DNA of 64,000 bases from Archangium primigenium (GTDB lineage: Bacteria > Myxococcota > Myxococcia > Myxococcales > Myxococcaceae), in contig NZ_JADWYI010000001.1 in the NCBI RefSeq assembly GCF_016904885.1, positions 2,728,001 through 2,792,000 of the forward strand, read 5' to 3'. The first letter of the stretch is position 1; every line of letters begins with the position of its first letter. The notes under the pieces are model-generated. The model had not been told where the DNA came from and ran no database searches. It saw only the letters and a program-made list of their open reading frames with translations. Position numbers and translations under genes: made by a program. Of this stretch, positions 1 through 64,000 are shown piece by piece.

Positions 1-609
1 CAGGAGGGCGGCTATCGGGGCCAGGGCTGGTCCGTGCTGTCGGGCCAGACGGTGGGGCAGGGGCGCAACACCCTGGTGGGACAGTTGGGCTGGCCGGGCC
101 TGTCGCTGGGCCTGCTGCATGGGGCCACCCCCCGCTTCGACATCGGCGGCAAGCTCAGCTTCAACTACGGCTACGAGGGCATCGTCACCAGCGTGGTGCC
201 GGGGCTCAAGCTGCAGGCGTGGATGAAGCTGGCGCTCATCCAGACGTCGCAGGTGAACGTGGGACTCACGTTCGCGCCCGGCCCCTTCTTCTACTTCTTC
301 GACGGCTTCACCAACGTGGGGCTCGCCCTGCCGGTGGGCCTCACCCTGGGGCTGCCCGTGGGCAGCGCGCTCATGGTGAACGTGGGCATCGACGTGCCCT
401 TCTACGTGACGTTCGGCAACGGCGGCGGACCCGCCTTCCCGCTGCTCGTGGGCGGCGGGCTCGAGTACTTCGTGAGCCGCGAGCTCGCCGTCACCTTCAA
501 CGTGCGCATGGGGCCCACGCTGGGCCGCTACTACCTCTACAACTACTCGGTGCGCCGCGACGCGCGCTTCACCCTCGACGCGACGATTGGCGTGGCCTAC
601 CAGCTGTAG
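1..609 (+). CDS. Outer-membrane beta-barrel-like protein, 5' truncated
   Basis: The reading frame is open from the first base, so the N-terminus lies outside the window; 202 codons remain. The visible protein is rich in glycine and aromatic residues, with alternating hydrophobic/polar short strands, and ends in a short hydrophobic strand (GVAYQL), the look of a bacterial outer-membrane beta-barrel. No catalytic motif is visible. It converges on the gene at 642-1220 with an inverted repeat between them. The family cannot be named from sequence alone. The barrel reading is inferred from strand periodicity. Confidence 0.7.
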   Translation, partial: QEGGYRGQGWSVLSGQTVGQGRNTLVGQLGWPGLSLGLLHGATPRFDIGGKLSFNYGYEGIVTSVVPGLKLQAWMKLALIQTSQVNVGLTFAPGPFFYFFDGFTNVGLALPVGLTLGLPVGSALMVNVGIDVPFYVTFGNGGGPAFPLLVGGGLEYFVSRELAVTFNVRMGPTLGRYYLYNYSVRRDARFTLDATIGVAYQL

Positions 610-632
610 GCCCCGCCGGGACGGACGGGGCC
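609..632. terminator. GC-rich hairpin between convergent genes
   Basis: GGCCCCG at 609-615 pairs perfectly with CGGGGCC at 626-632 across a 10-base loop. It begins on the last base of the upstream stop codon and lies 9 bases before the end of the convergent minus-strand gene, so it could stop transcription from both sides. There is no T-run, so factor-independent activity is uncertain. Confidence 0.5.
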
Positions 633-641
633 GCCGCGCGC

Positions 642-1220
642 CTACCAGCTCGCGGTGCCCTGGTCCGGCAGCTCCACGGTGACGATGACCGTGCTGCCCG
701 TGCGCCCGTGGTGCTTCACCGCGAGCTGGCCGCCCTGGGCCTCCACCAGCTCGCGCGCCAGGCTCAAACCGCCGCGGGGCATGGGGTTGAGCACCGGGTT
801 GGACACGTCGCGTGCCTGCGCCGGGCCCTGGCCGCGCGCCGCGTAGCGCATCTGGATGGTGGGGCCGTAGTCGCCGAAGTCGTCCTGCGGCTCCACGCTC
901 AGGCGCACGGCGCGCGAGCGGTCCTCGGCGTCTCGCCGCATCCACACCGCGTCCACCAGCAGGTGCAGCATCACCTGCTCCATGCGCCGCGCGTTTACCC
1001 GCGCGAACACCGGCTCGTCGGGCAGCTCCAGCTGCACCTCCGCGGGCTCCACGTGCCCCGTGGTGTGCAAGAGCGACACCGCGTGCCGCGCCAGGGCGCA
1101 CAAGTCTAGGCGCTGCTCGTCCGCGCCCTCGAGCGCCTCCACCGAAGCCAGGTGACTCCGGTTGTCTCCACCCATGCCGAGTAGCTGCTGCGGCCACCAG
1201 GCCATCGCCACCGCGCTCAT
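642..1220 (-). CDS. Degenerate histidine-kinase-type ATPase (HATPase_c) protein
   Basis: The 192-residue protein has a recognisable GHKL ATPase core. An N-box-like helix (RMEQVMLHLLVDA, about residues 80-92) and a G2-like segment (RGGLSLARELVEAQGG, near residue 150) are followed by the terminal strand of the fold. The usual DxGxG G1 motif is not visible, and there is no HisKA dimerisation domain with a phospho-accepting histidine and no membrane segment. It may be a kinase remnant, an anti-sigma-like regulator or a pseudo-kinase. The ATG at 1220 was chosen because GAGGGG lies five bases upstream. Longer in-frame extensions read into arginine-rich non-coding sequence. Confidence 0.65.
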   Translation of the reverse strand: MSAVAMAWWPQQLLGMGGDNRSHLASVEALEGADEQRLDLCALARHAVSLLHTTGHVEPAEVQLELPDEPVFARVNARRMEQVMLHLLVDAVWMRRDAEDRSRAVRLSVEPQDDFGDYGPTIQMRYAARGQGPAQARDVSNPVLNPMPRGGLSLARELVEAQGGQLAVKHHGRTGSTVIVTVELPDQGTASW

Positions 1221-1455
1221 CGCGTCCCCTCGTGCATCACCCGCACCGTGTGGTTCATGTCGGCCCCCCCCACGCATGGGTCGCCGACGTCCCGCCACCC
1301 GCCCTCCATCCCCGGTCGCCGCCCCGACATCCAGCTTCCGTCCCCGCGCCGCGGACCCCTCCAGGGGCCCACCGTCCACCCCCGGCGAAGGCCCGCACGC
1401 GCGGAGTTCATTGAATGCGATGAACGTGCCGACGGCCTGGACGCTCGCCTGCCTC

Positions 1456-1493
1456 TGTCCGGACACCGACAGCGGCCTTTTTCATCCATGAAA
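1456..1493. promoter_or_regulatory. Pair of palindromes, possible operators
   Basis: TGTCCGGACA at 1456-1465 is a perfect 10-bp palindrome, and TTTCATCCATGAAA at 1480-1493 is a perfect 6-2-6 inverted repeat, unusually AT-rich for this sequence. Their centres are about 26 bp apart. They lie about 240-270 bp upstream of the HATPase gene start at 1220. No regulator is known for them here. The operator role is inferred from symmetry only. Confidence 0.35.
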
Positions 1494-1618
1494 TCCAGGT
1501 CTTTGTTGCGTTGTCCGGAGGATGCCGTCTTCCCCGCGTGCCGCCGCTTGGAACCCAGGGGAGGGTCCAGAATGAGTCCCCGTCAGGAATGACCCGGGGT
1601 TGCATGGACCCAGACGGT

Positions 1619-1637
1619 AAAAAGCCGCACCCACGGC
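1619..1637 (-). terminator. Putative intrinsic terminator of the nucleoside importer operon
   Basis: Read on the minus strand, GCCG-TGGGTG-CGGC (1637 down to 1624) is followed directly by TTTTT (1623-1619). It lies about 40 bases past the stop codon of the last permease gene at 1677. The stem is only four base pairs, so it is a moderate candidate, but the T-run is rare in this GC-rich region. Confidence 0.45.
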
Positions 1638-1676
1638 CCGAAGGCGAGCAGAGGCCGGAAAGTGGGCGAGACCGGC

Positions 1677-2606
1677 TTAACGCGACTCCTGCTGATAGGG
1701 GACCCCGAGCGCGGCGGGGGCGTGGGTGCGGCGGCCCTGGACGGCGAGCAGCACCAGGGTGAGCAGGTAGGGCAGGGCGAGCAGGAAGCCCTGGGGGATG
1801 ATGGTCATGAGGCCGGGGGCGCTGGAGGCCAGGCCGATGCGCAGGGCGCTGCCCGCGGCGAAGAAGAGCCCGGCGAGCAGGGCGCCCAGCGGTGTCCACC
1901 GGCCGAACACCGTGGCGGCCAGGGCCATGTAGCCCAGGCCCGAGGGGGTGTGCTGCTCGAAGCGGTCCAGCACGGCGGTGGACAGCGAGGCGCCCCCGAG
2001 ACCCGCGAGCATTCCACCACCCAGCACGGCCATCCACCGCAGGCCGGGCACGGACAAGCCCAGCGTGGCCACGGCATGGGGCTTCTCGCCCACGGCGCGC
2101 AGCCTCAGGCCCCAGGGCGTGTGGTAGATGATGCCGTGGAAGACCACGGGCAGCACCAGGGCGAGCCAGGTGAGGGCCGAGTGCCCCGAGAAGGCGCGCA
2201 ACAGCGGCACCTCCGCCAGCCCCGGCACATGCCAGCGCGACAGTTGTTGGATGGAGGGCGTGCCGTTGGGCCCGTAGAGCGCCTCGAGCAGGTAGGTGCC
2301 GCCGGCGAGCGCCACCAGGTTGAGCGCCATGCCGGAGACGACCTGGTCGGCCCGCCAGTGGATGCTCAGCGCGCCGTGGATGGCGGCCATGCCCGCGCCG
2401 GCGAGCATGCCCACGCAGACCCCCAGGGGCGTGGGCATCGTGATGGAGGCCACGGCGGCGCAGAAGGCGCCGGTGCGCATCATCCCCTCGATGCCCACGT
2501 TGGTGACGCCCGAGCGCTCGGAGAGCGTGGCCCCCAGCGCCGCGAACACGAGCGCCGGGTAGTACTCCAGCGTGGAGGACAGGATGGCTTCCACCACCTC
2601 AAACAC
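1677..2606 (-). CDS. Nucleoside ABC transporter permease 2 (NupQ/YufQ-like)
   Basis: The 309-residue, highly hydrophobic inner-membrane protein belongs to the branched-chain/ribose-type permease family (BPD_transp_2). The segment ATLSERSGVTNVGIEGMM near the N-terminus is characteristic of the second permease of BmpA-type nucleoside importers. It starts with GTG and overlaps the first permease gene by 8 bp, so the two are translationally coupled. Together with the upstream ATPase it should form the membrane channel of a guanosine/uridine-type nucleoside uptake system. No BMP-family substrate-binding protein is encoded beside it. A hairpin plus T-run follows the stop codon. Confidence 0.88.
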   Translation of the reverse strand: MFEVVEAILSSTLEYYPALVFAALGATLSERSGVTNVGIEGMMRTGAFCAAVASITMPTPLGVCVGMLAGAGMAAIHGALSIHWRADQVVSGMALNLVALAGGTYLLEALYGPNGTPSIQQLSRWHVPGLAEVPLLRAFSGHSALTWLALVLPVVFHGIIYHTPWGLRLRAVGEKPHAVATLGLSVPGLRWMAVLGGGMLAGLGGASLSTAVLDRFEQHTPSGLGYMALAATVFGRWTPLGALLAGLFFAAGSALRIGLASSAPGLMTIIPQGFLLALPYLLTLVLLAVQGRRTHAPAALGVPYQQESR

Positions 2607-3762
2607 GGGGCACCTCGGGGCGCTGCGCGGGCGGCGCGGCGGTTTCGGGAGCGGGTTGGGGCTCGGCGGGCGCGGGGGGCGGCCGGCGGCGGGCGGCGAG
2701 CAGCGCGAGCCACACCTGACGGCCCGCCACGAAGAGCAGGGCCAGGCCCTGGATGAGCTCCGGGTAGCTCTTGTGCACGCCGAGCAGCTGCATGCGCGTG
2801 CCTCCGGCGCGGAGAATTCCGAAGAACACGGCCGACAGCGTGACGCCCAGGGGGTGGTTGTTGCCGATGAGCGAGATGGCGATGCCGTCGAAGCCGTAGG
2901 GCGCGCCGAGCGTGCCCGGGTAGCGCATCTCCGTGCCCAGCACCAGCACCGCGCCGGCCAGTCCCGCGAGCGCGCCGGCCAGGCCCATGGCCTCGGCGGT
3001 GCGCCGGGTGACGGGGATGCCCGCGGCCCGGGCCGCCTCGGGGCCGAGCCCCACCGCGCGCGTCTCGAAGCCCGTGCGCAGCCGCGCCAGCCACACCCAC
3101 AGCACCAGCGCCACCGCGAGCGCCAGGGGGAAGCCCAGGTGCAGCCGCGACATCTCCCCGAGCAGCCGGGGCAGTTGCGCGCTGGCCTGGATCTCCGCGG
3201 TGCCCGTGATGTTCACCGCCGTGCCGGCCCCGGCGCGCAACGGGCCCACCACGAGCCAGTTGTCCACCAGGCTCACCGCCACCCAGTTGAGCATGATGGT
3301 GGAGATGACCTCGTGCACGCCCCGCACGAGCTTGAGCCAGGCGGCGATGAGCGCCCAGAACGCTCCGGCCACCCCGGCGGCCAGGAGCGCCGCCACCACG
3401 TGCAGCGCCGAGGGCAGTTGCACCTGGGCACCCACGACCGCCGCGGCCAGCGCGCCGAGCAGCATCTGCCCCTGGGCGCCGATGTTGAACAGGCCCACCT
3501 TGAAGGCCACCGCCACGGACAGGCCCGTGAGCAGGAGGAGCGCCGCCTTGATGGCGGCCTCGCCCCAGGGACGGGTGAGCAGGGTGATGCGGCCGCCGTC
3601 CAGGTAGGCCCCCCAGTCGCCCACGCCCCCGCGCAGCATCTGCAGGTAGGCCTCGCTGGCCACCTGCGTGTCGCGCGTGAGGGCGATGAACACCCAGCAC
3701 AGGGCGAGCGCCAGGAACACGGAGAACACCGAGGGCAGGATCGCCCGGGCGCGCTCACCCAT
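2599..3762 (-). CDS. Nucleoside ABC transporter permease 1 (NupP/YufP-like)
   Basis: The 387-residue polytopic inner-membrane protein begins with a signal-anchor-like helix, followed by a periplasmic loop and about eight more membrane spans. Segments such as VGLFNIGAQGQMLLGAL and GFDGIAISLIGNNHPLGV match the larger permease of BmpA/Nup-type importers. The ATG at 3762 has a GGGAGG-type ribosome site. It overlaps the ATPase gene by 8 bp on one side and the second permease by 8 bp on the other, so the order is ATPase, permease 1, permease 2 in one operon. The C-terminal 40 residues are proline- and arginine-rich and probably cytoplasmic. Confidence 0.88.
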   Translation of the reverse strand: MGERARAILPSVFSVFLALALCWVFIALTRDTQVASEAYLQMLRGGVGDWGAYLDGGRITLLTRPWGEAAIKAALLLLTGLSVAVAFKVGLFNIGAQGQMLLGALAAAVVGAQVQLPSALHVVAALLAAGVAGAFWALIAAWLKLVRGVHEVISTIMLNWVAVSLVDNWLVVGPLRAGAGTAVNITGTAEIQASAQLPRLLGEMSRLHLGFPLALAVALVLWVWLARLRTGFETRAVGLGPEAARAAGIPVTRRTAEAMGLAGALAGLAGAVLVLGTEMRYPGTLGAPYGFDGIAISLIGNNHPLGVTLSAVFFGILRAGGTRMQLLGVHKSYPELIQGLALLFVAGRQVWLALLAARRRPPPAPAEPQPAPETAAPPAQRPEVPRV

Positions 3763-5275
3763 GGGAGGCCTCCCCCGTGGTGCCGAGCATGCGCCGGCCG
3801 ATCTCCCGCTCGTCGAACTGGGGGCGGGTGAACATGCCCGTCACCCGGCCCTCGAAGAAGACGTAGACACGGTCCGCCAGGGCCAACACTTCCTCCAGAT
3901 CGAGCGAGACGAGCACCACGCCCGCCCCCTGGTCGCGCGCCTCGCGCAGCCGCGCCTGCACCTGCGCCACCGCGCCGATGTCCAGGCCACGCGTGGGCTG
4001 CACCACCACGAGCAGCCGCGGCGCCGCGTCCAGCTCGCGCGCCACCACCACCTTCTGCTGGTTGCCGCCCGAGAGCGCCTGCAGGGGCAGGGTGGGGTCC
4101 GGCGGCCGCACGTCATAGGCCTGCAGCAGCGCCTGGGTGCGCGCGCGCCGCCCGGCGAAGTCCACCTGGAGCCCCTTGGCGAAGGGCTCGCGCGACTGCC
4201 GGCCCAGCGCCACGTTCTCCTCCACGCTCATGGCCTTGACCACCGCGCGCCACAGCCGGTCCTCGGGCACGTGGCCCACGCCCCGCGCGCGCGCCGTGGC
4301 GGGCGTCAGCCCCGCGAGCGGCTGGCCCAGCAGCGTGCCCTCGCCGCCCTCCATCTCCCTGAGGCCCGTGAGCACCTCGGCGAACTCGCGCTGGCCGTTG
4401 CCGTCCACGCCCGCGATGCCGACGATCTCCCCGCCGTGCACCTCCAGGGTCACCCCCCGGAGCATGGGCTGGCCGTCCTCCCCCCGCGCGGTGAGGTCCT
4501 TCACGTCCAGCAGCCGCTCGCCCTCGGGCGGGTGCCACGCCTGGGCCTCGGCCTGGGGCACGCGCGCCTCGCCCACCATCAGCGCCGCCAGCGCCTCGGG
4601 CCGCGTCTCGGCGGCGCGCACCTCGGCCACGCGCTTGCCGCGCCGCATCACGACCACCCGGTCCGCCACGCTGAGCACCTCGCGCAGCTTGTGGCTGATG
4701 AAGACCACGGTGCGCCCGCCCGCCGCGAGCCCCCGCGACACCCGGAACAGGTCGTCGGACTCCTGGGGGGTGAGCACCGCCGTGGGCTCGTCGAGGATGA
4801 GCACCTGGGCGCCCCGGTGCAGCGCCTTGACGATCTCCACCTTCTGCTGCGAGCCCACACTCAGGGTGTCCACCCGGGCGCGCGGGTCCAGCTTGAAGCC
4901 GAAGCGCTCACACGTGGCGGCCACCTCGGCGCACGCCCGCTCCTGGTCGAAGCGGCCCAGGCGCGTGGGCTCGCGCCCGAGCACCACGTTCTCGGCCACC
5001 GAGAGCGTGGGCACGAGCATGAAGTGCTGGTGCACCATGCCGATGCCCCGGGCGATGGCGTCGCGGGGGCTCTTGAGCCGCGCGGGCCGTCCCTGGATGA
5101 GCACCTCGCCCGAGTCGGCGTGGTACAGCCCATACAGGACGTTCATCAGGGTGGACTTGCCCGCGCCGTTCTCGCCCACCAGGGCGAGCACCTCCCCGGT
5201 GCCGATGTCCAGCGACACGTCGTCCAGGGCGGTCACGGCGCCAAAGCGCTTGTGGATGTTCCGGAGGGAAATCAA
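3755..5275 (-). CDS. Nucleoside ABC transporter ATP-binding protein (NupO/YufO-like)
   Basis: The 506-residue protein has two fused ABC ATPase domains, as in RbsA/MglA/NupO. The first has Walker A GENGAGKST (residues 34-42), a signature region LSVGSQQKVEIVKAL and Walker B VLILDEPTAVL. In the second, Walker A is degenerate (GVDGNGQREFAE) and the Walker B acid is replaced (VVVQPTRGLD), while the LSGGNQQKV signature is kept. This asymmetry is normal for the family. It energises nucleoside uptake with the two permeases it overlaps. The start is TTG at 5275, supported by a strong GGGGGAGGG ribosome site. It diverges from the phosphorylase gene at 5388, whose product would use the imported nucleosides. 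Confidence 0.9.
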   Translation of the reverse strand: MISLRNIHKRFGAVTALDDVSLDIGTGEVLALVGENGAGKSTLMNVLYGLYHADSGEVLIQGRPARLKSPRDAIARGIGMVHQHFMLVPTLSVAENVVLGREPTRLGRFDQERACAEVAATCERFGFKLDPRARVDTLSVGSQQKVEIVKALHRGAQVLILDEPTAVLTPQESDDLFRVSRGLAAGGRTVVFISHKLREVLSVADRVVVMRRGKRVAEVRAAETRPEALAALMVGEARVPQAEAQAWHPPEGERLLDVKDLTARGEDGQPMLRGVTLEVHGGEIVGIAGVDGNGQREFAEVLTGLREMEGGEGTLLGQPLAGLTPATARARGVGHVPEDRLWRAVVKAMSVEENVALGRQSREPFAKGLQVDFAGRRARTQALLQAYDVRPPDPTLPLQALSGGNQQKVVVARELDAAPRLLVVVQPTRGLDIGAVAQVQARLREARDQGAGVVLVSLDLEEVLALADRVYVFFEGRVTGMFTRPQFDEREIGRRMLGTTGEASHG

Positions 5276-5387
5276 GACCCTCCCCCTTTATCAGAAGGCG
5301 GGCCGGGCGTACCGGATGGACGATGGTGGACGGCGGCCTTTTCTTCCCGCTGCACGCGCGCGGGGCTTCCTGCTATGGGCTCTAGGC

Positions 5388-6692
5388 GTGAGACCCTACG
5401 AGCTCATCAAGGCCAAGCGGGACGGCAAGCGGCTGCGTGCCGACGATATCCAGGCATTCCTCCGGGCGTACACCGACGGGGAGGTGCCCGACTACCAGAT
5501 GTCCGCCCTGTGCATGGCCATCTTCTTCCGGGGCCTGGACGCCGAGGAGTTGAGCGCCTGGGCCCAGGCCATGCTCCACTCCGGCGAGGTGCTGGACCTG
5601 TCGGACATCCCCGGCACCAAGGTGGACAAGCACTCCACCGGAGGCGTGGGGGACAAGGTGTCCCTGAGCCTGGCGCCTCTGGCGGCCGCCTGCGGGGTGC
5701 CCGTGCCGATGATCTCCGGCCGGGGCCTCGGGCACACCGGCGGCACGCTCGACAAGCTGGAGTCCATTCCGGGCTTTCAAATCAACCTGCCGGTGAGCGA
5801 GTACCGCCGCCTGGTGCGCGAGCTGGACTGCTGCCTCATCGGCCAGACGGCGTCGGTGGCGCCCGCGGACAAGAAGCTCTACGCCCTGCGCGACGTGACG
5901 GCCACGGTGGACTGCATCCCGCTCATCGCCAGCTCCATCATGAGCAAGAAGCTCGCCTCGGGGCTGGACGCGCTGGTGCTGGACGTGAAGGTGGGCTCGG
6001 GCGCCTTCATGAAGACGCAGGAGGACGCGCGCACGCTGGCCCGGACGATGATCGACATCGGCGCCCAGATGGGCCGCAAGGTGACGGCGCTGCTCACGGA
6101 CATGAACCAGCCCCTGGGCCGCGCGGTGGGCAACGCCCTGGAGGTGGTGGAGGCCGTGGAGATGCTGCGCGGCCGCGCCCCCGAGGACTACACCGAGGTG
6201 ACACTCGCGCTCACCGCGGAGATGCTGGTGCTCGGCGGCAAGGCGCGCTCGCTCGACGAGGCCCGTGCCCGGCTCCAGCGCGTCATCGAGGACGGCAGCG
6301 CCGTGCGCAAGCTCCAGCGGATCGTCGAGGCGCAAGGCGGCGACCCGCGCTCCATCGAGGACTACGCGCGGCTGCCCCAGGCGCGCTCCACCCTGGACGT
6401 GCCCTCGCCCGGCGAGGGATTCATCACCGGCATCGAGACCGAGGCGGTGGGCCTGGCGGCGGTGGCGCTCGGGGCGGGGCGGCAGCGGGTGGACAGCCGG
6501 ATCGATCCGGCGGTGGGCTTCACGCTCCTGCGCAAGGTGGGTGAGCCGGTGAAGCGGGGCGAGCCGCTCGTGCGCATCCACTTCAACGAGCCCGGAGGCG
6601 TGGAGGACGTGAAGGCCCGGCTGCTGTCGGCCTACAGCTTCGGTCCGGTGGCTCCCGCGCCCCGGCCGCTCATCCTGGAGCGCGTGGAGTGA
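5388..6692 (+). CDS. deoA: Thymidine/pyrimidine-nucleoside phosphorylase
   Basis: The 434-residue cytosolic enzyme splits thymidine or uridine with phosphate into free base and (deoxy)ribose-1-phosphate. KHSTGGVGDK (residues 81-90) binds phosphate, and SGRGLGHTGGTLDKLE (about 110-125) is the family signature. The C-terminal alpha/beta domain is complete and the length matches DeoA/Pdp. I chose the GTG at 5388 because the protein then begins VRPYELIKAKRDG, the standard family start; no ribosome site is obvious, so leaderless or weak initiation is possible. It overlaps the PilZ gene by GTGA. The divergent nucleoside importer and the nearby cytidine deaminase make up a salvage cluster. Thymidine versus broader pyrimidine specificity cannot be told from sequence. 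Confidence 0.92.
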   Translation: MRPYELIKAKRDGKRLRADDIQAFLRAYTDGEVPDYQMSALCMAIFFRGLDAEELSAWAQAMLHSGEVLDLSDIPGTKVDKHSTGGVGDKVSLSLAPLAAACGVPVPMISGRGLGHTGGTLDKLESIPGFQINLPVSEYRRLVRELDCCLIGQTASVAPADKKLYALRDVTATVDCIPLIASSIMSKKLASGLDALVLDVKVGSGAFMKTQEDARTLARTMIDIGAQMGRKVTALLTDMNQPLGRAVGNALEVVEAVEMLRGRAPEDYTEVTLALTAEMLVLGGKARSLDEARARLQRVIEDGSAVRKLQRIVEAQGGDPRSIEDYARLPQARSTLDVPSPGEGFITGIETEAVGLAAVALGAGRQRVDSRIDPAVGFTLLRKVGEPVKRGEPLVRIHFNEPGGVEDVKARLLSAYSFGPVAPAPRPLILERVE

Positions 6693-7030
6693 GCGCGTCG
6701 TCCCGGGAGGATCGGCGCGCCTCGCCCCGTGTGCCGCTGCGGCTGGGCATCCGCGTGGCGGGCAGCTCGGGCGCGTTCGACTCCCGGGAGGGCAACGTGT
6801 CGGTGGGTGGGTTCGCCTGGCATGGCGCGGCCCTGTCGGTGGGCACGCTGGTGGAGGTGTCGCTGTCGCTGCCGGACATCTCCGCGCCCTTCCTCGTGCG
6901 AGGTCAGGTGCTCAACGTAAGCTATGGCGCCAGGGGTACCTCCGCGCACGCGCGCTTCCTCGACCTGCCGGTGGACGTGGAGCGGCACATCGCGCGGTAC
7001 CTGGATGAAGTGGAGCGGCTGGAGTCCTGA
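6689..7030 (+). CDS. PilZ-domain protein (cyclic di-GMP receptor)
   Basis: The 113-residue protein is a stand-alone PilZ domain. The RxxxR motif (RRASPR, residues 9-14) and the NxSxxG motif (NVSVGG, 36-41) needed to bind cyclic di-GMP are both intact. A six-stranded barrel-like pattern and a C-terminal helix follow. It begins with GTG overlapping the stop codon of the phosphorylase gene (GTGA), so its translation is probably coupled to it. What the receptor controls is unknown. Its place between two pyrimidine salvage genes is unusual. Confidence 0.87.
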   Translation: MSASSREDRRASPRVPLRLGIRVAGSSGAFDSREGNVSVGGFAWHGAALSVGTLVEVSLSLPDISAPFLVRGQVLNVSYGARGTSAHARFLDLPVDVERHIARYLDEVERLES

Positions 7031-7046
7031 CCAACGAGGGTGGCGC

Positions 7047-7451
7047 ATGAGCACGGACATTCCCTGGGACAGTCTCTTCGAGGCGGCGGCGAAAGTGCGG
7101 GAGCGGGCCCATGCCCCCTACTCGCGCTTTCCCGTGGGCGCGGCGGTGTTGTACGCGGACGGAGTCGTGGAGACGGGCTGCAACGTGGAGAACTCCTCCT
7201 ACGGGCTGTCCGCCTGCGCCGAGCGCAACGCCCTGGCGGCGGGCGTGGGGCGGGGGCGGGGTCGGCCCCTGGCGGTGGCCATCGTGGTGGACACGCCCAC
7301 GCCCTGTCCGCCCTGCGGCATGTGCCGGCAGGTGATGATGGAGTTCGCCCCGAAGGAGCTGCCCGTGCGCAGCCGCAACCTCAAGGGGGACGAGGCGCGC
7401 TACTCGCTCGGGGAACTGCTCCCGCACGCCTTCACGAGTGACTTCCTCTAG
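7047..7451 (+). CDS. cdd: Cytidine deaminase
   Basis: The 134-residue enzyme is a homotetrameric-type cytidine deaminase, which hydrolyses cytidine and deoxycytidine to uridine and deoxyuridine. The zinc site is C57 with catalytic E59 (SACAERNA), plus C90 and C93 (PCPPCGMC). The substrate-binding segment GCNVENSSYG is present. The ATG at 7047 follows GAGGGTGG at a good distance. It lies 16 bases after the PilZ gene in the phosphorylase-PilZ-deaminase cluster, where it would feed uridine to the phosphorylase. Its stop codon overlaps that of the convergent lipoprotein gene by 4 bp. Confidence 0.94.
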   Translation: MSTDIPWDSLFEAAAKVRERAHAPYSRFPVGAAVLYADGVVETGCNVENSSYGLSACAERNALAAGVGRGRGRPLAVAIVVDTPTPCPPCGMCRQVMMEFAPKELPVRSRNLKGDEARYSLGELLPHAFTSDFL

Positions 7452-7466
7452 AGGGGCGCGAGGAAG
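7442..7466. terminator. Hairpin spanning convergent stop codons
   Basis: CTTCCTC at 7442-7448 pairs with GAGGAAG at 7460-7466 (7 bp, 11-base loop). A separate 10-bp perfect palindrome CCTCTAGAGG lies at 7445-7454. Both stop codons, of cdd and of the convergent lipoprotein gene, fall inside, so either structure could terminate from both directions. No T-run follows. Confidence 0.45.
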
Positions 7467-7804
7467 CGGCCATCCCTCAAGAAGAGCCGCTCGCCGTCCC
7501 ATCCGTTGAAGAAGGCCGCGTCCCCGAGGACGCGCGCCTCCAACTCGCCGGGCGCGCTCAGGGTCATCGGCCCCTGGAACCAGACCTCGCCCGTGTACTC
7601 GTTGTAGATGGTGACGTCGTAGACGGGCCGGGGCTTCCGGGCCTTCTGCCGCACGCGCACGAAGACGCCTCCGTCCAGGCCGCCATTCCAGAAGGCGTCG
7701 GCGGGCACGCCCGCGGGCCTCGTCGGAGCCGTGGGGGAGGATGTGCAGGTGCAGCCCGACGAGGACGCGATGCACAGCACGAGAATGGCGCGAAGGATGG
7801 ACAT
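7448..7804 (-). CDS. Small predicted lipoprotein
   Basis: This 118-residue protein has a short hydrophobic signal sequence ending in a lipobox-like SSSGC with the cysteine at residue 18, so it is probably a membrane-anchored lipoprotein. The mature part is compact and beta-rich with no recognised motif. It starts at ATG 7804 without a clear ribosome site and diverges from the kinase gene at 7910, leaving 105 bp for both promoters. Function unknown. Confidence 0.72.
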   Translation of the reverse strand: MSILRAILVLCIASSSGCTCTSSPTAPTRPAGVPADAFWNGGLDGGVFVRVRQKARKPRPVYDVTIYNEYTGEVWFQGPMTLSAPGELEARVLGDAAFFNGWDGERLFLRDGRFLAPL

Positions 7805-7909
7805 GTGCGGATGCCGAGGGGTGCACTCCCCACGTCTCCCCACCCGCCTCACCGTGAAAGGTGACGGGGAGAACGGGATTTCAGGTGTTATGCTCGCTCC
7901 GGACCCGTC

Positions 7910-9583
7910 ATGAACGCAACGCCTCCCGCTGAAGACATTGGCATCGGCAGCATCCTCCGCGACACGTACGAGCTCGTGTCCGTCCTGGGCAAGGGCGGCA
8001 TGGGCAAGGTCTACCTGGCGCGTCACCTGCGACTGCCCGGCAAGCAGGTGGCGGTGAAGGTCCTCCACACCCAGGAGGAGATCACCGCGGAGCAGTACGC
8101 GCGCTTTCGCCGGGAGGCGGAGATCACCTCGCGCCTGGGTCACCCCAACATCGTGGGGGTGTACGACTTCTATGGCCAGGAGGGCGGCGCGCCGTGCCTG
8201 GTGATGGAGCACCTCAAGGGCGAGAGCCTGTCCCAGCGCATCCGGCGCGGGCCCGTGCCGCTGCCCGAGGTGATGGCGATCGCCCGGCAGATCGGCTCGG
8301 CGCTGCACGCCGCCCACCAGGTGGGCGTCATCCACCGCGACCTCAAGCCGGGCAACATCTTCCTGGTGCCCACCGAGTCCGGCGGCGTGGTGACCCAGCA
8401 GGTGAAGCTGCTGGACTTCGGCATCTCGAAGATCGTGTCGTCCCAGACGATGCAGACGGTGGACGACGTGCTCATGGGCACGCCCCAGTACATGTCCCCC
8501 GAGCAGGCCATGGGCCAGAACAGCACCCTGGATGCGCGCTCGGACCTGTTCGCGCTCGGGTCCATCGTCTACGAGCTGCTCTCCGGCGTGTCGCCGTTCG
8601 ACGACGACGTGATGATGCGCATCCTCTACCGCATCGTGCAGGAGCCGCTCCCGCCGCTGGCGCCGCGCTGCCCGGACGTGCCCGCGGAGGTGTGCGCCGT
8701 GGTGGAGAAGGCGCTCGAGAAGCGGCCCGACGACCGCTACCCCAGCGTCGCGGCCTTCATCGAGGCGCTCACGGGCAGTCCGCTGCGCACGCTCGCCGAG
8801 GCCATCGCGGATGCCGAGGCCGCGGCCGCGGCGACGCCCGTGTCCGCCCGGGTGACCCCGGCGCTGGGCGCGGCCCCGGGCTCGGCTCGGGGCTCGGCGC
8901 CTCCTCCGGGGCCCACGGTGGCGGGGCGGGGTTCTTCTCGCTCGCCCCCGCCCGCCGAGTCCACGCCGGAGGCCGCCGCGCCGTCCCTGGCCCCGTCCGC
9001 GCCGTCCGTGCCCGCGAAGTCCTGGCGGCCCGTGGTGGTGGGCGCCTCGCTCGTCGTGCTCCTGGGCGTGGGGGTGAGCGTGGGGCTGATGCGGCGCGAG
9101 CCGCCGCCCGTGGCGCCCACCCTGTCGCCCTCGGCGCCCGCCGCGGTGGTGGCCCAGCCCACACCCACGCCCGTGCCCCCGCCGACCGCGGCTCCGACGC
9201 CGGCGCCGACGGAGGCCGCTCCCGAGGCCGAGAAGCCCACGCCCTCGGCGCCCGCCCTGGCGGCGGCGCCCACGCCCCCGGAGCCCGAGCCCTCGGCGCC
9301 CCGGCGCGCGCCGGTCCGGGCGGAGGAGAAGCTGCCCGAGGTGGTGCGCGCGGACCTGACCCTGGCGGAGAAGGCCCTGGCCTCCAACGACGTGAACGAG
9401 GCGCTGCGTCTGGCCCGTCGCAGCCAGCGCAACGCCGTCACCGGCGCGTCCTTCTCCGTGATCACGCGTGCTTACTGCCAGCGCAAGGAGCTCACCAACG
9501 CCAAGGCCCACTGGATCAAGGTGCCCGAGTCCGAGCGCGCCCGGGTGAAGCGCTTCTGCAAGGAGCAGGGCATCGAGCTGTGA
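7910..9583 (+). CDS. Ser/Thr protein kinase with single membrane span
   Basis: The 557-residue protein starts with a complete Hanks-type kinase domain. The glycine loop is GKGGMG (27-32), the ATP-binding lysine K50 (VAVKVL), the catalytic loop HRDLKPGN (142-149) and the metal motif DFG (169-171), followed by a MGTPQYMSPEQ activation segment. A Pro/Ala-rich juxtamembrane linker leads to one membrane span (about 372-393). A second Pro/Ala/Glu-rich stretch is followed by a conserved-looking helical domain (about 475-557) that resembles a TPR unit. The kinase domain should be cytoplasmic and the tail periplasmic. It stands alone; a hairpin follows the stop codon. Confidence 0.93.
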   Translation: MNATPPAEDIGIGSILRDTYELVSVLGKGGMGKVYLARHLRLPGKQVAVKVLHTQEEITAEQYARFRREAEITSRLGHPNIVGVYDFYGQEGGAPCLVMEHLKGESLSQRIRRGPVPLPEVMAIARQIGSALHAAHQVGVIHRDLKPGNIFLVPTESGGVVTQQVKLLDFGISKIVSSQTMQTVDDVLMGTPQYMSPEQAMGQNSTLDARSDLFALGSIVYELLSGVSPFDDDVMMRILYRIVQEPLPPLAPRCPDVPAEVCAVVEKALEKRPDDRYPSVAAFIEALTGSPLRTLAEAIADAEAAAAATPVSARVTPALGAAPGSARGSAPPPGPTVAGRGSSRSPPPAESTPEAAAPSLAPSAPSVPAKSWRPVVVGASLVVLLGVGVSVGLMRREPPPVAPTLSPSAPAAVVAQPTPTPVPPPTAAPTPAPTEAAPEAEKPTPSAPALAAAPTPPEPEPSAPRRAPVRAEEKLPEVVRADLTLAEKALASNDVNEALRLARRSQRNAVTGASFSVITRAYCQRKELTNAKAHWIKVPESERARVKRFCKEQGIEL

Positions 9584-9611
9584 CCCCGGGGGGCCGATGT
9601 GGGCCCCGGGG
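9584..9611 (+). terminator. Strong GC hairpin after the kinase gene
   Basis: CCCCGGGG at 9584-9591 pairs with CCCCGGGG at 9604-9611, extended by a CC/GG pair, one base after the kinase stop codon. The ATG at 9597 that could start the next gene lies in the loop, which argues for the downstream TTG start. There is no T-run. Confidence 0.45.
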
Positions 9612-9662
9612 CGCGCCGAAGGGGCTGGCGCGGCGGAGAACCGTGCTAAGAGGCGTCGAACC

Positions 9663-10991
9663 TTGGACCTCCTCCTGACGAACGGCACCGTCGTGACGAT
9701 GAACCGCGAGCGCGAGGTGCTCGTGGGCGCAGACGTCCTCATCCAGGACGGGCGCATCGCCCGGGTGGGCCACAACCTGCGCACGCGGGGCGCGAGCCTG
9801 CGGGTGCTGGACGTGAAGGGCCATGTGGTCCTGCCCGGTTTCATCCATGGCCACCTGCACGCGTGCCAGACGCTCTTCCGCAACCGGGCGGACGGCCTGG
9901 AGCTGCTCGACTGGCTGCGCGAGCGCATCTGGCCCTTCGAGGCCAGCCATGACGCGGACTCCATGCGGGCCTCGGCGGACCTGACGTTCGCGGAGCTCAT
10001 CCGCTCGGGCTCCACGGCGGCGCTCGACATGGGCTCGGTGCGTCATTACGACGCCGTCTTCGAGTCCGCCCGGGACTGTGGCTTCCGGCTCACCGGGGGC
10101 AAGGCGATGATGGACGCGCCGGACCTGCCCCCCTACCTGAGCGAGTCCACGGAGGCCTCGCTGGCCGAGAGCCTCGCCCTGTTGGAGCGCTGGCACGGCA
10201 CGCAAGGGGGCCGGCTGCGCTACGCCCTCACGCCGCGCTTCGTGCTGTCGTGCACGGAGAAGCTCTTGCGCGAGGTGGGCCGGCTGGCGCGCGAGAAGAA
10301 CGTGCGCATCCACACCCACGCGAGCGAGAACCGCACCGAGTGCGAGGTGGTGCGCCAGCTCACCGGCCGCGACAACATCGCCTGGTTCCACGAGCTGGGG
10401 CTCACCGGGCCGCACCTCACGCTCGCCCACTGCGTGTGGCCCACCGACGCGGAGGTGGAGCTGCTGCGCGACACGGGCACGGTGGTGTGCCACTGCCCGG
10501 GCTCCAACCTCAAGCTGGCCTCGGGCTTCGCCCCGATTCCGGAGATGCTCGACGCGGGCGTGCACGTGTGCCTGGGCGCGGATGGCGCGGCCTGCAACAA
10601 CAACCTGGACATGTTCGTGGAGATGCGGCTCGCGGCGCTCCTGCACAAGCCGCGGGTGGGCCCCCGGGGCATGCCCGCCGAGCGGGTGCTGGAGATGGCC
10701 ACCCTCGGGGGCGCCCGGGCGCTGGGCCTGGAGTCCGAGCTGGGCTCGCTGGAGCCGGGCAAGCGCGCGGACATCACCGTGGTGGACCTGTCCGGCCTGC
10801 ACGCCACGCCCCAGGATCCCCGGGACGTGCTCTCGCCGCTCGTCTACGCGGCGCGCTCGAGCGACGTGGTGCACGTGCTCATCGACGGGCGCCCCGTGCT
10901 CAAGGACCGCACGCTGCTCACCCTGGACGCCCAGGCGGTGGCCGCGAGCGCCCACCAGCACTCCGCGCGCATCGTCGCCCGCCGTCCCTGA
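9663..10991 (+). CDS. Amidohydrolase / aminohydrolase (AtzA/SsnA/MtaD-like)
   Basis: The roughly 442-residue metal-dependent hydrolase is of the chlorohydrolase/purine-deaminase branch of the amidohydrolase superfamily. Metal ligands are visible in order: GFIHGHLH (H64, H66), HTHASE (middle), AHCVW (a later histidine) and GADGAACNNN (the catalytic aspartate). Likely substrates are an aminated purine or S-adenosylhomocysteine-type compound, but sequence alone does not fix this. The TTG at 9663 gives the usual start MDLLLTNGTVVTMN with AGAGG upstream. An in-frame ATG at 9597 adds 22 poorly conserved-looking residues and sits in a hairpin loop. It could join the nucleoside salvage theme of 1.7-7.4 kb, but it is separated by the kinase gene. 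Confidence 0.87.
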   Translation: MDLLLTNGTVVTMNREREVLVGADVLIQDGRIARVGHNLRTRGASLRVLDVKGHVVLPGFIHGHLHACQTLFRNRADGLELLDWLRERIWPFEASHDADSMRASADLTFAELIRSGSTAALDMGSVRHYDAVFESARDCGFRLTGGKAMMDAPDLPPYLSESTEASLAESLALLERWHGTQGGRLRYALTPRFVLSCTEKLLREVGRLAREKNVRIHTHASENRTECEVVRQLTGRDNIAWFHELGLTGPHLTLAHCVWPTDAEVELLRDTGTVVCHCPGSNLKLASGFAPIPEMLDAGVHVCLGADGAACNNNLDMFVEMRLAALLHKPRVGPRGMPAERVLEMATLGGARALGLESELGSLEPGKRADITVVDLSGLHATPQDPRDVLSPLVYAARSSDVVHVLIDGRPVLKDRTLLTLDAQAVAASAHQHSARIVARRP

Positions 10992-11144
10992 GACGGTTCG
11001 TCCTGGCCGGGGGGCGGGGGGGCGGCAATAAAGGGTGGATTCCGGACGTAGATACCGGGAGGCCTCTCCGTGGGTGGCGGGGCGGGCGGGCTGGTGTAAG
11101 GTGCTGTTTCTTCAAGACTCGAAGTGGAGGAGGTCGACACCGTC

Positions 11145-11879
11145 ATGTGGCAACGGTTCAGAAGGGCAATGCGCAGCTTCGGTGGATTCTTTGTCTCCTC
11201 CCTCGAGGATCCGGAACTCATCCTCGAGCAGAACGTGCGGGACCTGAACGATCAGGTTCCCAAGATGAACGAGTCCATCGCGATGGTGAGGGCCAACCTC
11301 ACCCTCCTGGAGAAGGAGAACGCGAAGTACACCCAGGACATCCGCGAGCTGACGGCCCGCGTGAAGGCGGCCATCCAGGCGGGCCGGGATGACCTGGCCG
11401 CCCAGTACGCCACCAAGCTGCAGACGGAGAAGTCGGCGCTCGAGCGCAACGAGATGCAGCTGGCCACGGCCAAGCAGGCATACGAGAAGTCGCTCAACCT
11501 CAAGAAGGCCTTCATGCGCGAGAAGGAGCGCAAGACGCAGGAGGCCATGACGGCCATCCGCGACGCGCGCCGCGCCAAGTGGCAGTCCAAGGTCGCCGAC
11601 GCCATGGAGTCCTTCACGGTGGCGGGCATCGACCAGACGCACGACGAGATGCTGCGCAAGGTCCAGGAGAAGGCCGCCGTCAACGAGGCGCGCATGCAGA
11701 TGGCGCTCGATTCGGTGGACCACCAGTCGGTGCAGATCGAGGAGGACGCCGAGCGCCTCCAGGCCATGGACCTGGTCAAGCAGATGAAGATGGAGATGGG
11801 GCTCAACAGCCCCGCGCCGGTGTCCGAGGTGGGCGGCTCCCCCGAGAAGACGATCGGCAAGAAGGTGGGAGTCGAGTAG
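11145..11879 (+). CDS. pspA: Phage-shock protein A / IM30 family protein
   Basis: The 244-residue, almost entirely alpha-helical coiled-coil protein is typical of PspA/IM30/Vipp1. The N-terminal amphipathic helix ([16 protein letters not shown]) for membrane binding is followed by [19 protein letters not shown] and long charged helices, then a short flexible tail. Family members coat the inner membrane when it is damaged. ATG 11145 was chosen because GGAGGAGG at 11126-11133 serves it; a GTG at 11124 would lie on top of that site. No sigma-54 motif or PspF gene was found upstream, unlike the enterobacterial system. The two following genes are close and co-oriented, suggesting a PspA operon of different make-up. 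Confidence 0.92.
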
Positions 11880-11906
11880 TCGGATGGATGGGTGGAGGCC
11901 GCGCCG

Positions 11907-13094
11907 ATGGGCTTGAAACGCGGACCGGGTCTCCTCCCGTTCCTGGTGTTGTGTTGTCTGGGCGGGGCCTACCTGATGGCCTCGCGCCTGGGCTACCTGG
12001 ACCGGCTCCAGGCGCGCTTCTTTCCCGCGGCCAAGGAGACCGTGCGCCTGTCGCCCGGGGACTTCCCCGCGGGAGTGGCGGCGCCGGTGGCGGACCTGGC
12101 CTCGGTGCCCCTGCGCCCCACGCTCATCGGCTTCTCCGCGCGCGGCTCGGCGGCGGCGCTGCTCTTGGCCACCGGGGGCGTCTCCACGCTGGACAACCTC
12201 GCGGCCCCTCCCGGCGTGGCCCAGGGCGTGCTCAAGGCGGGCTACGCGCTGGACGCGCGCGCGGTGCTCTTCGCCCGGGAGGAGGAATTGCGCCAGGCGC
12301 TCGCCCTGGGGGCCGAGCATGGGGGCGTGGACATGGCCGCCTTGTCCGTGGACCGGCTGGCCGCCTGGCTCCCGGCGCTCCGGGACGCGGCGCCCCGGAC
12401 GGTGCTGCTCCTGGGCCGCAGTCGGGGCCAGGAGGCGCTGGCGGCGGTGGGCGTGGCGGACCTCGCCTCGCTCCGGGGCAAGCGGCTGGGGGTGTACCCC
12501 TCGGGCTCCTCGTACTACTTCACGCTCTGGGCGCTGTCCCGGGCGGGGCTGCGCATGTCGGACGTGCGCTGGGTGGACCTGCCCTCCACCCTGGACGCGG
12601 GCCGGGCGCTGCGCGAGGGGCGGGCGGATGCCGTGTCGGGCCTGTGGGGCGACGTGGCGCTGGCGGCGAGGGATCGGGGTGGCACCGTGCTGGCCACCAC
12701 GGCGGACGCGCCCCACCTGGTGGCCACGGTGCTGGTGGCCCGGGGGGACTACGCCGCGCGCTACCCGGACGCCGTGCGGCGCATCATCCGGGGTCTGTTG
12801 GATGCCGGCCTGAGCGTGTCGAAGGACCCGGCGCCCGCGGCACGGCTGCTCGGCGAGGTGGCCCCCTACCTGGGAGACCCCACCGAGGCCATCCGCAGCG
12901 CTCCCCCGGCGACACTCGCGGACAATCGCTCCTTCTTCGGGCTTTCCGGCGAGGCGCCCGTCACCTATGACGAGCTCTTCCAGAGCGCCTCGGCGCTCTA
13001 CCAGAAGATCAAGCGCACGGCGGTGATTCCGCCCGCCGAGGACACCCGCGATCTCGGCGCGTTGAAATATGTGTCGGAGGCGCGAGGGCCCTAG
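11907..13094 (+). CDS. Periplasmic substrate-binding-like protein (TauA/SsuA/Thi5 fold)
   Basis: The 395-residue protein begins with a signal-anchor helix and then shows the two-lobed pattern of NMT1/TauA-type binding proteins. Diagnostic segments are [40 protein letters not shown] and a [18 protein letters not shown] stretch. No transporter permease or ATPase lies beside it. It sits 27 bases after pspA and 41 before a coiled-coil gene, so it may be a sensor or envelope partner rather than an importer component. ATG 11907 has GGTGGAGG eight bases upstream; an in-frame GTG at 11892 is an unlikely alternative. Confidence 0.8.
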
Positions 13095-13135
13095 CGGCCC
13101 TCGGTCCGCGAGGCGCTTCACTGGCGAGGACTCAC

Positions 13136-13945
13136 GTGGCCCGCTCACCCAACTTCCTGAAGGCCGCTTTCCTGATGCCCGCCAACCTGGTGGGGCTCTT
13201 CACCGCCGCGGCCTCGTCGGCCATCACCCAGGAGCCGCTGCCGGCGCTCATCGCGCTGGGCGTGGAGGGGCTGTACCTGGTGGGGGCCGCGTCCTCCAAG
13301 CGCTTCCAGCGCGCGGTGCGCGCGGGGCTGTCCGCGGAGGACGATCCCGAGGTGGCCCAGAAGCAGGTGGAGGCCCTGCTCGCGGACCTGGCCGCCTCGC
13401 AGCGCGAGCACTACCAGCAGCTCGTGGGGCTCAAGGAGAAGATCCTGGCCAACTACGCGAAGCTGCCGGGCGGGCGCGTGCTGGCGGCCAGCAGCGAGCA
13501 GCGCCTGGACGCGCTGCTCACCTCGTTCCTGCGGCTCATCTCCACGCTCAACCAGTACCGCGCCTACCTCAACCCGGCCGAGCGCCAGTCGCTCGAGAAG
13601 GACGTGCGCGCGCTGGAGGCGGAAATCGCCCAGGAGGGCAGCGCGCGCATCAAGGACGTGAAGGAGAAGCGGCTGGACATCCTGCAGAAGCGCCTGGCGC
13701 GCTTCGAGCAGGCGCGCGAGAGCCGGGAGGTGGTGAGCCACCAGCTCGCGAGCATCGAGGACCTGATGCGGCTCACCCACGAGCAGTCCATCGCCATCCG
13801 GGATCCCGAGGGCGTCACGCGCCAGCTCGACGCGCTGAGCGCCGAGGCGAGCGCCACGGACGAGACGGTGCGGCAGATGGAGCGCTTCCTCGACTTCACC
13901 GAGGAGACGTCCGCGCCGCTGCCCCACGGCACCCGCGTGCGCTAG
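13136..13945 (+). CDS. Membrane-associated coiled-coil protein, PspA operon
   Basis: The 269-residue protein of unknown family has a hydrophobic N-terminal third: two closely spaced hydrophobic stretches, roughly 8-30 and 34-52, of the kind that form a membrane hairpin. Long charged helices follow (about 65-260, rich in Glu, Arg, Gln and Leu) with coiled-coil character. It starts at GTG 13136 with GAGGA upstream. It is the last of three closely spaced genes beginning with pspA, and its coiled coil suggests it could contact PspA at the membrane. A palindrome (GGGGCGCGCCCC, 13953-13964) follows the stop codon. Confidence 0.78.
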
Positions 13946-14009
13946 CGGGGCAGGGGCGCGCCCCGGGTTGGATCGCGGACGCCCCCGACGGCGCGGCCGC
14001 GAGAAGTAT

Positions 14010-14038
14010 TTGACTCCGGGCCCGAGCCCGTCTGCACT
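14010..14038 (+). promoter_or_regulatory. Candidate vegetative promoter, possibly leaderless
   Basis: TTGACT at 14010-14015 and TGCACT at 14033-14038 are separated by 17 bp. A transcript would start around 14045-14048, at the ATG of the lipoprotein gene (14048), which also lacks a ribosome site. Leaderless translation is therefore possible. The -10 element is a weak match. Confidence 0.35.
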
Positions 14039-14047
14039 CCGCCTCCT

Positions 14048-15658
14048 ATGCTCCGCCGCGCCACGCCCTGGCTCCTGCTCGTCTTCCTGGTGTTCGCCGG
14101 CTGCTCCCGCTGCGGCGGCGACAAGCCGTCCGGGGCCAAGGTGCTCAGTCCCGCCCGCTACCTGCCGCGCTCGGCCCGGGCGGCCGTGGTGATTCCGGAC
14201 GTGGGAGTGCTGGGCGAGAAGCTGGCGCGCCTGCAGCGGCTGAAGATCGCCAACTTCGCCGCGCAGCTGCAGAACGCCCAGTCCGCCGAGGGCTTCGTCT
14301 CCGGCATCATGCGCCAGGTGGGCGTGGACCTGCGCAGCGCCCAGGCCATGGAGGCCGCGGGGCTCCAGCCCTCGCGGGGCGCGGGCCTGGCGCTCTTGGC
14401 GAACAACCAGGTCGTCTCCGTGCTCGGCATGAAGGACGAGAAGGCGCTCACGGAGACCTTCGCGAAGCTCGCGCGCGAGCGGCTCGGCGCGCCCACGCGG
14501 GCCGAGGAGAAGGTCCCCGGCGGCACGCTCGTCACGTTCAGCCGCGCGGGGGCACCGGCGCCGTCCCTCGGCCTCTTGCTCTCGGACGGGTACGCCCTGG
14601 TGGGGGCGGGCGAGCTCGTCGCCCAACTGCCGGGCCTGGCCACGCTGGCGCCGGAGCAGTCGCTCGCCCAGGAGCCGCTCCTGTCCGACGCCCTCAAGCG
14701 GCTGCCCACCGAGCGCGACTTCTACGCCTTCCTGCCGGGGGGGCTGGGCTTCCTCCTGCCCGTGGGGGGCACCGAGTCCGTGACGCTGGTGGGCTCGCTG
14801 CGCGAGGGCGCGCTGTCGTTGCACGCGGACATGCCGTGGCCGGACCAGGCCTCGTTCGAGGTGTTCAAGGCGCAGAAGGGGCCGGACCTGGCGGGCTACC
14901 TGCCCGCGGACAGCTTCCTCACGGTGCGCTACGGGGGAGACCCCGCGAAGCTGGAGGGGGTGTGGCCCTACCTGGCGGGCGGCGCCATCACCCGCGCGGT
15001 GCAGTCCAGCGGCGTCGACGTGAAGGGCGAGCTGCTCTCGCGCTTGGAGCCCGGCATGGTGGCGGGGGTGGCCCTGGCGCCCACGGTGCAACTGGGCGCG
15101 GGCCTGCCCCGGCTGGATCCGCGGCGCACCAACCCGTTCCGCTTCGTGCACCTGGTGGTGGTGGGCGAGGGCAAGGACGCGGCGGGCGTGGCCTCGCTGC
15201 TGGAGAAGGTGCCGCCGCTGGCGCAGAAGCTGGGCGCGAAGGTGGAGCCCGCGGAGCTCAACGGCCAGCGCGTCTACCTCACGTCGTATGCACAGGGCGA
15301 GGGCACGCACCTGGCGGCGGTGGACAAGAAGGTGCTGCTCGCCGCGCCCCAGACGCGACTGGAGGCGGTGCTGCCCACGCTCTCGGCGCCCCCGGGCCCC
15401 TCGCCGGTGCCGGAGGAGCTGCGCGCCTCGCTCCAGGAGCCGGTGCTGGGCGCGGTGCTGGACCTGCGGCGGCTGTCGGACACGGTGAAGGCGCTGCCCT
15501 CGGAGGCCTGGGGCATTGGCGGCTTCGCCATCAAGGCGACCACGGTGCGCTTCCTCGAGGCCACGGATGACCTGCGCGCGGTGACGCTGGGCGTGTCCGC
15601 CAAGGACAAGGCCCTGCGCGCGGACCTCACCCTGTGGCTCACCCCGGCGGCCCGATGA
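14048..15658 (+). CDS. Large predicted lipoprotein, partner of ABC exporter genes
   Basis: The 536-residue protein has a hydrophobic signal and lipobox VFAGC (cysteine at 19). The mature protein alternates alpha/beta segments with repeated phrases of the type seen in DUF3352-like envelope proteins (for example VVVIPDVGVL and FYAFLPGGLGFLL), but the assignment is tentative. Its stop codon overlaps the start of the ABC ATPase gene (ATGA at 15655). The order lipoprotein, ATPase, FtsX-type permease, small membrane protein suggests it is a cargo or periplasmic partner of the exporter. Myxobacterial homologues are expected but not checked. Confidence 0.8.
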   Translation: MLRRATPWLLLVFLVFAGCSRCGGDKPSGAKVLSPARYLPRSARAAVVIPDVGVLGEKLARLQRLKIANFAAQLQNAQSAEGFVSGIMRQVGVDLRSAQAMEAAGLQPSRGAGLALLANNQVVSVLGMKDEKALTETFAKLARERLGAPTRAEEKVPGGTLVTFSRAGAPAPSLGLLLSDGYALVGAGELVAQLPGLATLAPEQSLAQEPLLSDALKRLPTERDFYAFLPGGLGFLLPVGGTESVTLVGSLREGALSLHADMPWPDQASFEVFKAQKGPDLAGYLPADSFLTVRYGGDPAKLEGVWPYLAGGAITRAVQSSGVDVKGELLSRLEPGMVAGVALAPTVQLGAGLPRLDPRRTNPFRFVHLVVVGEGKDAAGVASLLEKVPPLAQKLGAKVEPAELNGQRVYLTSYAQGEGTHLAAVDKKVLLAAPQTRLEAVLPTLSAPPGPSPVPEELRASLQEPVLGAVLDLRRLSDTVKALPSEAWGIGGFAIKATTVRFLEATDDLRAVTLGVSAKDKALRADLTLWLTPAAR

Positions 15659-16332
15659 TTCGCGCGCGGGACATCGTCAAGCGCTACCAGGACGGGGAGG
15701 GCGCCGAGGTGCGCGTGCTCGACGGCCTGTCCCTGGACGTGGAGGCGGGGGAGTTCGTCGCGGTGGTGGGCCCCTCGGGCTGTGGCAAGTCCACGCTGCT
15801 GCAGCTGCTCGGCGGGCTGGACGTGGACTACCAGGGGCAGGTGGAGGTGGCGGGGGTGAAGTTGTCGGGGCTGCGCGACGCGGCGCTCGCGCGCTTTCGC
15901 AACCAGCACGTGGGCTTCGTCTTCCAGTCCTTCCACCTGATTCCCAACCTGTCCGCCGTGGAGAACGTGCTGCTGCCCTCGCACTTCGGCGCCAGCGTGT
16001 CCGAGGACGCGCGCAAGCGGGCCGAGGCCCTGCTGGATCGGGTGGGCCTGCTGGCCAAGAAGGAGCGCACGCCGGTGCGGCTGTCGGGCGGCGAGCGGCA
16101 GCGCGTGGCCATCGCCCGGGCGCTCTTCACGGGCCCCCGACTGCTCCTGTGTGACGAGCCCACGGGCAACCTGGACGCCGCCACGGGCGCGGGCGTCATC
16201 GCGCTCTTCCAGGAGCTGCACCGCGAGGGGCTGACCCTGCTCGCCGTCACCCACGAGGAGCGGATGAGCTCGGCGGCGCGGCGGGTGTTGCGGCTCAAGG
16301 AAGGTCGGCTGGTGGAGGAGGGGACGGTATGA
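15655..16332 (+). CDS. ABC transporter ATP-binding protein (LolD/MacB type)
   Basis: The 225-residue ATPase has Walker A GPSGCGKST (39-47), a Q-loop VGFVFQSFHLIPNLS, signature LSGGERQRVAIAR and Walker B LLLCDEPTGNLD, followed by the H-loop VTHEE. This set places it in the LolD/MacB/FtsE family, whose members power extraction or efflux through FtsX-type permeases without a translocation channel. The start overlaps the stop codon of the lipoprotein gene, and its own stop overlaps the permease start (ATGA at 16329). Export of lipoprotein or peptide is more likely than import. Confidence 0.93.
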   Translation: MIRARDIVKRYQDGEGAEVRVLDGLSLDVEAGEFVAVVGPSGCGKSTLLQLLGGLDVDYQGQVEVAGVKLSGLRDAALARFRNQHVGFVFQSFHLIPNLSAVENVLLPSHFGASVSEDARKRAEALLDRVGLLAKKERTPVRLSGGERQRVAIARALFTGPRLLLCDEPTGNLDAATGAGVIALFQELHREGLTLLAVTHEERMSSAARRVLRLKEGRLVEEGTV

Positions 16333-17612
16333 GACTCGCGGCATTGGCGCGGCTGGTGCGGTTGAGCCTCGCGCGGGAGCGGCGGGGCGCGTTCTTCTCG
16401 GCCTTCGGCGTGGCCATGGGCGTGGGCGCGCTGGTGTTCTTCGTGGGCCTGGGCCTGGGCGTGGGGAGCGTCATCCGCGAGCGCGTCTTCCCGACGGATG
16501 CGCGGCTGGTGGACGTGGTGCCGCCCGCGGTGTCGCTCGGCTCGTTCCTGGGCGGCGGCCGTCTGGACGCGGCCATGGTGGAGCGCCTGGGGGCGCTGCC
16601 GGGCGTGGAGCGGGTGTACCGGAAGATGAACGTGCGCGCCCCCGCGGCCAGCCTCTACAACGGGGACTTCTTCGGCCGCCGACTGCGCATGGGCATGGAC
16701 CTGCTGGCGGTGGGCGTGGACCCGGGCCTGGTCGAGGGCGACGTGCCCCGGGAGACGTTCGTGGACCCCGGGCCGGGCCAGCCGCTGCCGGTGCTCATCT
16801 CCACGCGGCTCTTGGAGATCTACAACAACACCTTCGCGCCCTCGCGCAAGCTGCCGAGGCTCGCGCCGGACATGCTCCGGGGCTTCGTGCTGCCCGTGGA
16901 CTTCAACCGCTCGTACGTGACGGCGCCGCTGCCGGGCGTGGACGTCATCTCCGTGCAGGCCCAGGTGGTGGGCGCCTCGGACCGGGCCCTGCTCGCGGGC
17001 ATCACCCTGCCCCTGGACGTGGCGGTGCGCCTGAACAAGGCGCTGGGCCAGGACACGGACACGTACACGGGGGTGACGCTGGTGACCACCAGCCCGGGCG
17101 GCGTGCCCGCCGTGGTGGCCGCGGTCAAGGAGATGGGCCTGGAGATCGACGACCAGGAGCGGCGGCTCGCGGAGAACGTGGGCGCCGCGGTGACCCTCAC
17201 CACGTCGGCCATGGCGCTGCTCTCCATTCTCATCTGCGTCCTCGCGGCGGTGAACATCGCCCACGCGTTGAGTGCGTCCGTGCGGGCGCGGGCCAAGGAG
17301 ATTGGCGTCATGCAGGCGGTGGGCGCCTCGCGCGGGGACGTGCGCAACATCGTCCTGGCGGAGGCGGGGGTGGTGGGGCTCGCGGGGGGCGTGGTGGGCA
17401 CGCTCGGCGCGGTGCTCCTGGCCCTGCTCACGGACCGTCTCGCGGCCCGCTGGCTGCCCGAGTTTCCCTTCAAACCCGACAGTTTCTTCTCCTTTCCCGC
17501 GGGGGTGGTGGTGGGCGGCATGGTCCTGGGGTTGCTCGCCGCGCTGGCGGGCGCGTGGTTCCCCAGCCACCGTGCCGCCGCGACCGACCCCGCCCGGACC
17601 CTCGCCGGATGA
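16329..17612 (+). CDS. ABC transporter permease (FtsX/MacB/LolE type)
   Basis: The 427-residue protein has the FtsX layout: one membrane span near residues 20-45, a large periplasmic domain (about 50-290), then three spans toward the C-terminus. The conserved segment SVRARAKEIGVMQAVGASRGD precedes the third span. The N-terminal segment FSAFGVAMGVGALVFFVGLG also fits. A homodimer with the upstream ATPase would form a mechanotransmission exporter like LolCDE or MacB. It overlaps both neighbours by ATGA, so the ATPase, the permease and the next membrane protein are one unit. Confidence 0.9.
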   Translation: MRLAALARLVRLSLARERRGAFFSAFGVAMGVGALVFFVGLGLGVGSVIRERVFPTDARLVDVVPPAVSLGSFLGGGRLDAAMVERLGALPGVERVYRKMNVRAPAASLYNGDFFGRRLRMGMDLLAVGVDPGLVEGDVPRETFVDPGPGQPLPVLISTRLLEIYNNTFAPSRKLPRLAPDMLRGFVLPVDFNRSYVTAPLPGVDVISVQAQVVGASDRALLAGITLPLDVAVRLNKALGQDTDTYTGVTLVTTSPGGVPAVVAAVKEMGLEIDDQERRLAENVGAAVTLTTSAMALLSILICVLAAVNIAHALSASVRARAKEIGVMQAVGASRGDVRNIVLAEAGVVGLAGGVVGTLGAVLLALLTDRLAARWLPEFPFKPDSFFSFPAGVVVGGMVLGLLAALAGAWFPSHRAAATDPARTLAG

Positions 17613-18373
17613 CGCGTCCTTCCCGACAGACCCTGCTGCTCAATGCCGTCAGCCTCGTGCTGCTCCTCTGGCTCTATGGAGGGGACCTCTGGGACGCGCT
17701 GCGCGCCCGGAGCGCCGAGGTGTCCGCCTTCCTGGCCCCACCCCCCCTGGTCTGGCCCGCGCTCGTGCTGGGCGTGACGGTCGTGCTGGGGGCCGTGGGA
17801 GCGTGGGGCCTGCTCAAGGGCCAGGGGGAGGGCTTCAAGGGCTACCGGGTGCTGCCCATCCTGCTGGTGGTCGCGCTCTTCGTGGACCTGGTCTTCGCCG
17901 AGGGCCAGGGGCCGCTGCGCGCCGAGGACGTGGCGGCGCTCACCCTGTCCCAGTTCCAGGAGCGCGCCCAGGGGTTGATGCGCGAGGGCAAGGTGCCCTC
18001 CACCCCCGAGGTGCTGCGGCCCGTGGTGGAGGAGCTGGGGCAGCCGCCGTACCTCGTCCGGGGAGAGCGGGCCCGGGCCTGGTCACTCCAGGTGCGCCAG
18101 GACTGCACCGGCCCGGTGGCCGAGGCGCCGGGCCTGGAAGTGGGGACCCTCCTGTATTGCGTGGCTCCCCAGAAGGACCGGGCCTGGGTGTCCCTGGTCG
18201 GCCTTCCGGCGGGCAGCCGGTTCGGCCTGCCGGCGGTGTACTCCACCCAGGGCCAGCCCTACGGGGTGGTCGTCGAGGCGCCCCCTCCGGAGGACCCCGC
18301 GGACGGGGCGCCGCCGCCCTTCGAGGGCCGCGAGCCTCCCGCCGGACCTGGGGGCCCGGCACCTACACCGTGA
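17609..18373 (+). CDS. Membrane protein with soluble C-terminal domain, exporter operon
   Basis: The 254-residue protein has three hydrophobic helices at about residues 10-22, 37-62 and 75-95. A soluble domain of about 140 residues with two cysteines and a proline-rich tail follow. I do not recognise the family. The ATG at 17609 overlaps the permease stop codon (ATGA), so it is the fourth member of the lipoprotein/ABC exporter operon. It may be an accessory subunit of the exporter. Confidence 0.75.
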   Translation: MTRPSRQTLLLNAVSLVLLLWLYGGDLWDALRARSAEVSAFLAPPPLVWPALVLGVTVVLGAVGAWGLLKGQGEGFKGYRVLPILLVVALFVDLVFAEGQGPLRAEDVAALTLSQFQERAQGLMREGKVPSTPEVLRPVVEELGQPPYLVRGERARAWSLQVRQDCTGPVAEAPGLEVGTLLYCVAPQKDRAWVSLVGLPAGSRFGLPAVYSTQGQPYGVVVEAPPPEDPADGAPPPFEGREPPAGPGGPAPTP

Positions 18374-18388
18374 GGGTCGCCTGCGCGG

Positions 18389-18419
18389 TTGACCCTATGG
18401 AGGGGCGATCGGATAGGCT
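18389..18419 (+). promoter_or_regulatory. Candidate vegetative promoter of the PEGA kinase gene
   Basis: TTGACC at 18389-18394 is followed after 19 bp by TAGGCT at 18414-18419 (or after 17 bp by GATAGG). The same TAGGCT hexamer forms the candidate -10 element at 48607 before the Bat operon. The spacing is slightly long. Position, about 30-60 bases before the GTG at 18449, is suitable. Confidence 0.4.
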
Positions 18420-18448
18420 CGCGCCTCAAACCCGAGCCACGTACGCCC

Positions 18449-20896
18449 GTGACGACCACTCAACCGAAGCGGCAACCCATTCCGTTTGGGAAATACCTCC
18501 TCCTTGACCGAATCAACATCGGCGGCATGGCGGAGGTGTGGCGGGGGAAGATGTTTGGCGCCGGAGGATTCGAGCGCCTTGTCGCCATCAAGCGCATCCT
18601 CCCCAACATCGCCGAGGATGACGAATTCATCTCGATGTTCATCGACGAGGCGAAGATCAGCGTCCAGCTGAACCACGCCAACGTCGCGAAGATCGAGGAG
18701 CTGGGGCAGATCGCGAACAACTACTTCATCGCGATGGAGTACATCCCCGGCAAGGACATGCGCGCCATCTTCGACCGCGGCCGCAAGAAGAGCGAGCCGG
18801 CGCCGGTGCCGCTCGTGGCCTACATGGTGTCGAAGATGTGCGAGGGCCTGGACTACGCCCATCGCAAGAAGGACGGGATGGGGCGCGACCTCAACATCGT
18901 CCACCGCGACATCTCGCCGCAGAACGTGCTCGTGTCCTTCGAGGGCGAGGTCAAGATCATCGACTTCGGCATCGCCAAGGCCGCGGGCAAGGCGACCAAG
19001 ACCCAGGCGGGCATCCTCAAGGGCAAGTTCGGGTACATGAGCCCGGAGCAGATCCGCGGCCTGCCGCTGGATCGGCGCTCGGACATCTTCGCCATCGGCG
19101 TGTGTCTCTACGAGATGCTCACCGGCGAGCGGCTCTTCGTGGGCGACAGCGACTTCTCCGTGCTGGAGAAGGTGCGCAAGGCCGAGGTGGCGCCGCCCTC
19201 CACCTACAACCGCCGCATCCCCGAGGCGCTGGAGAAGATCGTCCTCAAGGCGCTCGCGCGCGACGTGGACGAGCGCTACCAGTACGCCAACGAACTGGGA
19301 GACGACCTCCAGCGCTTCCTCATCACCTCCGAGTCCATCTTCAGCCGCAAGGACCTCATGCAGTACATGAAGTCCACCTTCGCGGAGGACGTGGAGCGCG
19401 AGAAGCAGCGCCTGCAGGAGTACGCGGACATCCGGCCGCCCGAGGGCATGCTGGCCGCCATCGAGATGGGCTTTGGCGCCCACCCCATCTCCCCGCACTC
19501 CACGCCGCAGCTGTCGCCGCCGCAGGTGGAGCCCGCGCCGCCGCCCCCGCCGGGCGTGCGCCGCTCGCCCACCATGGCGGCCATGCCCAAGCTGACGGCC
19601 GCGCCCGTGGCGCCTCCCAAGGAAGAGGAGGAGTCCGGCGCGACGCAGGTCGTCAACGCGGGGGACTTCGACGAGGACAACCCCACGGGCGAGCACGTGG
19701 GCCCGGGCCGCTCGGTCACGCCCATGGAGGTGCCGCGTCCGCCCACGCTCCAGGAGGGGCCGCCGCGCGCCGCCCCGCGCCTGTCGCACCCGGGCATGCC
19801 CCGGCCCCCGGTGCTCGCGCCCAGCCAGGGCGAGAGCACCACCGTGGCCCGTCAGGGCCGCAACACCCTGGACTCCATTCCGCGCGTCGGACGGGACGAC
19901 GCCTCGGGGCCCGCGCGCAGCTCGACCTCCCAGGGCCTCAGGCCGCCTCCGCCGGTGATGTCGCCGCCGCCCACCGACGACCTGACGGAGGACGGCATCG
20001 CGCCCGCGTCCGTGTCCGCCCCCTCGGGCCGCATGCCCGTGGCCGCGCCCCGGTCCCAGCCCGTGGCGCCCGCGCCCGTGGCCCCGCCGCCCGCGGCGCT
20101 CGCCCCCGCGGGGCGCAACCGCCTGCCGCTCATCCTCGGCGGGGCGCTCGTGGCGCTGCTGGCCATTGGCGGCGGGCTCATGGCCCTCACGCGGCCGCCG
20201 CCCACGGGCTTCATCTACGTCATCCTTCCGCATGACGTGCAGGGCAAGAACCCCCGGGTCAGCTACAACGGCAAGGACCTGGAGATTCCGCCCAAGGGAG
20301 GCCCCATCCTGCAGCCGGTCTCCTCCGGCCCGGGCGTGGTGCTGGTGAGCGTCGAGGGCTACAAGCCCTTCACCCAGAACGTGCAGATTCCCCCGGGCAC
20401 CACGCCCACCCACGTGGAGGTGGAGCTGCAGCGCGAGGCCCGCCTGGGCCAGCTCATCGTGTTCACCCAGCCCGCGGACGCCGAGCTCAAGCTCAATGGC
20501 GAGGTGGTGCGCCCCAAGGGCGACAGCAAGACGTACATCAACAACGAGGTGCCCGCCGGCACCGTGCTGACGCTGGAGGCGAGCGCGCCGGGCTTCCGCT
20601 CGCGGCAGGAGCAGGTCAGCCCCGTGGCGGGCGCGCCCACGGACGTGCGCCTCACGCTGGAGGCGGACTCGTACCTGGTGGACGTGCAGTCCATCCCGGC
20701 GGGCGCCACCATCGTCGCGGGGGGCAAGGAGCTCGGCCTGACGCCCAAGACGGTGACGGTGCCCATGAGCGTCAAGCAGGTGAGCCTCCAGATGGAGTGC
20801 TACACCGGCGTGGACGTGCCCGTGGCGCCCGCCGCCAATGGGACCGCCCGCGTGAACGAGCGGCTCAAGAAGGTGAAGGGTCGCTGCAGCAAGTAA
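18449..20896 (+). CDS. Ser/Thr protein kinase with PEGA repeats
   Basis: The 815-residue protein starts with a Hanks-type kinase domain: lysine K48 (LVAIKRI), catalytic loop HRDISPQN, DFGIAK and GYMSPEQIRG. The glycine loop is degenerate (NIGGMAEVWRG) and the catalytic loop has IS in place of the usual LK, as in many myxobacterial kinases. A Pro/Ala-rich linker of over 150 residues leads to one membrane span (about 559-580). Three PEGA-like beta repeats follow, each with a segment of the type SVEGYKPFTQNV. PEGA domains are thought to bind envelope or surface components, so this is a possible cell-surface sensor. GTG 18449 is preferred to the upstream TTG at 18389, which is part of a -35-like element. 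Confidence 0.92.
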   Translation: MTTTQPKRQPIPFGKYLLLDRINIGGMAEVWRGKMFGAGGFERLVAIKRILPNIAEDDEFISMFIDEAKISVQLNHANVAKIEELGQIANNYFIAMEYIPGKDMRAIFDRGRKKSEPAPVPLVAYMVSKMCEGLDYAHRKKDGMGRDLNIVHRDISPQNVLVSFEGEVKIIDFGIAKAAGKATKTQAGILKGKFGYMSPEQIRGLPLDRRSDIFAIGVCLYEMLTGERLFVGDSDFSVLEKVRKAEVAPPSTYNRRIPEALEKIVLKALARDVDERYQYANELGDDLQRFLITSESIFSRKDLMQYMKSTFAEDVEREKQRLQEYADIRPPEGMLAAIEMGFGAHPISPHSTPQLSPPQVEPAPPPPPGVRRSPTMAAMPKLTAAPVAPPKEEEESGATQVVNAGDFDEDNPTGEHVGPGRSVTPMEVPRPPTLQEGPPRAAPRLSHPGMPRPPVLAPSQGESTTVARQGRNTLDSIPRVGRDDASGPARSSTSQGLRPPPPVMSPPPTDDLTEDGIAPASVSAPSGRMPVAAPRSQPVAPAPVAPPPAALAPAGRNRLPLILGGALVALLAIGGGLMALTRPPPTGFIYVILPHDVQGKNPRVSYNGKDLEIPPKGGPILQPVSSGPGVVLVSVEGYKPFTQNVQIPPGTTPTHVEVELQREARLGQLIVFTQPADAELKLNGEVVRPKGDSKTYINNEVPAGTVLTLEASAPGFRSRQEQVSPVAGAPTDVRLTLEADSYLVDVQSIPAGATIVAGGKELGLTPKTVTVPMSVKQVSLQMECYTGVDVPVAPAANGTARVNERLKKVKGRCSK

Positions 20897-20914
20897 TGCC
20901 GTGTGAACCAGACA

Positions 20915-20943
20915 GGCGCCCCGTCCCGGTCGGGGCGGGCGCC
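20915..20943 (+). terminator. Strong GC hairpin after the PEGA kinase gene
   Basis: GGCGCCC at 20915-20921 pairs with GGGCGCC at 20937-20943. An alternative inner stem GCCCCG/CGGGGC (20918-20923 with 20931-20936) is also possible. It lies 19 bases past the stop codon and before the AAA+ gene. No T-run. Confidence 0.5.
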
Positions 20944-20978
20944 GTGCCTCCGCGCGGGGGCGGGAGAGGGGTGTGTCG

Positions 20979-22733
20979 GTGAGCAAGTCACGCAAGTCCG
21001 CCGAGGCGGATCCACTCGCGGAGCTGCCTGGCTGGGCCCGCAAGCTGGCGCAGAAGTACTACACGAAGACGGTCAACACCTTCCTGCTCTACGGCGCGGT
21101 GAGGGATCTGCAGCCGCTCACGCTCGAGGACGGCGGCCGGGGCTTCGGCCCCTTGCGCACCTTCCTCGCCGAGGAGCTGTTCGGCGGGCGCGATCACGTC
21201 GTCTTCTATGATCGCTCCTCGGGCATCCGCTCCGCCTCGACGGAGACGCAGAAGGACCTGCAGCGCACGCTCGCCGGCTACGACACGCTCTACGGCACGG
21301 ACTTCGCCAAGAGCCTGCCGCGGGATCCAGGTCGGGCGCTGCAGATTCTGGAGAACTTCCTGCGCATGCGCCTGAGTGATGGGCGCTCGCTGGCGCTCGT
21401 CATCGACTTCGCCGAGACGCTGGTGCCCGGCGGGGAGATGAGCCACCTGTCGGCCGAGGACCGCTTCGTGCTGGCCACGCTGGAGAAGTGGGCGCACGAC
21501 CCGCAGTTCCTCGCGGGCGACGTGTCGGTGGTGCTCCTGGCGGAGAACCTGGCGGACATCTCCCCGCGCCTCACGCGCAACCCCTACGTGGCCCCCATCG
21601 AGCTGCCCCTGCCCGTGGAGGAGGAGCGCCTGGAGTACGTGCGCTACAAGCTCGAGGGCAAGAAGCTCGCGGCGGTGTCGGACGTGCCGCTCGCGGGCCT
21701 GGCCAAGATGACGGCGGGCCTCTCGCGCATCAACCTGGACCGGGTGCTCACCGAGTCGCTCGAGCGCGGCGTGCGCATCACCTCGGAGCTGCTCAAGGAG
21801 AAGAAGAAGGAGCTCATCCAGGCCGAGTGCCACGGCCTCTTGGAGTTCATCGAGCCGGTGCACACGCTGGACGCGGTGGCGGGCCACGCCAAGGCCAAGG
21901 AGATGCTGCGCTCGGCGGCCAACGCCCTCAAGAAGGGCCGCATGGAGGTCATGCCCATGGGCTACCTGGTGAGCGGGCCGGTGGGCACGGGCAAGACGTT
22001 CCTCGTGTCGTGCTTCGCCGGGGAGATTGGCATCCCGGTGGTGAAGTTCCTCAACTTCCGCAGCCAGTGGCAGGGCGTCACCGAGAGCAACCTGGAGAAG
22101 ATCTTCAACCTGCTCAAGGCGCTCTGGCCCGTGGCGGTGATGGTGGACGAGGCGGACACCTTCCTGGGCAACCGCGACTCGGGCGGGGACTCGGGCACGA
22201 GCAGCCGCGTGTTCGGCTCCATCGCCTCGTTCATGGGCAACACGGTCTACCGCGGGAAGATCGTCTGGTTCCTCATGACGGCGCGGCCGGACCTCCTGCC
22301 CATCGACCTCAAGCGTCAGGGGCGCGCCGAGGAGCACCTGGCGCTCTTCTACCCGGAGACGGAGGCCGAGCGGGAGGAGCTCTTCAAGGTCATGCAGAAG
22401 AAGACGGGGCTCAAACTGGAGGTGCCGTCCATCTCGGACCTCATCCCCATTGGCACCCGGCAGCTGAGCGGCGCGGACATGGAGGCCGTCATGGTGCGCA
22501 CGCGCTTCCGGGCGCTCGCCCAGGGTCGCGAGCAGGCGACCGAGGAGGATCTCAAGGCGGTGTTCGAGGACTTCGTGCCCCCGAGCTATCCCCTGGAGAT
22601 CGAGCTGCAGAACCTGGTGGCGGTGCAGGAGTGCACCAGCCGCGAGCTGCTGCCCGAGAGCTTCCGGCGCATGGACCGCGACCTCATCACCCGCCGGGTG
22701 CGCGAGCTCAAGCAACTGCTCGAGCAGGGCTAG
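20979..22733 (+). CDS. Large AAA+ ATPase, two-part architecture
   Basis: The 584-residue cytosolic protein has a canonical C-terminal AAA+ module: Walker A GPVGTGKT (about residue 333), Walker B AVMVDEADTF (about 387) and a second-region-of-homology-like FLMTARPDLLPIDLKRQGR with arginine fingers. The N-terminal half (about 20-280) reads like a second AAA-type fold that has lost Walker A. It keeps a Walker-B-like LALVIDFAETLVPGG and a sensor-1-like VVLLAEN. Such proteins remodel other proteins, but the target is unknown. GTG 20979 was chosen because GGAGAGG lies nine bases upstream; GTG 20973 is too close to it. A hairpin separates it from the kinase gene upstream. Confidence 0.85.
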   Translation: MSKSRKSAEADPLAELPGWARKLAQKYYTKTVNTFLLYGAVRDLQPLTLEDGGRGFGPLRTFLAEELFGGRDHVVFYDRSSGIRSASTETQKDLQRTLAGYDTLYGTDFAKSLPRDPGRALQILENFLRMRLSDGRSLALVIDFAETLVPGGEMSHLSAEDRFVLATLEKWAHDPQFLAGDVSVVLLAENLADISPRLTRNPYVAPIELPLPVEEERLEYVRYKLEGKKLAAVSDVPLAGLAKMTAGLSRINLDRVLTESLERGVRITSELLKEKKKELIQAECHGLLEFIEPVHTLDAVAGHAKAKEMLRSAANALKKGRMEVMPMGYLVSGPVGTGKTFLVSCFAGEIGIPVVKFLNFRSQWQGVTESNLEKIFNLLKALWPVAVMVDEADTFLGNRDSGGDSGTSSRVFGSIASFMGNTVYRGKIVWFLMTARPDLLPIDLKRQGRAEEHLALFYPETEAEREELFKVMQKKTGLKLEVPSISDLIPIGTRQLSGADMEAVMVRTRFRALAQGREQATEEDLKAVFEDFVPPSYPLEIELQNLVAVQECTSRELLPESFRRMDRDLITRRVRELKQLLEQG

Positions 22734-22788
22734 CCGCGGCGGGGCGGGTGAGCGCGCGGGAACCGTGAGGCCCGCGCGCTCGTGCGGC

Positions 22789-23370
22789 CTACTGCTTCTG
22801 GAACGACACCGACAGGGTCACGGAGTCCGAGTACGAGGAGCCCGGGGGCGCCACGTAGCGGATCTCCGCCTTGCCCACGAAGTTCTCGTACTTGTAGTTG
22901 CCGCCGGTCAGATCCTGTCCGGCGGGCACCGTGTCGATCGTCAGCGACACGTTGCCGTCCTGCGTACCGTTCGAGCGCAGCACGTGGTAGTCCTTGTCCC
23001 CCTTGACGGTCACCTGACCCACCGCGTCGGAGAAGGTGTCCAGCGTGATGGCGCCCTTCTTGGGATCGCCCTTGCCGATGAGCTCCAGGTTGGTCGTGCT
23101 CTCCACGGTGCCGCTCGTGTCGGGCTCCAGGCTGAGCGTGTACTGGATCGAGCCATCGGAGGTCTTGAGCGCGGACAGGCTGCAGAACGAGATCTTGCCC
23201 GTCGCGGCGCCGCTGTAGGTGCCCGTGCACACGATCTTGTCCTGCGACGGGTTGCCGCCGTTCTCGCCGCCGTTCTCGCCGCCGTTCTCGCCATTCGAGC
23301 CATTGCAGCCGGTGCAAGCCGCGACCGACAACGACAGCGTCACAGCCAGGGTCCGCCAAATCTTGTCCAT
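22789..23370 (-). CDS. Predicted lipoprotein with Gly-Glu-Asn repeat
   Basis: The 193-residue protein has a signal sequence and lipobox SVAAC (cysteine at 19). A short flexible spacer made of GENG/NGGE repeats follows, encoded by three identical 12-bp units. The mature domain (about 45-193) is beta-rich with threonine/serine strands and no recognised motif. The ribosome site GAGGAGG before ATG 23370 is excellent. It diverges from the Tad-like operon, sharing a 247-bp intergenic region. Function unknown. Confidence 0.8.
   Translation of the reverse strand: MDKIWRTLAVTLSLSVAACTGCNGSNGENGGENGGENGGNPSQDKIVCTGTYSGAATGKISFCSLSALKTSDGSIQYTLSLEPDTSGTVESTTNLELIGKGDPKKGAITLDTFSDAVGQVTVKGDKDYHVLRSNGTQDGNVSLTIDTVPAGQDLTGGNYKYENFVGKAEIRYVAPPGSSYSDSVTLSVSFQKQ
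23255..23290. repeat. Three perfect 12-bp tandem repeats (coding)
   Basis: CCGCCGTTCTCG occurs three times without change at 23255-23266, 23267-23278 and 23279-23290. The repeats encode the GENG-type spacer just after the lipobox of the minus-strand lipoprotein. Copy number may vary between strains and would change spacer length without a frameshift. Confidence 0.9.
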
Positions 23371-23558
23371 GGTGATCCTCCTCGGTAGGCTCGGATAACA
23401 TCAAAACCGCGGTCCGCGCGGCAAGTTGAAAGCAGGCCGCTCGCCGCCCCGCGCCCGGACGATGACGGACCTTCCGGGTCACCTGCTCCTTGGTGGCTTG
23501 CTCTGAGCCAACCCCTTGGATTCATTCGGGTTCTTGTGCAAGGCCAGGCTCCGGCAAG

Positions 23559-23588
23559 TTGACCGATAGCGAACCCTCCCGATACCCT
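23559..23588 (+). promoter_or_regulatory. Candidate promoter of the Tad-like operon
   Basis: TTGACC at 23559-23564 and TACCCT at 23583-23588 are separated by 18 bp. The predicted start of transcription, near 23595, gives a leader of about 20 bases containing the GGGAG ribosome site of the first gene (ATG 23618). The -35 is a five-of-six match to the vegetative consensus; the -10 keeps TA---T. Confidence 0.45.
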
Positions 23589-23617
23589 TATGCTGGGCCT
23601 TCACGATGGGAGCGTAC

Positions 23618-24448
23618 ATGCGGGGTCGATCGAGAAGGCGGCAATCGGGACAGGTGGCGGTGGAGACCGCCCTGATCATCCCCCTCTATGTCTTCTTGAT
23701 CCTGGGCATCCTGCAGCTGGGCCTCATCGCTCAGGCGCGCGTGATGGCCAAGTACGCCGCGTACCGGGCGGTGCGCGTGGGCGCGATGCACAACGCCAGC
23801 CCCAAGGCGATGGAGGCGGCGGCCGTCTTCCACCTCATGCCCGTGCTGACGGACAGCCAGGGCAAGAAGATCCTGCCCAACGACAGCAGCTCGCGGGTCG
23901 TCATGAAGTACGGCCGGCTCCTGGGCGAGAACTCGCTCGGCGTGGGCCAGATGGTGAAGGTGGTCATCTGCGGCCCCACCGACAGTGAGCTGAGCGGCTC
24001 GGGAGGCCAGGCGCTGGCGGCGGGGCACCAGTCGGCCCTGCACGGCCGCGGCAGCCGCAACGAGGTGGACTTCGACGACCCCCGGCTGATGATCTCCGAG
24101 GAGGAGGATCAGGACCCGCAGACGGGCCCGGGCATGCGCCAGTACAACCGGCTGCGCCTGCGCGCCCAGCTCCAGCTGCTCTACCGGATGCCCATCCCGT
24201 TCGCCAACTGGATCATCACCCGCACGTATCTGGGCGCCACGCTGCCCTCGGTGCTGATGATGACGCAGAAGGGTGTGCCCAACAAACCCTCCACCGCCAC
24301 GCAGGCCTCGTCGGTGCGGGCGCTGGAAGCGATGAAGATCTACACCATCCCCATCAACGTCAGCTACGCGATGCGGATGCAGAGCAACTTCTTCCTCAAC
24401 AAGTTCGCGCTCCCCAAGAGCAACGAGTGCATCCACTACAAGCCGTAG
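23618..24448 (+). CDS. TadE-like single-span pilus-assembly protein
   Basis: The 276-residue protein begins with a basic stretch and SGQVAVETALIIPLYVF, the TadE pattern: Gly-Gln-x3-Glu followed by one membrane helix. This resembles a prepilin cleavage site, with the glutamate as the fifth residue after the glycine. The rest (about 240 residues) is periplasmic, mostly helical with loops, longer than typical TadE. ATG 23618 has GGGAG five bases upstream; an ATG 12 bases earlier lacks a ribosome site. It opens a six-gene operon of TadE/TadG-like proteins, and its role is inferred from them. Confidence 0.83.
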   Translation: MRGRSRRRQSGQVAVETALIIPLYVFLILGILQLGLIAQARVMAKYAAYRAVRVGAMHNASPKAMEAAAVFHLMPVLTDSQGKKILPNDSSSRVVMKYGRLLGENSLGVGQMVKVVICGPTDSELSGSGGQALAAGHQSALHGRGSRNEVDFDDPRLMISEEEDQDPQTGPGMRQYNRLRLRAQLQLLYRMPIPFANWIITRTYLGATLPSVLMMTQKGVPNKPSTATQASSVRALEAMKIYTIPINVSYAMRMQSNFFLNKFALPKSNECIHYKP

Positions 24449-24465
24449 CTTTCGCCAGGGCTCCC

Positions 24466-26097
24466 ATGAAGACGCTTTCTCGAATCTTGAAGCGCCGCGC
24501 GTCGGATTCCCGCCAGGGTCCTCGCTCCCGCGGCCAGGCGATGATCCTCGGAGTGGTCTCGCTCGTGGTGTTGGCGCTGGTGGTCTTCATGACCATCAAC
24601 GTGACGGTGTCGGTGCAGCAGAAGATCCGCCTGCAGAACTACGCGGATGCCAAGGCGTTCTCCATGGCGGTGATGGAGGCCCGGGCGCTCAACTACTTCG
24701 CCTACAGCAACCGCGCCATCGCCTCGTCCTACGTGAGCATGGCCAACGTGCACGCCTACGTGTCCGAGGCGACGATGCTCACCGACCTGCGCTTCAGCGG
24801 CGCCCTGGTCATGCAGACCATCGCGGCGGAGGAGCTCGCCCAGTGCTTCTGCGGCTGGGTGCCGTGCCGTCCCCAGCACTGCCTCCACGCGGGCGAGGCG
24901 GAGATCAACGTGGCGGGGCTGTTCATCGACGCGTTCGGCGGGAAGATCGCCAAGAAGGTCCAGGCCGTGGACCGCTCGGCCCGGAGCGTCACCGACGCCC
25001 TGAATCGGCACATCCAGGCGCTGAACCTCTCGCAGAAGGCCGTGCACGGCGGCGTCATGGTGGCGCTGGGCAAGGGCTCGTTCGGCTCGCTCAAGGAGGA
25101 CAACATGTCCAAGGCGGCCTCCGTCACCAGCGACCCCATGACGCTGAGCGCCCAGAACATCGTGCAGTGGACGCAGGCGTTCGAGACCAACGATCAGAAG
25201 AAGCGGCGCATCCTGGCGGAGAACGTGAACGCCACCCGGCAGGACTTCGCGTGGAACCGCACCAATTCCCTCATCGCCACCCCGGTGCTGTTCGCCCGGC
25301 TCAGTGATCTCGTCAAGGCGGAGTCCCTCTGGGTGGGCCCCAAGGGCACCTGGATCATCGAGCAGTTCCCGGGCGGCGTGAGCGGCCGTACGGGTGTCGT
25401 GGCCGCCGGAAACTTCCCGGGCCAGTCGGGCGCCACGGCGATCATCACCCGCGACGTGGCGGCCAACGTGGAGGGCAAGAGCATGACCTCCTTCGACCAC
25501 GGCCTGCTGGGCGGCACCTGGCGTCACGGCGTGGGCGGCGCGCCCCTGCCGATGCTGGGCCCCATTGGCGTGGCCCGGATCACCACTGGCGCCAGCCAGG
25601 CCCACGCCTCGGGCCTCTTCTCGCTGACCGGCAATCCCCACACGGGCGCTTCCCACTCCAATCCCGAGCTGGCGATGGAGCGCTTCATGGAGTTCAACAT
25701 CGGGGACTCCTTCCCGTTCAACCAGCCGGCGGTGTTCGCCACGGCCACCACGGACGGCCGGGTCAACGAGTTCGGCATCCGGGGGCCGTATGAGATCGCC
25801 AAGGATGGCACGGGCACGGTGCGCTTCACCAACGTGGGCAACTCGGACGCCTCGCTGACGCTCACCAACAACTCGCCCACCAAGGCCTTCTCCAAGGCGC
25901 AGGTGTACTACCACCGCATGGGCGACTGGTCCGACTACCCGAACCTCTTCAATCCCTACTGGCGCGCCAAGCTGCACCCCGTGACCACGCGGGAACTGGC
26001 GACGACGCTGACCATCGTGGATTCCAACGCCGCCATCGTGGTGGGAGGCGCATCCGCCATCCCCGGCAGTGGTGGCAAGGGAGTGAACGTCCAATGA
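24466..26097 (+). CDS. TadG-like pilus-assembly protein
   Basis: The 543-residue protein has a basic N-terminus, then SRGQAMILGVVSLVVLALVV, one membrane helix and a large periplasmic domain. The motif lacks the glutamate of prepilins, as in TadG-type proteins. It is followed by VSVQQKIRLQNYADAKAFS, which matches the conserved post-membrane helix of the TadG/TadE group (Putative Flp pilus-assembly). A cysteine cluster CFCGWVPCRPQHC (around 126-138) suggests disulfides. The gene follows the TadE-like gene by 17 bases and overlaps the next by ATGA. Confidence 0.82.
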   Translation: MKTLSRILKRRASDSRQGPRSRGQAMILGVVSLVVLALVVFMTINVTVSVQQKIRLQNYADAKAFSMAVMEARALNYFAYSNRAIASSYVSMANVHAYVSEATMLTDLRFSGALVMQTIAAEELAQCFCGWVPCRPQHCLHAGEAEINVAGLFIDAFGGKIAKKVQAVDRSARSVTDALNRHIQALNLSQKAVHGGVMVALGKGSFGSLKEDNMSKAASVTSDPMTLSAQNIVQWTQAFETNDQKKRRILAENVNATRQDFAWNRTNSLIATPVLFARLSDLVKAESLWVGPKGTWIIEQFPGGVSGRTGVVAAGNFPGQSGATAIITRDVAANVEGKSMTSFDHGLLGGTWRHGVGGAPLPMLGPIGVARITTGASQAHASGLFSLTGNPHTGASHSNPELAMERFMEFNIGDSFPFNQPAVFATATTDGRVNEFGIRGPYEIAKDGTGTVRFTNVGNSDASLTLTNNSPTKAFSKAQVYYHRMGDWSDYPNLFNPYWRAKLHPVTTRELATTLTIVDSNAAIVVGGASAIPGSGGKGVNVQ

Positions 26098-27371
26098 ACC
26101 GCTCGAACTCGAGGCTTGCCGTCCCCATGTCGCGTCGCCCGCGCGGTGCCGCCATGGTGGAGACCGTGCTGTTGATGCTCGTGCTGCTCCCGCTGCTCTT
26201 CTACGCGTTCTTCCTGATGGACGCGGCCTACATGAAGCTGGACCTGCAGGAGTCCGTCGTCTCGAGCGTCTGGGACATCTCCACGCTCAATGGCGAGAAT
26301 GACGTGCAGCAGACGCGCGGGCGCTACAAGCCGGACACCAAGGATCAGCGGGGCGACGATCCCGACCCCCGTCCGAGCAACTGGAAGGACGCGGCGGGCT
26401 GGAACCGCTCCTACCACGCCTCGCGTTCCTCCTACTCGGACCACACCTCCGCCTTCGAGGATGGCGCCGAGCCGGGCTCCCCGGGCCTGGGGGTCGTGGA
26501 GCGCATCAACGGCAATCACAACCACTCCAAGCACCACAAGATCTACTTCGCGGCCCAGTACACCTACCGCTTCGAGGCGAGCGCGGGCTCGGACACCCAG
26601 TTCAAGTGCTCCATGGAGGACGACAACGCCTGGGCGATTGATCCGCTGATGCTCGGCAGCTTCGCCCGGAAGTACAGCAAGGGCGGTGCGGTGCGTTGTG
26701 ACGCCAAGGGCTACATCTACAACTACATCATCCCGCAGAAGCTCTTCTCCAAGTTCTCCGATCTGGACCTGTCCAACCTGACCAAGCGCGACAAGGACTC
26801 GGACTCGCACAACTTCCAGGGCCGGGGAAACAACGTCGTGGCCTCCGAGATGGGCTCCGTCTACTTCAATACCTGGGCCCTGGAGACCGGCGCCTCGCGC
26901 AGGCGGGGCCAGCGCGAGACCATCGCGGACGCGGACCTCGGGGACCGCAGCTTCGCCTCGTCGTACACCAAGCTGGATGACAGCAACTTCTACAAGCGCG
27001 TGGTGTACTTGAACTCCACCAGCGGAGCCGCGACGTTCTCGATGGTGCAGGCCAATGCGGCGACCCTGGCCCGGGACGCGTCCAACAACCTCAAGATGAC
27101 CGTCAACCCGGGCCTGAGCCTCATGGAGACCTCCATCCGCGAGGATCCCGTCGCCCGACTGCCGGGCATCGCGGGCACCTTCATGGTCGCCCGCTACAAG
27201 CCGCAGGCGCCGGGTCAGACCAAGGGGCCGAGCATGGACCTGATGTCCAACTCCAAGTTCGAGTCCACGCCCTACAAGAACGCCAACCCGAAGTACCAGA
27301 CCGCCTACAACAAGCGCGGCTTGTACTACATGGGCTGCAAGACCGAGCAGAAGGACGGCGCCTGCCCATGA
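26094..27371 (+). CDS. Second TadE-like single-span protein
   Basis: The 425-residue protein has the N-terminal pattern RRPRGAAMVETVLLMLVLLP (Gly-x3-x-Glu then a membrane helix), again prepilin/TadE-like. A long, polar, asparagine- and lysine-rich periplasmic part follows with few cysteines. Its start overlaps the stop codon of the TadG-like gene and its stop overlaps the start of the next gene (both ATGA). The length is much greater than classical TadE (about 150-200 residues), so the C-terminal domain is likely specialised. Confidence 0.8.
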   Translation: MNRSNSRLAVPMSRRPRGAAMVETVLLMLVLLPLLFYAFFLMDAAYMKLDLQESVVSSVWDISTLNGENDVQQTRGRYKPDTKDQRGDDPDPRPSNWKDAAGWNRSYHASRSSYSDHTSAFEDGAEPGSPGLGVVERINGNHNHSKHHKIYFAAQYTYRFEASAGSDTQFKCSMEDDNAWAIDPLMLGSFARKYSKGGAVRCDAKGYIYNYIIPQKLFSKFSDLDLSNLTKRDKDSDSHNFQGRGNNVVASEMGSVYFNTWALETGASRRRGQRETIADADLGDRSFASSYTKLDDSNFYKRVVYLNSTSGAATFSMVQANAATLARDASNNLKMTVNPGLSLMETSIREDPVARLPGIAGTFMVARYKPQAPGQTKGPSMDLMSNSKFESTPYKNANPKYQTAYNKRGLYYMGCKTEQKDGACP

Positions 27372-28228
27372 GCCGAGGCGTGCTCCTCGCCCTGCTCGGC
27401 GGGGTCCTGACCGCGGGCGGGGCGAGCGGGGAGGGCCCGGCGCCCTCCGCGCCGAAGGCCCCGCCCAAGGCGGCCTCCAGTGCCGCCGCCGGCAAGCAGC
27501 CCGCCGCCAAGCCGGCCCCGTCGGCCACGCCCACGAAGGCGGACTGGCAGGAGCTGGTGCGGGATGCCATCACGCCCTCGCAGGACGCCCCGCCTCCGGA
27601 GGACCCGGATCCCTTCGGGTTCAGCGTCTACCGGGGAGCCCGCCCCGAGCCCATGGGGGAGCAGACCCTCATCAATGGCGCCCGGATGCAGATCGCCACG
27701 CTCATCGTGGACGATGCGCCCCACATCGTGATGAACAACTACGCGGACTCCCTGGAGAAGCAGGGCGTCGTCAACGTCATGGTGGGGAAGGTGCCGGAGG
27801 TGAAGCTGATGTACATGAGCTTCCGTCCCCCGGGCAGCGACAACCTCAAGACGCTCACGTTCGTGCCGCACGGCTCGGGAACGGTCATCCTCGCGTCCGT
27901 GGGCAATCCCGAGGAGCTGCTCGAGCGCAAGAACTTGCCGGATGGGCTGCCCCAGCCGCCCAATTCGGAGCCGCCCACGGCCATGCAGCAACTGGAGCCG
28001 GGGCTGTCCTCGCGCAGCGCGTTCTTCCTGGTGAAGGACAGCACGCCCGCCAAGGTCATGACCTTCTACCGCACGGAACTGCTCAAGCGTGGCTACGTCC
28101 CCACGCCGGAGGGCGAGAGCCTTCCGGGCATGGAGAGCTACCAGAAGGCGGGTTCCGTGTTGTCCATCACCGCCAAGGTCGAGGACTCCTCGGGCGTGGC
28201 CGTGTCTCTCGTGTGGTTCGACTCATGA
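27368..28228 (+). CDS. Exported protein of the Tad-like operon
   Basis: The 286-residue protein has an N-terminal signal peptide (hydrophobic stretch about 4-20) and a long Ala/Pro/Lys-rich linker (about 21-60). A C-terminal globular region follows that appears to hold two related alpha/beta halves: one around IVMNNYADSLEKQGVVNVMV and one around VMTFYRTELLKRGYVPTPEG. The halves share a pattern of helix, basic residue, Gly-Tyr/Val, strand, suggesting an internal duplication. No known family recognised. Overlaps both neighbours by ATGA, so co-translation with the Tad-like proteins is very likely. Confidence 0.78.
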   Translation: MSRGVLLALLGGVLTAGGASGEGPAPSAPKAPPKAASSAAAGKQPAAKPAPSATPTKADWQELVRDAITPSQDAPPPEDPDPFGFSVYRGARPEPMGEQTLINGARMQIATLIVDDAPHIVMNNYADSLEKQGVVNVMVGKVPEVKLMYMSFRPPGSDNLKTLTFVPHGSGTVILASVGNPEELLERKNLPDGLPQPPNSEPPTAMQQLEPGLSSRSAFFLVKDSTPAKVMTFYRTELLKRGYVPTPEGESLPGMESYQKAGSVLSITAKVEDSSGVAVSLVWFDS

Positions 28229-28587
28229 AAACTTCCCTGAAATCTCTCCGGATCCCGGCCCTGGCGTTGTGCGTGGGGCTCAGCGCGGGGTGGGCCTTCG
28301 CCGCTCCCAAGAAGGACAAGCCCTCGATCCAGCCCACGCCGGCGCCGAAGATCACCAAGCGCCCGACGACCTGCAAGGATCAGTGCGACCTGATGGCGCA
28401 GATGTGCGCGCAGCCTTGCGCGGATCCCAAGCGCAAGAACAGCAAGGCCCAGTGCGAGAAGAGCTGCGACAAGATGGTCGCCGCGTGCGATGGCAGCTGC
28501 CAGGAGAAGGGCCGCATCGACGCTCAGTACATGAAGGATCACCTCAAGCCGCCCTCGATGCCCGAGGGCGGATCGGCGGAGGATTGA
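28225..28587 (+). CDS. Small periplasmic protein with two CX3C-X6-CX3C motifs
   Basis: The 120-residue protein has a signal peptide (cleavage probably after AFA, residue 26) and a Lys/Pro linker. Its eight mature cysteines fall at 50, 54, 61, 65 and 77, 81, 88, 92, two copies of exactly CX3C-X6-CX3C. Such spacing places cysteines on facing turns of helices and suggests two disulfide-bonded helical hairpins, as in CHCH-type proteins, but no known bacterial family is recognised. It sits between the exported protein and the Flp-like prepilin in the Tad-like operon, so it may be an assembly chaperone or structural cap. Confidence 0.82.
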   Translation: MKTSLKSLRIPALALCVGLSAGWAFAAPKKDKPSIQPTPAPKITKRPTTCKDQCDLMAQMCAQPCADPKRKNSKAQCEKSCDKMVAACDGSCQEKGRIDAQYMKDHLKPPSMPEGGSAED

Positions 28588-28592
28588 GGCGC

Positions 28593-28790
28593 ATGGGTTC
28601 CCAATCGAAGAAGTCGCGGCTGCTGTCGCGTCGGCGCCGTGGCCAGGCGATGGTCGAGTACTCGATGGTCGTCTATGCGCTGGCGCTCGCCGGTGGCGTG
28701 GCCATCATCACCGTGCTGCCCATGCTCATGCGGGCCCTGAACATCTACCTCAACGGCCTGTACTACATGATCAACCTGGCCACGCCCTGA
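28593..28790 (+). CDS. Flp-like prepilin / minor pilin
   Basis: The 65-residue protein has a basic leader ending in RRRRG, then QAMVEYSMVVYALALAGG. Cleavage after glycine 17 would leave glutamate at position 5 of the mature protein and tyrosine at 6, the hallmark of Flp/type IVb pilins (Glu-Tyr). One membrane helix and a short tail follow; the mature protein is about 48 residues, the size of Flp subunits. GAGG precedes the ATG, five bases after the previous stop. It ends the six-gene operon and is followed by a hairpin. Confidence 0.82.
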   Translation: MGSQSKKSRLLSRRRRGQAMVEYSMVVYALALAGGVAIITVLPMLMRALNIYLNGLYYMINLATP

Positions 28791-28818
28791 GCGGGGGCGC
28801 GGTCCCGGGGCCCCGCTC
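28789..28818. terminator. Hairpin between convergent prepilin and transglycosylase genes
   Basis: GAGCGGGG at 28789-28796 pairs perfectly with CCCCGCTC at 28811-28818 (8 bp, 14-base loop). It begins inside the prepilin stop codon and lies 33 bases before the end of the minus-strand transglycosylase gene. It can serve both strands. Confidence 0.55.
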
Positions 28819-28851
28819 GCGGCGGGGCTCCTCCCTCCGGTCCTGCTCTGC

Positions 28852-30879
28852 TTACGGCGCGCTCACGGTGAGCTTGAGGCCGGTGGGCAGGCGGCTGGTG
28901 TCCTTGATGTGGTTCCAGCGCTTGATGTCCTCCACGCTGATGCCGTAGCGCTGGGCGATGCTCCACAGCGTCTCGCCGGCGGCCAGGTGGTGGACGTTGG
29001 TCGCGGAGGCCGGGGGTGGCGCGGCCGTGTGCCGGTTGGTGTTGCCGATGACGGGGGCCGCGGCCGGGGCGGCGCGCTGGGCGATGACGGTGCCCGCGCG
29101 CTCCTCCACCTGCCGGGGCGCGCTGTCCGGCCAGAGGTAGAGCACCGAGCCCACCTTGAGCGCCCGGCGGCTGGCGCGCGCGGACAGGCTGTTCCACTTG
29201 CGCACGTCCTCCACCTGCACCTGGAAGCGGTTGGCGATGGCCCACACGCTGTCGCCGGACTGCACGCCGTAGGTGATGCGCTTGCGGCCGCCGATGCTCT
29301 CCGTCTTGATGGGGCCGGAGGCCACGGGGCCGCGCGGCGTGCCCGCCGGGACCTCGTCCTCGGGGCGGGGCGCGGTGACACCGCTGCGCCGCGCCTGGGC
29401 CACCTTGCGCGCGATGGCCGTGTCCGCCGCGTCCTCGGTCTTCACGCCCCCGCGGCTGGCGGGGATGGGGATGACGAGCTCCGAGTTGAGCTTGAGCGTG
29501 CGCAGGCTCTTGAGCTGGTTCATCTGGAGGATGGCCTCGGCGGCCGTGCCGTAGCTCAGGGCGATCTGCGACAGCGTGTCCCCGCGCTTCACCCGGTGCA
29601 CCCGGAAGGTGAGCCGCTCCTTGGGGGGCAGCTTGGCGAAGTTCTCCGTGAAGCGCGGCGCGGTGCCGGTGGGCAGGCGCAGCACGTAGGGGTTCTTCGT
29701 GCTGGCCGGCGGGGTGCACCAGCGGCGCAGCTCCGGGTTGAGCTCCTGCACGGCCGTCACCTCCACGCCCGCCGCCCGGGCGATGACGTCCAGGTCCGTG
29801 GCGTCGGTGAGCTTCACCTCCTCGAAGCTGAGCGGCGACTCGTAGACGAACTCCTCCTCGGCGAAGCCGAAGGCGGCCGGGTGCTTGGAGATGAGCGCCG
29901 CGGCGATGAGCTTGGGCACGTAGTGCTTGGTCTCCGTGGCCAGGCCCTTCTCCGCGGAGATGAGCCAGAAGTCCTTGGTGTCGTGGCGCTCCATCAGGCG
30001 GCGCACCCGGCCACTGCCCGTGTTGTAGCCGGCCCACGCGAGGTACCAGTGGCCCAGCTCCGCGCGCAGATCCTTGAGGTAGCGCGCCGCGGCGCGCGTG
30101 GCCTTGAGCGGATCCCTCCGCTCGTCCACCCAGAAGTCCTGGTGCAGGCCGTACTGGCGGCCGGTGCTGGAGATGAACTGCCAGGGCCCCGAGGCATGCG
30201 CCCACGAGTACGCGGTGGGCGAGAAGCCGCTCTCGATCATCGCCAGGTACACGGTGTCGCGCGGCAGGCCCATGGACTCCAGGATGGGCTGCATCACCGG
30301 CAGGTAGCGCGTGGAGCGGCCCACCCACTTGCGGAACCACTTGCGGCCCGGGCCCTGGAAGAACTGGATGTACTGGGCGACGAGCGGCTGCATCTCCACG
30401 GGGATGTCGTAGTGCGGCTGGAAGCGCGCCACGTCGAAGGTGGACAGGTCCGTGATGAGCGGCGGCCCATCGTCCGCCTCGTCCTCGCGGAAGGTGGACT
30501 CCTCCAGGGCGTCCAGCATGCGCAGGCGCAGCGGGTTGGCCACGCCCAGGCGCCGCAGGGACTGGAGCACCGCGGCGTCCGGCCGGGCGCCGGGGTCCAG
30601 CGTGGCGCCCTCCAGGGCCCGCATCTCCTCGAGCTCGGTGGACTCGTCCTCGTCCGCCTCCTCGCCCTCGTCGGGGGCCGGGGGCTCCACGGGCAGGGCC
30701 GCTCCGGCGATGGGGGGCTCGGACTCCCGGGGGGCGGCGCCTTCCATCGCGGGGGCGGGCGTCGCGGGCGACGGCGCCGCGGGGGCCGTCAGGCTCGCGG
30801 GCTCGGGCCGCGGAGGGAGGGCCTCACCCGACGGCGGGACCGACGAGAGCGCCAGGAGGAGCAGGCTGAAAGACGGCAT
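28852..30879 (-). CDS. mltD: Membrane-bound lytic murein transglycosylase D with LysM repeats
   Basis: The 675-residue exported enzyme cleaves peptidoglycan glycan strands to 1,6-anhydromuramic ends. After a signal-like N-terminus and a Pro/Glu-rich spacer comes an SLT lysozyme-like domain with catalytic glutamate E216 (AMIESGFSPTAYS), followed by ASGPWQF and YLAWAGYNTGSGRVRRL. Three LysM peptidoglycan-binding repeats follow near 445-490, 560-605 and 630-675 (for example RGDTLSQIALSYG, SGDSVWAIANRFQV and AGETLWSIAQRYGI). The ATG at 30879 gives a signal sequence; the longer frame has no support. No lipobox is evident. Confidence 0.92.
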   Translation of the reverse strand: MPSFSLLLLALSSVPPSGEALPPRPEPASLTAPAAPSPATPAPAMEGAAPRESEPPIAGAALPVEPPAPDEGEEADEDESTELEEMRALEGATLDPGARPDAAVLQSLRRLGVANPLRLRMLDALEESTFREDEADDGPPLITDLSTFDVARFQPHYDIPVEMQPLVAQYIQFFQGPGRKWFRKWVGRSTRYLPVMQPILESMGLPRDTVYLAMIESGFSPTAYSWAHASGPWQFISSTGRQYGLHQDFWVDERRDPLKATRAAARYLKDLRAELGHWYLAWAGYNTGSGRVRRLMERHDTKDFWLISAEKGLATETKHYVPKLIAAALISKHPAAFGFAEEEFVYESPLSFEEVKLTDATDLDVIARAAGVEVTAVQELNPELRRWCTPPASTKNPYVLRLPTGTAPRFTENFAKLPPKERLTFRVHRVKRGDTLSQIALSYGTAAEAILQMNQLKSLRTLKLNSELVIPIPASRGGVKTEDAADTAIARKVAQARRSGVTAPRPEDEVPAGTPRGPVASGPIKTESIGGRKRITYGVQSGDSVWAIANRFQVQVEDVRKWNSLSARASRRALKVGSVLYLWPDSAPRQVEERAGTVIAQRAAPAAAPVIGNTNRHTAAPPPASATNVHHLAAGETLWSIAQRYGISVEDIKRWNHIKDTSRLPTGLKLTVSAP

Positions 30880-31035
30880 GAGCACCTGGGAACCGGCTGC
30901 CAGGCGGGCCGGGTGGGTTGAGGGGCGGAAGGATTCGATGCTTTTCGATTCGCTCCAACAAGCATCCAGACGGGCCATCTTCCCCTCGGATGCCTGGGAC
31001 GGGAAGAAACGCACCGCGTGGGCGGGCCAGAACGC

Positions 31036-32592
31036 CTACTGTTTCACTCCGCGTGTGGCTCCGTGTCCAGGACCGAGCACCTTGGGCAGGTAGGTGGCGA
31101 AGTCGAAGTGGGGGGAGTTCTCGGGGTTGTGACAGGTGACGCACACCGTCTGGCCGGGTTGGGCGATGACATTGGTGGGGGAGGGGTCCTCCACGTGCAG
31201 CGAGCCGGGGCCGTGGCAGCTCTCGCAGCCCACGTTCTCCCGTCCGGCCACCTTGTCCAGGCGGCACACCCCGCCGGGCTGCTGCCAGCCGGTGACGTGG
31301 CAGCCCGTGCAGTTGAGGTGGAACTGCTTGCCCACGTCCTCCAGCGTCTTCCACGCCTGGTGGTGCTTGGAGCCCTCCCACACGGGGAGTGTCTCCGCGT
31401 GGCACTCGGCGCAGGCGGCGTTGCCCACGAAGGCCGCCTGGCCCTTGGCGGGCGCCGGGCAGTCCTGGCCGTGGGCGCGGGCCCATTCCAGGTTCATCTT
31501 CCCCACATCCGCGTCATAGGCGTTCACCACGGCCTGGACCTGGGGATCCGAGGGCAGGGTGGACTCGAGCGGGACGAAGCGCACGGCGAAGCCGTCTCCC
31601 TCGCCCGTGGGGGTCAGGGGCGCGGTGAGCAGCGCCTGCCGGCGGGCCGCGAGCTCCGTGCGCTTGTCCTGCTTGAGGGCCTTGAGCTGGGGGTCGATGC
31701 CGGGGCGGTTGATCTCCGCGTCCATCAGCGCGAGGCGCCGGTCGAGCGAGGTGACTTCCCGCTCGCTGTCCTCCGCGGTGCGCTGCTGGGTGAAGGGGCC
31801 CGGGGTGGGGCCGTACGTCAGGTCCACGCGCAGCAGGGAGCGGCCCTTGCTCTGCATCGCCACCACCGGGACCGCGTCGCGCGTCAGGGTGTTCTGCTCC
31901 CCGTCGAACTCGGAGGCGGTGTGGGTGGCGATCACCAGATCCACGCCCGCGGCCGAGGAGGACACGGCGCGTTGGGCCTCGGCGAGCGTGCCCCGGAACA
32001 GGCCCACCACGAACGTGGCGCCCGCGGCCCGGGCCCGGGCCGCGCCCTGGACGAGCCCCGCGCTGGCCGAGGCGCTCACGAGGCCGACCTTCCGGGCGCC
32101 CGCGGGCAGCACCTTCACGGCCCCGGAGGCGAGCTCGGGCAGTCCCAGGGACTGGCGGAAGCCCGCGCCGCGGGTGTCGTCCAGCTCGCCCACCGCGCGC
32201 ACCGCGAGGCCCATGTCCCGGTAGGCCTCGGCGAGCGCTCGGGCCTTGCGCTCTTCCTGGGGCACCTGCTCGGGCTTGAGGTGGGGCTCGCCGAAGAGGC
32301 TGTCGCCGCCATCCACGAAGAGCACGGGCAGGGCGCCCTGGCGCGCCTCGCGCACCTGGAAGGCGGCTCGGGCGATGCCCCCGCGCATGTTCTCGCTGCA
32401 GCCGCAGGGCCCGAGGTAGCCGCGCACGTCCGCGGAGAAGAAGAGGATGGCGCCCGGGGCCTGGGAGGCCTGGGCGGCCGGAGCCTCGGCGGCGGGGTTC
32501 GGGGGCGGGGCGGGCTCGGGGGCGCGGACGTCCTTGCGCGGGCAGCCCGCGAGCGCCGACAGCACCAGCAGCCCGGCGACGAGTCGCCTCAC
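31036..32592 (-). CDS. Tetraheme cytochrome c lipoprotein with 5'-nucleotidase-like domain
   Basis: The 518-residue lipoprotein has lipobox SALAGC after a short signal. The N-terminal half resembles the UshA/5'-nucleotidase metallophosphatase fold (ILFFSADVRGYLGPCGC, LPVLFVDGGDSLFG), but metal ligands cannot all be identified, so activity is doubtful. The C-terminal 130 residues carry four CxxCH heme sites: CAECH (394-398), CTGCH (428-432), CESCH (456-460) and CVTCH (484-488), with further histidines as likely axial ligands, as in cytochrome c554-type proteins. It should act in periplasmic or surface electron transfer. GTG 32592 has GGTGG upstream. It follows the response regulator gene by 28 bases. 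Confidence 0.88.
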   Translation of the reverse strand: MRRLVAGLLVLSALAGCPRKDVRAPEPAPPPNPAAEAPAAQASQAPGAILFFSADVRGYLGPCGCSENMRGGIARAAFQVREARQGALPVLFVDGGDSLFGEPHLKPEQVPQEERKARALAEAYRDMGLAVRAVGELDDTRGAGFRQSLGLPELASGAVKVLPAGARKVGLVSASASAGLVQGAARARAAGATFVVGLFRGTLAEAQRAVSSSAAGVDLVIATHTASEFDGEQNTLTRDAVPVVAMQSKGRSLLRVDLTYGPTPGPFTQQRTAEDSEREVTSLDRRLALMDAEINRPGIDPQLKALKQDKRTELAARRQALLTAPLTPTGEGDGFAVRFVPLESTLPSDPQVQAVVNAYDADVGKMNLEWARAHGQDCPAPAKGQAAFVGNAACAECHAETLPVWEGSKHHQAWKTLEDVGKQFHLNCTGCHVTGWQQPGGVCRLDKVAGRENVGCESCHGPGSLHVEDPSPTNVIAQPGQTVCVTCHNPENSPHFDFATYLPKVLGPGHGATRGVKQ

Positions 32593-32620
32593 CGTGCCAC
32601 CGGGCCCCGCACCCACGCCG

Positions 32621-33004
32621 TCACCAGATGATGCTCTGCACCAGTTCGTCGATCTTCTCACCCATCGCCTCCAGGCCATTGCCCTTGGACAGGCTGCCGT
32701 CGGCCCCCACCTGCTCGGCCAGCTTGGCCAGCTCGTCGTCGGCCAGACTGGAGAAGAGGATGATGGGGATGTCCTGGGTGTTGTACTCGTTCTTGAGCGT
32801 CCGACAGATGTCCGTGCCCTTGGCCTCGGGCATGTGGATGTCGGTGAGGATGAGATCCGGCTTCCACGACTGGAGCGTCTTCTCGAACTCCATCAGCGTG
32901 GAGGTGGCGATCACCTCGTAGCCGCGCGCTTCGAGCACGGCCTTCTCCATGGCGAGGGTGATCTCGCTGTCGTCGATGAGGAGGATCTTTCGCTTCTCTT
33001 GCAC
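32621..33004 (-). CDS. CheY-like single-domain response regulator
   Basis: The 127-residue receiver domain has acidic pocket D11-D12, phospho-acceptor D55 (LILTDIHMP), switch serine around 85-86 (ILFSS) and lysine K107 (SLSKGNG). All key residues are present, so it should be phosphorylated by a histidine kinase. There is no output domain. It starts at GTG 33004 with GAGAGG upstream. No cognate kinase lies beside it. It is upstream of, and co-oriented with, the cytochrome lipoprotein gene, which may be coincidence. Confidence 0.92.
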   Translation of the reverse strand: MQEKRKILLIDDSEITLAMEKAVLEARGYEVIATSTLMEFEKTLQSWKPDLILTDIHMPEAKGTDICRTLKNEYNTQDIPIILFSSLADDELAKLAEQVGADGSLSKGNGLEAMGEKIDELVQSIIW

Positions 33005-33075
33005 GGCGACCTCTCGCGGAGCGGCCCTTGTAGCCTACCCCTTCCGGGGGCTCCATGCTTTTCCCACCGATTCGG

Positions 33076-33135
33076 GGCGCCCCCCGGCGCCGTTCGTCCA
33101 ATAGGCCGTGGGTCGAGCAGCCAGCCTCATATAAC
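33076..33135 (+). promoter_or_regulatory. Hairpin and TATAAC element upstream of mscS-like gene
   Basis: GGCGCC at 33076-33081 and 33086-33091 form a perfect 6-bp stem with a CCCC loop. TATAAC at 33130-33135 is a five-of-six -10 match, rare in this sequence, 38 bases before the ATG at 33174. No good -35 element lies at the right distance, so activator dependence is possible. The hairpin may insulate the divergent response regulator gene. Confidence 0.35.
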
Positions 33136-33173
33136 GGTTGCCGGGCGGAACGGGGTGTCGCAAAGAGGGCCGC

Positions 33174-34862
33174 ATGCGACGCACCTCGGCTGGATTGAGC
33201 CTGTTGTTGTCCATCCTCGTGTCCTGGCAGGCATGGGCCCTCAACCCGGGCCTGGGGACCCCCCCGTCGCGGGTGGACCGGCAGACCCCCTACGCCACGG
33301 CCAACGGCTTCTCGGACGCCGTGCACCAGGGCGACTACGCGCTGGCGGCGCACTACCTCTACCTGGACTACCTGCCCGCCTCCTCGCAGAAGGAGCAGGG
33401 GGCCCGCCTGGCGCGCCAGCTCAAGTTCGTGCTGGACCACAAGCTGCCGTCCACCGCCCTGGCCAGCCTGAGCAAGGAGCCCGAGGGGGATCCGGAGAAC
33501 CCCCGCTTCGATCAGATCGGCATCATCCCCGTGGAGGACATGTCCTACCCCCTCCGCCTGACCCGGGTGTCCCTGCCAGAGGGTGGGAAGGTGTGGGTCT
33601 TCGCGGAGGCCACGGTGAAGTCCATCGAGCCGCTCTACCAGCGGTACGGCCCGGTGTTGCTCGGCGAGGAGCTGCCGGCGGTGCTCTTCGAGCGCACGGT
33701 GCTGGGGCTCGAGCCGTGGCAGTGGCTGGCCCTGGTGCTCACGGTGGCGGGGGCCGGGGTGCTCAGTGTGCTGCTCGAGCGGCTGTCCTTGTGGGTGCTC
33801 TTGCGCGTGGTGCACTGGACGCGCCTGGGCTGGGCCGTGGCCCTGGTGTCCTCGGGCCGGGGGCCGCTCAAGCTGTTGTACTTCGCGCTCCTCACGGCCC
33901 TGGGCGCGGAGCTGGCGCTCTTGCCGCCCAAGCCCGGCAACATCGTGCGGCACATCGACACCACGCTGAGCATCATCGCGGTGGCGTGGTTCATCCTGCG
34001 CTTCTTGCGCGCGACGGCGCAGTACGTGCACGAGTCGGTGGCGCAGGACGCCAATGACGCGGGGAGCATGCGCGGCCTGCGCACGCAGCTGTCGGTGATG
34101 CGCTCGGTCTTCGAGGCCGCCACCTACCTCATCGCCGCGGCGCTCCTGCTCATGCAGTTCGAGACGGTGCGCAACGTGGGCGTGTCCCTCCTGGCCTCGG
34201 CGGGTCTGGCGGGCATCGTCATCGGTCTGGCGGCGCAGAAGCCCGTGGCCTCGCTGCTCGCGGGCATCCAGATCTCCTTCACCCAGCCCATCCGCATCGG
34301 GGACGCGGTGATCGTCGAGAACGAGTTCGGGTGGGTGGAGGAGATCACCCTCACCTACGTGGTGGTGAAGGTGTGGGACGAGCGGCGGCTGGTCATCCCC
34401 ATCTCCCAGTTCCTCGACAAGCCCTTCCAGAACTGGAGCCGCGGCGGGCAGTCCATGCTGGGCGTGGTGCGGGTGCTCGTGGACTTCTCCACGGACCTGG
34501 ACCTCTTGCGCGCGGAGCTCAAGCGCATCCTGGAGAACGAGGCCAAGGCGCTGTGGGACGGCCGCGTGTCCACCCTGGTGGTGGAGGACGTGTTGGACCG
34601 TACGCTGCAGGTGCGTGTGGTGGTGAGCGGCTCGCTCGGGGTGCTCTTCGATCTGCGCGCCGTCGTGCGCGAGCAGCTGATGAAGTACCTGCGCGTCCGG
34701 CCGCACTGGCTGCCCACCACCCGCACCGAGGCCCGGGCCGCCATCACCGTGCCGCCCAAGGAAGAGTTCAAGTCGGAGTTCAAGTCGGAGCCCAAGGACG
34801 ACGACGCCCAGGACGACACCGAGGCCGCGTCGGACTCGACCCTGGGGCCCACCCGACCCTAG
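33174..34862 (+). CDS. MscS-family mechanosensitive channel
   Basis: The 562-residue inner-membrane protein has a signal peptide, a periplasmic N-terminal domain (about 20-170) and about five membrane spans. The pore-lining span is ASAGLAGIVIGLAAQKPVAS, matching the MscS TM3 pattern of Gly/Ala packing. The beta domain follows with ISFTQPIRIGDAVIVENEFG and a cytoplasmic alpha/beta domain. The C-terminal tail is Lys/Glu/Asp-rich. It should open under membrane tension and release solutes. The ATG at 33174 has AGAGG upstream. It stands alone between an intergenic region and the LpoB operon. Confidence 0.9.
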   Translation: MRRTSAGLSLLLSILVSWQAWALNPGLGTPPSRVDRQTPYATANGFSDAVHQGDYALAAHYLYLDYLPASSQKEQGARLARQLKFVLDHKLPSTALASLSKEPEGDPENPRFDQIGIIPVEDMSYPLRLTRVSLPEGGKVWVFAEATVKSIEPLYQRYGPVLLGEELPAVLFERTVLGLEPWQWLALVLTVAGAGVLSVLLERLSLWVLLRVVHWTRLGWAVALVSSGRGPLKLLYFALLTALGAELALLPPKPGNIVRHIDTTLSIIAVAWFILRFLRATAQYVHESVAQDANDAGSMRGLRTQLSVMRSVFEAATYLIAAALLLMQFETVRNVGVSLLASAGLAGIVIGLAAQKPVASLLAGIQISFTQPIRIGDAVIVENEFGWVEEITLTYVVVKVWDERRLVIPISQFLDKPFQNWSRGGQSMLGVVRVLVDFSTDLDLLRAELKRILENEAKALWDGRVSTLVVEDVLDRTLQVRVVVSGSLGVLFDLRAVVREQLMKYLRVRPHWLPTTRTEARAAITVPPKEEFKSEFKSEPKDDDAQDDTEAASDSTLGPTRP

Positions 34863-34963
34863 GGCGGGCGAGGGAGCGAGCCAGGGAGACGGGCGCGTTT
34901 GAATATCGGTCGCGTTGCCCCGGTCGGGAGGGCATCGCCGCAATGAACGTGGGAGCCTGTGTG

Positions 34964-35521
34964 ATGAATCGTCTCGCCGGAGTGTGGGGTATCGCCCTGG
35001 GCGTGGTGTGTGGACTGCTTCCCGAGGACTCCTGGGCCCAGCGCCGGGGCCGCACGGACGGGCCCGAGCGGTCCGAGTATGGCCGGGGCGGGTACTCCCG
35101 CCAGTCGAGCCCCCGCTTCTCGCTCACCTTCGACTGGGGGGCGGGCTTCGCCGCGGAGCAGTCCCGGCTGCGCTCGGGTGGCCCGCCGCTGTTCATCGGA
35201 GGCACGGCGTCGTTCTGGGGCGCGGACTGGTACCAGTTCGACGTCAGCGGCAACTACGTGCTCCAGAACGGCCTGGTGAACGTGCTGGTGGGCCCGCGCT
35301 TTCGCACCTACGGCCTGCCGGTGAGCTTCTACGCGGGCCTCAAGGCGGGCGCCTTCCTCGTGCCCGACGAGGGCCTGCGCTTCGGGCTGTCGCCCCAGGT
35401 GGGCGTGGACCTGCTGCCCCGCGGCCCCTTCCTCATCGGTCTGGGCTACGCGCTGGATGTGCCCATCGCCAGCCACGGCATCACCAACCGGCTCTACATG
35501 AACGTCGGCTTCAAGTTCTAG
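34964..35521 (+). CDS. Outer-membrane beta-barrel-like protein
   Basis: The 185-residue exported protein has a signal peptide (cleavage after SWA, about residue 26) and an Arg/Gly-rich linker. A compact set of alternating beta strands follows, ending in MNVGFKF with a C-terminal phenylalanine, the classic outer-membrane barrel signature. It probably forms a small eight-stranded barrel. ATG 34964 has GGGAG eight bases upstream; ATG 34943 is also possible. It begins a closely spaced operon with an unknown exported protein, LpoB and a COG3014 lipoprotein. Confidence 0.75.
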   Translation: MNRLAGVWGIALGVVCGLLPEDSWAQRRGRTDGPERSEYGRGGYSRQSSPRFSLTFDWGAGFAAEQSRLRSGGPPLFIGGTASFWGADWYQFDVSGNYVLQNGLVNVLVGPRFRTYGLPVSFYAGLKAGAFLVPDEGLRFGLSPQVGVDLLPRGPFLIGLGYALDVPIASHGITNRLYMNVGFKF

Positions 35522-35527
35522 CGCGCC

Positions 35528-36355
35528 ATGCTCACTCACGCCCTCGCCGCCGCCCTCGCGCTCGTCACCGCCCAGACCGCGCCCCGCGTCTCCACCGCCA
35601 ACGGCCAGCCCGTGGCCGTGGCGCCCTTTCCGGGCCAGACGCAGACGTACAACCTCATGCAGTGGGACTCCAACCAACTGCCGCGCCTCTACGAGCGCTC
35701 GGAGCAACTGCCGCTCACCGACGCGGAGGTGACGAAGCTCGCCCAGGCGGGGTTCGACGAGGCGCAGCTCGTGCGGATGATCGAGCAGCGGCGCTGTGCG
35801 TGTGACGCGAGCGCGGACGGGCTCATCCGGCTCAAGCAGGCGGGGGTGTCCCCGGCCGTGCTGGACGCGGTGAGCACCCACGCGCTCGCGCCCCACCGGG
35901 CGCTGGACGTGCTGGTGACGCTCGACTTCACCGGCGAGAGCCGCGTGGCGCGCGAGTCCTTCCTCTACTTCTTCGTGGAGGATGGCGAGTTCACGCGCGT
36001 CTTCACCGCGAACCTGTCCGAGCTCCTGGGCCGCCAGAACGCCCACGAGACGCGCGTGGACCGCAGCGACATCCTCCGGGCGCGCACGGTGCGCCGCATC
36101 CAGCTCGCCGGCCAGGTGCCCCTCAAGAGCTACGGCCCCCACCGGGTGCTGGTGGCGGCGAGCGCCAACCCCAGCCTCAGCCACCCCTCGCAGCTCACCG
36201 ACGCCGAGCGCCAGAAGGCCCAGGCCTACACGTTCGACTACCCCCGCTCGTCGTTGCAGAGCCTCTGTCGGCTCACGGCGGGGTACAAACGCGACGCGGT
36301 GCTCACGTCCAAGTGGAACTTCCAGGGCAGCCGCTTCGAATGCGAATGGAACTAG
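35528..36355 (+). CDS. Exported protein of unknown function, LpoB operon
   Basis: The 275-residue protein has a short signal peptide (hydrophobic about 4-16). Two regions follow: a helical one (about 55-115) with RRCACDAS, and a beta-rich one (about 120-275) with VLVTLDFTGESRVAR and a lone pair of cysteines at the C-terminus. The helical part resembles the short helix repeats with LPLTDAEVTKLAQAGFDEA found in myxobacterial envelope proteins. It lies 6 bases after the beta-barrel gene and 11 before lpoB, so it is likely co-expressed with them. Confidence 0.72.
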   Translation: MLTHALAAALALVTAQTAPRVSTANGQPVAVAPFPGQTQTYNLMQWDSNQLPRLYERSEQLPLTDAEVTKLAQAGFDEAQLVRMIEQRRCACDASADGLIRLKQAGVSPAVLDAVSTHALAPHRALDVLVTLDFTGESRVARESFLYFFVEDGEFTRVFTANLSELLGRQNAHETRVDRSDILRARTVRRIQLAGQVPLKSYGPHRVLVAASANPSLSHPSQLTDAERQKAQAYTFDYPRSSLQSLCRLTAGYKRDAVLTSKWNFQGSRFECEWN

Positions 36356-36366
36356 GAGTGCGTCCC

Positions 36367-36966
36367 ATGAAAACCCGTCTCATCGCGTCCGTCTCGCTCG
36401 TGGGTCTGCTCGCCGCCTGTGGCGGCCCCCGCGCCTTCACGCGCGGCACCTACGAGGACCCCAACACCATCGAGATGCTGTCGGATCAGTTCAACGAGAA
36501 CGACCTGCAGCTCATCGCCAAGAAGATGGTGGAGTCGCTCGCCGGTGTGCCGCGCTTCGCCCAGCCCAACGCCCAGCTGCCGGTGGTGCTCGTGGGCCGG
36601 CTCAAGAACAAGACGTCCGAGCACATCGACATGGCGTCGCTCGGGGACAAGATTCAAACGGGCCTGGCGCGCACGGGCCGCTTCGCGCTCCTGGACAAGG
36701 CGGCGCGCGAGGACCTGGCCGAGGAGTACGAGTACCAGGGCTCGGGCTACGTGGACCCCAACGCCGCCAAGGCGCCGGGCCAGCAGGCCAGCGCGGACTT
36801 CCTGCTCACCGGGGAGATCGCCTCCATCGTCCAGGAGGTCGGCGGCGACAAGCTCGTCTATTACAAGATGACCGCGAAGCTGAACAACGTGCGCACGGGC
36901 ATCGTGGAGTGGACGGACGAGAAGGAGATCCGCAAGAAGTTCGAGAAGCAGGGCATCTCCTGGTAG
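36367..36966 (+). CDS. lpoB: Penicillin-binding protein activator LpoB family
   Basis: The 199-residue lipoprotein has lipobox LLAAC (cysteine at 18). The body is the LpoB/TolB-like alpha/beta fold, with VVLVGRLKNKTSEHIDMASL and IQTGLARTGRFALLDK typical of the family, and a C-terminal segment IVEWTDEKEIRKKFEK. LpoB in enterobacteria is an outer-membrane lipoprotein that reaches through the periplasm to activate the glycosyltransferase of PBP1b. Here it is beside a COG3014 lipoprotein gene, a pairing also seen in gamma-proteobacteria. A short ribosome site (AGGAG) precedes ATG 36367. Confidence 0.9.
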   Translation: MKTRLIASVSLVGLLAACGGPRAFTRGTYEDPNTIEMLSDQFNENDLQLIAKKMVESLAGVPRFAQPNAQLPVVLVGRLKNKTSEHIDMASLGDKIQTGLARTGRFALLDKAAREDLAEEYEYQGSGYVDPNAAKAPGQQASADFLLTGEIASIVQEVGGDKLVYYKMTAKLNNVRTGIVEWTDEKEIRKKFEKQGISW

Positions 36967-36973
36967 CGCGCCC

Positions 36974-38212
36974 ATGAGCCGCGCGCGACCACAGGCGGGT
37001 GGACTGCTGCTGGTGGCCCTGGTGCTCCTGAGCGGCTGCGCGGGCGACTATGTCGCGCGCACGCGCTCGCTCCGGGGCGCCTACGAGTCCGGGGACTATG
37101 GCCGCGCGCTGAGCGAGCTGGACGCCGTGGAGAAGCAGGGCAGCGGCAAGGACGCGCTGCTCGTGCTGCTGGACCGGGGCATGGTGCTGCACTCGGCCGG
37201 CCGGTGGAAGGAGAGCATCGAGGTGCTGGCGCGCGCGGACCGTCTGGCCTCGGAGCTGGACGCCGTCTCCGTGAGCGAGGAGGCCGGGGCGCTCATCACC
37301 AACGAGCGCCAGCGCGCCTACCGGGGCGAGGACTTCGAGAAGCTGATGATCTCCGTGCTCCAGGCGCTCAACTACGCGCAGCTGGAGCAGGACGAGGAGG
37401 CGCTCGTCGAGGTGCGCCGCGTCAACGAGCGGCTGCGCAAGATGGTCGTCGAGGAGAAGAAGCCCTACGAGCAGCTCGCCATCGCGCGCTACCTCGGCGG
37501 CGTGCTGTACGAGGACCAGCGCGACTGGGACGCGGCCTACATCGACTACGAGAACGCGCTGCGGCTCGCGCCCGGGCTGGGGGAGCTGGCCGAGCCCCTG
37601 CTGCGGCTCGCGCGCCGCACCGGGCGTCAGGACGAGTACGAGCGACTGCTCGCGCGTTTTCCGGGCCTGCCGCATGCGCCCCTGGGGCCCGACGAGGGCC
37701 AGGTGGTGATCGTCGTCGAGGCGGGGCGTTCCCCCGAGAAGGAGCCCGCGGACCGGCGGCTCAACTCGCACGAGCTCATCCAGGTGCCCGTGTACCGGGA
37801 CCGGAGTCGGCCGGGGCTCGTCCGGGTGGGGGTGGAGTCGGGCGCGCCGATGCGGGCCGTGACGGTGACGTCGCTGGCGGACGTGGCCGAGGTGCACCTG
37901 GAGGATCGCCTGGGCCGGATGCTGGCCAAACAGGTGGCGGGGGTGGGCGTGAAGGCGGGCCTGGCCGCGGGGGCGGGCGCCCTGGCACGCAGCGAGGCGG
38001 TGGGCGCGCTCACCTTCTTGGTCCTCAACGCGGCCAACCAGCCGGACCTGCGCTCGTGGCTGTCCCTGCCAGCGGAGTTCCAGGTGGCGCGGCTGCGGCT
38101 GCCCGCGGGCGTCCACACGGTGCGGGTGGAGGGCCCGGGCTGGAGTGCCTCCCAGCGGGTGGAGGTGAAGCCGGGCCGGGTGCGGCTGGTCGTGGTGCGC
38201 GGCTACGACTGA
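36974..38212 (+). CDS. COG3014-type lipoprotein with TPR-like helices
   Basis: The 412-residue lipoprotein has lipobox LLSGC (cysteine at 22). An N-terminal helical region (about 35-210) has TPR-like pairs, for example RGAYESGDYGRALSEL and AAYIDYENALRLAPGL. A beta-rich C-terminal domain follows (about 230-412). This layout matches the uncharacterised COG3014 lipoproteins encoded next to LpoB. Role probably in peptidoglycan synthase activation or envelope assembly. The gene follows lpoB by 7 bases and closes the operon. Confidence 0.85.
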   Translation: MSRARPQAGGLLLVALVLLSGCAGDYVARTRSLRGAYESGDYGRALSELDAVEKQGSGKDALLVLLDRGMVLHSAGRWKESIEVLARADRLASELDAVSVSEEAGALITNERQRAYRGEDFEKLMISVLQALNYAQLEQDEEALVEVRRVNERLRKMVVEEKKPYEQLAIARYLGGVLYEDQRDWDAAYIDYENALRLAPGLGELAEPLLRLARRTGRQDEYERLLARFPGLPHAPLGPDEGQVVIVVEAGRSPEKEPADRRLNSHELIQVPVYRDRSRPGLVRVGVESGAPMRAVTVTSLADVAEVHLEDRLGRMLAKQVAGVGVKAGLAAGAGALARSEAVGALTFLVLNAANQPDLRSWLSLPAEFQVARLRLPAGVHTVRVEGPGWSASQRVEVKPGRVRLVVVRGYD

Positions 38213-38238
38213 GGGTCCGGAAATCCCCGGGCCGCCAC

Positions 38239-38282
38239 TTGACACCGGATTGCATCAATCTGTGCAGGGGGCCAATCTGTGC
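38239..38282 (+). promoter_or_regulatory. TTGACA element and 17-bp-spaced direct repeat before the ZIP gene
   Basis: A perfect TTGACA lies at 38239-38244. Downstream, CAATCTGTGC occurs twice without change, at 38256-38265 and 38273-38282, 17 bp start to start. The repeat falls where the -10 region and transcript start would be and no consensus -10 is present, so it may be an operator for a metal-responsive or other regulator. It ends 17 bp before the ATG at 38300. Confidence 0.5.
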
Positions 38283-38299
38283 TAGGTGTCGGGCCCCCC

Positions 38300-39055
38300 A
38301 TGTCTCCGGTAGTAACCCTCTCCGCCTATTCGTTGGTCATCCTGCTGGGCGCGCTCGTGGGCGCGCTCGCCGTCGTCTTCACCGAGAAGCCGACGCGGCT
38401 GGTCACCTTCCTGGCGTTCGCCGCGGGCATCATGTTCGGCGCGGCGTTCTTCCACATGCTGCCCGAGGCGTACCACGGGGGCGGCTTCTGGGCGTTCGTC
38501 ATGGTGCCCGCCGGCTTCGTGTTCCTCATGGTGCTCGAGCGCTACGTGCTCACGCACGCGTGCGAGGAGCCGCCGGAGTGCGAGGAGCACGTGCACGGGC
38601 ACACCCTGGGCCTCACGGCGTTCCTCGGCCTGTCGGCGCACACGCTGTTCGACGGCATCGCGCTGGGCTCGGCGGTGAAGGAGGGCGTGGGGATGATGGC
38701 GCTCATGGCCATCACCTCGCACAAGGTGCCCTCGTCCTTGTCCCTGGCCTCCATCCTCAAGGCCGAGGGCAAGAGCTCCTCGCGCATCCTCGGCTACGCC
38801 GTGGCCTACGGGCTCATGGTGCCCGTGGGCGCGGTGCTCTACTTCGCCTTCGACGCGGTGCTGCGCTTCGATCGTCTGGCGCCCCTGGCCCTGTCCTTCT
38901 CCGCGGGCACCTTCCTCTACGTGGCGGTGTCGGATCTGCTGCCGCACGTGAACCGCCACGGCAAGGACAACCGGGGCCGCAACCTGGTGGCGCTCGCGGC
39001 GGGCCTGCTGGTGATGCTGGCCCTCTCGGGCATGACGGAACATCCCGGACACTGA
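38300..39055 (+). CDS. ZIP-family metal transporter
   Basis: The 251-residue inner-membrane protein has about seven to eight spans. The metal-site motifs are present: FHMLPEAYHG in the second span region and LSAHTLFDGIALG plus ITSHKVPSS in the fourth and fifth, with a histidine-rich loop EEHVHGHTLG. ZIP proteins carry zinc and other divalent metals into the cytoplasm. ATG 38300 is preferred, but GTG 38279 with CAGGGGG upstream would add seven residues. The gene is downstream of a conspicuous direct repeat. Confidence 0.9.
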   Translation: MSPVVTLSAYSLVILLGALVGALAVVFTEKPTRLVTFLAFAAGIMFGAAFFHMLPEAYHGGGFWAFVMVPAGFVFLMVLERYVLTHACEEPPECEEHVHGHTLGLTAFLGLSAHTLFDGIALGSAVKEGVGMMALMAITSHKVPSSLSLASILKAEGKSSSRILGYAVAYGLMVPVGAVLYFAFDAVLRFDRLAPLALSFSAGTFLYVAVSDLLPHVNRHGKDNRGRNLVALAAGLLVMLALSGMTEHPGH

Positions 39056-39058
39056 GCC

Positions 39059-39859
39059 ATGCAACGACTCTCCGACTGGTACGACCACCCCGAGTACTAC
39101 GAGGCCATCTTCGGCACCGGCACCGCGCGGGAGATGGACTTCCTGCTGGAGGTGGGCAAGCGCCATGGCACCGGGGGCAAGCGCTGGCTGGAGCCTGCGT
39201 GCGGCGCGGGCCGCCTGGTGGAGGAGGCCGCGCGCCGGGGCCTGCACGTGGTGGGCTATGACCTGTCCGACAAGATGCTGGCCCACGCCCGCGCGCGCCT
39301 CACCCCGGCCCTGCGCCGGCGCGTGAAGCTGCAGGTCGCGCGCATGGAGGACTTCTTCCGGCCGGAGCTGGAAGGCCAGATGGACCTCGCGTTCAACCTG
39401 GTCTCCACCTTTCGCTACCTCGACAGCGAGCAGGCGGCGCGGGCGCACCTGGCGAGCACGCGGCGGCTGCTCAAGCCCGAGGGCATCTACGTGCTGGGCT
39501 TCCACCTGACCGAGTACGCCCGGCAGAAGGTGGAGGCCGAGCGCTGGGTGGAGACGCTGGGCGCGGACACCGTGGTGTGCAACACCCGGGAGAGCGTGCC
39601 GGACCGCAAGCTGCGGCGCTCGGCCATGCGCAACCGCCTGCGCATCACGGGTCCCGACAAGGACCTGCTCATCGAGACGCACTGGCACTTCCGCACGTAT
39701 GACCTGGCGCAGACGCGGCGCCTGTTCCGCTCGGCCGGGTTCGAGGTCCTCGAGACCTACGACTTCGACTACGACATCACCGCGCCCCGGCGCCGGGGGG
39801 ACATCCGCCTGGACAGCATCTTCGTCCTGCGGGCCCTTCCCGACGCGGAGGCGTGTTAG
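39059..39859 (+). CDS. Class I SAM-dependent methyltransferase
   Basis: The 266-residue protein has motif I LEPACGAGR (44-52), motif II VVGYDLSDKM and a post-II segment MDLAFNLVSTFRYL, typical of the Methyltransf_25/11 group. The C-terminal part (about 150-266) carries a beta-sheet extension with GFHLTEYARQKVEAERW. The substrate is unknown. It follows the ZIP gene by 3 bases and is probably co-transcribed. It is convergent with the minus-strand run ending at 39870. Confidence 0.9.
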   Translation: MQRLSDWYDHPEYYEAIFGTGTAREMDFLLEVGKRHGTGGKRWLEPACGAGRLVEEAARRGLHVVGYDLSDKMLAHARARLTPALRRRVKLQVARMEDFFRPELEGQMDLAFNLVSTFRYLDSEQAARAHLASTRRLLKPEGIYVLGFHLTEYARQKVEAERWVETLGADTVVCNTRESVPDRKLRRSAMRNRLRITGPDKDLLIETHWHFRTYDLAQTRRLFRSAGFEVLETYDFDYDITAPRRRGDIRLDSIFVLRALPDAEAC

Positions 39860-39863
39860 CGCC

Positions 39864-39894
39864 GGGGCCTCAGGGCACGTACTTGCCCAGCCCC
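39864..39894. terminator. Two-part hairpin between convergent genes
   Basis: GGGGC (39864-39868) pairs with GCCCC (39890-39894), and inside it GGGCA (39873-39877) pairs with TGCCC (39884-39888) with a 6-base loop. It begins just after the methyltransferase stop codon and overlaps the 3' end of the minus-strand gene at 39870. It could stop transcription both ways. Confidence 0.4.
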
Positions 39895-41651
39895 GCGATG
39901 CGGTGCAGCCCGAGCCCCACCGCCCAGTAGGGCTCCATCGTGGTGGACACGCCTACGCCCGCCTGGAGGATGTCGCCGAACAGGTGACCGGTCACCATCC
40001 AGGTGATCTTCGTGGAGCCGTCCTGGGCCTGGGGGATGCCCACGGCGGCGACCCCGATGCCCGGCGCGAGCACGTGGAAGAAGTTGGAGTTGGCGTCGTC
40101 GTCGCCGCGCCAGCCCTTGAAGCGGATGACGGCGTAGGCGCCCGCCGCCGGCAGCAGGGCGCCCGCGTCCGGGCGGATGCCCCGCGCGAACAGCACCGCC
40201 GCGCCGGTGTCCGTGAGGAACCCCCGGCTGCGCACGCGCAGGTAGCGCAGCGTCTCTCCGCCCGGGACGATCTTCCCGTCCTTGTCCAGCACGCGCGCCC
40301 GCACGGTGAGCAGGTCGCCTTCCTTGCGAGGCGTGTTGATGAGGGAGAACTCGGTGTCGGTCGCCTCGTGCAGGGGCGTGGTGAGCGTGGTGAGCGTGGG
40401 CAGCGAGGCCGCGTCGGACTGCGCGACGCTCGCGGACACGAGGGCGATGGCCCGTGACAGGGCCTCCAGGGGCGGCGAGAGCGACGCCAGCGCGCTCCGC
40501 TTGTCGGAGGCGAGGGCGCCCCAGGCGGTGACCGCGCTGGAGACCGCGTTGAGGCACGCCTGGGCCTGGGGCTTGCCGTTCTGCAGCGCGGAGATGGTGC
40601 TCGCCAGGATCTGCGCGGCATCCACGCCGCTCGCGGGCTGGGCGGCCTCCTTGAGCGGGGGCAGCAGGACCGTGCTCGCCGCCTGACAGGCGGACACCGC
40701 GGCCTTGGCCTTCACGACGGCCGGATCGGCCGCCAGCGCGGGGCCCACGGCACTCAGCGCGTCCTGGAGCTCACGCGCGGCGAGCCCCATCACGGCGTCC
40801 CTCAAGCTGGACAGCTGCTCGCTCAGCATCCGCGTGGCCTGGGCCTTGAGTCCGTTGAGGCTCGTGGCGCTGGCGGACAGCTCCACCGCGGCGCGGTACT
40901 CGGCCTGGAAGCGCTCGTCGAAGACGAAGCGGGTCTTCTCGATGGGGTGGGGCGTGCCCGGGGTGAGGTTGTCGTAGCCCGGCACGTGGATCTGCGTGGC
41001 GGGCTCGCCCAGGTACGCCACCACCTCCAGGGTCTGCGAGGCGCCCCGCAGGAGGTGGTCCACCTGCGCCTGGACGGAGGTGTTCTCCGCCTGGAAGAAC
41101 TCCTCGATGCTCTTGCCGAGCGGCTTGCCCGGCGAGAAGAGCGCGTCGAAGCGCAGCTGTCCGCCCGCGGGGTCCACCTCCACGAGGTAGGCCTTGATGT
41201 CGGTGAGCGTGCCGAGCAGCGCCCCGTAGGCGGCCTGGAACCGCTCGAGCTGGGCCCCGTCCATCCGCTGCGACTGGCGCCACAGGGCCTCCGCCGCCTG
41301 GCCCAGCTCCTGGGAGCGCGCGAGGCTCTCGGTGAAGCGCGTCTGCAGGAGGGTGAGCCGCTGGATGCGGGTGACGAGCGGACCGCCGGTCTTCGTTCCC
41401 GTGACACGCTCGGAGGCGAGCGCGGTCGGGTTGATGCGTACGAGCACGGCGCTGTTCACGTCCACGTCGACGATGGGCGCCTCGGGGTAGCACGTCTCCT
41501 TGCCCGCCTCCGTGCGCTCCACCAGCCAGAACAGGGCGGTGTCGCTCCGGGTGCAGGAGGGGGCCGCCCGGGTGTCCGGCGCCACGAGCACCACCACCGG
41601 CGCCACGAGCCCGGCGAGGACCTGGGACCACGGGGAGCGAGGGGTCTTCAT
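39870..41651 (-). CDS. Exported protein of unknown function
   Basis: The 593-residue protein has a signal peptide (cleavage after ARA, about residue 29). A helical, Ala/Leu/Ser-rich middle (about 90-430) looks coiled-coil or apolipoprotein-like, and a small beta-rich C-terminal domain follows (about 440-593). Cysteines are few: CTRSDT near the mature N-terminus and single ones later. No known family recognised. The start overlaps the upstream small gene by ATGA, and the gene ends a long minus-strand run. Confidence 0.75.
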   Translation of the reverse strand: MKTPRSPWSQVLAGLVAPVVVLVAPDTRAAPSCTRSDTALFWLVERTEAGKETCYPEAPIVDVDVNSAVLVRINPTALASERVTGTKTGGPLVTRIQRLTLLQTRFTESLARSQELGQAAEALWRQSQRMDGAQLERFQAAYGALLGTLTDIKAYLVEVDPAGGQLRFDALFSPGKPLGKSIEEFFQAENTSVQAQVDHLLRGASQTLEVVAYLGEPATQIHVPGYDNLTPGTPHPIEKTRFVFDERFQAEYRAAVELSASATSLNGLKAQATRMLSEQLSSLRDAVMGLAARELQDALSAVGPALAADPAVVKAKAAVSACQAASTVLLPPLKEAAQPASGVDAAQILASTISALQNGKPQAQACLNAVSSAVTAWGALASDKRSALASLSPPLEALSRAIALVSASVAQSDAASLPTLTTLTTPLHEATDTEFSLINTPRKEGDLLTVRARVLDKDGKIVPGGETLRYLRVRSRGFLTDTGAAVLFARGIRPDAGALLPAAGAYAVIRFKGWRGDDDANSNFFHVLAPGIGVAAVGIPQAQDGSTKITWMVTGHLFGDILQAGVGVSTTMEPYWAVGLGLHRIAGLGKYVP

Positions 41652-42037
41652 GAGGTCTTCCCCGCGAGCGCGGCGAGCAGGGCCAGGGTGAGGTCCGACG
41701 CCTTGCTGGCCGCGGGCATGGTCAGGTGCGAGGACACGTGGCGCTCCACGGTGAGGAACGTGACGAGCGTGGTGGCCTGGGGCCTCCACCGGGCCCGCTG
41801 CTCGTCCGTGAGGGCGCGGGGATCCTTCAGCCAGAGGACCCGCGAGCCGGGGAACTGCCGGGCCATGCCCGAGAGCGTGGCCGCCGCCAGGGCCGCGTGC
41901 GCGTCGTCCCCCAGGATCAACCCGAGCGCCGACTGCTCGTCCAGGTAGGCCTTGAGCAGCTCCTGGAGCCGTTGACGCTCCTTCGTGTCCTTCACCGAGG
42001 TGAGGACGGGGATGACGCAGTAGGGCTCCAAGATCAT
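41648..42037 (-). CDS. Small protein of unknown function
   Basis: The 129-residue soluble-looking alpha/beta protein starts MILEPYCVIPVLTSVKD and has no signal peptide. No motif recognised. ATG 42037 has AAGGAAG at a proper distance; an in-frame start further upstream lacks support. Its stop codon overlaps the start of the exported 593-residue protein (ATGA), so the two are likely made together. It belongs to the minus-strand run that includes the GDYXXLXY trio. Confidence 0.68.
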   Translation of the reverse strand: MILEPYCVIPVLTSVKDTKERQRLQELLKAYLDEQSALGLILGDDAHAALAAATLSGMARQFPGSRVLWLKDPRALTDEQRARWRPQATTLVTFLTVERHVSSHLTMPAASKASDLTLALLAALAGKTS

Positions 42038-42114
42038 GGGCGCTTCCTTCCCGTGGGGGATGAGCCGCGGGTCGAGCATGCGCCGAATGACCTGCCTTGT
42101 CATCCGGCGCGCGG

Positions 42115-42615
42115 TCAGTCCAGGGACGCGGGCGGACCCAGGGGCTGACGCTCGGCGTCCCGCAGCCCGACGAGCACGCTGGTGCCATCCGCGGCCACGC
42201 GCAGCTCGCCGTACTTCGCCCGCGCGTAGTGGTCCGCATGCCCTTCCTGGAAGAAGAAGGACTCCGCGCCCAGGCGGACGCGGCTGCCGCGGACCTTGAA
42301 GTTCAGCCACAGCTCTCCGGGCCCGAGCGCGAGGCCCGGCGTCTCCACGCCCACGAAGCGGCCCACGCCCGCCTCGTCCCGCCGCAGCACGAGCCGGCCG
42401 TCCTCGGCCGGATTGTCCCAGCCCGGTCTGACCTCCTGACTGATGGCGTAGTTGAGCACCATGTAGTCCCCCTGCATGAGCGAGCGGGGATCCACCGGCG
42501 CGAGCTCCAGGAGCAGCGGGGTGCCGTGCTGGAGCAACTGCTCCTTCTGGATGACGAGCAGCACGAGGGCCCCCACCACCAGGGCGAGTCCTCCGTAGAT
42601 GACACGGGTGCGCAT
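42115..42615 (-). CDS. GDYXXLXY-motif membrane-anchored protein
   Basis: The 166-residue protein has an N-terminal membrane helix (about 5-23) and the family motif GDYMVLNY at 49-56. The rest is a compact beta domain with SFFFQEGHADHYARAKYGEL. The GDYXXLXY family is found beside DUF4401 and DUF2157 membrane proteins, exactly as here. The functions of all three are unknown; they probably form one membrane complex. The ATG at 42615 lies on the stop codon of the DUF4401 gene. Confidence 0.9.
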   Translation of the reverse strand: MRTRVIYGGLALVVGALVLLVIQKEQLLQHGTPLLLELAPVDPRSLMQGDYMVLNYAISQEVRPGWDNPAEDGRLVLRRDEAGVGRFVGVETPGLALGPGELWLNFKVRGSRVRLGAESFFFQEGHADHYARAKYGELRVAADGTSVLVGLRDAERQPLGPPASLD

Positions 42616-43682
42616 CAGGACACCTCCGGGGCGGCCATGGGGAAGCGGCGCAGGATGAACAGCCGCAGACCGAGCATCGCGAGTCCTCCGCCCAGCAGCG
42701 CGAGCGACTTGGCGAGCAGGGTGAGCTGCAGGCTGTAGTAGTAGTTCACGCCGAAGGCGAGGATGAAGACCACCGCCATGCCGAGCAGCACCACGCTGCG
42801 CCGGTGGAAGCCGAGCAGCAGCACGCCCACGGCGGCGATGACGCCCGGGGTGCGGTAGGTGAGCAGGGACAGGAGGGCCAGGGCGCCGAACAACGTCACG
42901 CCCGGAGCGCCACCCGGTGCGCGGTGCGACTCCTCGAGGACCCGCCAGGCCGAGTACATCGTCACCGCGGCGAGCCCCGTCGTCACCACGATGCGCAGCA
43001 CGGTCTGCTCACCCCGGCCGAAGAGCTCCTCTTCCCCGACGCCCGCGAGCAGCAGGCCCATGACCGTGGTGACCAGTCCGAAGATGGCGGGGGTGACCCA
43101 GGGGGCCCAGCGCCGGGCCTGGAGCTCGGCCTGGTGCAGGACGAGCGCGTGCGCGAGCCCGGCGAGCACCACCAACCCCAGGCTCGCGGCCTCGATGGCG
43201 ATGGCGTCCTGCAGCGCGTACAGCAGCGAGAGGCTCGCGGCGCACACCGACAGGAAGCGCTGGACGAGGTCCGCGTACAGGACGAAGACGATCGCCTCGA
43301 ACACGGCGAAGAGGAGCGCCGAGAGCGCCCCGTCGCTCTTGCCGAAGAGTCCGAAGGCGAAGAGGCCCTGGCCAGCCAGGCCGATGGCCAGGGCCGCTTG
43401 CGAGAAGAAGAGGCTGGAATCCATGAAGCGCAGGCCGATCGCGCACCCCGTGAGCAGCAGACCCATCACGAGGGCGGCCGTCTCGTTCGACAGCTCCATC
43501 GCCAGGGCCACGAAGACGATGAGGAACAGCGAGGCCAGCCAGGCGCCCGCGCCGATGAGAACCCGGATGAACCAGGGCGTGGGCGTGATGCTCTCCTTGC
43601 GCGCCTGGAGCTCGGTATGGGCCCGCGCATGCACCGACGGGGACAGGACCTCGCGCAGCGAGGGTTTGAAGGCCCGTGTCAT
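42615..43682 (-). CDS. DUF4401 multi-span membrane protein
   Basis: The 355-residue protein has about ten membrane helices and short loops, matching DUF4401. Charged N-terminal region (1-45) is cytoplasmic. The start at 43682 has GGAGGACGT upstream and overlaps the DUF2157 stop codon by ATGA. It is the middle member of the conserved DUF2157-DUF4401-GDYXXLXY set. No catalytic residues are obvious, so it may be a channel, transporter or scaffold. Confidence 0.88.
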   Translation of the reverse strand: MTRAFKPSLREVLSPSVHARAHTELQARKESITPTPWFIRVLIGAGAWLASLFLIVFVALAMELSNETAALVMGLLLTGCAIGLRFMDSSLFFSQAALAIGLAGQGLFAFGLFGKSDGALSALLFAVFEAIVFVLYADLVQRFLSVCAASLSLLYALQDAIAIEAASLGLVVLAGLAHALVLHQAELQARRWAPWVTPAIFGLVTTVMGLLLAGVGEEELFGRGEQTVLRIVVTTGLAAVTMYSAWRVLEESHRAPGGAPGVTLFGALALLSLLTYRTPGVIAAVGVLLLGFHRRSVVLLGMAVVFILAFGVNYYYSLQLTLLAKSLALLGGGLAMLGLRLFILRRFPMAAPEVS

Positions 43683-44692
43683 ACGTCCTCCGCTCCCTGC
43701 GCCTCGGTGCGCAGCCACCAGGCCGCGGCACTCAGCTCGCCAATCAGCACCGCGGCCATCAGGAAGATGCCGAACAGCTCGGCGTCGAGGACCTCGAAGA
43801 TGATGCGCCCCGCGAAGGTGGTGACGAGCGTCATCACGCTCAACACGCCGAGGGTGAGCAGGAACAACTCCGGACGCACCCGGCGGTGGAAGAAGTAGGT
43901 CGCGGCCACCAGGGCGCAGACCAGCACCAACGCCACGTACTCCGAGGCATCGGCCCGCTGGGGCTCGAACACCACATGGGCGGCGAGCCCGAGCAGCGGC
44001 AGGATCGTCATCGCCGCGAGGACCCGGGGCAACCACCGGCCCTGGGCGGACTCGACGCCCCGGAGGGCGAGGACCTCATGGACCGCCCACGCCGCGCCGT
44101 TCAGCAGGCCGATCATCAGGACGAGCAACGCATCCTCCCGGCCGAGCGCCTGGATGCGATAGAGGCTCAGGCCCGTGTCCACGAGCACGAGCAGCAACAG
44201 CCACAGGGGGCCGAAGCGCGCGAGGGCCACCCAGGGCAGGATGAGCAGGCCCCAGCCGAGGAACAGGCCATACGGGTCCGCGCCCGTCTGATAGGCCTGT
44301 CCGTAGACGGCGAGCAGCGGCCCCACGAGCACCGCCGCGAAGAGCAGGGCGAACTGTCCCGGGAGCCCGTCTTTCAACTGGGTCGCGGCGACACACGCCC
44401 CCGCGATGGCGGCGAGCAGCAGGCCGAGCTTGCCGAAGCGGTGCAGCGCCGCCCAGTTGTAGGCGAAGAAGTAGATGACACCGGAGAGCACGAGCAGCGA
44501 GCCGAAGCCCATCAACCCGATGGACAGGAAGCGTTGCCAGGCGGGGGGGGCGGGGGTCTGCACCGCGCGCCCCAGGGCCTGCTTCAGCTCGGGGGGGGAC
44601 AAGACACCGGCATCGGCGAGCAGGTACAGGCGCTCGGGCGTGGCGGCGAGATCGAGAGGGTCACTGGACACGAGGGGAGACGCTAGTCCCAA
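43679..44692 (-). CDS. DUF2157 multi-span membrane protein
   Basis: The 337-residue protein begins with a cytoplasmic helical head (LYLLADAGVLSPPELKQAL, a DUF2157 feature) and continues with about nine membrane helices, including FLSIGLMGFGSLLVLSGVIY. The start appears to be TTG at 44692, served by GGGAGG; a GTG at 44671 lacks a ribosome site. It is coupled to DUF4401 by ATGA overlap. The gene lies 22 bases after the nucleotidyltransferase gene, so it is probably in the same operon. Confidence 0.88.
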   Translation of the reverse strand: MGLASPLVSSDPLDLAATPERLYLLADAGVLSPPELKQALGRAVQTPAPPAWQRFLSIGLMGFGSLLVLSGVIYFFAYNWAALHRFGKLGLLLAAIAGACVAATQLKDGLPGQFALLFAAVLVGPLLAVYGQAYQTGADPYGLFLGWGLLILPWVALARFGPLWLLLLVLVDTGLSLYRIQALGREDALLVLMIGLLNGAAWAVHEVLALRGVESAQGRWLPRVLAAMTILPLLGLAAHVVFEPQRADASEYVALVLVCALVAATYFFHRRVRPELFLLTLGVLSVMTLVTTFAGRIIFEVLDAELFGIFLMAAVLIGELSAAAWWLRTEAQGAEDV

Positions 44693-44714
44693 GCGCCTCC
44701 CTTTGTCTCACGCC

Positions 44715-45494
44715 TCACCAGTGCGCACGCCGTAGCTCCAGCAGCCACGCTTCCAGGGCCGCCGTCTCCCCGGGCTCCTCGGGAAGGACGGACCGCTCAC
44801 GCGCCGCGTCGAGCTGCTCGAAGGCCCGGCCGACCTGTCCCCGCCATCGCTCGGACAGGGCCTCGGACAGCTCACTGCGCTCGCCCCGTCGCTTCCAGGC
44901 CACCAGCTCTCCCGCCTCTCCGAAGCCGTACCGGTCCATCACGGCGGTGAGATCCGCCTCCACCTCGCCCGTGAGCAGGGCGTGGGTGCCGGTGAGCGTC
45001 GTGCGCAGCACGTAGAGCAGCTTCTTGGCGGAGCGAAAGCCCGTCTTCTCCCATTCACGCAGCTGGCTCTGGGCGAAGCCCCGGTAGTGCCGGTGCAGGC
45101 GCCGCGACAGCACGCCGCGCACCCGGGGGCGCAGGGACTCCAGCTCGGCCGAGTGCCGCAGGGCATGGGCGCCGAGCAGCCGCTCCAGGTAGTTGCCGTT
45201 GCCCTGGAGCACGCCCGTCAGCACGGCGCCAATCTCGTTGGACGAGTAGTCCACCTCGACGCCGTCCAGGACCTCCAGGCGCTCGGCGGGCGTGAGGCGC
45301 GGCTCCAGCCCGAGCAACTGGGAGGTGGGCGTGATGTGCACGCACTTGAGATCCAGATCGCTGTCGGGCGAGGGGAAGCCGTAGGCGTGGGCCCCGGTGA
45401 GGGTGACCACGAGGTGGTGGCGGCGCGCGGCCTCCTCGTCGAGGACGCGGTCGGCGACGCGGGTCTGGTGCTCCGTCATCCGTGCATCCGTCAT
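44715..45494 (-). CDS. Nucleotidyltransferase (RlaP/MNT type) 1
   Basis: The 259-residue protein has the polymerase-beta-type catalytic signature: GAHAYGFPSPDSDLDLK at 34-50 with the metal-binding DLD (46-48), and a helical C-terminal domain (about 120-259). It belongs to the COG3541 group (predicted nucleotidyltransferases such as RlaP). Members add nucleotides to RNA or proteins, but the target is unknown. It overlaps the larger nucleotidyltransferase gene upstream by 4 bp. Both are in the minus-strand run with the GDYXXLXY trio. Confidence 0.87.
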   Translation of the reverse strand: MTDARMTEHQTRVADRVLDEEAARRHHLVVTLTGAHAYGFPSPDSDLDLKCVHITPTSQLLGLEPRLTPAERLEVLDGVEVDYSSNEIGAVLTGVLQGNGNYLERLLGAHALRHSAELESLRPRVRGVLSRRLHRHYRGFAQSQLREWEKTGFRSAKKLLYVLRTTLTGTHALLTGEVEADLTAVMDRYGFGEAGELVAWKRRGERSELSEALSERWRGQVGRAFEQLDAARERSVLPEEPGETAALEAWLLELRRAHW

Positions 45495-46795
45495 GACGCG
45501 TCCTCCGTGTTCTCCAGGGCCGGGGGCGCGGGCGCCTCCCGCCCGAGCGGTCCTGGTTCCTTCATCACCCAGCGTCGCGCCAGCTCCTCACCCACCCGCC
45601 GCAGCAGCCGGTCCGCCCGAGCGTGGTCGGGCAGGGCGGGCAGGGCGCTCTGGCGGTGGGCCTCCTCCAGCTCCGGGGCCAGCGCCTCGGCGTCCCGCAG
45701 CACGTCCTCCAGGGGCACCTGGCCGGCCTTGATGTCCAGCAGCCGGGCCTTGATGGCGCCCGACACATCGAACGTGGGCACGCCCTCCTTCAACCAGCCG
45801 GTGGCGAGCACCACCAGGCGCAGCAGGTTGTAGGCGTTCTTCGGCCGCAGCTCGCGGGCGCTCGGGGGCCGCTGCCCGCCGCCCCGCGCGTAGCGCACGA
45901 GCGCGGCGAAGTCGTTGGCCTCGAGCAGGCCCTGGTCCGACAGCGAGCGGTAGAGCTGCTTGATGTACGTCTTGGCCGCGAGCAGGCCGTCCTCGGGCGT
46001 GGGCGCGGGACGCGGGGAGATGGCCGCCAGGCGCCGGGCCACCTCGTCGAGCGACGGCGTGGGCTCCTCGCACAGCCACTCGAGCACGAGGTCACGGTGC
46101 TCGGCGAGCCGCTGGCTGCGCGTGAGCTTGTCGAGCTGGCTCATGGCGTAGCGGCCGAAGCTGCCGAAGAGGGCCTTGGACACGAAGGCGTCGCGCTCGG
46201 CGAGCAACCACTCCCCGAGCACGTCCGTGGCGCGCGCGCCGGGCACGAAGAGCATCTCCAGGGTGTTGGGGTCCGCGCGCAGGGCCTGCTCCACCGCCTT
46301 GGAGAGCTCCCAGAAGGTGTGGCTGCCATCCGCGCTGACGAGATCCTTCGCCTTGTCCGCGAGCCCGAAGTGCCAGGGCAGGGGGAGGCCGAAGACGCCG
46401 CGCACGTCGACATCGGATGCCTCGTTGGCCAGCCCCCAGGCCTGGGAGCCCACGATGGTCTCCAGCACCACGCAGGGGCGCAGGGCGTCCCAGGTCGCGG
46501 CGCGGCGGAGCGCGAACTGGAGCTGACCGGGCCGACGGGGCACGAGCTCGCTCCGGGCGTACCAGACCTCGCCCACGCCGACGATCTGCACGTCGAAGCC
46601 GCCGTCGCGGGCGCGGGCCACGCGGCCGACCACGCCCTGGGGGATGCGGCGCTCGCCGGCCAGACGCTCCACGCGTGTGGTCACCTCGGTGCCGTGGGGG
46701 AGGGGAACGGAGAGCCGGTCCACCTGCTCATAGCCCCGGGGCCGGGCTGGGGTCTCGGCCGGATCGTGTTCGGGCGTCGAGGTCTCGCGGGTCAT
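45491..46795 (-). CDS. Nucleotidyltransferase (RlaP-like) 2 with N-terminal beta domain
   Basis: The 434-residue protein has an N-terminal beta-barrel-like domain (about 25-95: HGTEVTTRVERLAGERRIPQ to VWYARSELVP), perhaps SH3-like. A polymerase-beta-type domain follows with GSQAWGLANEASDVDVRGVF (116-135) and metal-binding DVD (128-130). The rest is helical. It is a COG3541-like enzyme and a distant paralogue of the next gene, which it overlaps by 4 bp. ATG 46795 follows TGGAGG. The pair could act on the same RNA or protein, or one could regulate the other. Confidence 0.86.
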   Translation of the reverse strand: MTRETSTPEHDPAETPARPRGYEQVDRLSVPLPHGTEVTTRVERLAGERRIPQGVVGRVARARDGGFDVQIVGVGEVWYARSELVPRRPGQLQFALRRAATWDALRPCVVLETIVGSQAWGLANEASDVDVRGVFGLPLPWHFGLADKAKDLVSADGSHTFWELSKAVEQALRADPNTLEMLFVPGARATDVLGEWLLAERDAFVSKALFGSFGRYAMSQLDKLTRSQRLAEHRDLVLEWLCEEPTPSLDEVARRLAAISPRPAPTPEDGLLAAKTYIKQLYRSLSDQGLLEANDFAALVRYARGGGQRPPSARELRPKNAYNLLRLVVLATGWLKEGVPTFDVSGAIKARLLDIKAGQVPLEDVLRDAEALAPELEEAHRQSALPALPDHARADRLLRRVGEELARRWVMKEPGPLGREAPAPPALENTEDAS

Positions 46796-46872
46796 GGTGC
46801 CTCCAGGGTCGGGCTCGCGGGGAGTGTCACGGACGTCCGCGCCGGATGTGCCTGACATACACTCCGTCCCGC

Positions 46873-47193
46873 ATGCCCGTCTTGTCCTGGAGAATGCGCC
46901 TGGGGTGGTTCAGCGCCGTGGTGTCCCTCCTGTTCTGGGGCCTCGTGGCGTTGCGCATCCTCGCCACGACCGACAATCACATCGGGGTCGACCCGTGGTG
47001 GGCCTCCCCGTTGTTCCTGCTGACGGTGCTCGCGGGCGGAACGTGGTGGTCGGCGAATCGCCGGGCCGCGGGCGCGACCCTGATGATTCTGGGGGTGCTG
47101 TCGCTCGTCGGCATCCTCCTGCTCGACCGGCTCGACATCCTGGTCGAGTACGAGGCCTGGCTCGAACGGGGCATGCCCGAGCGGCCCTTCTGA
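46873..47193 (+). CDS. Small membrane protein, three spans
   Basis: The 106-residue protein has hydrophobic helices at about 8-30, 43-55 and 66-80 and a charged C-terminal tail. No motif recognised. ATG 46873 was taken; a second ATG at 46891 and an earlier one at 46846 are possible. It diverges from the nucleotidyltransferase gene at 46795 and converges on the gene ending at 47204. Confidence 0.6.
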   Translation: MPVLSWRMRLGWFSAVVSLLFWGLVALRILATTDNHIGVDPWWASPLFLLTVLAGGTWWSANRRAAGATLMILGVLSLVGILLLDRLDILVEYEAWLERGMPERPF

Positions 47194-47203
47194 CGCGCGT
47201 GTC

Positions 47204-47632
47204 CTAGAAGGTCGACAGCGACAGGACGGGCGAGCGGCGCTGGACCGCGTCCCGCGCGAACGCCGCCAGGTCCTCGAGCTGCTCGAGCAGCTCCTCCGGC
47301 GCGTAGTCCGAGTCCATGTGTCCCGCCCAGGCCTCGACGAGGCTCGCCTGTTTCCCCGGGGCCACTTGCGCCAGCGCCTGGATGAGCGCGTCCGAGACGC
47401 GGATGACGAGCAGCCCCGAGTCCTCGTCGAAGACGAAGGGCTCGCCCTGGCTGCTCGGGACGGTGAGATCCTCCGAGCCGCGCAGCGTGGCGAACAGCGC
47501 CATCAGCTCCATCTCGATGAGGGGCAGCTCGATGTTCGGCCACTCCTCCGGATCGTGCTCCTCGGTGGTGACGATCGACGCGATCGCCTTCGCCTCGTCT
47601 TCTCGCGCGATGAACCAGGTCGTGATCTGCAT
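47204..47632 (-). CDS. Small acidic protein of unknown function
   Basis: The 142-residue protein is acidic and alpha/beta, without a signal peptide. It begins MQITTWFIAREDEAKAIASI and ends in a helix EELLEQLEDLAAFARDAVQ. I do not recognise it. It follows the alpha/beta hydrolase gene by 26 bases on the same strand, suggesting co-transcription. Convergent with the three-span membrane protein gene, with only short and imperfect inverted repeats between. Confidence 0.7.
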   Translation of the reverse strand: MQITTWFIAREDEAKAIASIVTTEEHDPEEWPNIELPLIEMELMALFATLRGSEDLTVPSSQGEPFVFDEDSGLLVIRVSDALIQALAQVAPGKQASLVEAWAGHMDSDYAPEELLEQLEDLAAFARDAVQRRSPVLSLSTF

Positions 47633-47658
47633 GGGCCCCGTCCAAGCACGGAAGGGGC

Positions 47659-48522
47659 TCAGCCGTCGAGCGGCGTCTGGAGCTCCTCGGCCGCGCTGTC
47701 CCATCGCTCCTGGTGCGGGCTGTGTCCGGCGGCGACCCTCAGGAGCCGGGCCCGGGGCAGCCGCTTCACGGCGGCCTCCGCGAGCGAGACGGGCAGCACG
47801 TTGTCCCGCTCGCCCCAGTAGAGGAGGGTGGGGACCTTCACCTCGCCCAGGCGCTCGCGGCGGTGGAACACGTCGCCGGTGAGCGGGACCAGGGTGTTGA
47901 AGGCCCGTGTGGCCTCGGGTCGGCCTCCCGGCACCGTCATCAGCTCGTGGTCCAGCGCCATCAACCGGTGGTGGACCGGGGTGTCCGGCAGCGGCGCGAT
48001 GCGGCCGAAGAGGCGGGGCCCCAGCACCCGGGCGAGCCGCTCGGGGCCCAGTCGGAAGAACAGGCGCGAGGCGAGGGTCATCTCCGGGCCGAGCCCCATC
48101 GCGTCCACCAGGACGAGCCGTTCCACGGGGACACGGCCGCGCAGCGCCAGCTCCAGCGCCACGAGGCCCCCCAGCGAGTGGCCCACCAGGGTCATCGGGC
48201 CCGGAGCCAGCGCCGTCAGCACCGCCTCCACCGGCTCGACGAAGGCGCGCAGGCCCTCCTCGGCCGTCCGGAGGGGACCCGGTGGGGGGGTAGAATTCCC
48301 GAAACCCGGTAGGTCCAGTGCGAGCACCCGGTGGGTCCGGGCCAGCGCGGGCCACAGGGGAAACCAGGTGCTCGCGGCGTTGCCCCGCCCGTGCAGGAGC
48401 ACCCAGGGCGGCCCCTCGCCCCCGTCGAGCACCCGGAGCGCGCCGCCCCCGGGCACGGGACACCGTTGGAGCCGCACGGGGGGCACGAGCCGCGCCACCT
48501 CCTGGACGTCCGCTCCGGCCAT
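47659..48522 (-). CDS. Alpha/beta hydrolase
   Basis: The 287-residue enzyme has the fold's features: oxyanion HG (LLHGRGNAAS, about 42-51), LDLPGFGNS, nucleophile S116 in LVGHSLGG, an aspartate in YWGERDNVLP and the catalytic histidine in AAGHSPHQE. A lid region (about 125-200) is rich in Arg and Leu. Substrate unknown; likely an ester or lactone. It starts at 48522 and diverges from the Bat operon, with a 125-bp intergenic region holding a good promoter for the latter. Confidence 0.9.
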   Translation of the reverse strand: MAGADVQEVARLVPPVRLQRCPVPGGGALRVLDGGEGPPWVLLHGRGNAASTWFPLWPALARTHRVLALDLPGFGNSTPPPGPLRTAEEGLRAFVEPVEAVLTALAPGPMTLVGHSLGGLVALELALRGRVPVERLVLVDAMGLGPEMTLASRLFFRLGPERLARVLGPRLFGRIAPLPDTPVHHRLMALDHELMTVPGGRPEATRAFNTLVPLTGDVFHRRERLGEVKVPTLLYWGERDNVLPVSLAEAAVKRLPRARLLRVAAGHSPHQERWDSAAEELQTPLDG

Positions 48523-48583
48523 CAGGGCTGCCTCCGCATGGGTGGAGGCGAGAAAATACCGGAATGCCGGGCCTACTGCGATG

Positions 48584-48612
48584 TTGAGCCGGAACCTCCC
48601 ACCCCCTAGGCT
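48584..48612 (+). promoter_or_regulatory. Candidate vegetative promoter of the Bat operon
   Basis: TTGAGC at 48584-48589, a 17-bp spacer and TAGGCT at 48607-48612 give a transcript start near 48619, 29 bases before the ATG of the MoxR gene. The same TAGGCT hexamer occurs in the candidate promoter at 18414. Confidence 0.5.
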
Positions 48613-48647
48613 GCCTGCCTCCTCAGGGACGGTCGAGACAACACCTT

Positions 48648-49637
<990 letters not shown>

Positions 49638-49666
49638 GCCCGCCCCCGGGGTCTGGAGGCCGCGCC

Positions 49667-50548
49667 ATGCTCGCCAAGGACATCATCCGCCGCATCCGCA
49701 AGCTGGAGATCCGCACCCGCAAGGTGGTGTCGGACATGCTCGCGGGCCAGTACCACTCGGTCTTCAAGGGCCGGGGCATGGCGTTCTCCGAGGTGCGCCA
49801 GTACCAGCCGGGCGATGAGATCCGCATCATCGACTGGAACGTCACGGCGCGCATGAACGACGCCTACGTGAAGGTCTTCACCGAGGAGCGCGAGCTCACG
49901 GTGATGCTGCTGGTGGACGTGTCGGCGTCCAAGGAGTTCGGCTCGCGCGAGCGCTCCAAGGCGGAGGTGGCCGCGGAAGTGGCCGCGCAGATCGCCTTCA
50001 GCGCCATCGCGAACAACGACCGGGTGGGGCTCATCCTCTTCTCGGATCGGGTGGAGAAGGTGGTGCCGCCGCGCAAGGGCCGCACGCACGTGATGCGGCT
50101 GGTGAGCGACATCCTCACCTTCCAGCCCAAGGGCAAGGGGACGGACCTGGCCGCGGGGCTCACGTACCTGAGCCGTCTGGCCAGCCGCAAGACGGTGACC
50201 TTCCTCGTGTCGGACTTCCTCGCCTTCGGCTACGAGCCGCCCTTGCGGCTGGTGGGGCGCAAGCACGACCTGGTCCCCGTGGTGATCGTGGATCCGCTCG
50301 AGCGCGAGTTTCCGAGGATGGGGCTCGTGGAGATGGAGGATCCGGAGACGGGCGAGCGCTTCGTGGTGGACACGAGTGATCCGCTCGTGCGCGGCCGCTT
50401 CGCGCGCACGCTCCAGGCGCAGCGCGACGAGCTGCGTCGGCTGTTCAAGAAGCTGGAATTGGACCATGTGGAGCTGAGCACGGGAGACGACCACGGCCTG
50501 GCCCTGGTGCGCTTCTTCCGGGCCCGCTCGCGGAGGATGGCGGCATGA
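49667..50548 (+). CDS. DUF58 (VWA-like) protein
   Basis: The 293-residue protein has the DUF58 block GMAFSEVRQYQPGDEIRIID and then a VWA-like fold with MIDAS start LLVDVSASKEFG. No membrane span. DUF58 proteins are found with MoxR and are thought to be MoxR clients. It overlaps the next gene by ATGA (50545). Confidence 0.93.
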   Translation: MLAKDIIRRIRKLEIRTRKVVSDMLAGQYHSVFKGRGMAFSEVRQYQPGDEIRIIDWNVTARMNDAYVKVFTEERELTVMLLVDVSASKEFGSRERSKAEVAAEVAAQIAFSAIANNDRVGLILFSDRVEKVVPPRKGRTHVMRLVSDILTFQPKGKGTDLAAGLTYLSRLASRKTVTFLVSDFLAFGYEPPLRLVGRKHDLVPVVIVDPLEREFPRMGLVEMEDPETGERFVVDTSDPLVRGRFARTLQAQRDELRRLFKKLELDHVELSTGDDHGLALVRFFRARSRRMAA

Positions 50549-51555
50549 AGGGGTGGGTTCTCTGCGCGCTCCTGGCCGCCTCGCCCGTGTGGGCCCAGGC
50601 GCCCGCGGCACCTGCGGCGGCACCGGCCAGCGCGACGCTGCCCGAGGCGATGCCCGCGGACGTGCGGGCCCGGGTGGAGCCCGAGCGCGTGCTGCTGGGC
50701 GAGCCCTTCGTCTACGAGCTGGCCATCACCCACCCCGCCCAGCAGCGCTACGAGCTGGAGCTGCCCGCGGACCTGGGGGACTTCGAGGTCATCTCCCAGG
50801 AGCGCACGCCGCCCGAGTCGGGCAAGGAGCCGGCCGTCACCACGTTCCGGCTGCGCATGTCCGCCTTCAAGCTGGGCACGGTGACCTTGCCCGAGGTGCC
50901 CTTCGCGGTGAGCACCCCGGAGGGGCCGCACCGCTACGTGGCGCCGGGCCGGACGCTGGAGGTGGGCTCCACGCTGCCCGACGACGCCCAGACCAAGGGC
51001 GAGGACCTGCGCGACATCCAGCCGCCCACCGAGGTGGCCATCCGCTCGCTCACGCTCGTGTGGGTGTTGCTCGGCGCCATCGCCGCGGCGCTGCTGGGCG
51101 TGGTCGCCTGGCGCGCCTTCCAGAAGTACCGCGAGCGCAAGCTGGCCGCCGTGGCGCCGCCCCTGCCGCTGGACGTGCGCACCCGCCGCGCCCTGGATGC
51201 CCTCAAGACGGAAGACCTGCCCGCCCGGGGCCAGGTGAAGGACTTCTACTTCCGCCTCTCGGAGATCCTCCGCGGCTACCTGGGCGAGCGCTATGGCTTC
51301 GACGCGCTCGAGTGCACGAGCAGTGAGCTGATGACGCGGCTGCGCGGGTTGCACGCGCCCGGCCTGCCCGAGGACGGGCTCATGCGCTTCATCTCCGAGT
51401 CGGACATGGTGAAGTACGCCCGCGCGGATGCCTCCGCGGATTCCTGCCAGGACGCGCTGACGTTCGGCTACGCGCTGCTCGACAAGACCTGGCCCCCCCT
51501 CTTGCCGCCCGTGGCGGCCGACGTGTCCCATGCTTCCGGACCTCGCGTTTCATAG
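50545..51555 (+). CDS. DUF4381-like membrane protein of Bat operon
   Basis: The 336-residue protein has a signal peptide, a periplasmic beta domain (about 35-160, with LGEPFVYELAITHPAQ), one membrane helix (about 171-191) and a cytoplasmic helical domain (about 210-310). This layout is like the DUF4381 and BatD C-terminal regions. It overlaps its neighbours, so it is in the Bat operon. Its topology suggests it links periplasmic and cytoplasmic parts of the Bat complex. Confidence 0.82.
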   Translation: MKGWVLCALLAASPVWAQAPAAPAAAPASATLPEAMPADVRARVEPERVLLGEPFVYELAITHPAQQRYELELPADLGDFEVISQERTPPESGKEPAVTTFRLRMSAFKLGTVTLPEVPFAVSTPEGPHRYVAPGRTLEVGSTLPDDAQTKGEDLRDIQPPTEVAIRSLTLVWVLLGAIAAALLGVVAWRAFQKYRERKLAAVAPPLPLDVRTRRALDALKTEDLPARGQVKDFYFRLSEILRGYLGERYGFDALECTSSELMTRLRGLHAPGLPEDGLMRFISESDMVKYARADASADSCQDALTFGYALLDKTWPPLLPPVAADVSHASGPRVS

Positions 51556-52540
51556 CCCCCAGTTCCTGTGGGGTTTGTTGCTCCTGCCCCTGCTGATCGC
51601 CGCGGGCCTGTGGGAGAAGCGCCGCCGCGCCGTGCTGCGCTTCTCCGCGGCGCACGTGTTCGCCCAGCACCGCAAGGGCCTGCGCACCTACCTGTTGCCG
51701 CTCTTGCCCCTGTTGCGGCTGGTCGCGGTGGCCTCCGCCGTGGTGGCGCTCGCCCGGCCCCAGACGCGCGACACGCGCGTGCGGGACCTGAACGTGGAGG
51801 GCATCGACATCGTCGTGGCGCTCGACCTGTCCACGTCCATGGAGGCCGGCGACTTCCGCCCGCAGAACCGCCTGCACGTGGCCAAGGAGGTGCTCGCGGA
51901 CTTCATCTCCAGCCGGGTGAACGACCGCATCGGGCTCGTGGTCTTCGCGGGCTCGGCCTACACCCAGGCGCCGCTCACGCTCGACTACGGCGTGCTCAAG
52001 GAGGTGCTGCGGCAGTTGCGCACCCGGGTGCTCGAGGACGGCACCGCCATTGGCGACGCGCTGGCCACGTCCCTCAACCGCCTGCGTGACTCGGACGCCA
52101 AGAGCCGCGTGGTGGTGCTCATCACCGACGGTGACAACAACGCGGGGAAGATCTCCCCGCTGGACGCCGCGGGCATGGCCAGGAGCCTGCACGTGCCCGT
52201 CTACACCATCCTCGTGGGCAAGGGCGGCAAGGTGCCCTTTCCCCAGGGCACGGACCTGTTCGGCAACACCGTCTGGCGCGAGACGGAGATTCCCATCAAC
52301 CCGGAGCTCATGCAGGACATCGCCTCGTCCACCGGCGGCGAGTACTACCGCGCCACGGACCCCGAGGGCCTCAAGCAGGGCCTGCAGAAGGTGCTCGACT
52401 CGCTCGACCGCACCAAGCTCCTGGAGGGCGGGGCCTCGGCCAACTACCGCGAGAACTTCCACCCCTACCTGCTGCTGGCCTTCGGGCTCGCCGTGCTGGA
52501 GCTCTTCCTGCGCTCCACCTTGCTGAAGGTGCTGCCGTGA
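51530..52540 (+). CDS. batA: BatA-like VWA membrane protein
   Basis: The 336-residue protein has two N-terminal membrane helices (about 8-25 and 50-72), a VWA domain with MIDAS motif ALDLSTSMEAGD and a threonine/aspartate at VVVLITDGDNNAGK, and a C-terminal membrane helix (about 305-325). This is the BatA architecture. It overlaps the upstream gene by 26 bp and the next by a few bases. Confidence 0.92.
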   Translation: MLPDLAFHSPQFLWGLLLLPLLIAAGLWEKRRRAVLRFSAAHVFAQHRKGLRTYLLPLLPLLRLVAVASAVVALARPQTRDTRVRDLNVEGIDIVVALDLSTSMEAGDFRPQNRLHVAKEVLADFISSRVNDRIGLVVFAGSAYTQAPLTLDYGVLKEVLRQLRTRVLEDGTAIGDALATSLNRLRDSDAKSRVVVLITDGDNNAGKISPLDAAGMARSLHVPVYTILVGKGGKVPFPQGTDLFGNTVWRETEIPINPELMQDIASSTGGEYYRATDPEGLKQGLQKVLDSLDRTKLLEGGASANYRENFHPYLLLAFGLAVLELFLRSTLLKVLP

Positions 52541-53595
52541 TGGCGCTGGAGCCCTGGCGGTTCAAGTTCCTGGGGGAGGAGATGGGGCTCGCCCAGCCGC
52601 TCTTCCTGGTGATGGTGGGCGTGGGCCTCTTCGTGGGGAGCATCGCCCTGTGGGGCGCCCTGCGTCGGCGCTCGCGCATCCGGGCGATCCTGGCGGATCG
52701 GCTCGTGGACAAGCTGGCGCCGGGCACCGTGCGCTGGCTGCCGGCCACCCAGGCGGGGTTCTATGGCCTGGGACTCATGCTCTTCGGCGTGGCGCTGGCC
52801 CAGCCCCAGTGCGGCACCACCACCGAGCCCACCAAGCGCCGGGGCATCGACGTGGTGGTGGCCCTGGACGCCTCCAAGTCCATGCTCGCGCGTGACGTGC
52901 AGCCCAGCCGCCTGGAGCGCTCGCGGCTGGAGCTCAACACGCTGCTCGACGAGCTCAAGGGGGACCGGGTGGGCCTGGTGGCGTTCGCCGGAGACGCCTT
53001 CATCCAGTCGCCCCTCACCTCGGACTACTCGGCGGTGAAGCTCTTCTTGCGCGCGGTGGATCCGGAGCAGATGCCCCAGGGCGGCAGCAACATCGGGGAC
53101 GCGCTGATGCTGGCGCGCGAGGTCCTGGAGAACGCGGACCGGGGCTCCAAGGAGCGCGTGGTGGTGCTGGTGTCCGATGGCGAGGATCTGACGGGGCAGG
53201 TGAAGGAGGCGGTGGACGCGCTCAAGGAGGCCAAGGTGCGGGTGCTCACCGTGGGCGTGGGCTCGGAGCAGGGCGAGCCCATTCCCGTGTACAACCGCCG
53301 GGGCGAGTTCGTGGACTTCAAGAAGGACGCGAGCGGGGAGACGGTCATCACCCGCATGGATCGCGGCGGCCTCACGGCCATCGCCGAGGCCACCGACGGG
53401 GACTTCTTCTACCAGCCGCGCGGCGTGGCCATGAGCGGGGTGTTGGAGCGCATCGACGCGATGCAGAAGAGTGAATTGGAGAGCCGCATCACCGTGCGCT
53501 ACAACGAGCGCTTCCAGGTCTTCGCGCTGCCGGGGCTCGTGCTGTTGATCCTGGGCATGGTGCTGCCGCCCTCGTGGCGCCGGAGGTCCGCATGA
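52540..53595 (+). CDS. batB: BatB-like VWA membrane protein
   Basis: The 351-residue protein has membrane helices near 20-40 and 70-90 and a VWA domain with MIDAS VVALDASKSMLARD and VVVLVSDGEDLTG. A C-terminal membrane helix closes it. It is a BatB-type paralogue of the preceding BatA. ATG 52540 shares its first base with the previous stop codon; GTG 52537 is an alternative. Confidence 0.92.
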   Translation: MALEPWRFKFLGEEMGLAQPLFLVMVGVGLFVGSIALWGALRRRSRIRAILADRLVDKLAPGTVRWLPATQAGFYGLGLMLFGVALAQPQCGTTTEPTKRRGIDVVVALDASKSMLARDVQPSRLERSRLELNTLLDELKGDRVGLVAFAGDAFIQSPLTSDYSAVKLFLRAVDPEQMPQGGSNIGDALMLAREVLENADRGSKERVVVLVSDGEDLTGQVKEAVDALKEAKVRVLTVGVGSEQGEPIPVYNRRGEFVDFKKDASGETVITRMDRGGLTAIAEATDGDFFYQPRGVAMSGVLERIDAMQKSELESRITVRYNERFQVFALPGLVLLILGMVLPPSWRRRSA

Positions 53596-54608
53596 AGCCG
53601 CGTCCCTTGGGCAGGCGTCTGGGCGTCTGGGGCCTGTTGGCCGTGGGCTGGGTGGTGCCGTCCGTGGCGGGCGCCGCGGGGCTCCTGGAGAAGGATCATC
53701 CCCTCGTGCAGAAGGGCCGCGACGCCTACTCCGCGGGCCGCTACGAGGACGCGCTCAAGTCCTTCGACGAGGCCAAGAAGGAGCGGCCCAACGACCCGGC
53801 GGTGGAGTTCAACCGGGGCGACGCATTGATGAAGCTGGGCCGCTACAACGACGCCCGGCAGTCCTTCCAGAGCGTGGCCGAGTCCAACACCCGGCCGGAC
53901 CTGCGCCAGAAGGCCACCTACAACCTGGGCAACGTGCACGCGGCGACGGGTGACACGCGCGAGGCGCTCAAGGCCTACCGCCGCGCGCTCACCCTGGACC
54001 CCACGGACGCCCAGGCCCGGCACAACTACGAGGTGCTGCTGCGCAACCTGCCTCCGCCCCAACAGGGCGGCGCCGATGGCGGCTCGGACGGGGGCCAGGA
54101 CGCGGGTCAGGACGCCGGTCAGGATGGCGGCGCGCCGGACGCGGGTCAGCCGGACGCGGGTCAGCCGGACGCGGGTCAGGACGGTGGCACCGACGGCGGT
54201 CAGGATGGAGGCCAGGACGGCGGTCAGGATGGGGGCCAGGACGCGGGCGGTGACGCGGGCTCGCCCTCCGATGGCGGCCAGGATGGCGGCGGCGATGGCG
54301 GGCAGGATGGCGGTGGGGACGGGGGGGCCGGGGACGGCGGCGGCCAGAGTGATGGCGGTGACAGCGACGGCGGCGCGGATGGCGGCCAGGGCGACAGCGA
54401 TGGCGGCGCGGATGGGGGTCAGGCGGACTCGGACTCGGCGGCGGACGCGGGCACCGAGGAGCGCGATGGCGGCATGAGCGCGGAGGAAGTCGACCGCCAG
54501 GACGCCGAGCGGCTGCTGGATGCGATGAAGCAGAACGAGAAGAATCTCCAGTTGTGGCGCTTCCAGCAGAAGAAGCGACCGAGGAATCCCAATGCGAAGG
54601 ATTGGTAG
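53592..54608 (+). CDS. TPR protein of Bat operon with Asp-Gly-Gly-Gln repeat (BatC-like)
   Basis: The 338-residue protein has a signal sequence and three to four TPR-like helix pairs (about 34-150), for example GRDAYSAGRYEDALKSFDEA and NLGNVHAATGDTREALKAYR. A very long low-complexity stretch (about 158-290) of DGGQ, DAGQ and GGDG units follows, then a short charged C-terminus. BatC proteins have TPRs, but this Asp/Gly/Gln linker is unusual in length. The protein is probably periplasmic and very acidic. It overlaps the BatB gene (53592). Confidence 0.85.
   Translation: MKPRPLGRRLGVWGLLAVGWVVPSVAGAAGLLEKDHPLVQKGRDAYSAGRYEDALKSFDEAKKERPNDPAVEFNRGDALMKLGRYNDARQSFQSVAESNTRPDLRQKATYNLGNVHAATGDTREALKAYRRALTLDPTDAQARHNYEVLLRNLPPPQQGGADGGSDGGQDAGQDAGQDGGAPDAGQPDAGQPDAGQDGGTDGGQDGGQDGGQDGGQDAGGDAGSPSDGGQDGGGDGGQDGGGDGGAGDGGGQSDGGDSDGGADGGQGDSDGGADGGQADSDSAADAGTEERDGGMSAEEVDRQDAERLLDAMKQNEKNLQLWRFQQKKRPRNPNAKDW
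54064..54440. repeat. Coding low-complexity repeat, Asp-Gly-Gly-Gln units
   Basis: The region is built from imperfect 6-15-bp units of the type GATGGCGGCCAGGA and GACGCGGGTCAGCCG, including a 15-bp unit repeated nearly three times around 54138-54180. It encodes the acidic linker of the TPR protein. Copy number variation within strains is likely. It is coding and in frame throughout, so not a CRISPR or non-coding repeat. Confidence 0.85.
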
Positions 54609-56478
54609 CGGCCGCGCGGTGCTGGCCGCCCTCAGCCTGCTGCTGACGGCCATGCCCGCGTGGGCGGAGGTCGAATTCTACCAGACGGTGGATCGCTCCG
54701 AGGTGGGCACCGAGGACGTGTTCCAGCTCACCGTGGTGATCGTGGATCCCCCGGACGATGCCCAGGTGCGCTTCCCCGCGCCGGAGGACTTCGAGGTGCT
54801 CTCGACGTCGCAGAGCACCCAGCGCTCCATCCAGATGAGTGGAGGCGGCCCGCCCGTCATCCAGACCGTGCGCAAGCACGTGTTGATGATGCGCGCCAAG
54901 CGCGCTGGCACGCTCACCATCCCCGCCGCGGTGTTGACCTCGGTGGGCCGCACGCTGCGCACCGAGCCCGTGAAGATGACGGTGACCCGGGGCCGCACCG
55001 GACCGCCGCCGCGCTCCCCGCGTTCCCAATTGCCAGACCCCCTGCGCAACTTGCCCTTCGGCGCTCTGCAGGACCCCTTCGCCGAGGAGGAGTCCGAGGA
55101 GGAGGACACGCAGGGTGCCCGGCGCGAGGACGTGCGCATTCCCCGGGGCGACTCGGACCTGTTCCTGCGCGCCACGCTCGACAAGAACCAGGTGTTCGTG
55201 GGCGAGCAGGTGACGCTCTCGCTCTTCATCTACTCGCGCGTGGACCTGTCCAGCGTGGACTCGGTGAGCATGCCCAAGCTGGAGGGCTTCTGGAGCGAGG
55301 ACGTGGAGAGTCCCACCCAGCTCACCGGCGAGACGCGCGTCGTCAACGGCGTGCCCTACCGCACCTACCTCCTGCGCCGCCGCGCGCTCTTCCCCATGCG
55401 CTCGGGCCGCCTGTCCATCACCCCGGCCGAGGCGGACATCACCACGGGCATGCTCTTCGTGGGCCACCGGGTGCACCGCGTCTCCAACGATCTCCAGGTG
55501 ACGGTCAAGCCGCTGCCCCCGGGCGCGCCCCGCGACTTCTCCAACGCCCAGGTGGGTGACTGGAAGCTGTCGGTGGAGGCCACCCAGCACGAGGTGGAGC
55601 TGGGCCAGCCGGTGACGGTGACGGTGGTGCTCGAGGGCTCGGGCAACGTGAAGAACGTGACGCCCCCGCGCCTGGCGGCGCCGTCCGCGTTCAAGGTCTA
55701 CGATCCCAAGACGACCGACAAGCTGACGCCCGGCAAGTGGCGCATCCAGGGCCGCCGCGCCCAGGAGTACCTGGTCATGCCCCAGCGCACCGGCACCTTC
55801 ACCCTGCCGGCGCTCGAGTTCCCCTACTTCGATCCGAAGGAAGGCCGCTACACGGTGTCGCGCACCGAGCCGGTGGAGATCGTGGTGACGCCCGGCGCCG
55901 GTGGCGCGCCGACGCCGGGGGGGCAGGGGAGCGCGACCACGCCGCTGGCGGACGCCGCGGCCGAGCAGAAGAACGTGCTCACCGCGGGCGGCCTGCGCCC
56001 CCTGCGCTACCAGGCGCGCTTCGAGTCGCCGACCACGGCCGTGTGGCAGCGGCCCTTCTTCCTGCCCGCGGTGCTCTCGCCCCTGGGCCTCTTCCTGGCG
56101 CTGGGCCTGGGCGGCTTCGTGCGCGGGCGGATGGCGGGCCAGGAGGTGGGCCATCGCAAGCGGGCCCGGGCGGCGCGCAAGCAACTGGCCGCGGCGGAGA
56201 AGCTGCGCGAGGGCTCGTCCAGCGCGTTCTACGGCGAGGTGGAGAAGGCCGTGCTCAACTTCCTGGAGGCCCGCCTGCACGCGCCGGTGGGCGGACTCAC
56301 CCGGGACGCGCTCGACGCCCGGCTCGCCGAGGCGGGCGTGGACGACACGCGCCGCCAGCGGGTGCGCTTCGTGCTCGAGTCGTGTGACACCGGCCGCTTC
56401 GCGCCTGGCGCGGAGCAGGCCGCCCGCGAGCGGATTCTCGATGACGCCGCGGCCGTGATGGAGGGATGGGACAAGTGA
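54592..56478 (+). CDS. batD: BatD family protein
   Basis: The 628-residue protein has a signal peptide (about 1-24) and several immunoglobulin-like beta domains: FYQTVDRSEVGTEDVFQLTV near 25, RATLDKNQVFVGEQVTLSLF near 195 and LSVEATQHEVELGQPVTVTV near 325. One membrane helix (about 485-510) and a cytoplasmic helical domain end it. This is the BatD/BAT-like architecture. It overlaps the neighbours on both sides (54592-54608 and 56466-56478). Confidence 0.92.
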   Translation: MRRIGSGRAVLAALSLLLTAMPAWAEVEFYQTVDRSEVGTEDVFQLTVVIVDPPDDAQVRFPAPEDFEVLSTSQSTQRSIQMSGGGPPVIQTVRKHVLMMRAKRAGTLTIPAAVLTSVGRTLRTEPVKMTVTRGRTGPPPRSPRSQLPDPLRNLPFGALQDPFAEEESEEEDTQGARREDVRIPRGDSDLFLRATLDKNQVFVGEQVTLSLFIYSRVDLSSVDSVSMPKLEGFWSEDVESPTQLTGETRVVNGVPYRTYLLRRRALFPMRSGRLSITPAEADITTGMLFVGHRVHRVSNDLQVTVKPLPPGAPRDFSNAQVGDWKLSVEATQHEVELGQPVTVTVVLEGSGNVKNVTPPRLAAPSAFKVYDPKTTDKLTPGKWRIQGRRAQEYLVMPQRTGTFTLPALEFPYFDPKEGRYTVSRTEPVEIVVTPGAGGAPTPGGQGSATTPLADAAAEQKNVLTAGGLRPLRYQARFESPTTAVWQRPFFLPAVLSPLGLFLALGLGGFVRGRMAGQEVGHRKRARAARKQLAAAEKLREGSSSAFYGEVEKAVLNFLEARLHAPVGGLTRDALDARLAEAGVDDTRRQRVRFVLESCDTGRFAPGAEQAARERILDDAAAVMEGWDK

Positions 56479-57224
56479 GCGCCCTCGCCGCCGTGCTCGT
56501 GGCCACCGTGCTGGGCCAGGGTTACTACTCCCCCGAGGAGGCCCAGGGCCTGTTCCAGCAGGCCAACGACGCCTTCTACAAGCAGGACTACGCCGCCGCC
56601 CGCGCGGGCTACGAGAAGTTGCTCGAGCGGGGCTTCGGCGGGCCGGATCTCCAGTACAACCTGGGCACCACCTCCCTGGCGCAGGACGACCTGGGCCACG
56701 CGGTGCTCGCCTTCGAGCGCGCGCGCCGGGCGGGCGGCGAGGGGCCGGACCTGGAGGCCAACCTGGCCCATGCCCGCGCGCGTCAGCTCGACAAGGTGGT
56801 GGGCAGCGGGCCCGAGGAGCCGCTCCTCCAGCGCGTGGTGGCCGCCACGAGCGGCAACGGCGCGGCCTGGGGTTTCCTCGGGGCGTGGCTCGGGGGCTGC
56901 GCGTTCTTCCTGCTCTTCCGGCTGCTGCGGCCGGGGCGGCGGGCGTGGGCGGCGGTGCTGGGTGGACTGCTGCTCATCCTGTCCCTGCCGGCGGGCGCGC
57001 TGCTGGCCGCGCATGTCTGGGTCCAGCAGACGCTGCACGAGGCCGTCGTCGTCGCGCCCACGCTGCGCGCGCGGGAGTTCCCCCGGGAAGAGGCCAAGGT
57101 GGCTTTCGAGGTCCACCCCGGCCTCAAGGTGCGCGTCATGGAGGACGCGGGGCGCTACGTGCGCATCCGTCTGCCCAATGGCCTGGAGGGTTGGGCCGAG
57201 CGCGACGGCGTGGCGGAGATCTGA
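56466..57224 (+). CDS. TPR-SH3 membrane protein (BatE-like)
   Basis: The 252-residue protein has a signal-like N-terminus and TPR-like helices (about 20-95: LFQQANDAFYKQDYAAARAG). Two membrane helices lie about 128-146 and 157-182. A C-terminal SH3-like domain (about 195-250) holds VHPGLKVRVMEDAGRYVRIR and LEGWAERDGV. This is the BatE layout. It ends the Bat operon and overlaps batD by 13 bp. Confidence 0.88.
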   Translation: MGQVSALAAVLVATVLGQGYYSPEEAQGLFQQANDAFYKQDYAAARAGYEKLLERGFGGPDLQYNLGTTSLAQDDLGHAVLAFERARRAGGEGPDLEANLAHARARQLDKVVGSGPEEPLLQRVVAATSGNGAAWGFLGAWLGGCAFFLLFRLLRPGRRAWAAVLGGLLLILSLPAGALLAAHVWVQQTLHEAVVVAPTLRAREFPREEAKVAFEVHPGLKVRVMEDAGRYVRIRLPNGLEGWAERDGVAEI

Positions 57225-57239
57225 CGGCCCCCGGAGGTC

Positions 57240-57953
57240 TCAGGGAGCCGTCGGCTCCAGCGCGTAGCCGAGCAGCTCCTCGGTCTCCTCGCCGGTCTCC
57301 TTCACCTTGCCGACACCGCGCACGAACCAGTACGTCTTGGTCTTGCTGTTGCCCGTCTTGCGCAGCACCACGGCGGTGAACGTCCCGGCGGGGACGGTGA
57401 CGGACTCCGCCTCGGACACCACCGTCCACAAATCCCGCGTCGTCTCCGTGGTGGGGGACTTGCCCGTCTTCTGCTTCGTCTCGGCGTAGGTCTCCACCCA
57501 GGTGGTGCCCTTCACGAGGTGCTCGGGGCTCATGTCCACGTGGAGCTTGGCGGGGTTCCACCACTCCTCGCTCTTGGCGCTCGTGGTCCCGGCGTCGAAG
57601 GACTGCTCGCGGTAGCGCAGGAGGCGCTCGCCCGAGACGGTCTGCCAGCTCAGGGTGACCTCCCCGTTGCTCTTGCGGGACGTCACCCGGTGGGCCTTCT
57701 CGGCCGACAGCGGCCCCGTGCCGCCCACGGCCTCCAGCGCGCCCACGGACAGCTCCTTCTCCGAGACGGTGCCCGACACGGTGACGCGGTACGTCCACCG
57801 GTGGCCCTCGGCCCACGGCAGCAGCGCGCCTTGCGTTTCCTGGACCTCCCCGCCGTTGTCTCCGTCGGTGCCGGTGTCCGTGCCGCCCGCCACGCCGCAG
57901 CCGGTGGCGAGCCAGCCGAGCACGAGCAGTCCCCTCCAGAGCGGGCGGCTCAT
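57240..57953 (-). CDS. Predicted lipoprotein, last gene of the dikinase-like operon
   Basis: The 237-residue protein has lipobox LATGC (cysteine at 19) and a Gly/Thr/Asp-rich linker. The mature domain is beta-rich with HRWTYRVTVSGTVSEKEL and VVSEAESVTVPAGTFTAVVL, a pattern of lipoproteins that resemble the LolA/LppX or DUF-type beta half barrels. No known family. Its start overlaps the stop codon of the dikinase-like gene by ATGA, so it is likely a partner. It converges on the Bat operon. Confidence 0.78.
   Translation of the reverse strand: MSRPLWRGLLVLGWLATGCGVAGGTDTGTDGDNGGEVQETQGALLPWAEGHRWTYRVTVSGTVSEKELSVGALEAVGGTGPLSAEKAHRVTSRKSNGEVTLSWQTVSGERLLRYREQSFDAGTTSAKSEEWWNPAKLHVDMSPEHLVKGTTWVETYAETKQKTGKSPTTETTRDLWTVVSEAESVTVPAGTFTAVVLRKTGNSKTKTYWFVRGVGKVKETGEETEELLGYALEPTAP
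57244..57258 (+). terminator. Compact hairpin after the Bat operon
   Basis: GGAGCC (57244-57249) pairs with GGCTCC (57253-57258) with a 3-base loop. It lies 20 bases past the batE-like stop codon, inside the last codons of the convergent lipoprotein gene. No T-run; activity uncertain. Confidence 0.35.
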
Positions 57954-59986
57954 TGGCCCCGTCCCGGGTGGGGGCGGGCCTGCTTGATGATGGCCTTGGG
58001 CGTCTCGCCCGGCTCCCCGTCGAACTTGAACTCCACGTCCATGGCGTACCACCCCGTGTTGCCCGCCTTGGGCCCGTACGCGGCCGAGAAGCGGTTGTGG
58101 ATGAGGTCCAGCGCCTGGCCCAGCTCGTACACCTGGGCGGCCGTCAGCACTTTCTGGCCGCTCGGCATGAGGTTGGAGCGGGACAGGTAGGTGATGGGCA
58201 GACCCGTCTGGTGGAACTCGTAGATGAACTGGTCGCTCGTCACGCCCGCGGGAGGATGCACCACCTCGGCGTCTCCGCCCACCTGGACGTTCACGTAGAA
58301 GCCCGGCTGGTTGCCCGTGGGATCGAAGGGGTTGGCCGTGAGCGCCACGCCGTTGGCCTCCTCGTCCGGGAAGTTGTGGTGCACGAGCAGCGCCATCACC
58401 ACGGACTTGTGGTCGATGCTGCTGTAGGTCCGCTCCTCGAAGGTCCGGAACAGCCAGACCGTCGCCCACGTCTTGCGGATGGCCTTGAGCACGTCGTTCC
58501 AGTCCGTCCGCGGGTCTCCCGTGTGCGACTCGTAGCAGCCCGCGCAGGGGAAGCCCTCCAGGTCCTCGCTGTTGGTGCTCGTGCGAAAGCGCATGGTCAA
58601 CCCGGGGTAGTCCTTCTCCAGCTTCGCCTTGAGCATCGCCTGGAACTCCGCGTTCACCGGCGCCGCCTTCATGGCCTTGCGGAACGCGTCGAGCTGCGCG
58701 TCGCGCACCTCGGGCTTGCTCTGGAACTCGGGGTCCGCGAGCAGCGTGTCCAGCCGCTCGTAGAAGCCGTTCTCCTGCATGAACTGGACGTAGTAGTAGG
58801 CCGGAATGGCGAACGCCTTGCGCATGGGGATGCCCGGCGTGTTGGCCATGACCCCGTAGTGCACCGCCTTGCCGCCGAAGGCCGGGACCGCCGCCTTGAT
58901 GGTCTCGCGCAGCGTGCCCTTGCTCTCGTCCACGAGCTTCTCCACGTCGCGCAGGTCCTTCACCGACAGGTCCACCGCGGGCAGCACGACGGGCGAGGGC
59001 TTGTGGGCCTCCCAGTAGGCATCGGCCTCGGCGGCGGAGACCTCCTGGATGCTCCAGTCGAACGCGCCCACCGTGAGTCGCACCCACTTGCCCTCGAGCG
59101 CCCGCAGCGTCGCGTTGCTCATGGCCCCGCGCAGGCCCATGTTGGGCGTCTTGCGGTTCTGCGACAGCACGTTCACGTGCGACAGCGGCGTCTGGAACTC
59201 CTCGCTGATGATGCCGAGGATGGTGGAGATGTCGTTGGGGATGCGGTCCAGCACGATGATGTCGCGGAAGGACAGGTACGTCGTCGTGAGCTCGGTCGCG
59301 GTGAGGAAGCGCAGCTTGCCCACCGAGCTGGCCAGGTTGAGCGGCTGGTAGTCGATGGCCGCGAAGAGCTCGTCCGTGCTCATCACCTGGATGGTGGAGG
59401 GCAGGTTCCGGGCCTCCTGGTGCACGGCCTCGGACGTGGGGTGGAAGACGAGCGAGGCGCCGAAGAAGGTCGCATCGCGCACGGCCCCGTAGAGCTGCGT
59501 GAGCATCTCGGCGGAGGCCGTGTCGTAGGGGGAGATCTCCAGCGCCCAGACCTTGGCCCCCTCATAGTAGGTGACGGAGCCGAGCACGAAGCGCCGGTCC
59601 GGCGAGTAGTACTCGGTCTGGTTGAAGTCCGCCAACGAGCCGACCACGGGCCTGCCCGCGCCGGAGAGGTTCTTGGACACGAACGCGTAGTGGATGGCGT
59701 ACTTCTGGCTGTTCTGGAAGTGGAGCGTGTCGTTGTCGTAGCGGTCCAGCACCACCTTGACCGAGCGGGCGCCGGGAATGCTCGTGTCGATGGGCTGCGA
59801 GGCCAGGGCGCTGAAGTCCGTGGCGCACGACAGGCGCTTGAGGGCATCGGGGGCCGTGGCGCCCTCGGTGAGCTGGCAGGACTCCTGGATGGGCTCCTGG
59901 GGCGTCTCGTCCGGGGGCGTCGTGGGATCGGGCGAGCACGCGAGCACGAGCGCGGCGCCCATCAAGAGCAGGAATGAGGATCTCAT
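57950..59986 (-). CDS. Lipoprotein with phosphohistidine and PEP-synthase-like ATP-binding domains
   Basis: The 678-residue protein has a lipoprotein signal (LVLAC, cysteine at 17), a Pro/Thr linker and a domain of unknown fold (about 40-250). A swivelling phosphohistidine-type segment (about 255-290) follows, with TPLSHVNVLSQNRKTPNMG and the histidine H270. Then comes an ATP-binding domain of the PEP synthase/PPDK type: GGKA at 371-374 and RFRTSTNSEDLEGF (466-479) then CAGCYESHTGD. The order phosphohistidine then ATP domain is that of alpha-glucan water dikinases (GWD/PWD), not of PEP synthase. A dikinase outside the cytoplasm would lack ATP, so the lipoprotein location is puzzling. It overlaps the next gene by ATGA. 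Confidence 0.83.
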   Translation of the reverse strand: MRSSFLLLMGAALVLACSPDPTTPPDETPQEPIQESCQLTEGATAPDALKRLSCATDFSALASQPIDTSIPGARSVKVVLDRYDNDTLHFQNSQKYAIHYAFVSKNLSGAGRPVVGSLADFNQTEYYSPDRRFVLGSVTYYEGAKVWALEISPYDTASAEMLTQLYGAVRDATFFGASLVFHPTSEAVHQEARNLPSTIQVMSTDELFAAIDYQPLNLASSVGKLRFLTATELTTTYLSFRDIIVLDRIPNDISTILGIISEEFQTPLSHVNVLSQNRKTPNMGLRGAMSNATLRALEGKWVRLTVGAFDWSIQEVSAAEADAYWEAHKPSPVVLPAVDLSVKDLRDVEKLVDESKGTLRETIKAAVPAFGGKAVHYGVMANTPGIPMRKAFAIPAYYYVQFMQENGFYERLDTLLADPEFQSKPEVRDAQLDAFRKAMKAAPVNAEFQAMLKAKLEKDYPGLTMRFRTSTNSEDLEGFPCAGCYESHTGDPRTDWNDVLKAIRKTWATVWLFRTFEERTYSSIDHKSVVMALLVHHNFPDEEANGVALTANPFDPTGNQPGFYVNVQVGGDAEVVHPPAGVTSDQFIYEFHQTGLPITYLSRSNLMPSGQKVLTAAQVYELGQALDLIHNRFSAAYGPKAGNTGWYAMDVEFKFDGEPGETPKAIIKQARPHPGRGQ

Positions 59987-60009
59987 GGGGTCAGTCTCGG
60001 GGCTGGGGT

Positions 60010-61935
60010 TCAGGGAGTGGTGGCGAAGCAGTAGATGGCGCCGTAGCCGCCCGCGCCGCCCACGGTGGGCGTGCCGTTGCCGCCCCCGTTGTCGACGAGG
60101 TTGACGCCGGCCGCGCAGCCGGGCACCGAGTGGTCGGACAGCCAGTGGGCGCCATTGCCGGTGGTCGCGCCGTTGCGCGGCCAGGAGTGGCCACACATGG
60201 GCTTGCCGGTGGAGCCCACGGAACTCGTCCAGTCGTTGCAGGTGTTGCCCTTGGTGCCGGAGAACCTGCCCTGCTTGCTCGAGCCGGTGAGGACGTCGTG
60301 GTTGTCGACGCCCTGGTGGTTGGGCTCGCCGCGCTCGTTGGGCAGGTCGTTCTTGATGACGGCATCCGACGGCGGGCGGTACGCGCTCAACAGGCTGGCC
60401 TTGTCCTGCGCCACGAGCCGACCCATGCGGTCGTACCAGGGGCCCTCGCCAATGCGGTCGATGGCGTTGATGGCCGCGCCGCCCACGCCACCCGTGGACG
60501 CGCTGAGGAAGGCGTGCCACTCCTTCTGGCCCGCGCCGGGCAGGGCCATCTCGGCGATGGTGCGGCAGATCTTGTCCGCGCCCGCCAGGCCGGTGTTCTC
60601 GCCGTAACGCAGGTCTCCACCGAAGCCGTTCGGGCTGCCGGACAGCTGGCGCATGGCCTCGATGCTGGTCACGAAGAAGCTGAACGGGGGAAGGGTCGGC
60701 ACCGTACCGCTGTCGGGCGTACCGCTGTCGATGGTGCCGCTGTCGGGCGTACCGCTGTCGACGGTGCCGCTGTCGGGGGTGCCGCTGTCGACGGTGTCAC
60801 TGTCGGGCGTACCGCTGTCGGGCGTACCGCTGTCAGGCGGGGTCGTTCCGCTATCGGGAGTGCCGCTGTCTGGCGTGGAGGTCCCGCTGTCGGGCGTCTC
60901 GGTCGGCGGCGTGGTCGTGCCGCTGTCGGGGGTCTCGGTCGGGGGCGGGGTCGTGCCACCGCACGTCAGATCCGCCCGGCAGGTCTGTCCCGAGGGGCAA
61001 TCCTCGTCCGTGCTGCATGACACGAGGCCCGGGATGACGACCTCACGGCTCACCTGCGAGCGGACCAGCAGGTCCACGCAACCCGAGGCGAGCTGGGCGG
61101 AGTCCGCCGTGCGGCGGCTGAGGGTGATCTTGGGGAAGCCCGCGATGCCCCGATCGACCAGCTGGGACACCAGGCCCGCGGGCAGGGTGAAGCTGCCCGT
61201 GTCCGGGACGTTGTCGCACTCCACCGAGGCGGCGATGCCTCCGTGGTGCGCCAGGTCCAGGAGGACGTGGATGCGCGCCGCGCTGGAGTTCGTGGAGGGG
61301 GTCCAGGAGAGGGGCACGGGCTTGCCCTTCTCGATGACGATGTCCGCCTCGGCCACGGTGAGCGCGTCCACGCCCTGGCCGCGCAGGGTGAAGGCGGGCA
61401 GGTCCGCGCCGGTGGCGGCGAGCTGGATGTTCGCGCCCGTGTAGAAGCCCGGGAAGGGCAGGGGCGTGGAGCTGCTGGAGTAGAACCGGGCCGAGTTGGG
61501 GCTCATGGCGAGCGCCGCCTTGAGGCCGGTCACGTTCACCGTGCCCACGTTCTGGGAGGTGGGGTAGGGGATGCAGACCCCGCCCTCGCCGCAGGTCTGC
61601 GAGGAGCCGCAGGCCGGATTGCAGAACAGCGCGCGGCCCACCAGCAGGCGGCAGGCGCCCTCCTCGGCGGCGAGGGTGCGCACCGTGCTCGGGATGACGC
61701 CGTTGCGCACGTTGCCCTGGACCGCGGTGTAGCCGTCCAGGTTCTCCACGGTGAACTGCCCGAGCCGCGCGCTCGCGTCACACGGCGTGTACGCGAGGGG
61801 GCTGGGGTTCTCCTGTCCGGGGGGCGTCTCTTCTCCCGGGACGGTCGGGTCGGGCGTCGTGGAGCCGGAGTCGGGGCCACAACCGCTCAGCAGGCACAGC
61901 AGCGGGGAGAGAACGAGCCAGGCGGGTGTCTTCAT
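60010..61935 (-). CDS. Lipoprotein with Asp-Ser-Gly-Thr repeat and DUF1554-like C-terminal domain
   Basis: The 641-residue protein has lipobox CLLSGC and a Pro/Thr/Glu linker. A beta-rich domain holds cysteine-rich segments CGSSQTCGEGGVC and CSTDEDCPSGQTCRADLTC. A spacer of thirteen PDSGT-type pentapeptides comes next, then a C-terminal domain (about 430-641) of the DUF1554 type (FFVTSIEAMRQLSG, GLAGADKICRT, GNTCNDWTSS, YCFATTP). The domain is nearly identical to that of the next protein. It lies 23 bases before the dikinase-like gene and is 28 bases after the smaller DUF1554-like gene. Probably a surface protein; ligand unknown. Confidence 0.85.
   Translation of the reverse strand: MKTPAWLVLSPLLCLLSGCGPDSGSTTPDPTVPGEETPPGQENPSPLAYTPCDASARLGQFTVENLDGYTAVQGNVRNGVIPSTVRTLAAEEGACRLLVGRALFCNPACGSSQTCGEGGVCIPYPTSQNVGTVNVTGLKAALAMSPNSARFYSSSSTPLPFPGFYTGANIQLAATGADLPAFTLRGQGVDALTVAEADIVIEKGKPVPLSWTPSTNSSAARIHVLLDLAHHGGIAASVECDNVPDTGSFTLPAGLVSQLVDRGIAGFPKITLSRRTADSAQLASGCVDLLVRSQVSREVVIPGLVSCSTDEDCPSGQTCRADLTCGGTTPPPTETPDSGTTTPPTETPDSGTSTPDSGTPDSGTTPPDSGTPDSGTPDSDTVDSGTPDSGTVDSGTPDSGTIDSGTPDSGTVPTLPPFSFFVTSIEAMRQLSGSPNGFGGDLRYGENTGLAGADKICRTIAEMALPGAGQKEWHAFLSASTGGVGGAAINAIDRIGEGPWYDRMGRLVAQDKASLLSAYRPPSDAVIKNDLPNERGEPNHQGVDNHDVLTGSSKQGRFSGTKGNTCNDWTSSVGSTGKPMCGHSWPRNGATTGNGAHWLSDHSVPGCAAGVNLVDNGGGNGTPTVGGAGGYGAIYCFATTP
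60704..60930. repeat. 15-bp coding minisatellite (PDSGT pentapeptide)
   Basis: Units of the type GTACCGCTGTCGGGC and GTGCCGCTGTCGACG repeat about thirteen times, each encoding [PVI]-D-S-[GD]-T on the minus strand. The spacer separates the cysteine-rich domain from the DUF1554-like domain. It is in frame and could vary in copy number. Confidence 0.88.
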
Positions 61936-61963
61936 GGGGGGCATGTCCTGTCTGGGCGGCATG

Positions 61964-62773
61964 TCAGGGCGTGGTGGCGAAGCAGTAGAGGGCGCCGTAG
62001 CCGCCCGACCCGCCCACGGTGGCCGAGCCATTGCCGGGACCGTTGTTGGAGAGGTTGACGCCAGCGGCGCAGCCGGGCGCCGAGTGGTCGGCGATCCAGT
62101 ACGAGCCGCTGCCGGTGCTGGAACTGCGGGGCCAGGAGTGGCCGCACATGGGCTTGCCGGTGGATCCCACGGCGCTCGTCCAGTCGTTGCAGGTGTTGCC
62201 CTTGCTGCCCGAGAAGGTGCCCTGTTTGGTCGAGCCGGTGAGGACGTCGTGGTTGTCGACGCCCTGGTGGTTGGGCTCACCGCGCTCGTTGGGCAGGTCG
62301 TTCTTGATGGTGGCGTCCGCCGCCGGACGGGACGCGCTCAGCAGGCCGGCCTTGTCCTGGGCCACGAGCCGGCCCTTGCGGTCGTACCAGGGGCCCTCGC
62401 CGATGCGGTCGATGGCGTTGACGGCGCCGCCCGTGGCGCTCCCGGTGGAGGCGCTGAGGAAGGCCCGCCACTCCTTCTGGCCCGCGCCGGGCAGGGCCAT
62501 CTCGGCGATGGTGCGGCAGATCTTGTCCGCGCCCGCCAGGCCGGTGGCCTCGCCGTAGCGCAGGTCTCCACCGAAGCCGTTCGGGCTGCCGGACAGCTGG
62601 CGCATGGCCTCGATGCTGGTCACGAAGAAGCTGAACGTGGCGCCATCGGTTCCACCGCCCTCGGGCGTCTCGGTGCCGGGCGAGGTGGAGTCGGTGGGCT
62701 CGGCGTTACACGCGGCGATGCCGCCACCCAGGCAAAGGGTGGCGATCACGGGCAGCACGAAGGAAGCGCGCAT
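61964..62773 (-). CDS. Lipoprotein with DUF1554-like domain, paralogue
   Basis: The 269-residue protein has a signal sequence ending GGGIAAC (lipobox, cysteine at 22) and a short Thr/Glu/Gly linker. A DUF1554-like domain (about 45-269) follows, matching the C-terminal domain of the neighbouring protein almost residue for residue. GGA lies upstream of ATG 62773. The two genes are in tandem, head to tail, 28 bp apart, so this is a duplicated module with different N-terminal parts. It is the first gene of the four-lipoprotein operon. Confidence 0.87.
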   Translation of the reverse strand: MRASFVLPVIATLCLGGGIAACNAEPTDSTSPGTETPEGGGTDGATFSFFVTSIEAMRQLSGSPNGFGGDLRYGEATGLAGADKICRTIAEMALPGAGQKEWRAFLSASTGSATGGAVNAIDRIGEGPWYDRKGRLVAQDKAGLLSASRPAADATIKNDLPNERGEPNHQGVDNHDVLTGSTKQGTFSGSKGNTCNDWTSAVGSTGKPMCGHSWPRSSSTGSGSYWIADHSAPGCAAGVNLSNNGPGNGSATVGGSGGYGALYCFATTP

Positions 62774-63036
62774 GAGGGGTCCTTTTGAAGAGGGAGACGA
62801 CCCAGGCGTCCTCCGCCGGCCCAGAAGCTCTACCGGACGCCAATGATTGTCACCCCATTCATGGGTACCACGGCGCTCGCGCGGGAAGATGACTGGAAAT
62901 GAATCGTAACAGTCTCGTCACGGACGCCCACCCTGGCTCCCCGTCGACAGGAGGCGAGGCGCGCTTCAGGGAAACTTCAGATTCGGGGCGTAGAACCGCT
63001 CACACCCGGCGCGGCGTCTGTCTTTGACTCGCGTGT
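62774..63036. promoter_or_regulatory. Intergenic region before the lipoprotein operon, with AT-rich inverted repeat
   Basis: This 263-bp region should hold the promoter of the lipoprotein operon on the minus strand. GACTG at 62891-62895 and CAGTC at 62910-62914 flank a 14-bp AT-rich centre, about 120 bp upstream of ATG 62773. AT-rich symmetric sequence is uncommon here. On the minus strand GTGACA near 62850 is a possible -35, but no convincing -10 follows. It also contains the 3' flank of the truncated gene ending at 63037. Confidence 0.35.
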
Positions 63037-64000
63037 CTAGAATGAGGCGAAGACAAGCGTCTTGCCCAACGTCTGGGCACCCCGCCCGGTGCCCTCCAGC
63101 CCCCGGGCGAGCGTGAGGAATTCCGGAGAGGTCTCCACGTGCCGGGCCACGAGCTGGAAGGTCTCCACCACGGCCAGGTCCAGGGAGGCGGAGGCCTCGG
63201 GAGTCGCGGGCGCGAGGTGGAGGGCTTCCACGCGGGGATGGCCCATGAGCACGAAGCGCAGCAGGCCCAGGCGCAGGGCCAGACGGAACACGTACCCGAG
63301 CAGGGTGGGCGCGTCCGTGAAGGGCGTGCGCCACACGGCATGCAGGGCGTAGTGCCGGAACACCTGGTCGAGCCGCGCCCCGTGGGTTCCCGTCAGGTGG
63401 CGCCAGCGGGCGTCGTGAAGGCGCCAGGCCGCCTCCAAGCGCTCGGGGTCGTCCGTGTCGAGTCCCAGCGAGGTCAGTACGCCATGCGCCAGGGCGCGGA
63501 AGCGAGGCCCGCGCAGCGCCGCCATCCGGGCGCGGAGGATTGAGGCGAAGAGTCCCACGCTGGGGGCACCCGGCAGCGCGAGCGGGGCGAAGTCCTGGTG
63601 CACGGCCTGCTGGGTGTCCGCGCGGTCGAAGTGCTGGAGGGCGGCGTCCAGGTGGGCCTGGAGCGCTTCCCGAGACGCCCGCGTGCCCTGGAAGTACACG
63701 TCCTCCACGGCGTGGGCGAAGTGTCCCAGCAGGGCGATGCGGGACGCGAGGGGATGGGTCCTCCGGTCGAGCCAGCGCAGCAGGGCGTCGCGCACGGTCT
63801 CGGCGTGGGCGGTCCAGGCCTCGCCGGGCTCGATGGCCCGCGCGACGTCCGGGCGGGGCAGGAGGGACGCGGGCGGCACGGCGGCCTCGAGGTGGAAGGC
63901 GTCCTCGGCGAGCAGACACAGCCGGGCCACCTCCGGACAGGCCAGGGTGCCCGCGAGTTCCCAGCGCTCACCCCAGCGGGTGACGACCCGGGGAAAGGTG
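63037..64000 (-). CDS. Hypothetical protein, N-terminus outside window
   Basis: The frame is open to the end of the window on its 5' side, so the start is missing; 320 codons remain. The visible protein is helical, rich in Ala, Leu, His and Arg, with no signal peptide visible. The segment RIALLGHFAHAVEDVYFQGT, with two well-placed histidines, and LHDARWRHLTGTHGARLDQV suggest a metal-binding helical fold such as an HD or phospholipase C-type family, but I cannot assign it. The GTG at 63930 is internal: codons upstream of it remain open and protein-like. Confidence 0.7.
   Translation of the reverse strand, partial: TFPRVVTRWGERWELAGTLACPEVARLCLLAEDAFHLEAAVPPASLLPRPDVARAIEPGEAWTAHAETVRDALLRWLDRRTHPLASRIALLGHFAHAVEDVYFQGTRASREALQAHLDAALQHFDRADTQQAVHQDFAPLALPGAPSVGLFASILRARMAALRGPRFRALAHGVLTSLGLDTDDPERLEAAWRLHDARWRHLTGTHGARLDQVFRHYALHAVWRTPFTDAPTLLGYVFRLALRLGLLRFVLMGHPRVEALHLAPATPEASASLDLAVVETFQLVARHVETSPEFLTLARGLEGTGRGAQTLGKTLVFASF

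Follow-up and report, generated by a model that had tools for sequence, protein, structure and literature searches.

A phylum-wide lipoprotein module of Myxococcota built around a dikinase-like protein, with candidate phosphate-transfer chemistry on the cell exterior

Introduction

To our knowledge, phosphohistidine dikinases of known function use cytoplasmic (or plastid) ATP. Glucan water dikinase (GWD) and phosphoglucan water dikinase carry a phosphohistidine domain followed by a C-terminal ATP domain, whereas rifampin phosphotransferase (RPH) places the rifampin domain between its ATP domain and a C-terminal His domain. The catalytic residues of RPH-Lm are K22, R117, T136, E297 and His825; the reaction depends on Lys22, Arg117 and Thr136 but not on Glu297 (PMC4844700). 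Outside this superfamily, the genes for CotH (an exported, atypical kinase), a polyphosphate polymerase and DUF4956 occur as an accessory group in the Pel loci of Gram-positive bacteria (PMC7112168), and eukaryotic VTC couples polyphosphate synthesis to its translocation (PMC9911596).

The subject here is an operon of Archangium primigenium. Its preliminary description knew of no described system of such make-up, and none was found in the open-licence literature, where searches returned nothing relevant on an extracytoplasmic or lipoprotein dikinase (weak evidence of absence). No function with a dikinase partner is known to have been described for DUF1554-like proteins. If a dikinase whose active site is untouched were exported, and linked to genes for CotH and polyphosphate polymerase, it would make testable the question of how, and with which donor, bacteria phosphorylate outside the cell; the module also places the bacterial VTC and DUF4956 families, both uncharacterised, and DUF1554-like lipoproteins in a functional context.

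Operon layout and export signals

The operon lies on the minus strand at 57240-62773 of the window, the 64,000-nucleotide stretch of the A. primigenium genome that was analysed (Table 1). Its four open reading frames run P0003, P0002, P0001, P0004, separated by 28 bp, 23 bp and then a 4-bp ATGA overlap, and each of the four products has a Sec-type signal at its N-terminus together with a lipobox (GGGIAAC, CLLSGC, ALVLAC, WLATGC), so that the arrangement of four closely spaced lipoprotein genes first described is present in full.

Table 1. Features of the operon (positions in the window).
Feature	Position	Strand	Remarks
P0003, lipoprotein, family B	61964..62773	-	lipobox Cys22; DUF1554/endostatin-like domain
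P0002, lipoprotein	60010..61935	-	Cys19; fusion of domain A, repeat linker and domain B
Domain A (P0002 residues 45-326)	60958..61803	-	all-beta, conserved cysteines, module-specific; 45-sequence alignment
Repeat linker between A and B (P0002)	60694..60957	-	TPDSGT-type; tandem repeats at 60703-60957
Domain B of P0002 (residues 415-641)	60013..60693	-	85% identical to P0003
P0001, lipoprotein, family C	57950..59986	-	Cys17; N-terminal domain, phosphohistidine domain, PPDK_N ATP domain
H270 codon, predicted catalytic histidine (P0001)	59177..59179	-	83/83 invariant; aligns with swivel His of PEP synthase
PPDK_N ATP domain (P0001 residues 369-673)	57968..58882	-	contains K373, R468, S487, E652, Q669, R671
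P0004, lipoprotein, family D	57240..57953	-	Cys19; beta-rich, DUF3108-like

The two marks of bacterial lipoproteins, a signal peptide and a conserved lipobox cysteine, recur throughout the families. Automated calls found a lipobox in 51 of 59 distinct family C orthologues, 43 of 53 of family A, 43 of 55 of family B and 12 of 12 of family D, and in most of the sequences missed a lipobox can be recognised on inspection or the end of a contig truncates the protein. Within family C, Cys481 and Cys484 are present or absent together in 58/58 sequences (both, as CAGC, in 42; neither, as GAGL, in 16), and C37 and C54 go together in every sequence that covers both columns, a pattern that fits disulfides in an oxidising compartment. 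Many distant paralogues of family C also have signal sequences, some together with LTD domains. Because almost every orthologue has a lipobox and the cysteines are paired, export of P0001 is well supported at the sequence level. In view of lipobox conservation we reject a cytoplasmic enzyme or a wrong start codon; a start downstream of the signal, raised earlier as a possible objection, finds no support in orthologues that conserve the signal peptide, and the suggestion that the protein is not exported is contradicted.

Domain architecture and active site of P0001

P0001 is a member of the PEP-utilising/PPDK_N superfamily. Its ATP domain matches PPDK_N in Pfam at 5e-21 (75.8 bits against a cut-off of 27), as do all 71 family C members at this domain, and the family profile matches PEP synthase at 4.6e-33. 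An AlphaFold2 model built on a 71-row alignment (pLDDT 90.2, pTM 0.84) has as its best PDB matches in Foldseek rifampin phosphotransferase with AMPPNP (1.3e-15), PEP synthase (1.1e-12) and PPDK (9e-6), so that the earlier proviso that a fold match might be lacking fails. The phosphohistidine domain comes first: residues 255-320 give a weak match to GWD1_pHisD (E 0.08, 13 bits against a curated cut-off of 27) that recurs in 34/71 family C members (best E 7.6e-6), the PEP-utilisers mobile domain is matched by 10/71, and in the profile alignment the His segment falls on the swivel domain of PEP synthase, with the domain order swapped. The claim of a phosphohistidine segment containing H270 ahead of a PEP-synthase-type ATP domain, in GWD order, accordingly stands.

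By their defining features, however, P0001 is neither a GWD nor an RPH, PEP synthase or PPDK. It shares with GWD and phosphoglucan water dikinase the domain order and the weak but recurrent GWD1_pHisD match, but is a bacterial lipoprotein, much shorter, and gives no match to a carbohydrate-binding Pfam family at E<=1; classification as a glucan water dikinase is rejected on the missing glucan-binding module and the sub-threshold phosphohistidine match. With RPH, PEP synthase and PPDK it shares the ATP-grasp fold, equivalents of K22, R117, T136 and E297 and the catalytic His, yet it is predicted to be exported, its domain order is reversed, and it has neither a rifampin domain nor a PEP/pyruvate-binding barrel: no Pfam match to the barrel was found, and the protein ends after PPDK_N (residue 678). 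The NCBIfam rifampin phosphotransferase model scores 53.5 bits on P0001 against a cut-off of 999, the CotH domain PF08757 gives no match, and a Foldseek search against the PDB returned no informative structural relative of the N-terminal domain.

The predicted active site is conserved. Across 83 homologues with identities down to 25%, each of H270, K373, R468, S487, E652, Q669 and R671 is retained in 81-83 sequences; H270 is intact in 83/83, K373, R468, E652, Q669 and R671 are likewise invariant, and position 487 has either S or T. By conservation, all seven positions fall within the top 24 of 678 (nominal P 3e-11). The RPH-Lm equivalents are K22, R117, T136, E297 and His825, a correspondence drawn from sequence and profile alignment, not from superposed coordinates. 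Since these residues are kept down to 25% identity, loss of ATP chemistry appears unlikely, contrary to an option left open in the preliminary description, and, given the conservation of the whole set, we reject a degenerate active site.

Partner proteins

The partners had been described as two DUF1554-like lipoproteins and one beta-rich lipoprotein. That they are conserved lipoproteins, with a DUF1554-like family B among them, holds; the product of 60010-61935 is not plainly DUF1554-like, being a fusion of a conserved N-terminal all-beta domain A and a DUF1554-like domain B across a Pro/Asp/Ser/Gly/Thr repeat linker. Most relatives encode A and B as two distinct lipoproteins, in neighbouring genes. 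The AlphaFold2 model of domain A is confident (pLDDT 94.8), and a structure search gave no informative PDB match, only low-TM matches to fibronectin-type beta domains, so that the attempt to read a function from the fold led nowhere. Family B resembles the DUF1554/endostatin-like proteins of the Leptospira Len family: at E<=0.1 a DUF1554 match is seen in 38/38 members (best 1.3e-6), three match Endostatin, and P0003 itself, at 23.9 bits, stays below the Pfam cut-off of 27.5. P0004 has a DUF3108_like match at 5e-4, below cut-off.

Conservation and genomic context of the module

The operon is a phylum-wide module in Myxococcota. A GTDB-wide scan placed P0001 orthologues in 50 loci, almost all in this phylum, and homologues occur in 102 of 195 Myxococcota genomes, with a close orthologue in 26. 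Among dereplicated loci with enough flank, A and B stand beside C in 40/49, and at stricter dereplication in 37/45, 28/36 and 21/29, in three gene orders (ABC, BAC and CAB); C occurs without A or B in 4/49. Strong A hits (E<1e-70) are found in 25/195 genomes, all 25 with a C orthologue; only one C-orthologue genome of the 26 (G194) has no strong A hit, and in G096 both A and C are broken up. Given this recurrence across loci and genomes, a chance neighbourhood is rejected, and the earlier proviso that the neighbourhood might be confined to a single genome gives way to dozens.

In related genomes the module is recurrently linked to CotH, VTC, DUF4956 and LTD genes, which, together with the A-B fusion, is newly recognised here. 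In 23/49 loci a gene for VTC polyphosphate polymerase or DUF4956 is found no more than 9 kb from C, and VTC, DUF4956 or CotH in 27/49, CotH being counted at E<=1e-30 because its custom-built profile appears to include LTD sequence and to match LTD-only proteins. With about one or two VTC copies per positive genome, proximity of VTC/DUF4956 to C would be expected by chance in well under 1%. Neighbours were confirmed by Pfam (VTC 4e-30, DUF4956 2e-45, CotH 8e-61), and also include LTD and HlyD. The row CotH, VTC, DUF4956, A, B, C, D is found in G127 and in L004, a Pyxidicoccus locus whose C protein is 77% identical to P0001, and LTD is fused to C in L083 and L086. VTC loci fetched regardless of C are mostly accompanied by CotH and DUF4956. 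The module is a recurrent neighbour, and on our reading a chemical analogue, of the CotH-kinase/VTC/DUF4956/LTD group, which likewise combines an exported kinase-type protein with polyphosphate-polymerase and DUF4956 neighbours and LTD partners, but differs from it in that family C has a PPDK fold, not the CotH kinase fold, and brings the extra lipoprotein partners A and B.

The A. primigenium copy (L111) is a detached module, with no gene of the CotH/VTC/DUF4956 group in its 18-kb surroundings and, unlike members of that group, a C gene not adjacent to VTC. The genome holds 10-11 CotH genes and two VTC genes, the nearest VTC at 3.61 and 8.00 Mb, and its CotH-VTC-DUF4956 cluster also contains a phosphate-selective porin of the OprO/OprP type (PF07396, 1.2e-8) as well as a gene resembling thymidylate kinase.

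Proposed mechanism and alternative explanations

Recurrence of the operon beside exported-kinase and polyphosphate-synthesis genes suggests phosphate-transfer chemistry on the cell exterior of a predatory soil bacterium. We hold it to be probable, with moderate confidence, that the operon is an extracytoplasmic phosphotransfer module in which P0001 is an exported lipoprotein that keeps dikinase chemistry and acts with A and B; by analogy, P0001 is best read as a GWD-order counterpart of CotH acting on a surface substrate together with them. By homology, its C-terminal ATP-grasp domain would phosphorylate H270 on the preceding swivel domain, which would then hand the phosphate on to an extracytoplasmic acceptor. 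As P0001 has no PEP/pyruvate barrel, the acceptor site would have to lie in its N-terminal domain or in A/B; the likely role of the tightly linked, lipid-anchored P0002 and P0003 is to bind the acceptor (a glycan, lipid or protein of the surface), to present it, or to organise the complex. Since all module proteins are predicted to be lipid-anchored, the membrane surface is the probable location of the acceptor, and a physical surface complex of P0001 with its partners is plausible because the partners are co-conserved. The donor would be released or exported ATP/NTP, possibly supplied via the VTC/DUF4956 apparatus; candidates include ATP set free when prey or neighbours lyse, NTP that is exported, and phosphate from that apparatus. 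A wider proposal, possible but doubtful, is that Myxococcota possess a system dedicated to phosphorylation outside the cytoplasm: a phosphohistidine dikinase anchored by lipid, with two tightly linked lipoprotein partners and often beside CotH kinases, would modify surface polymers, and a VTC/DUF4956 apparatus would bring the donor (ATP or polyphosphate) across the membrane.

ATP is scarce outside the cytoplasm, which counts against the phosphotransfer reading and lends some weight to a pseudo-dikinase, exported but using its fold and nucleotide site to bind or sense a ligand, such as extracellular ATP from lysed prey, with no phosphotransfer; the equivalent of E652 in RPH-Lm, E297, is dispensable (PMC4844700). 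The swivel His and the phosphate-contacting residues are nevertheless invariant or nearly so to 25% identity, and H270 would be superfluous in a pure binder, making this explanation quite improbable. A donor other than ATP, namely polyphosphate or another VTC-made phosphate carrier leaving via DUF4956 and an outer-membrane route, would turn C and CotH into polyphosphate-fed surface phosphotransferases. The proximity of VTC/DUF4956 to C, the porin and thymidylate-kinase-like gene of the A. primigenium cluster and the synthesis-coupled translocation by eukaryotic VTC (PMC9911596) point that way; the nucleotide-type ATP-grasp site of C is, however, fully conserved, and the DUF4956 role and bacterial VTC translocation are putative; this route seems rather unlikely. 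That the signals mislead and P0001 is a cytoplasmic metabolic dikinase accords with the cytoplasmic or plastid location of PPDK-type enzymes of known function, but is hardly credible given lipoboxes that, though unrelated in sequence, are kept phylum-wide in families A to D, the paired cysteines, the lipoprotein partners, and the LTD domains and signals of distant paralogues.

Also counting against extracytoplasmic phosphotransfer are the position of the A. primigenium module away from VTC/CotH, the 4/49 loci with C but without A or B, and the lack of an informative structural relative for the N-terminal domain and domain A. P0004 would be an accessory lipoprotein; D-family lipoproteins adjoin VTC/DUF4956 in loci without C, including one near 3.61 Mb in the A. 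primigenium genome whose family D protein is 27% identical to P0004 (4e-14).

Cysteine pair and interdomain linker

In the predicted lipoprotein P0001, which carries a phosphohistidine domain followed by a PPDK_N ATP domain, the catalytic ATP-domain motif adjoins the sequence CAGC (C481 and C484). GAGL takes its place in 16 of 58 orthologues of this family (C), both cysteines always changing as a pair, and C481/C484 of P0001 may form a redox switch. In P0002, the all-beta domain A and the DUF1554-like domain B are connected by a repeat-encoded linker.

Features of the window discussed here
Feature	Position	Remark
P0001 gene	57950-59986	minus strand
Imperfect tandem repeats, 15/30/36-bp	60703-60957	encode TPDSGT-type linker of P0002

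Related loci

A further C subgroup (G005:C224, G012:C442) has about 50% identity over two blocks separated by insertions; an A-like domain adjoins the one in G005. A contig binned as Phycisphaerae (L027) carries C and A homologues, reflecting either real transfer or misbinning. At L110 (G096:C1:4960000-4973000), C is split into three frames and A is likewise broken up, beside an apparently intact B.

At L082, L083 and L086, a lamin-tail domain (LTD) and a distant C paralogue share a single exported protein; in parallel, ORFs of the window genome's CotH proteins (atypical kinases) also match the LTD profile. Elsewhere in that genome, one cluster (L146, G000:C1:8004174-8010144) unites CotH, VTC (polyphosphate polymerase) and DUF4956 with an OprO/OprP-like phosphate-selective porin (PF07396) and a thymidylate-kinase-like protein.
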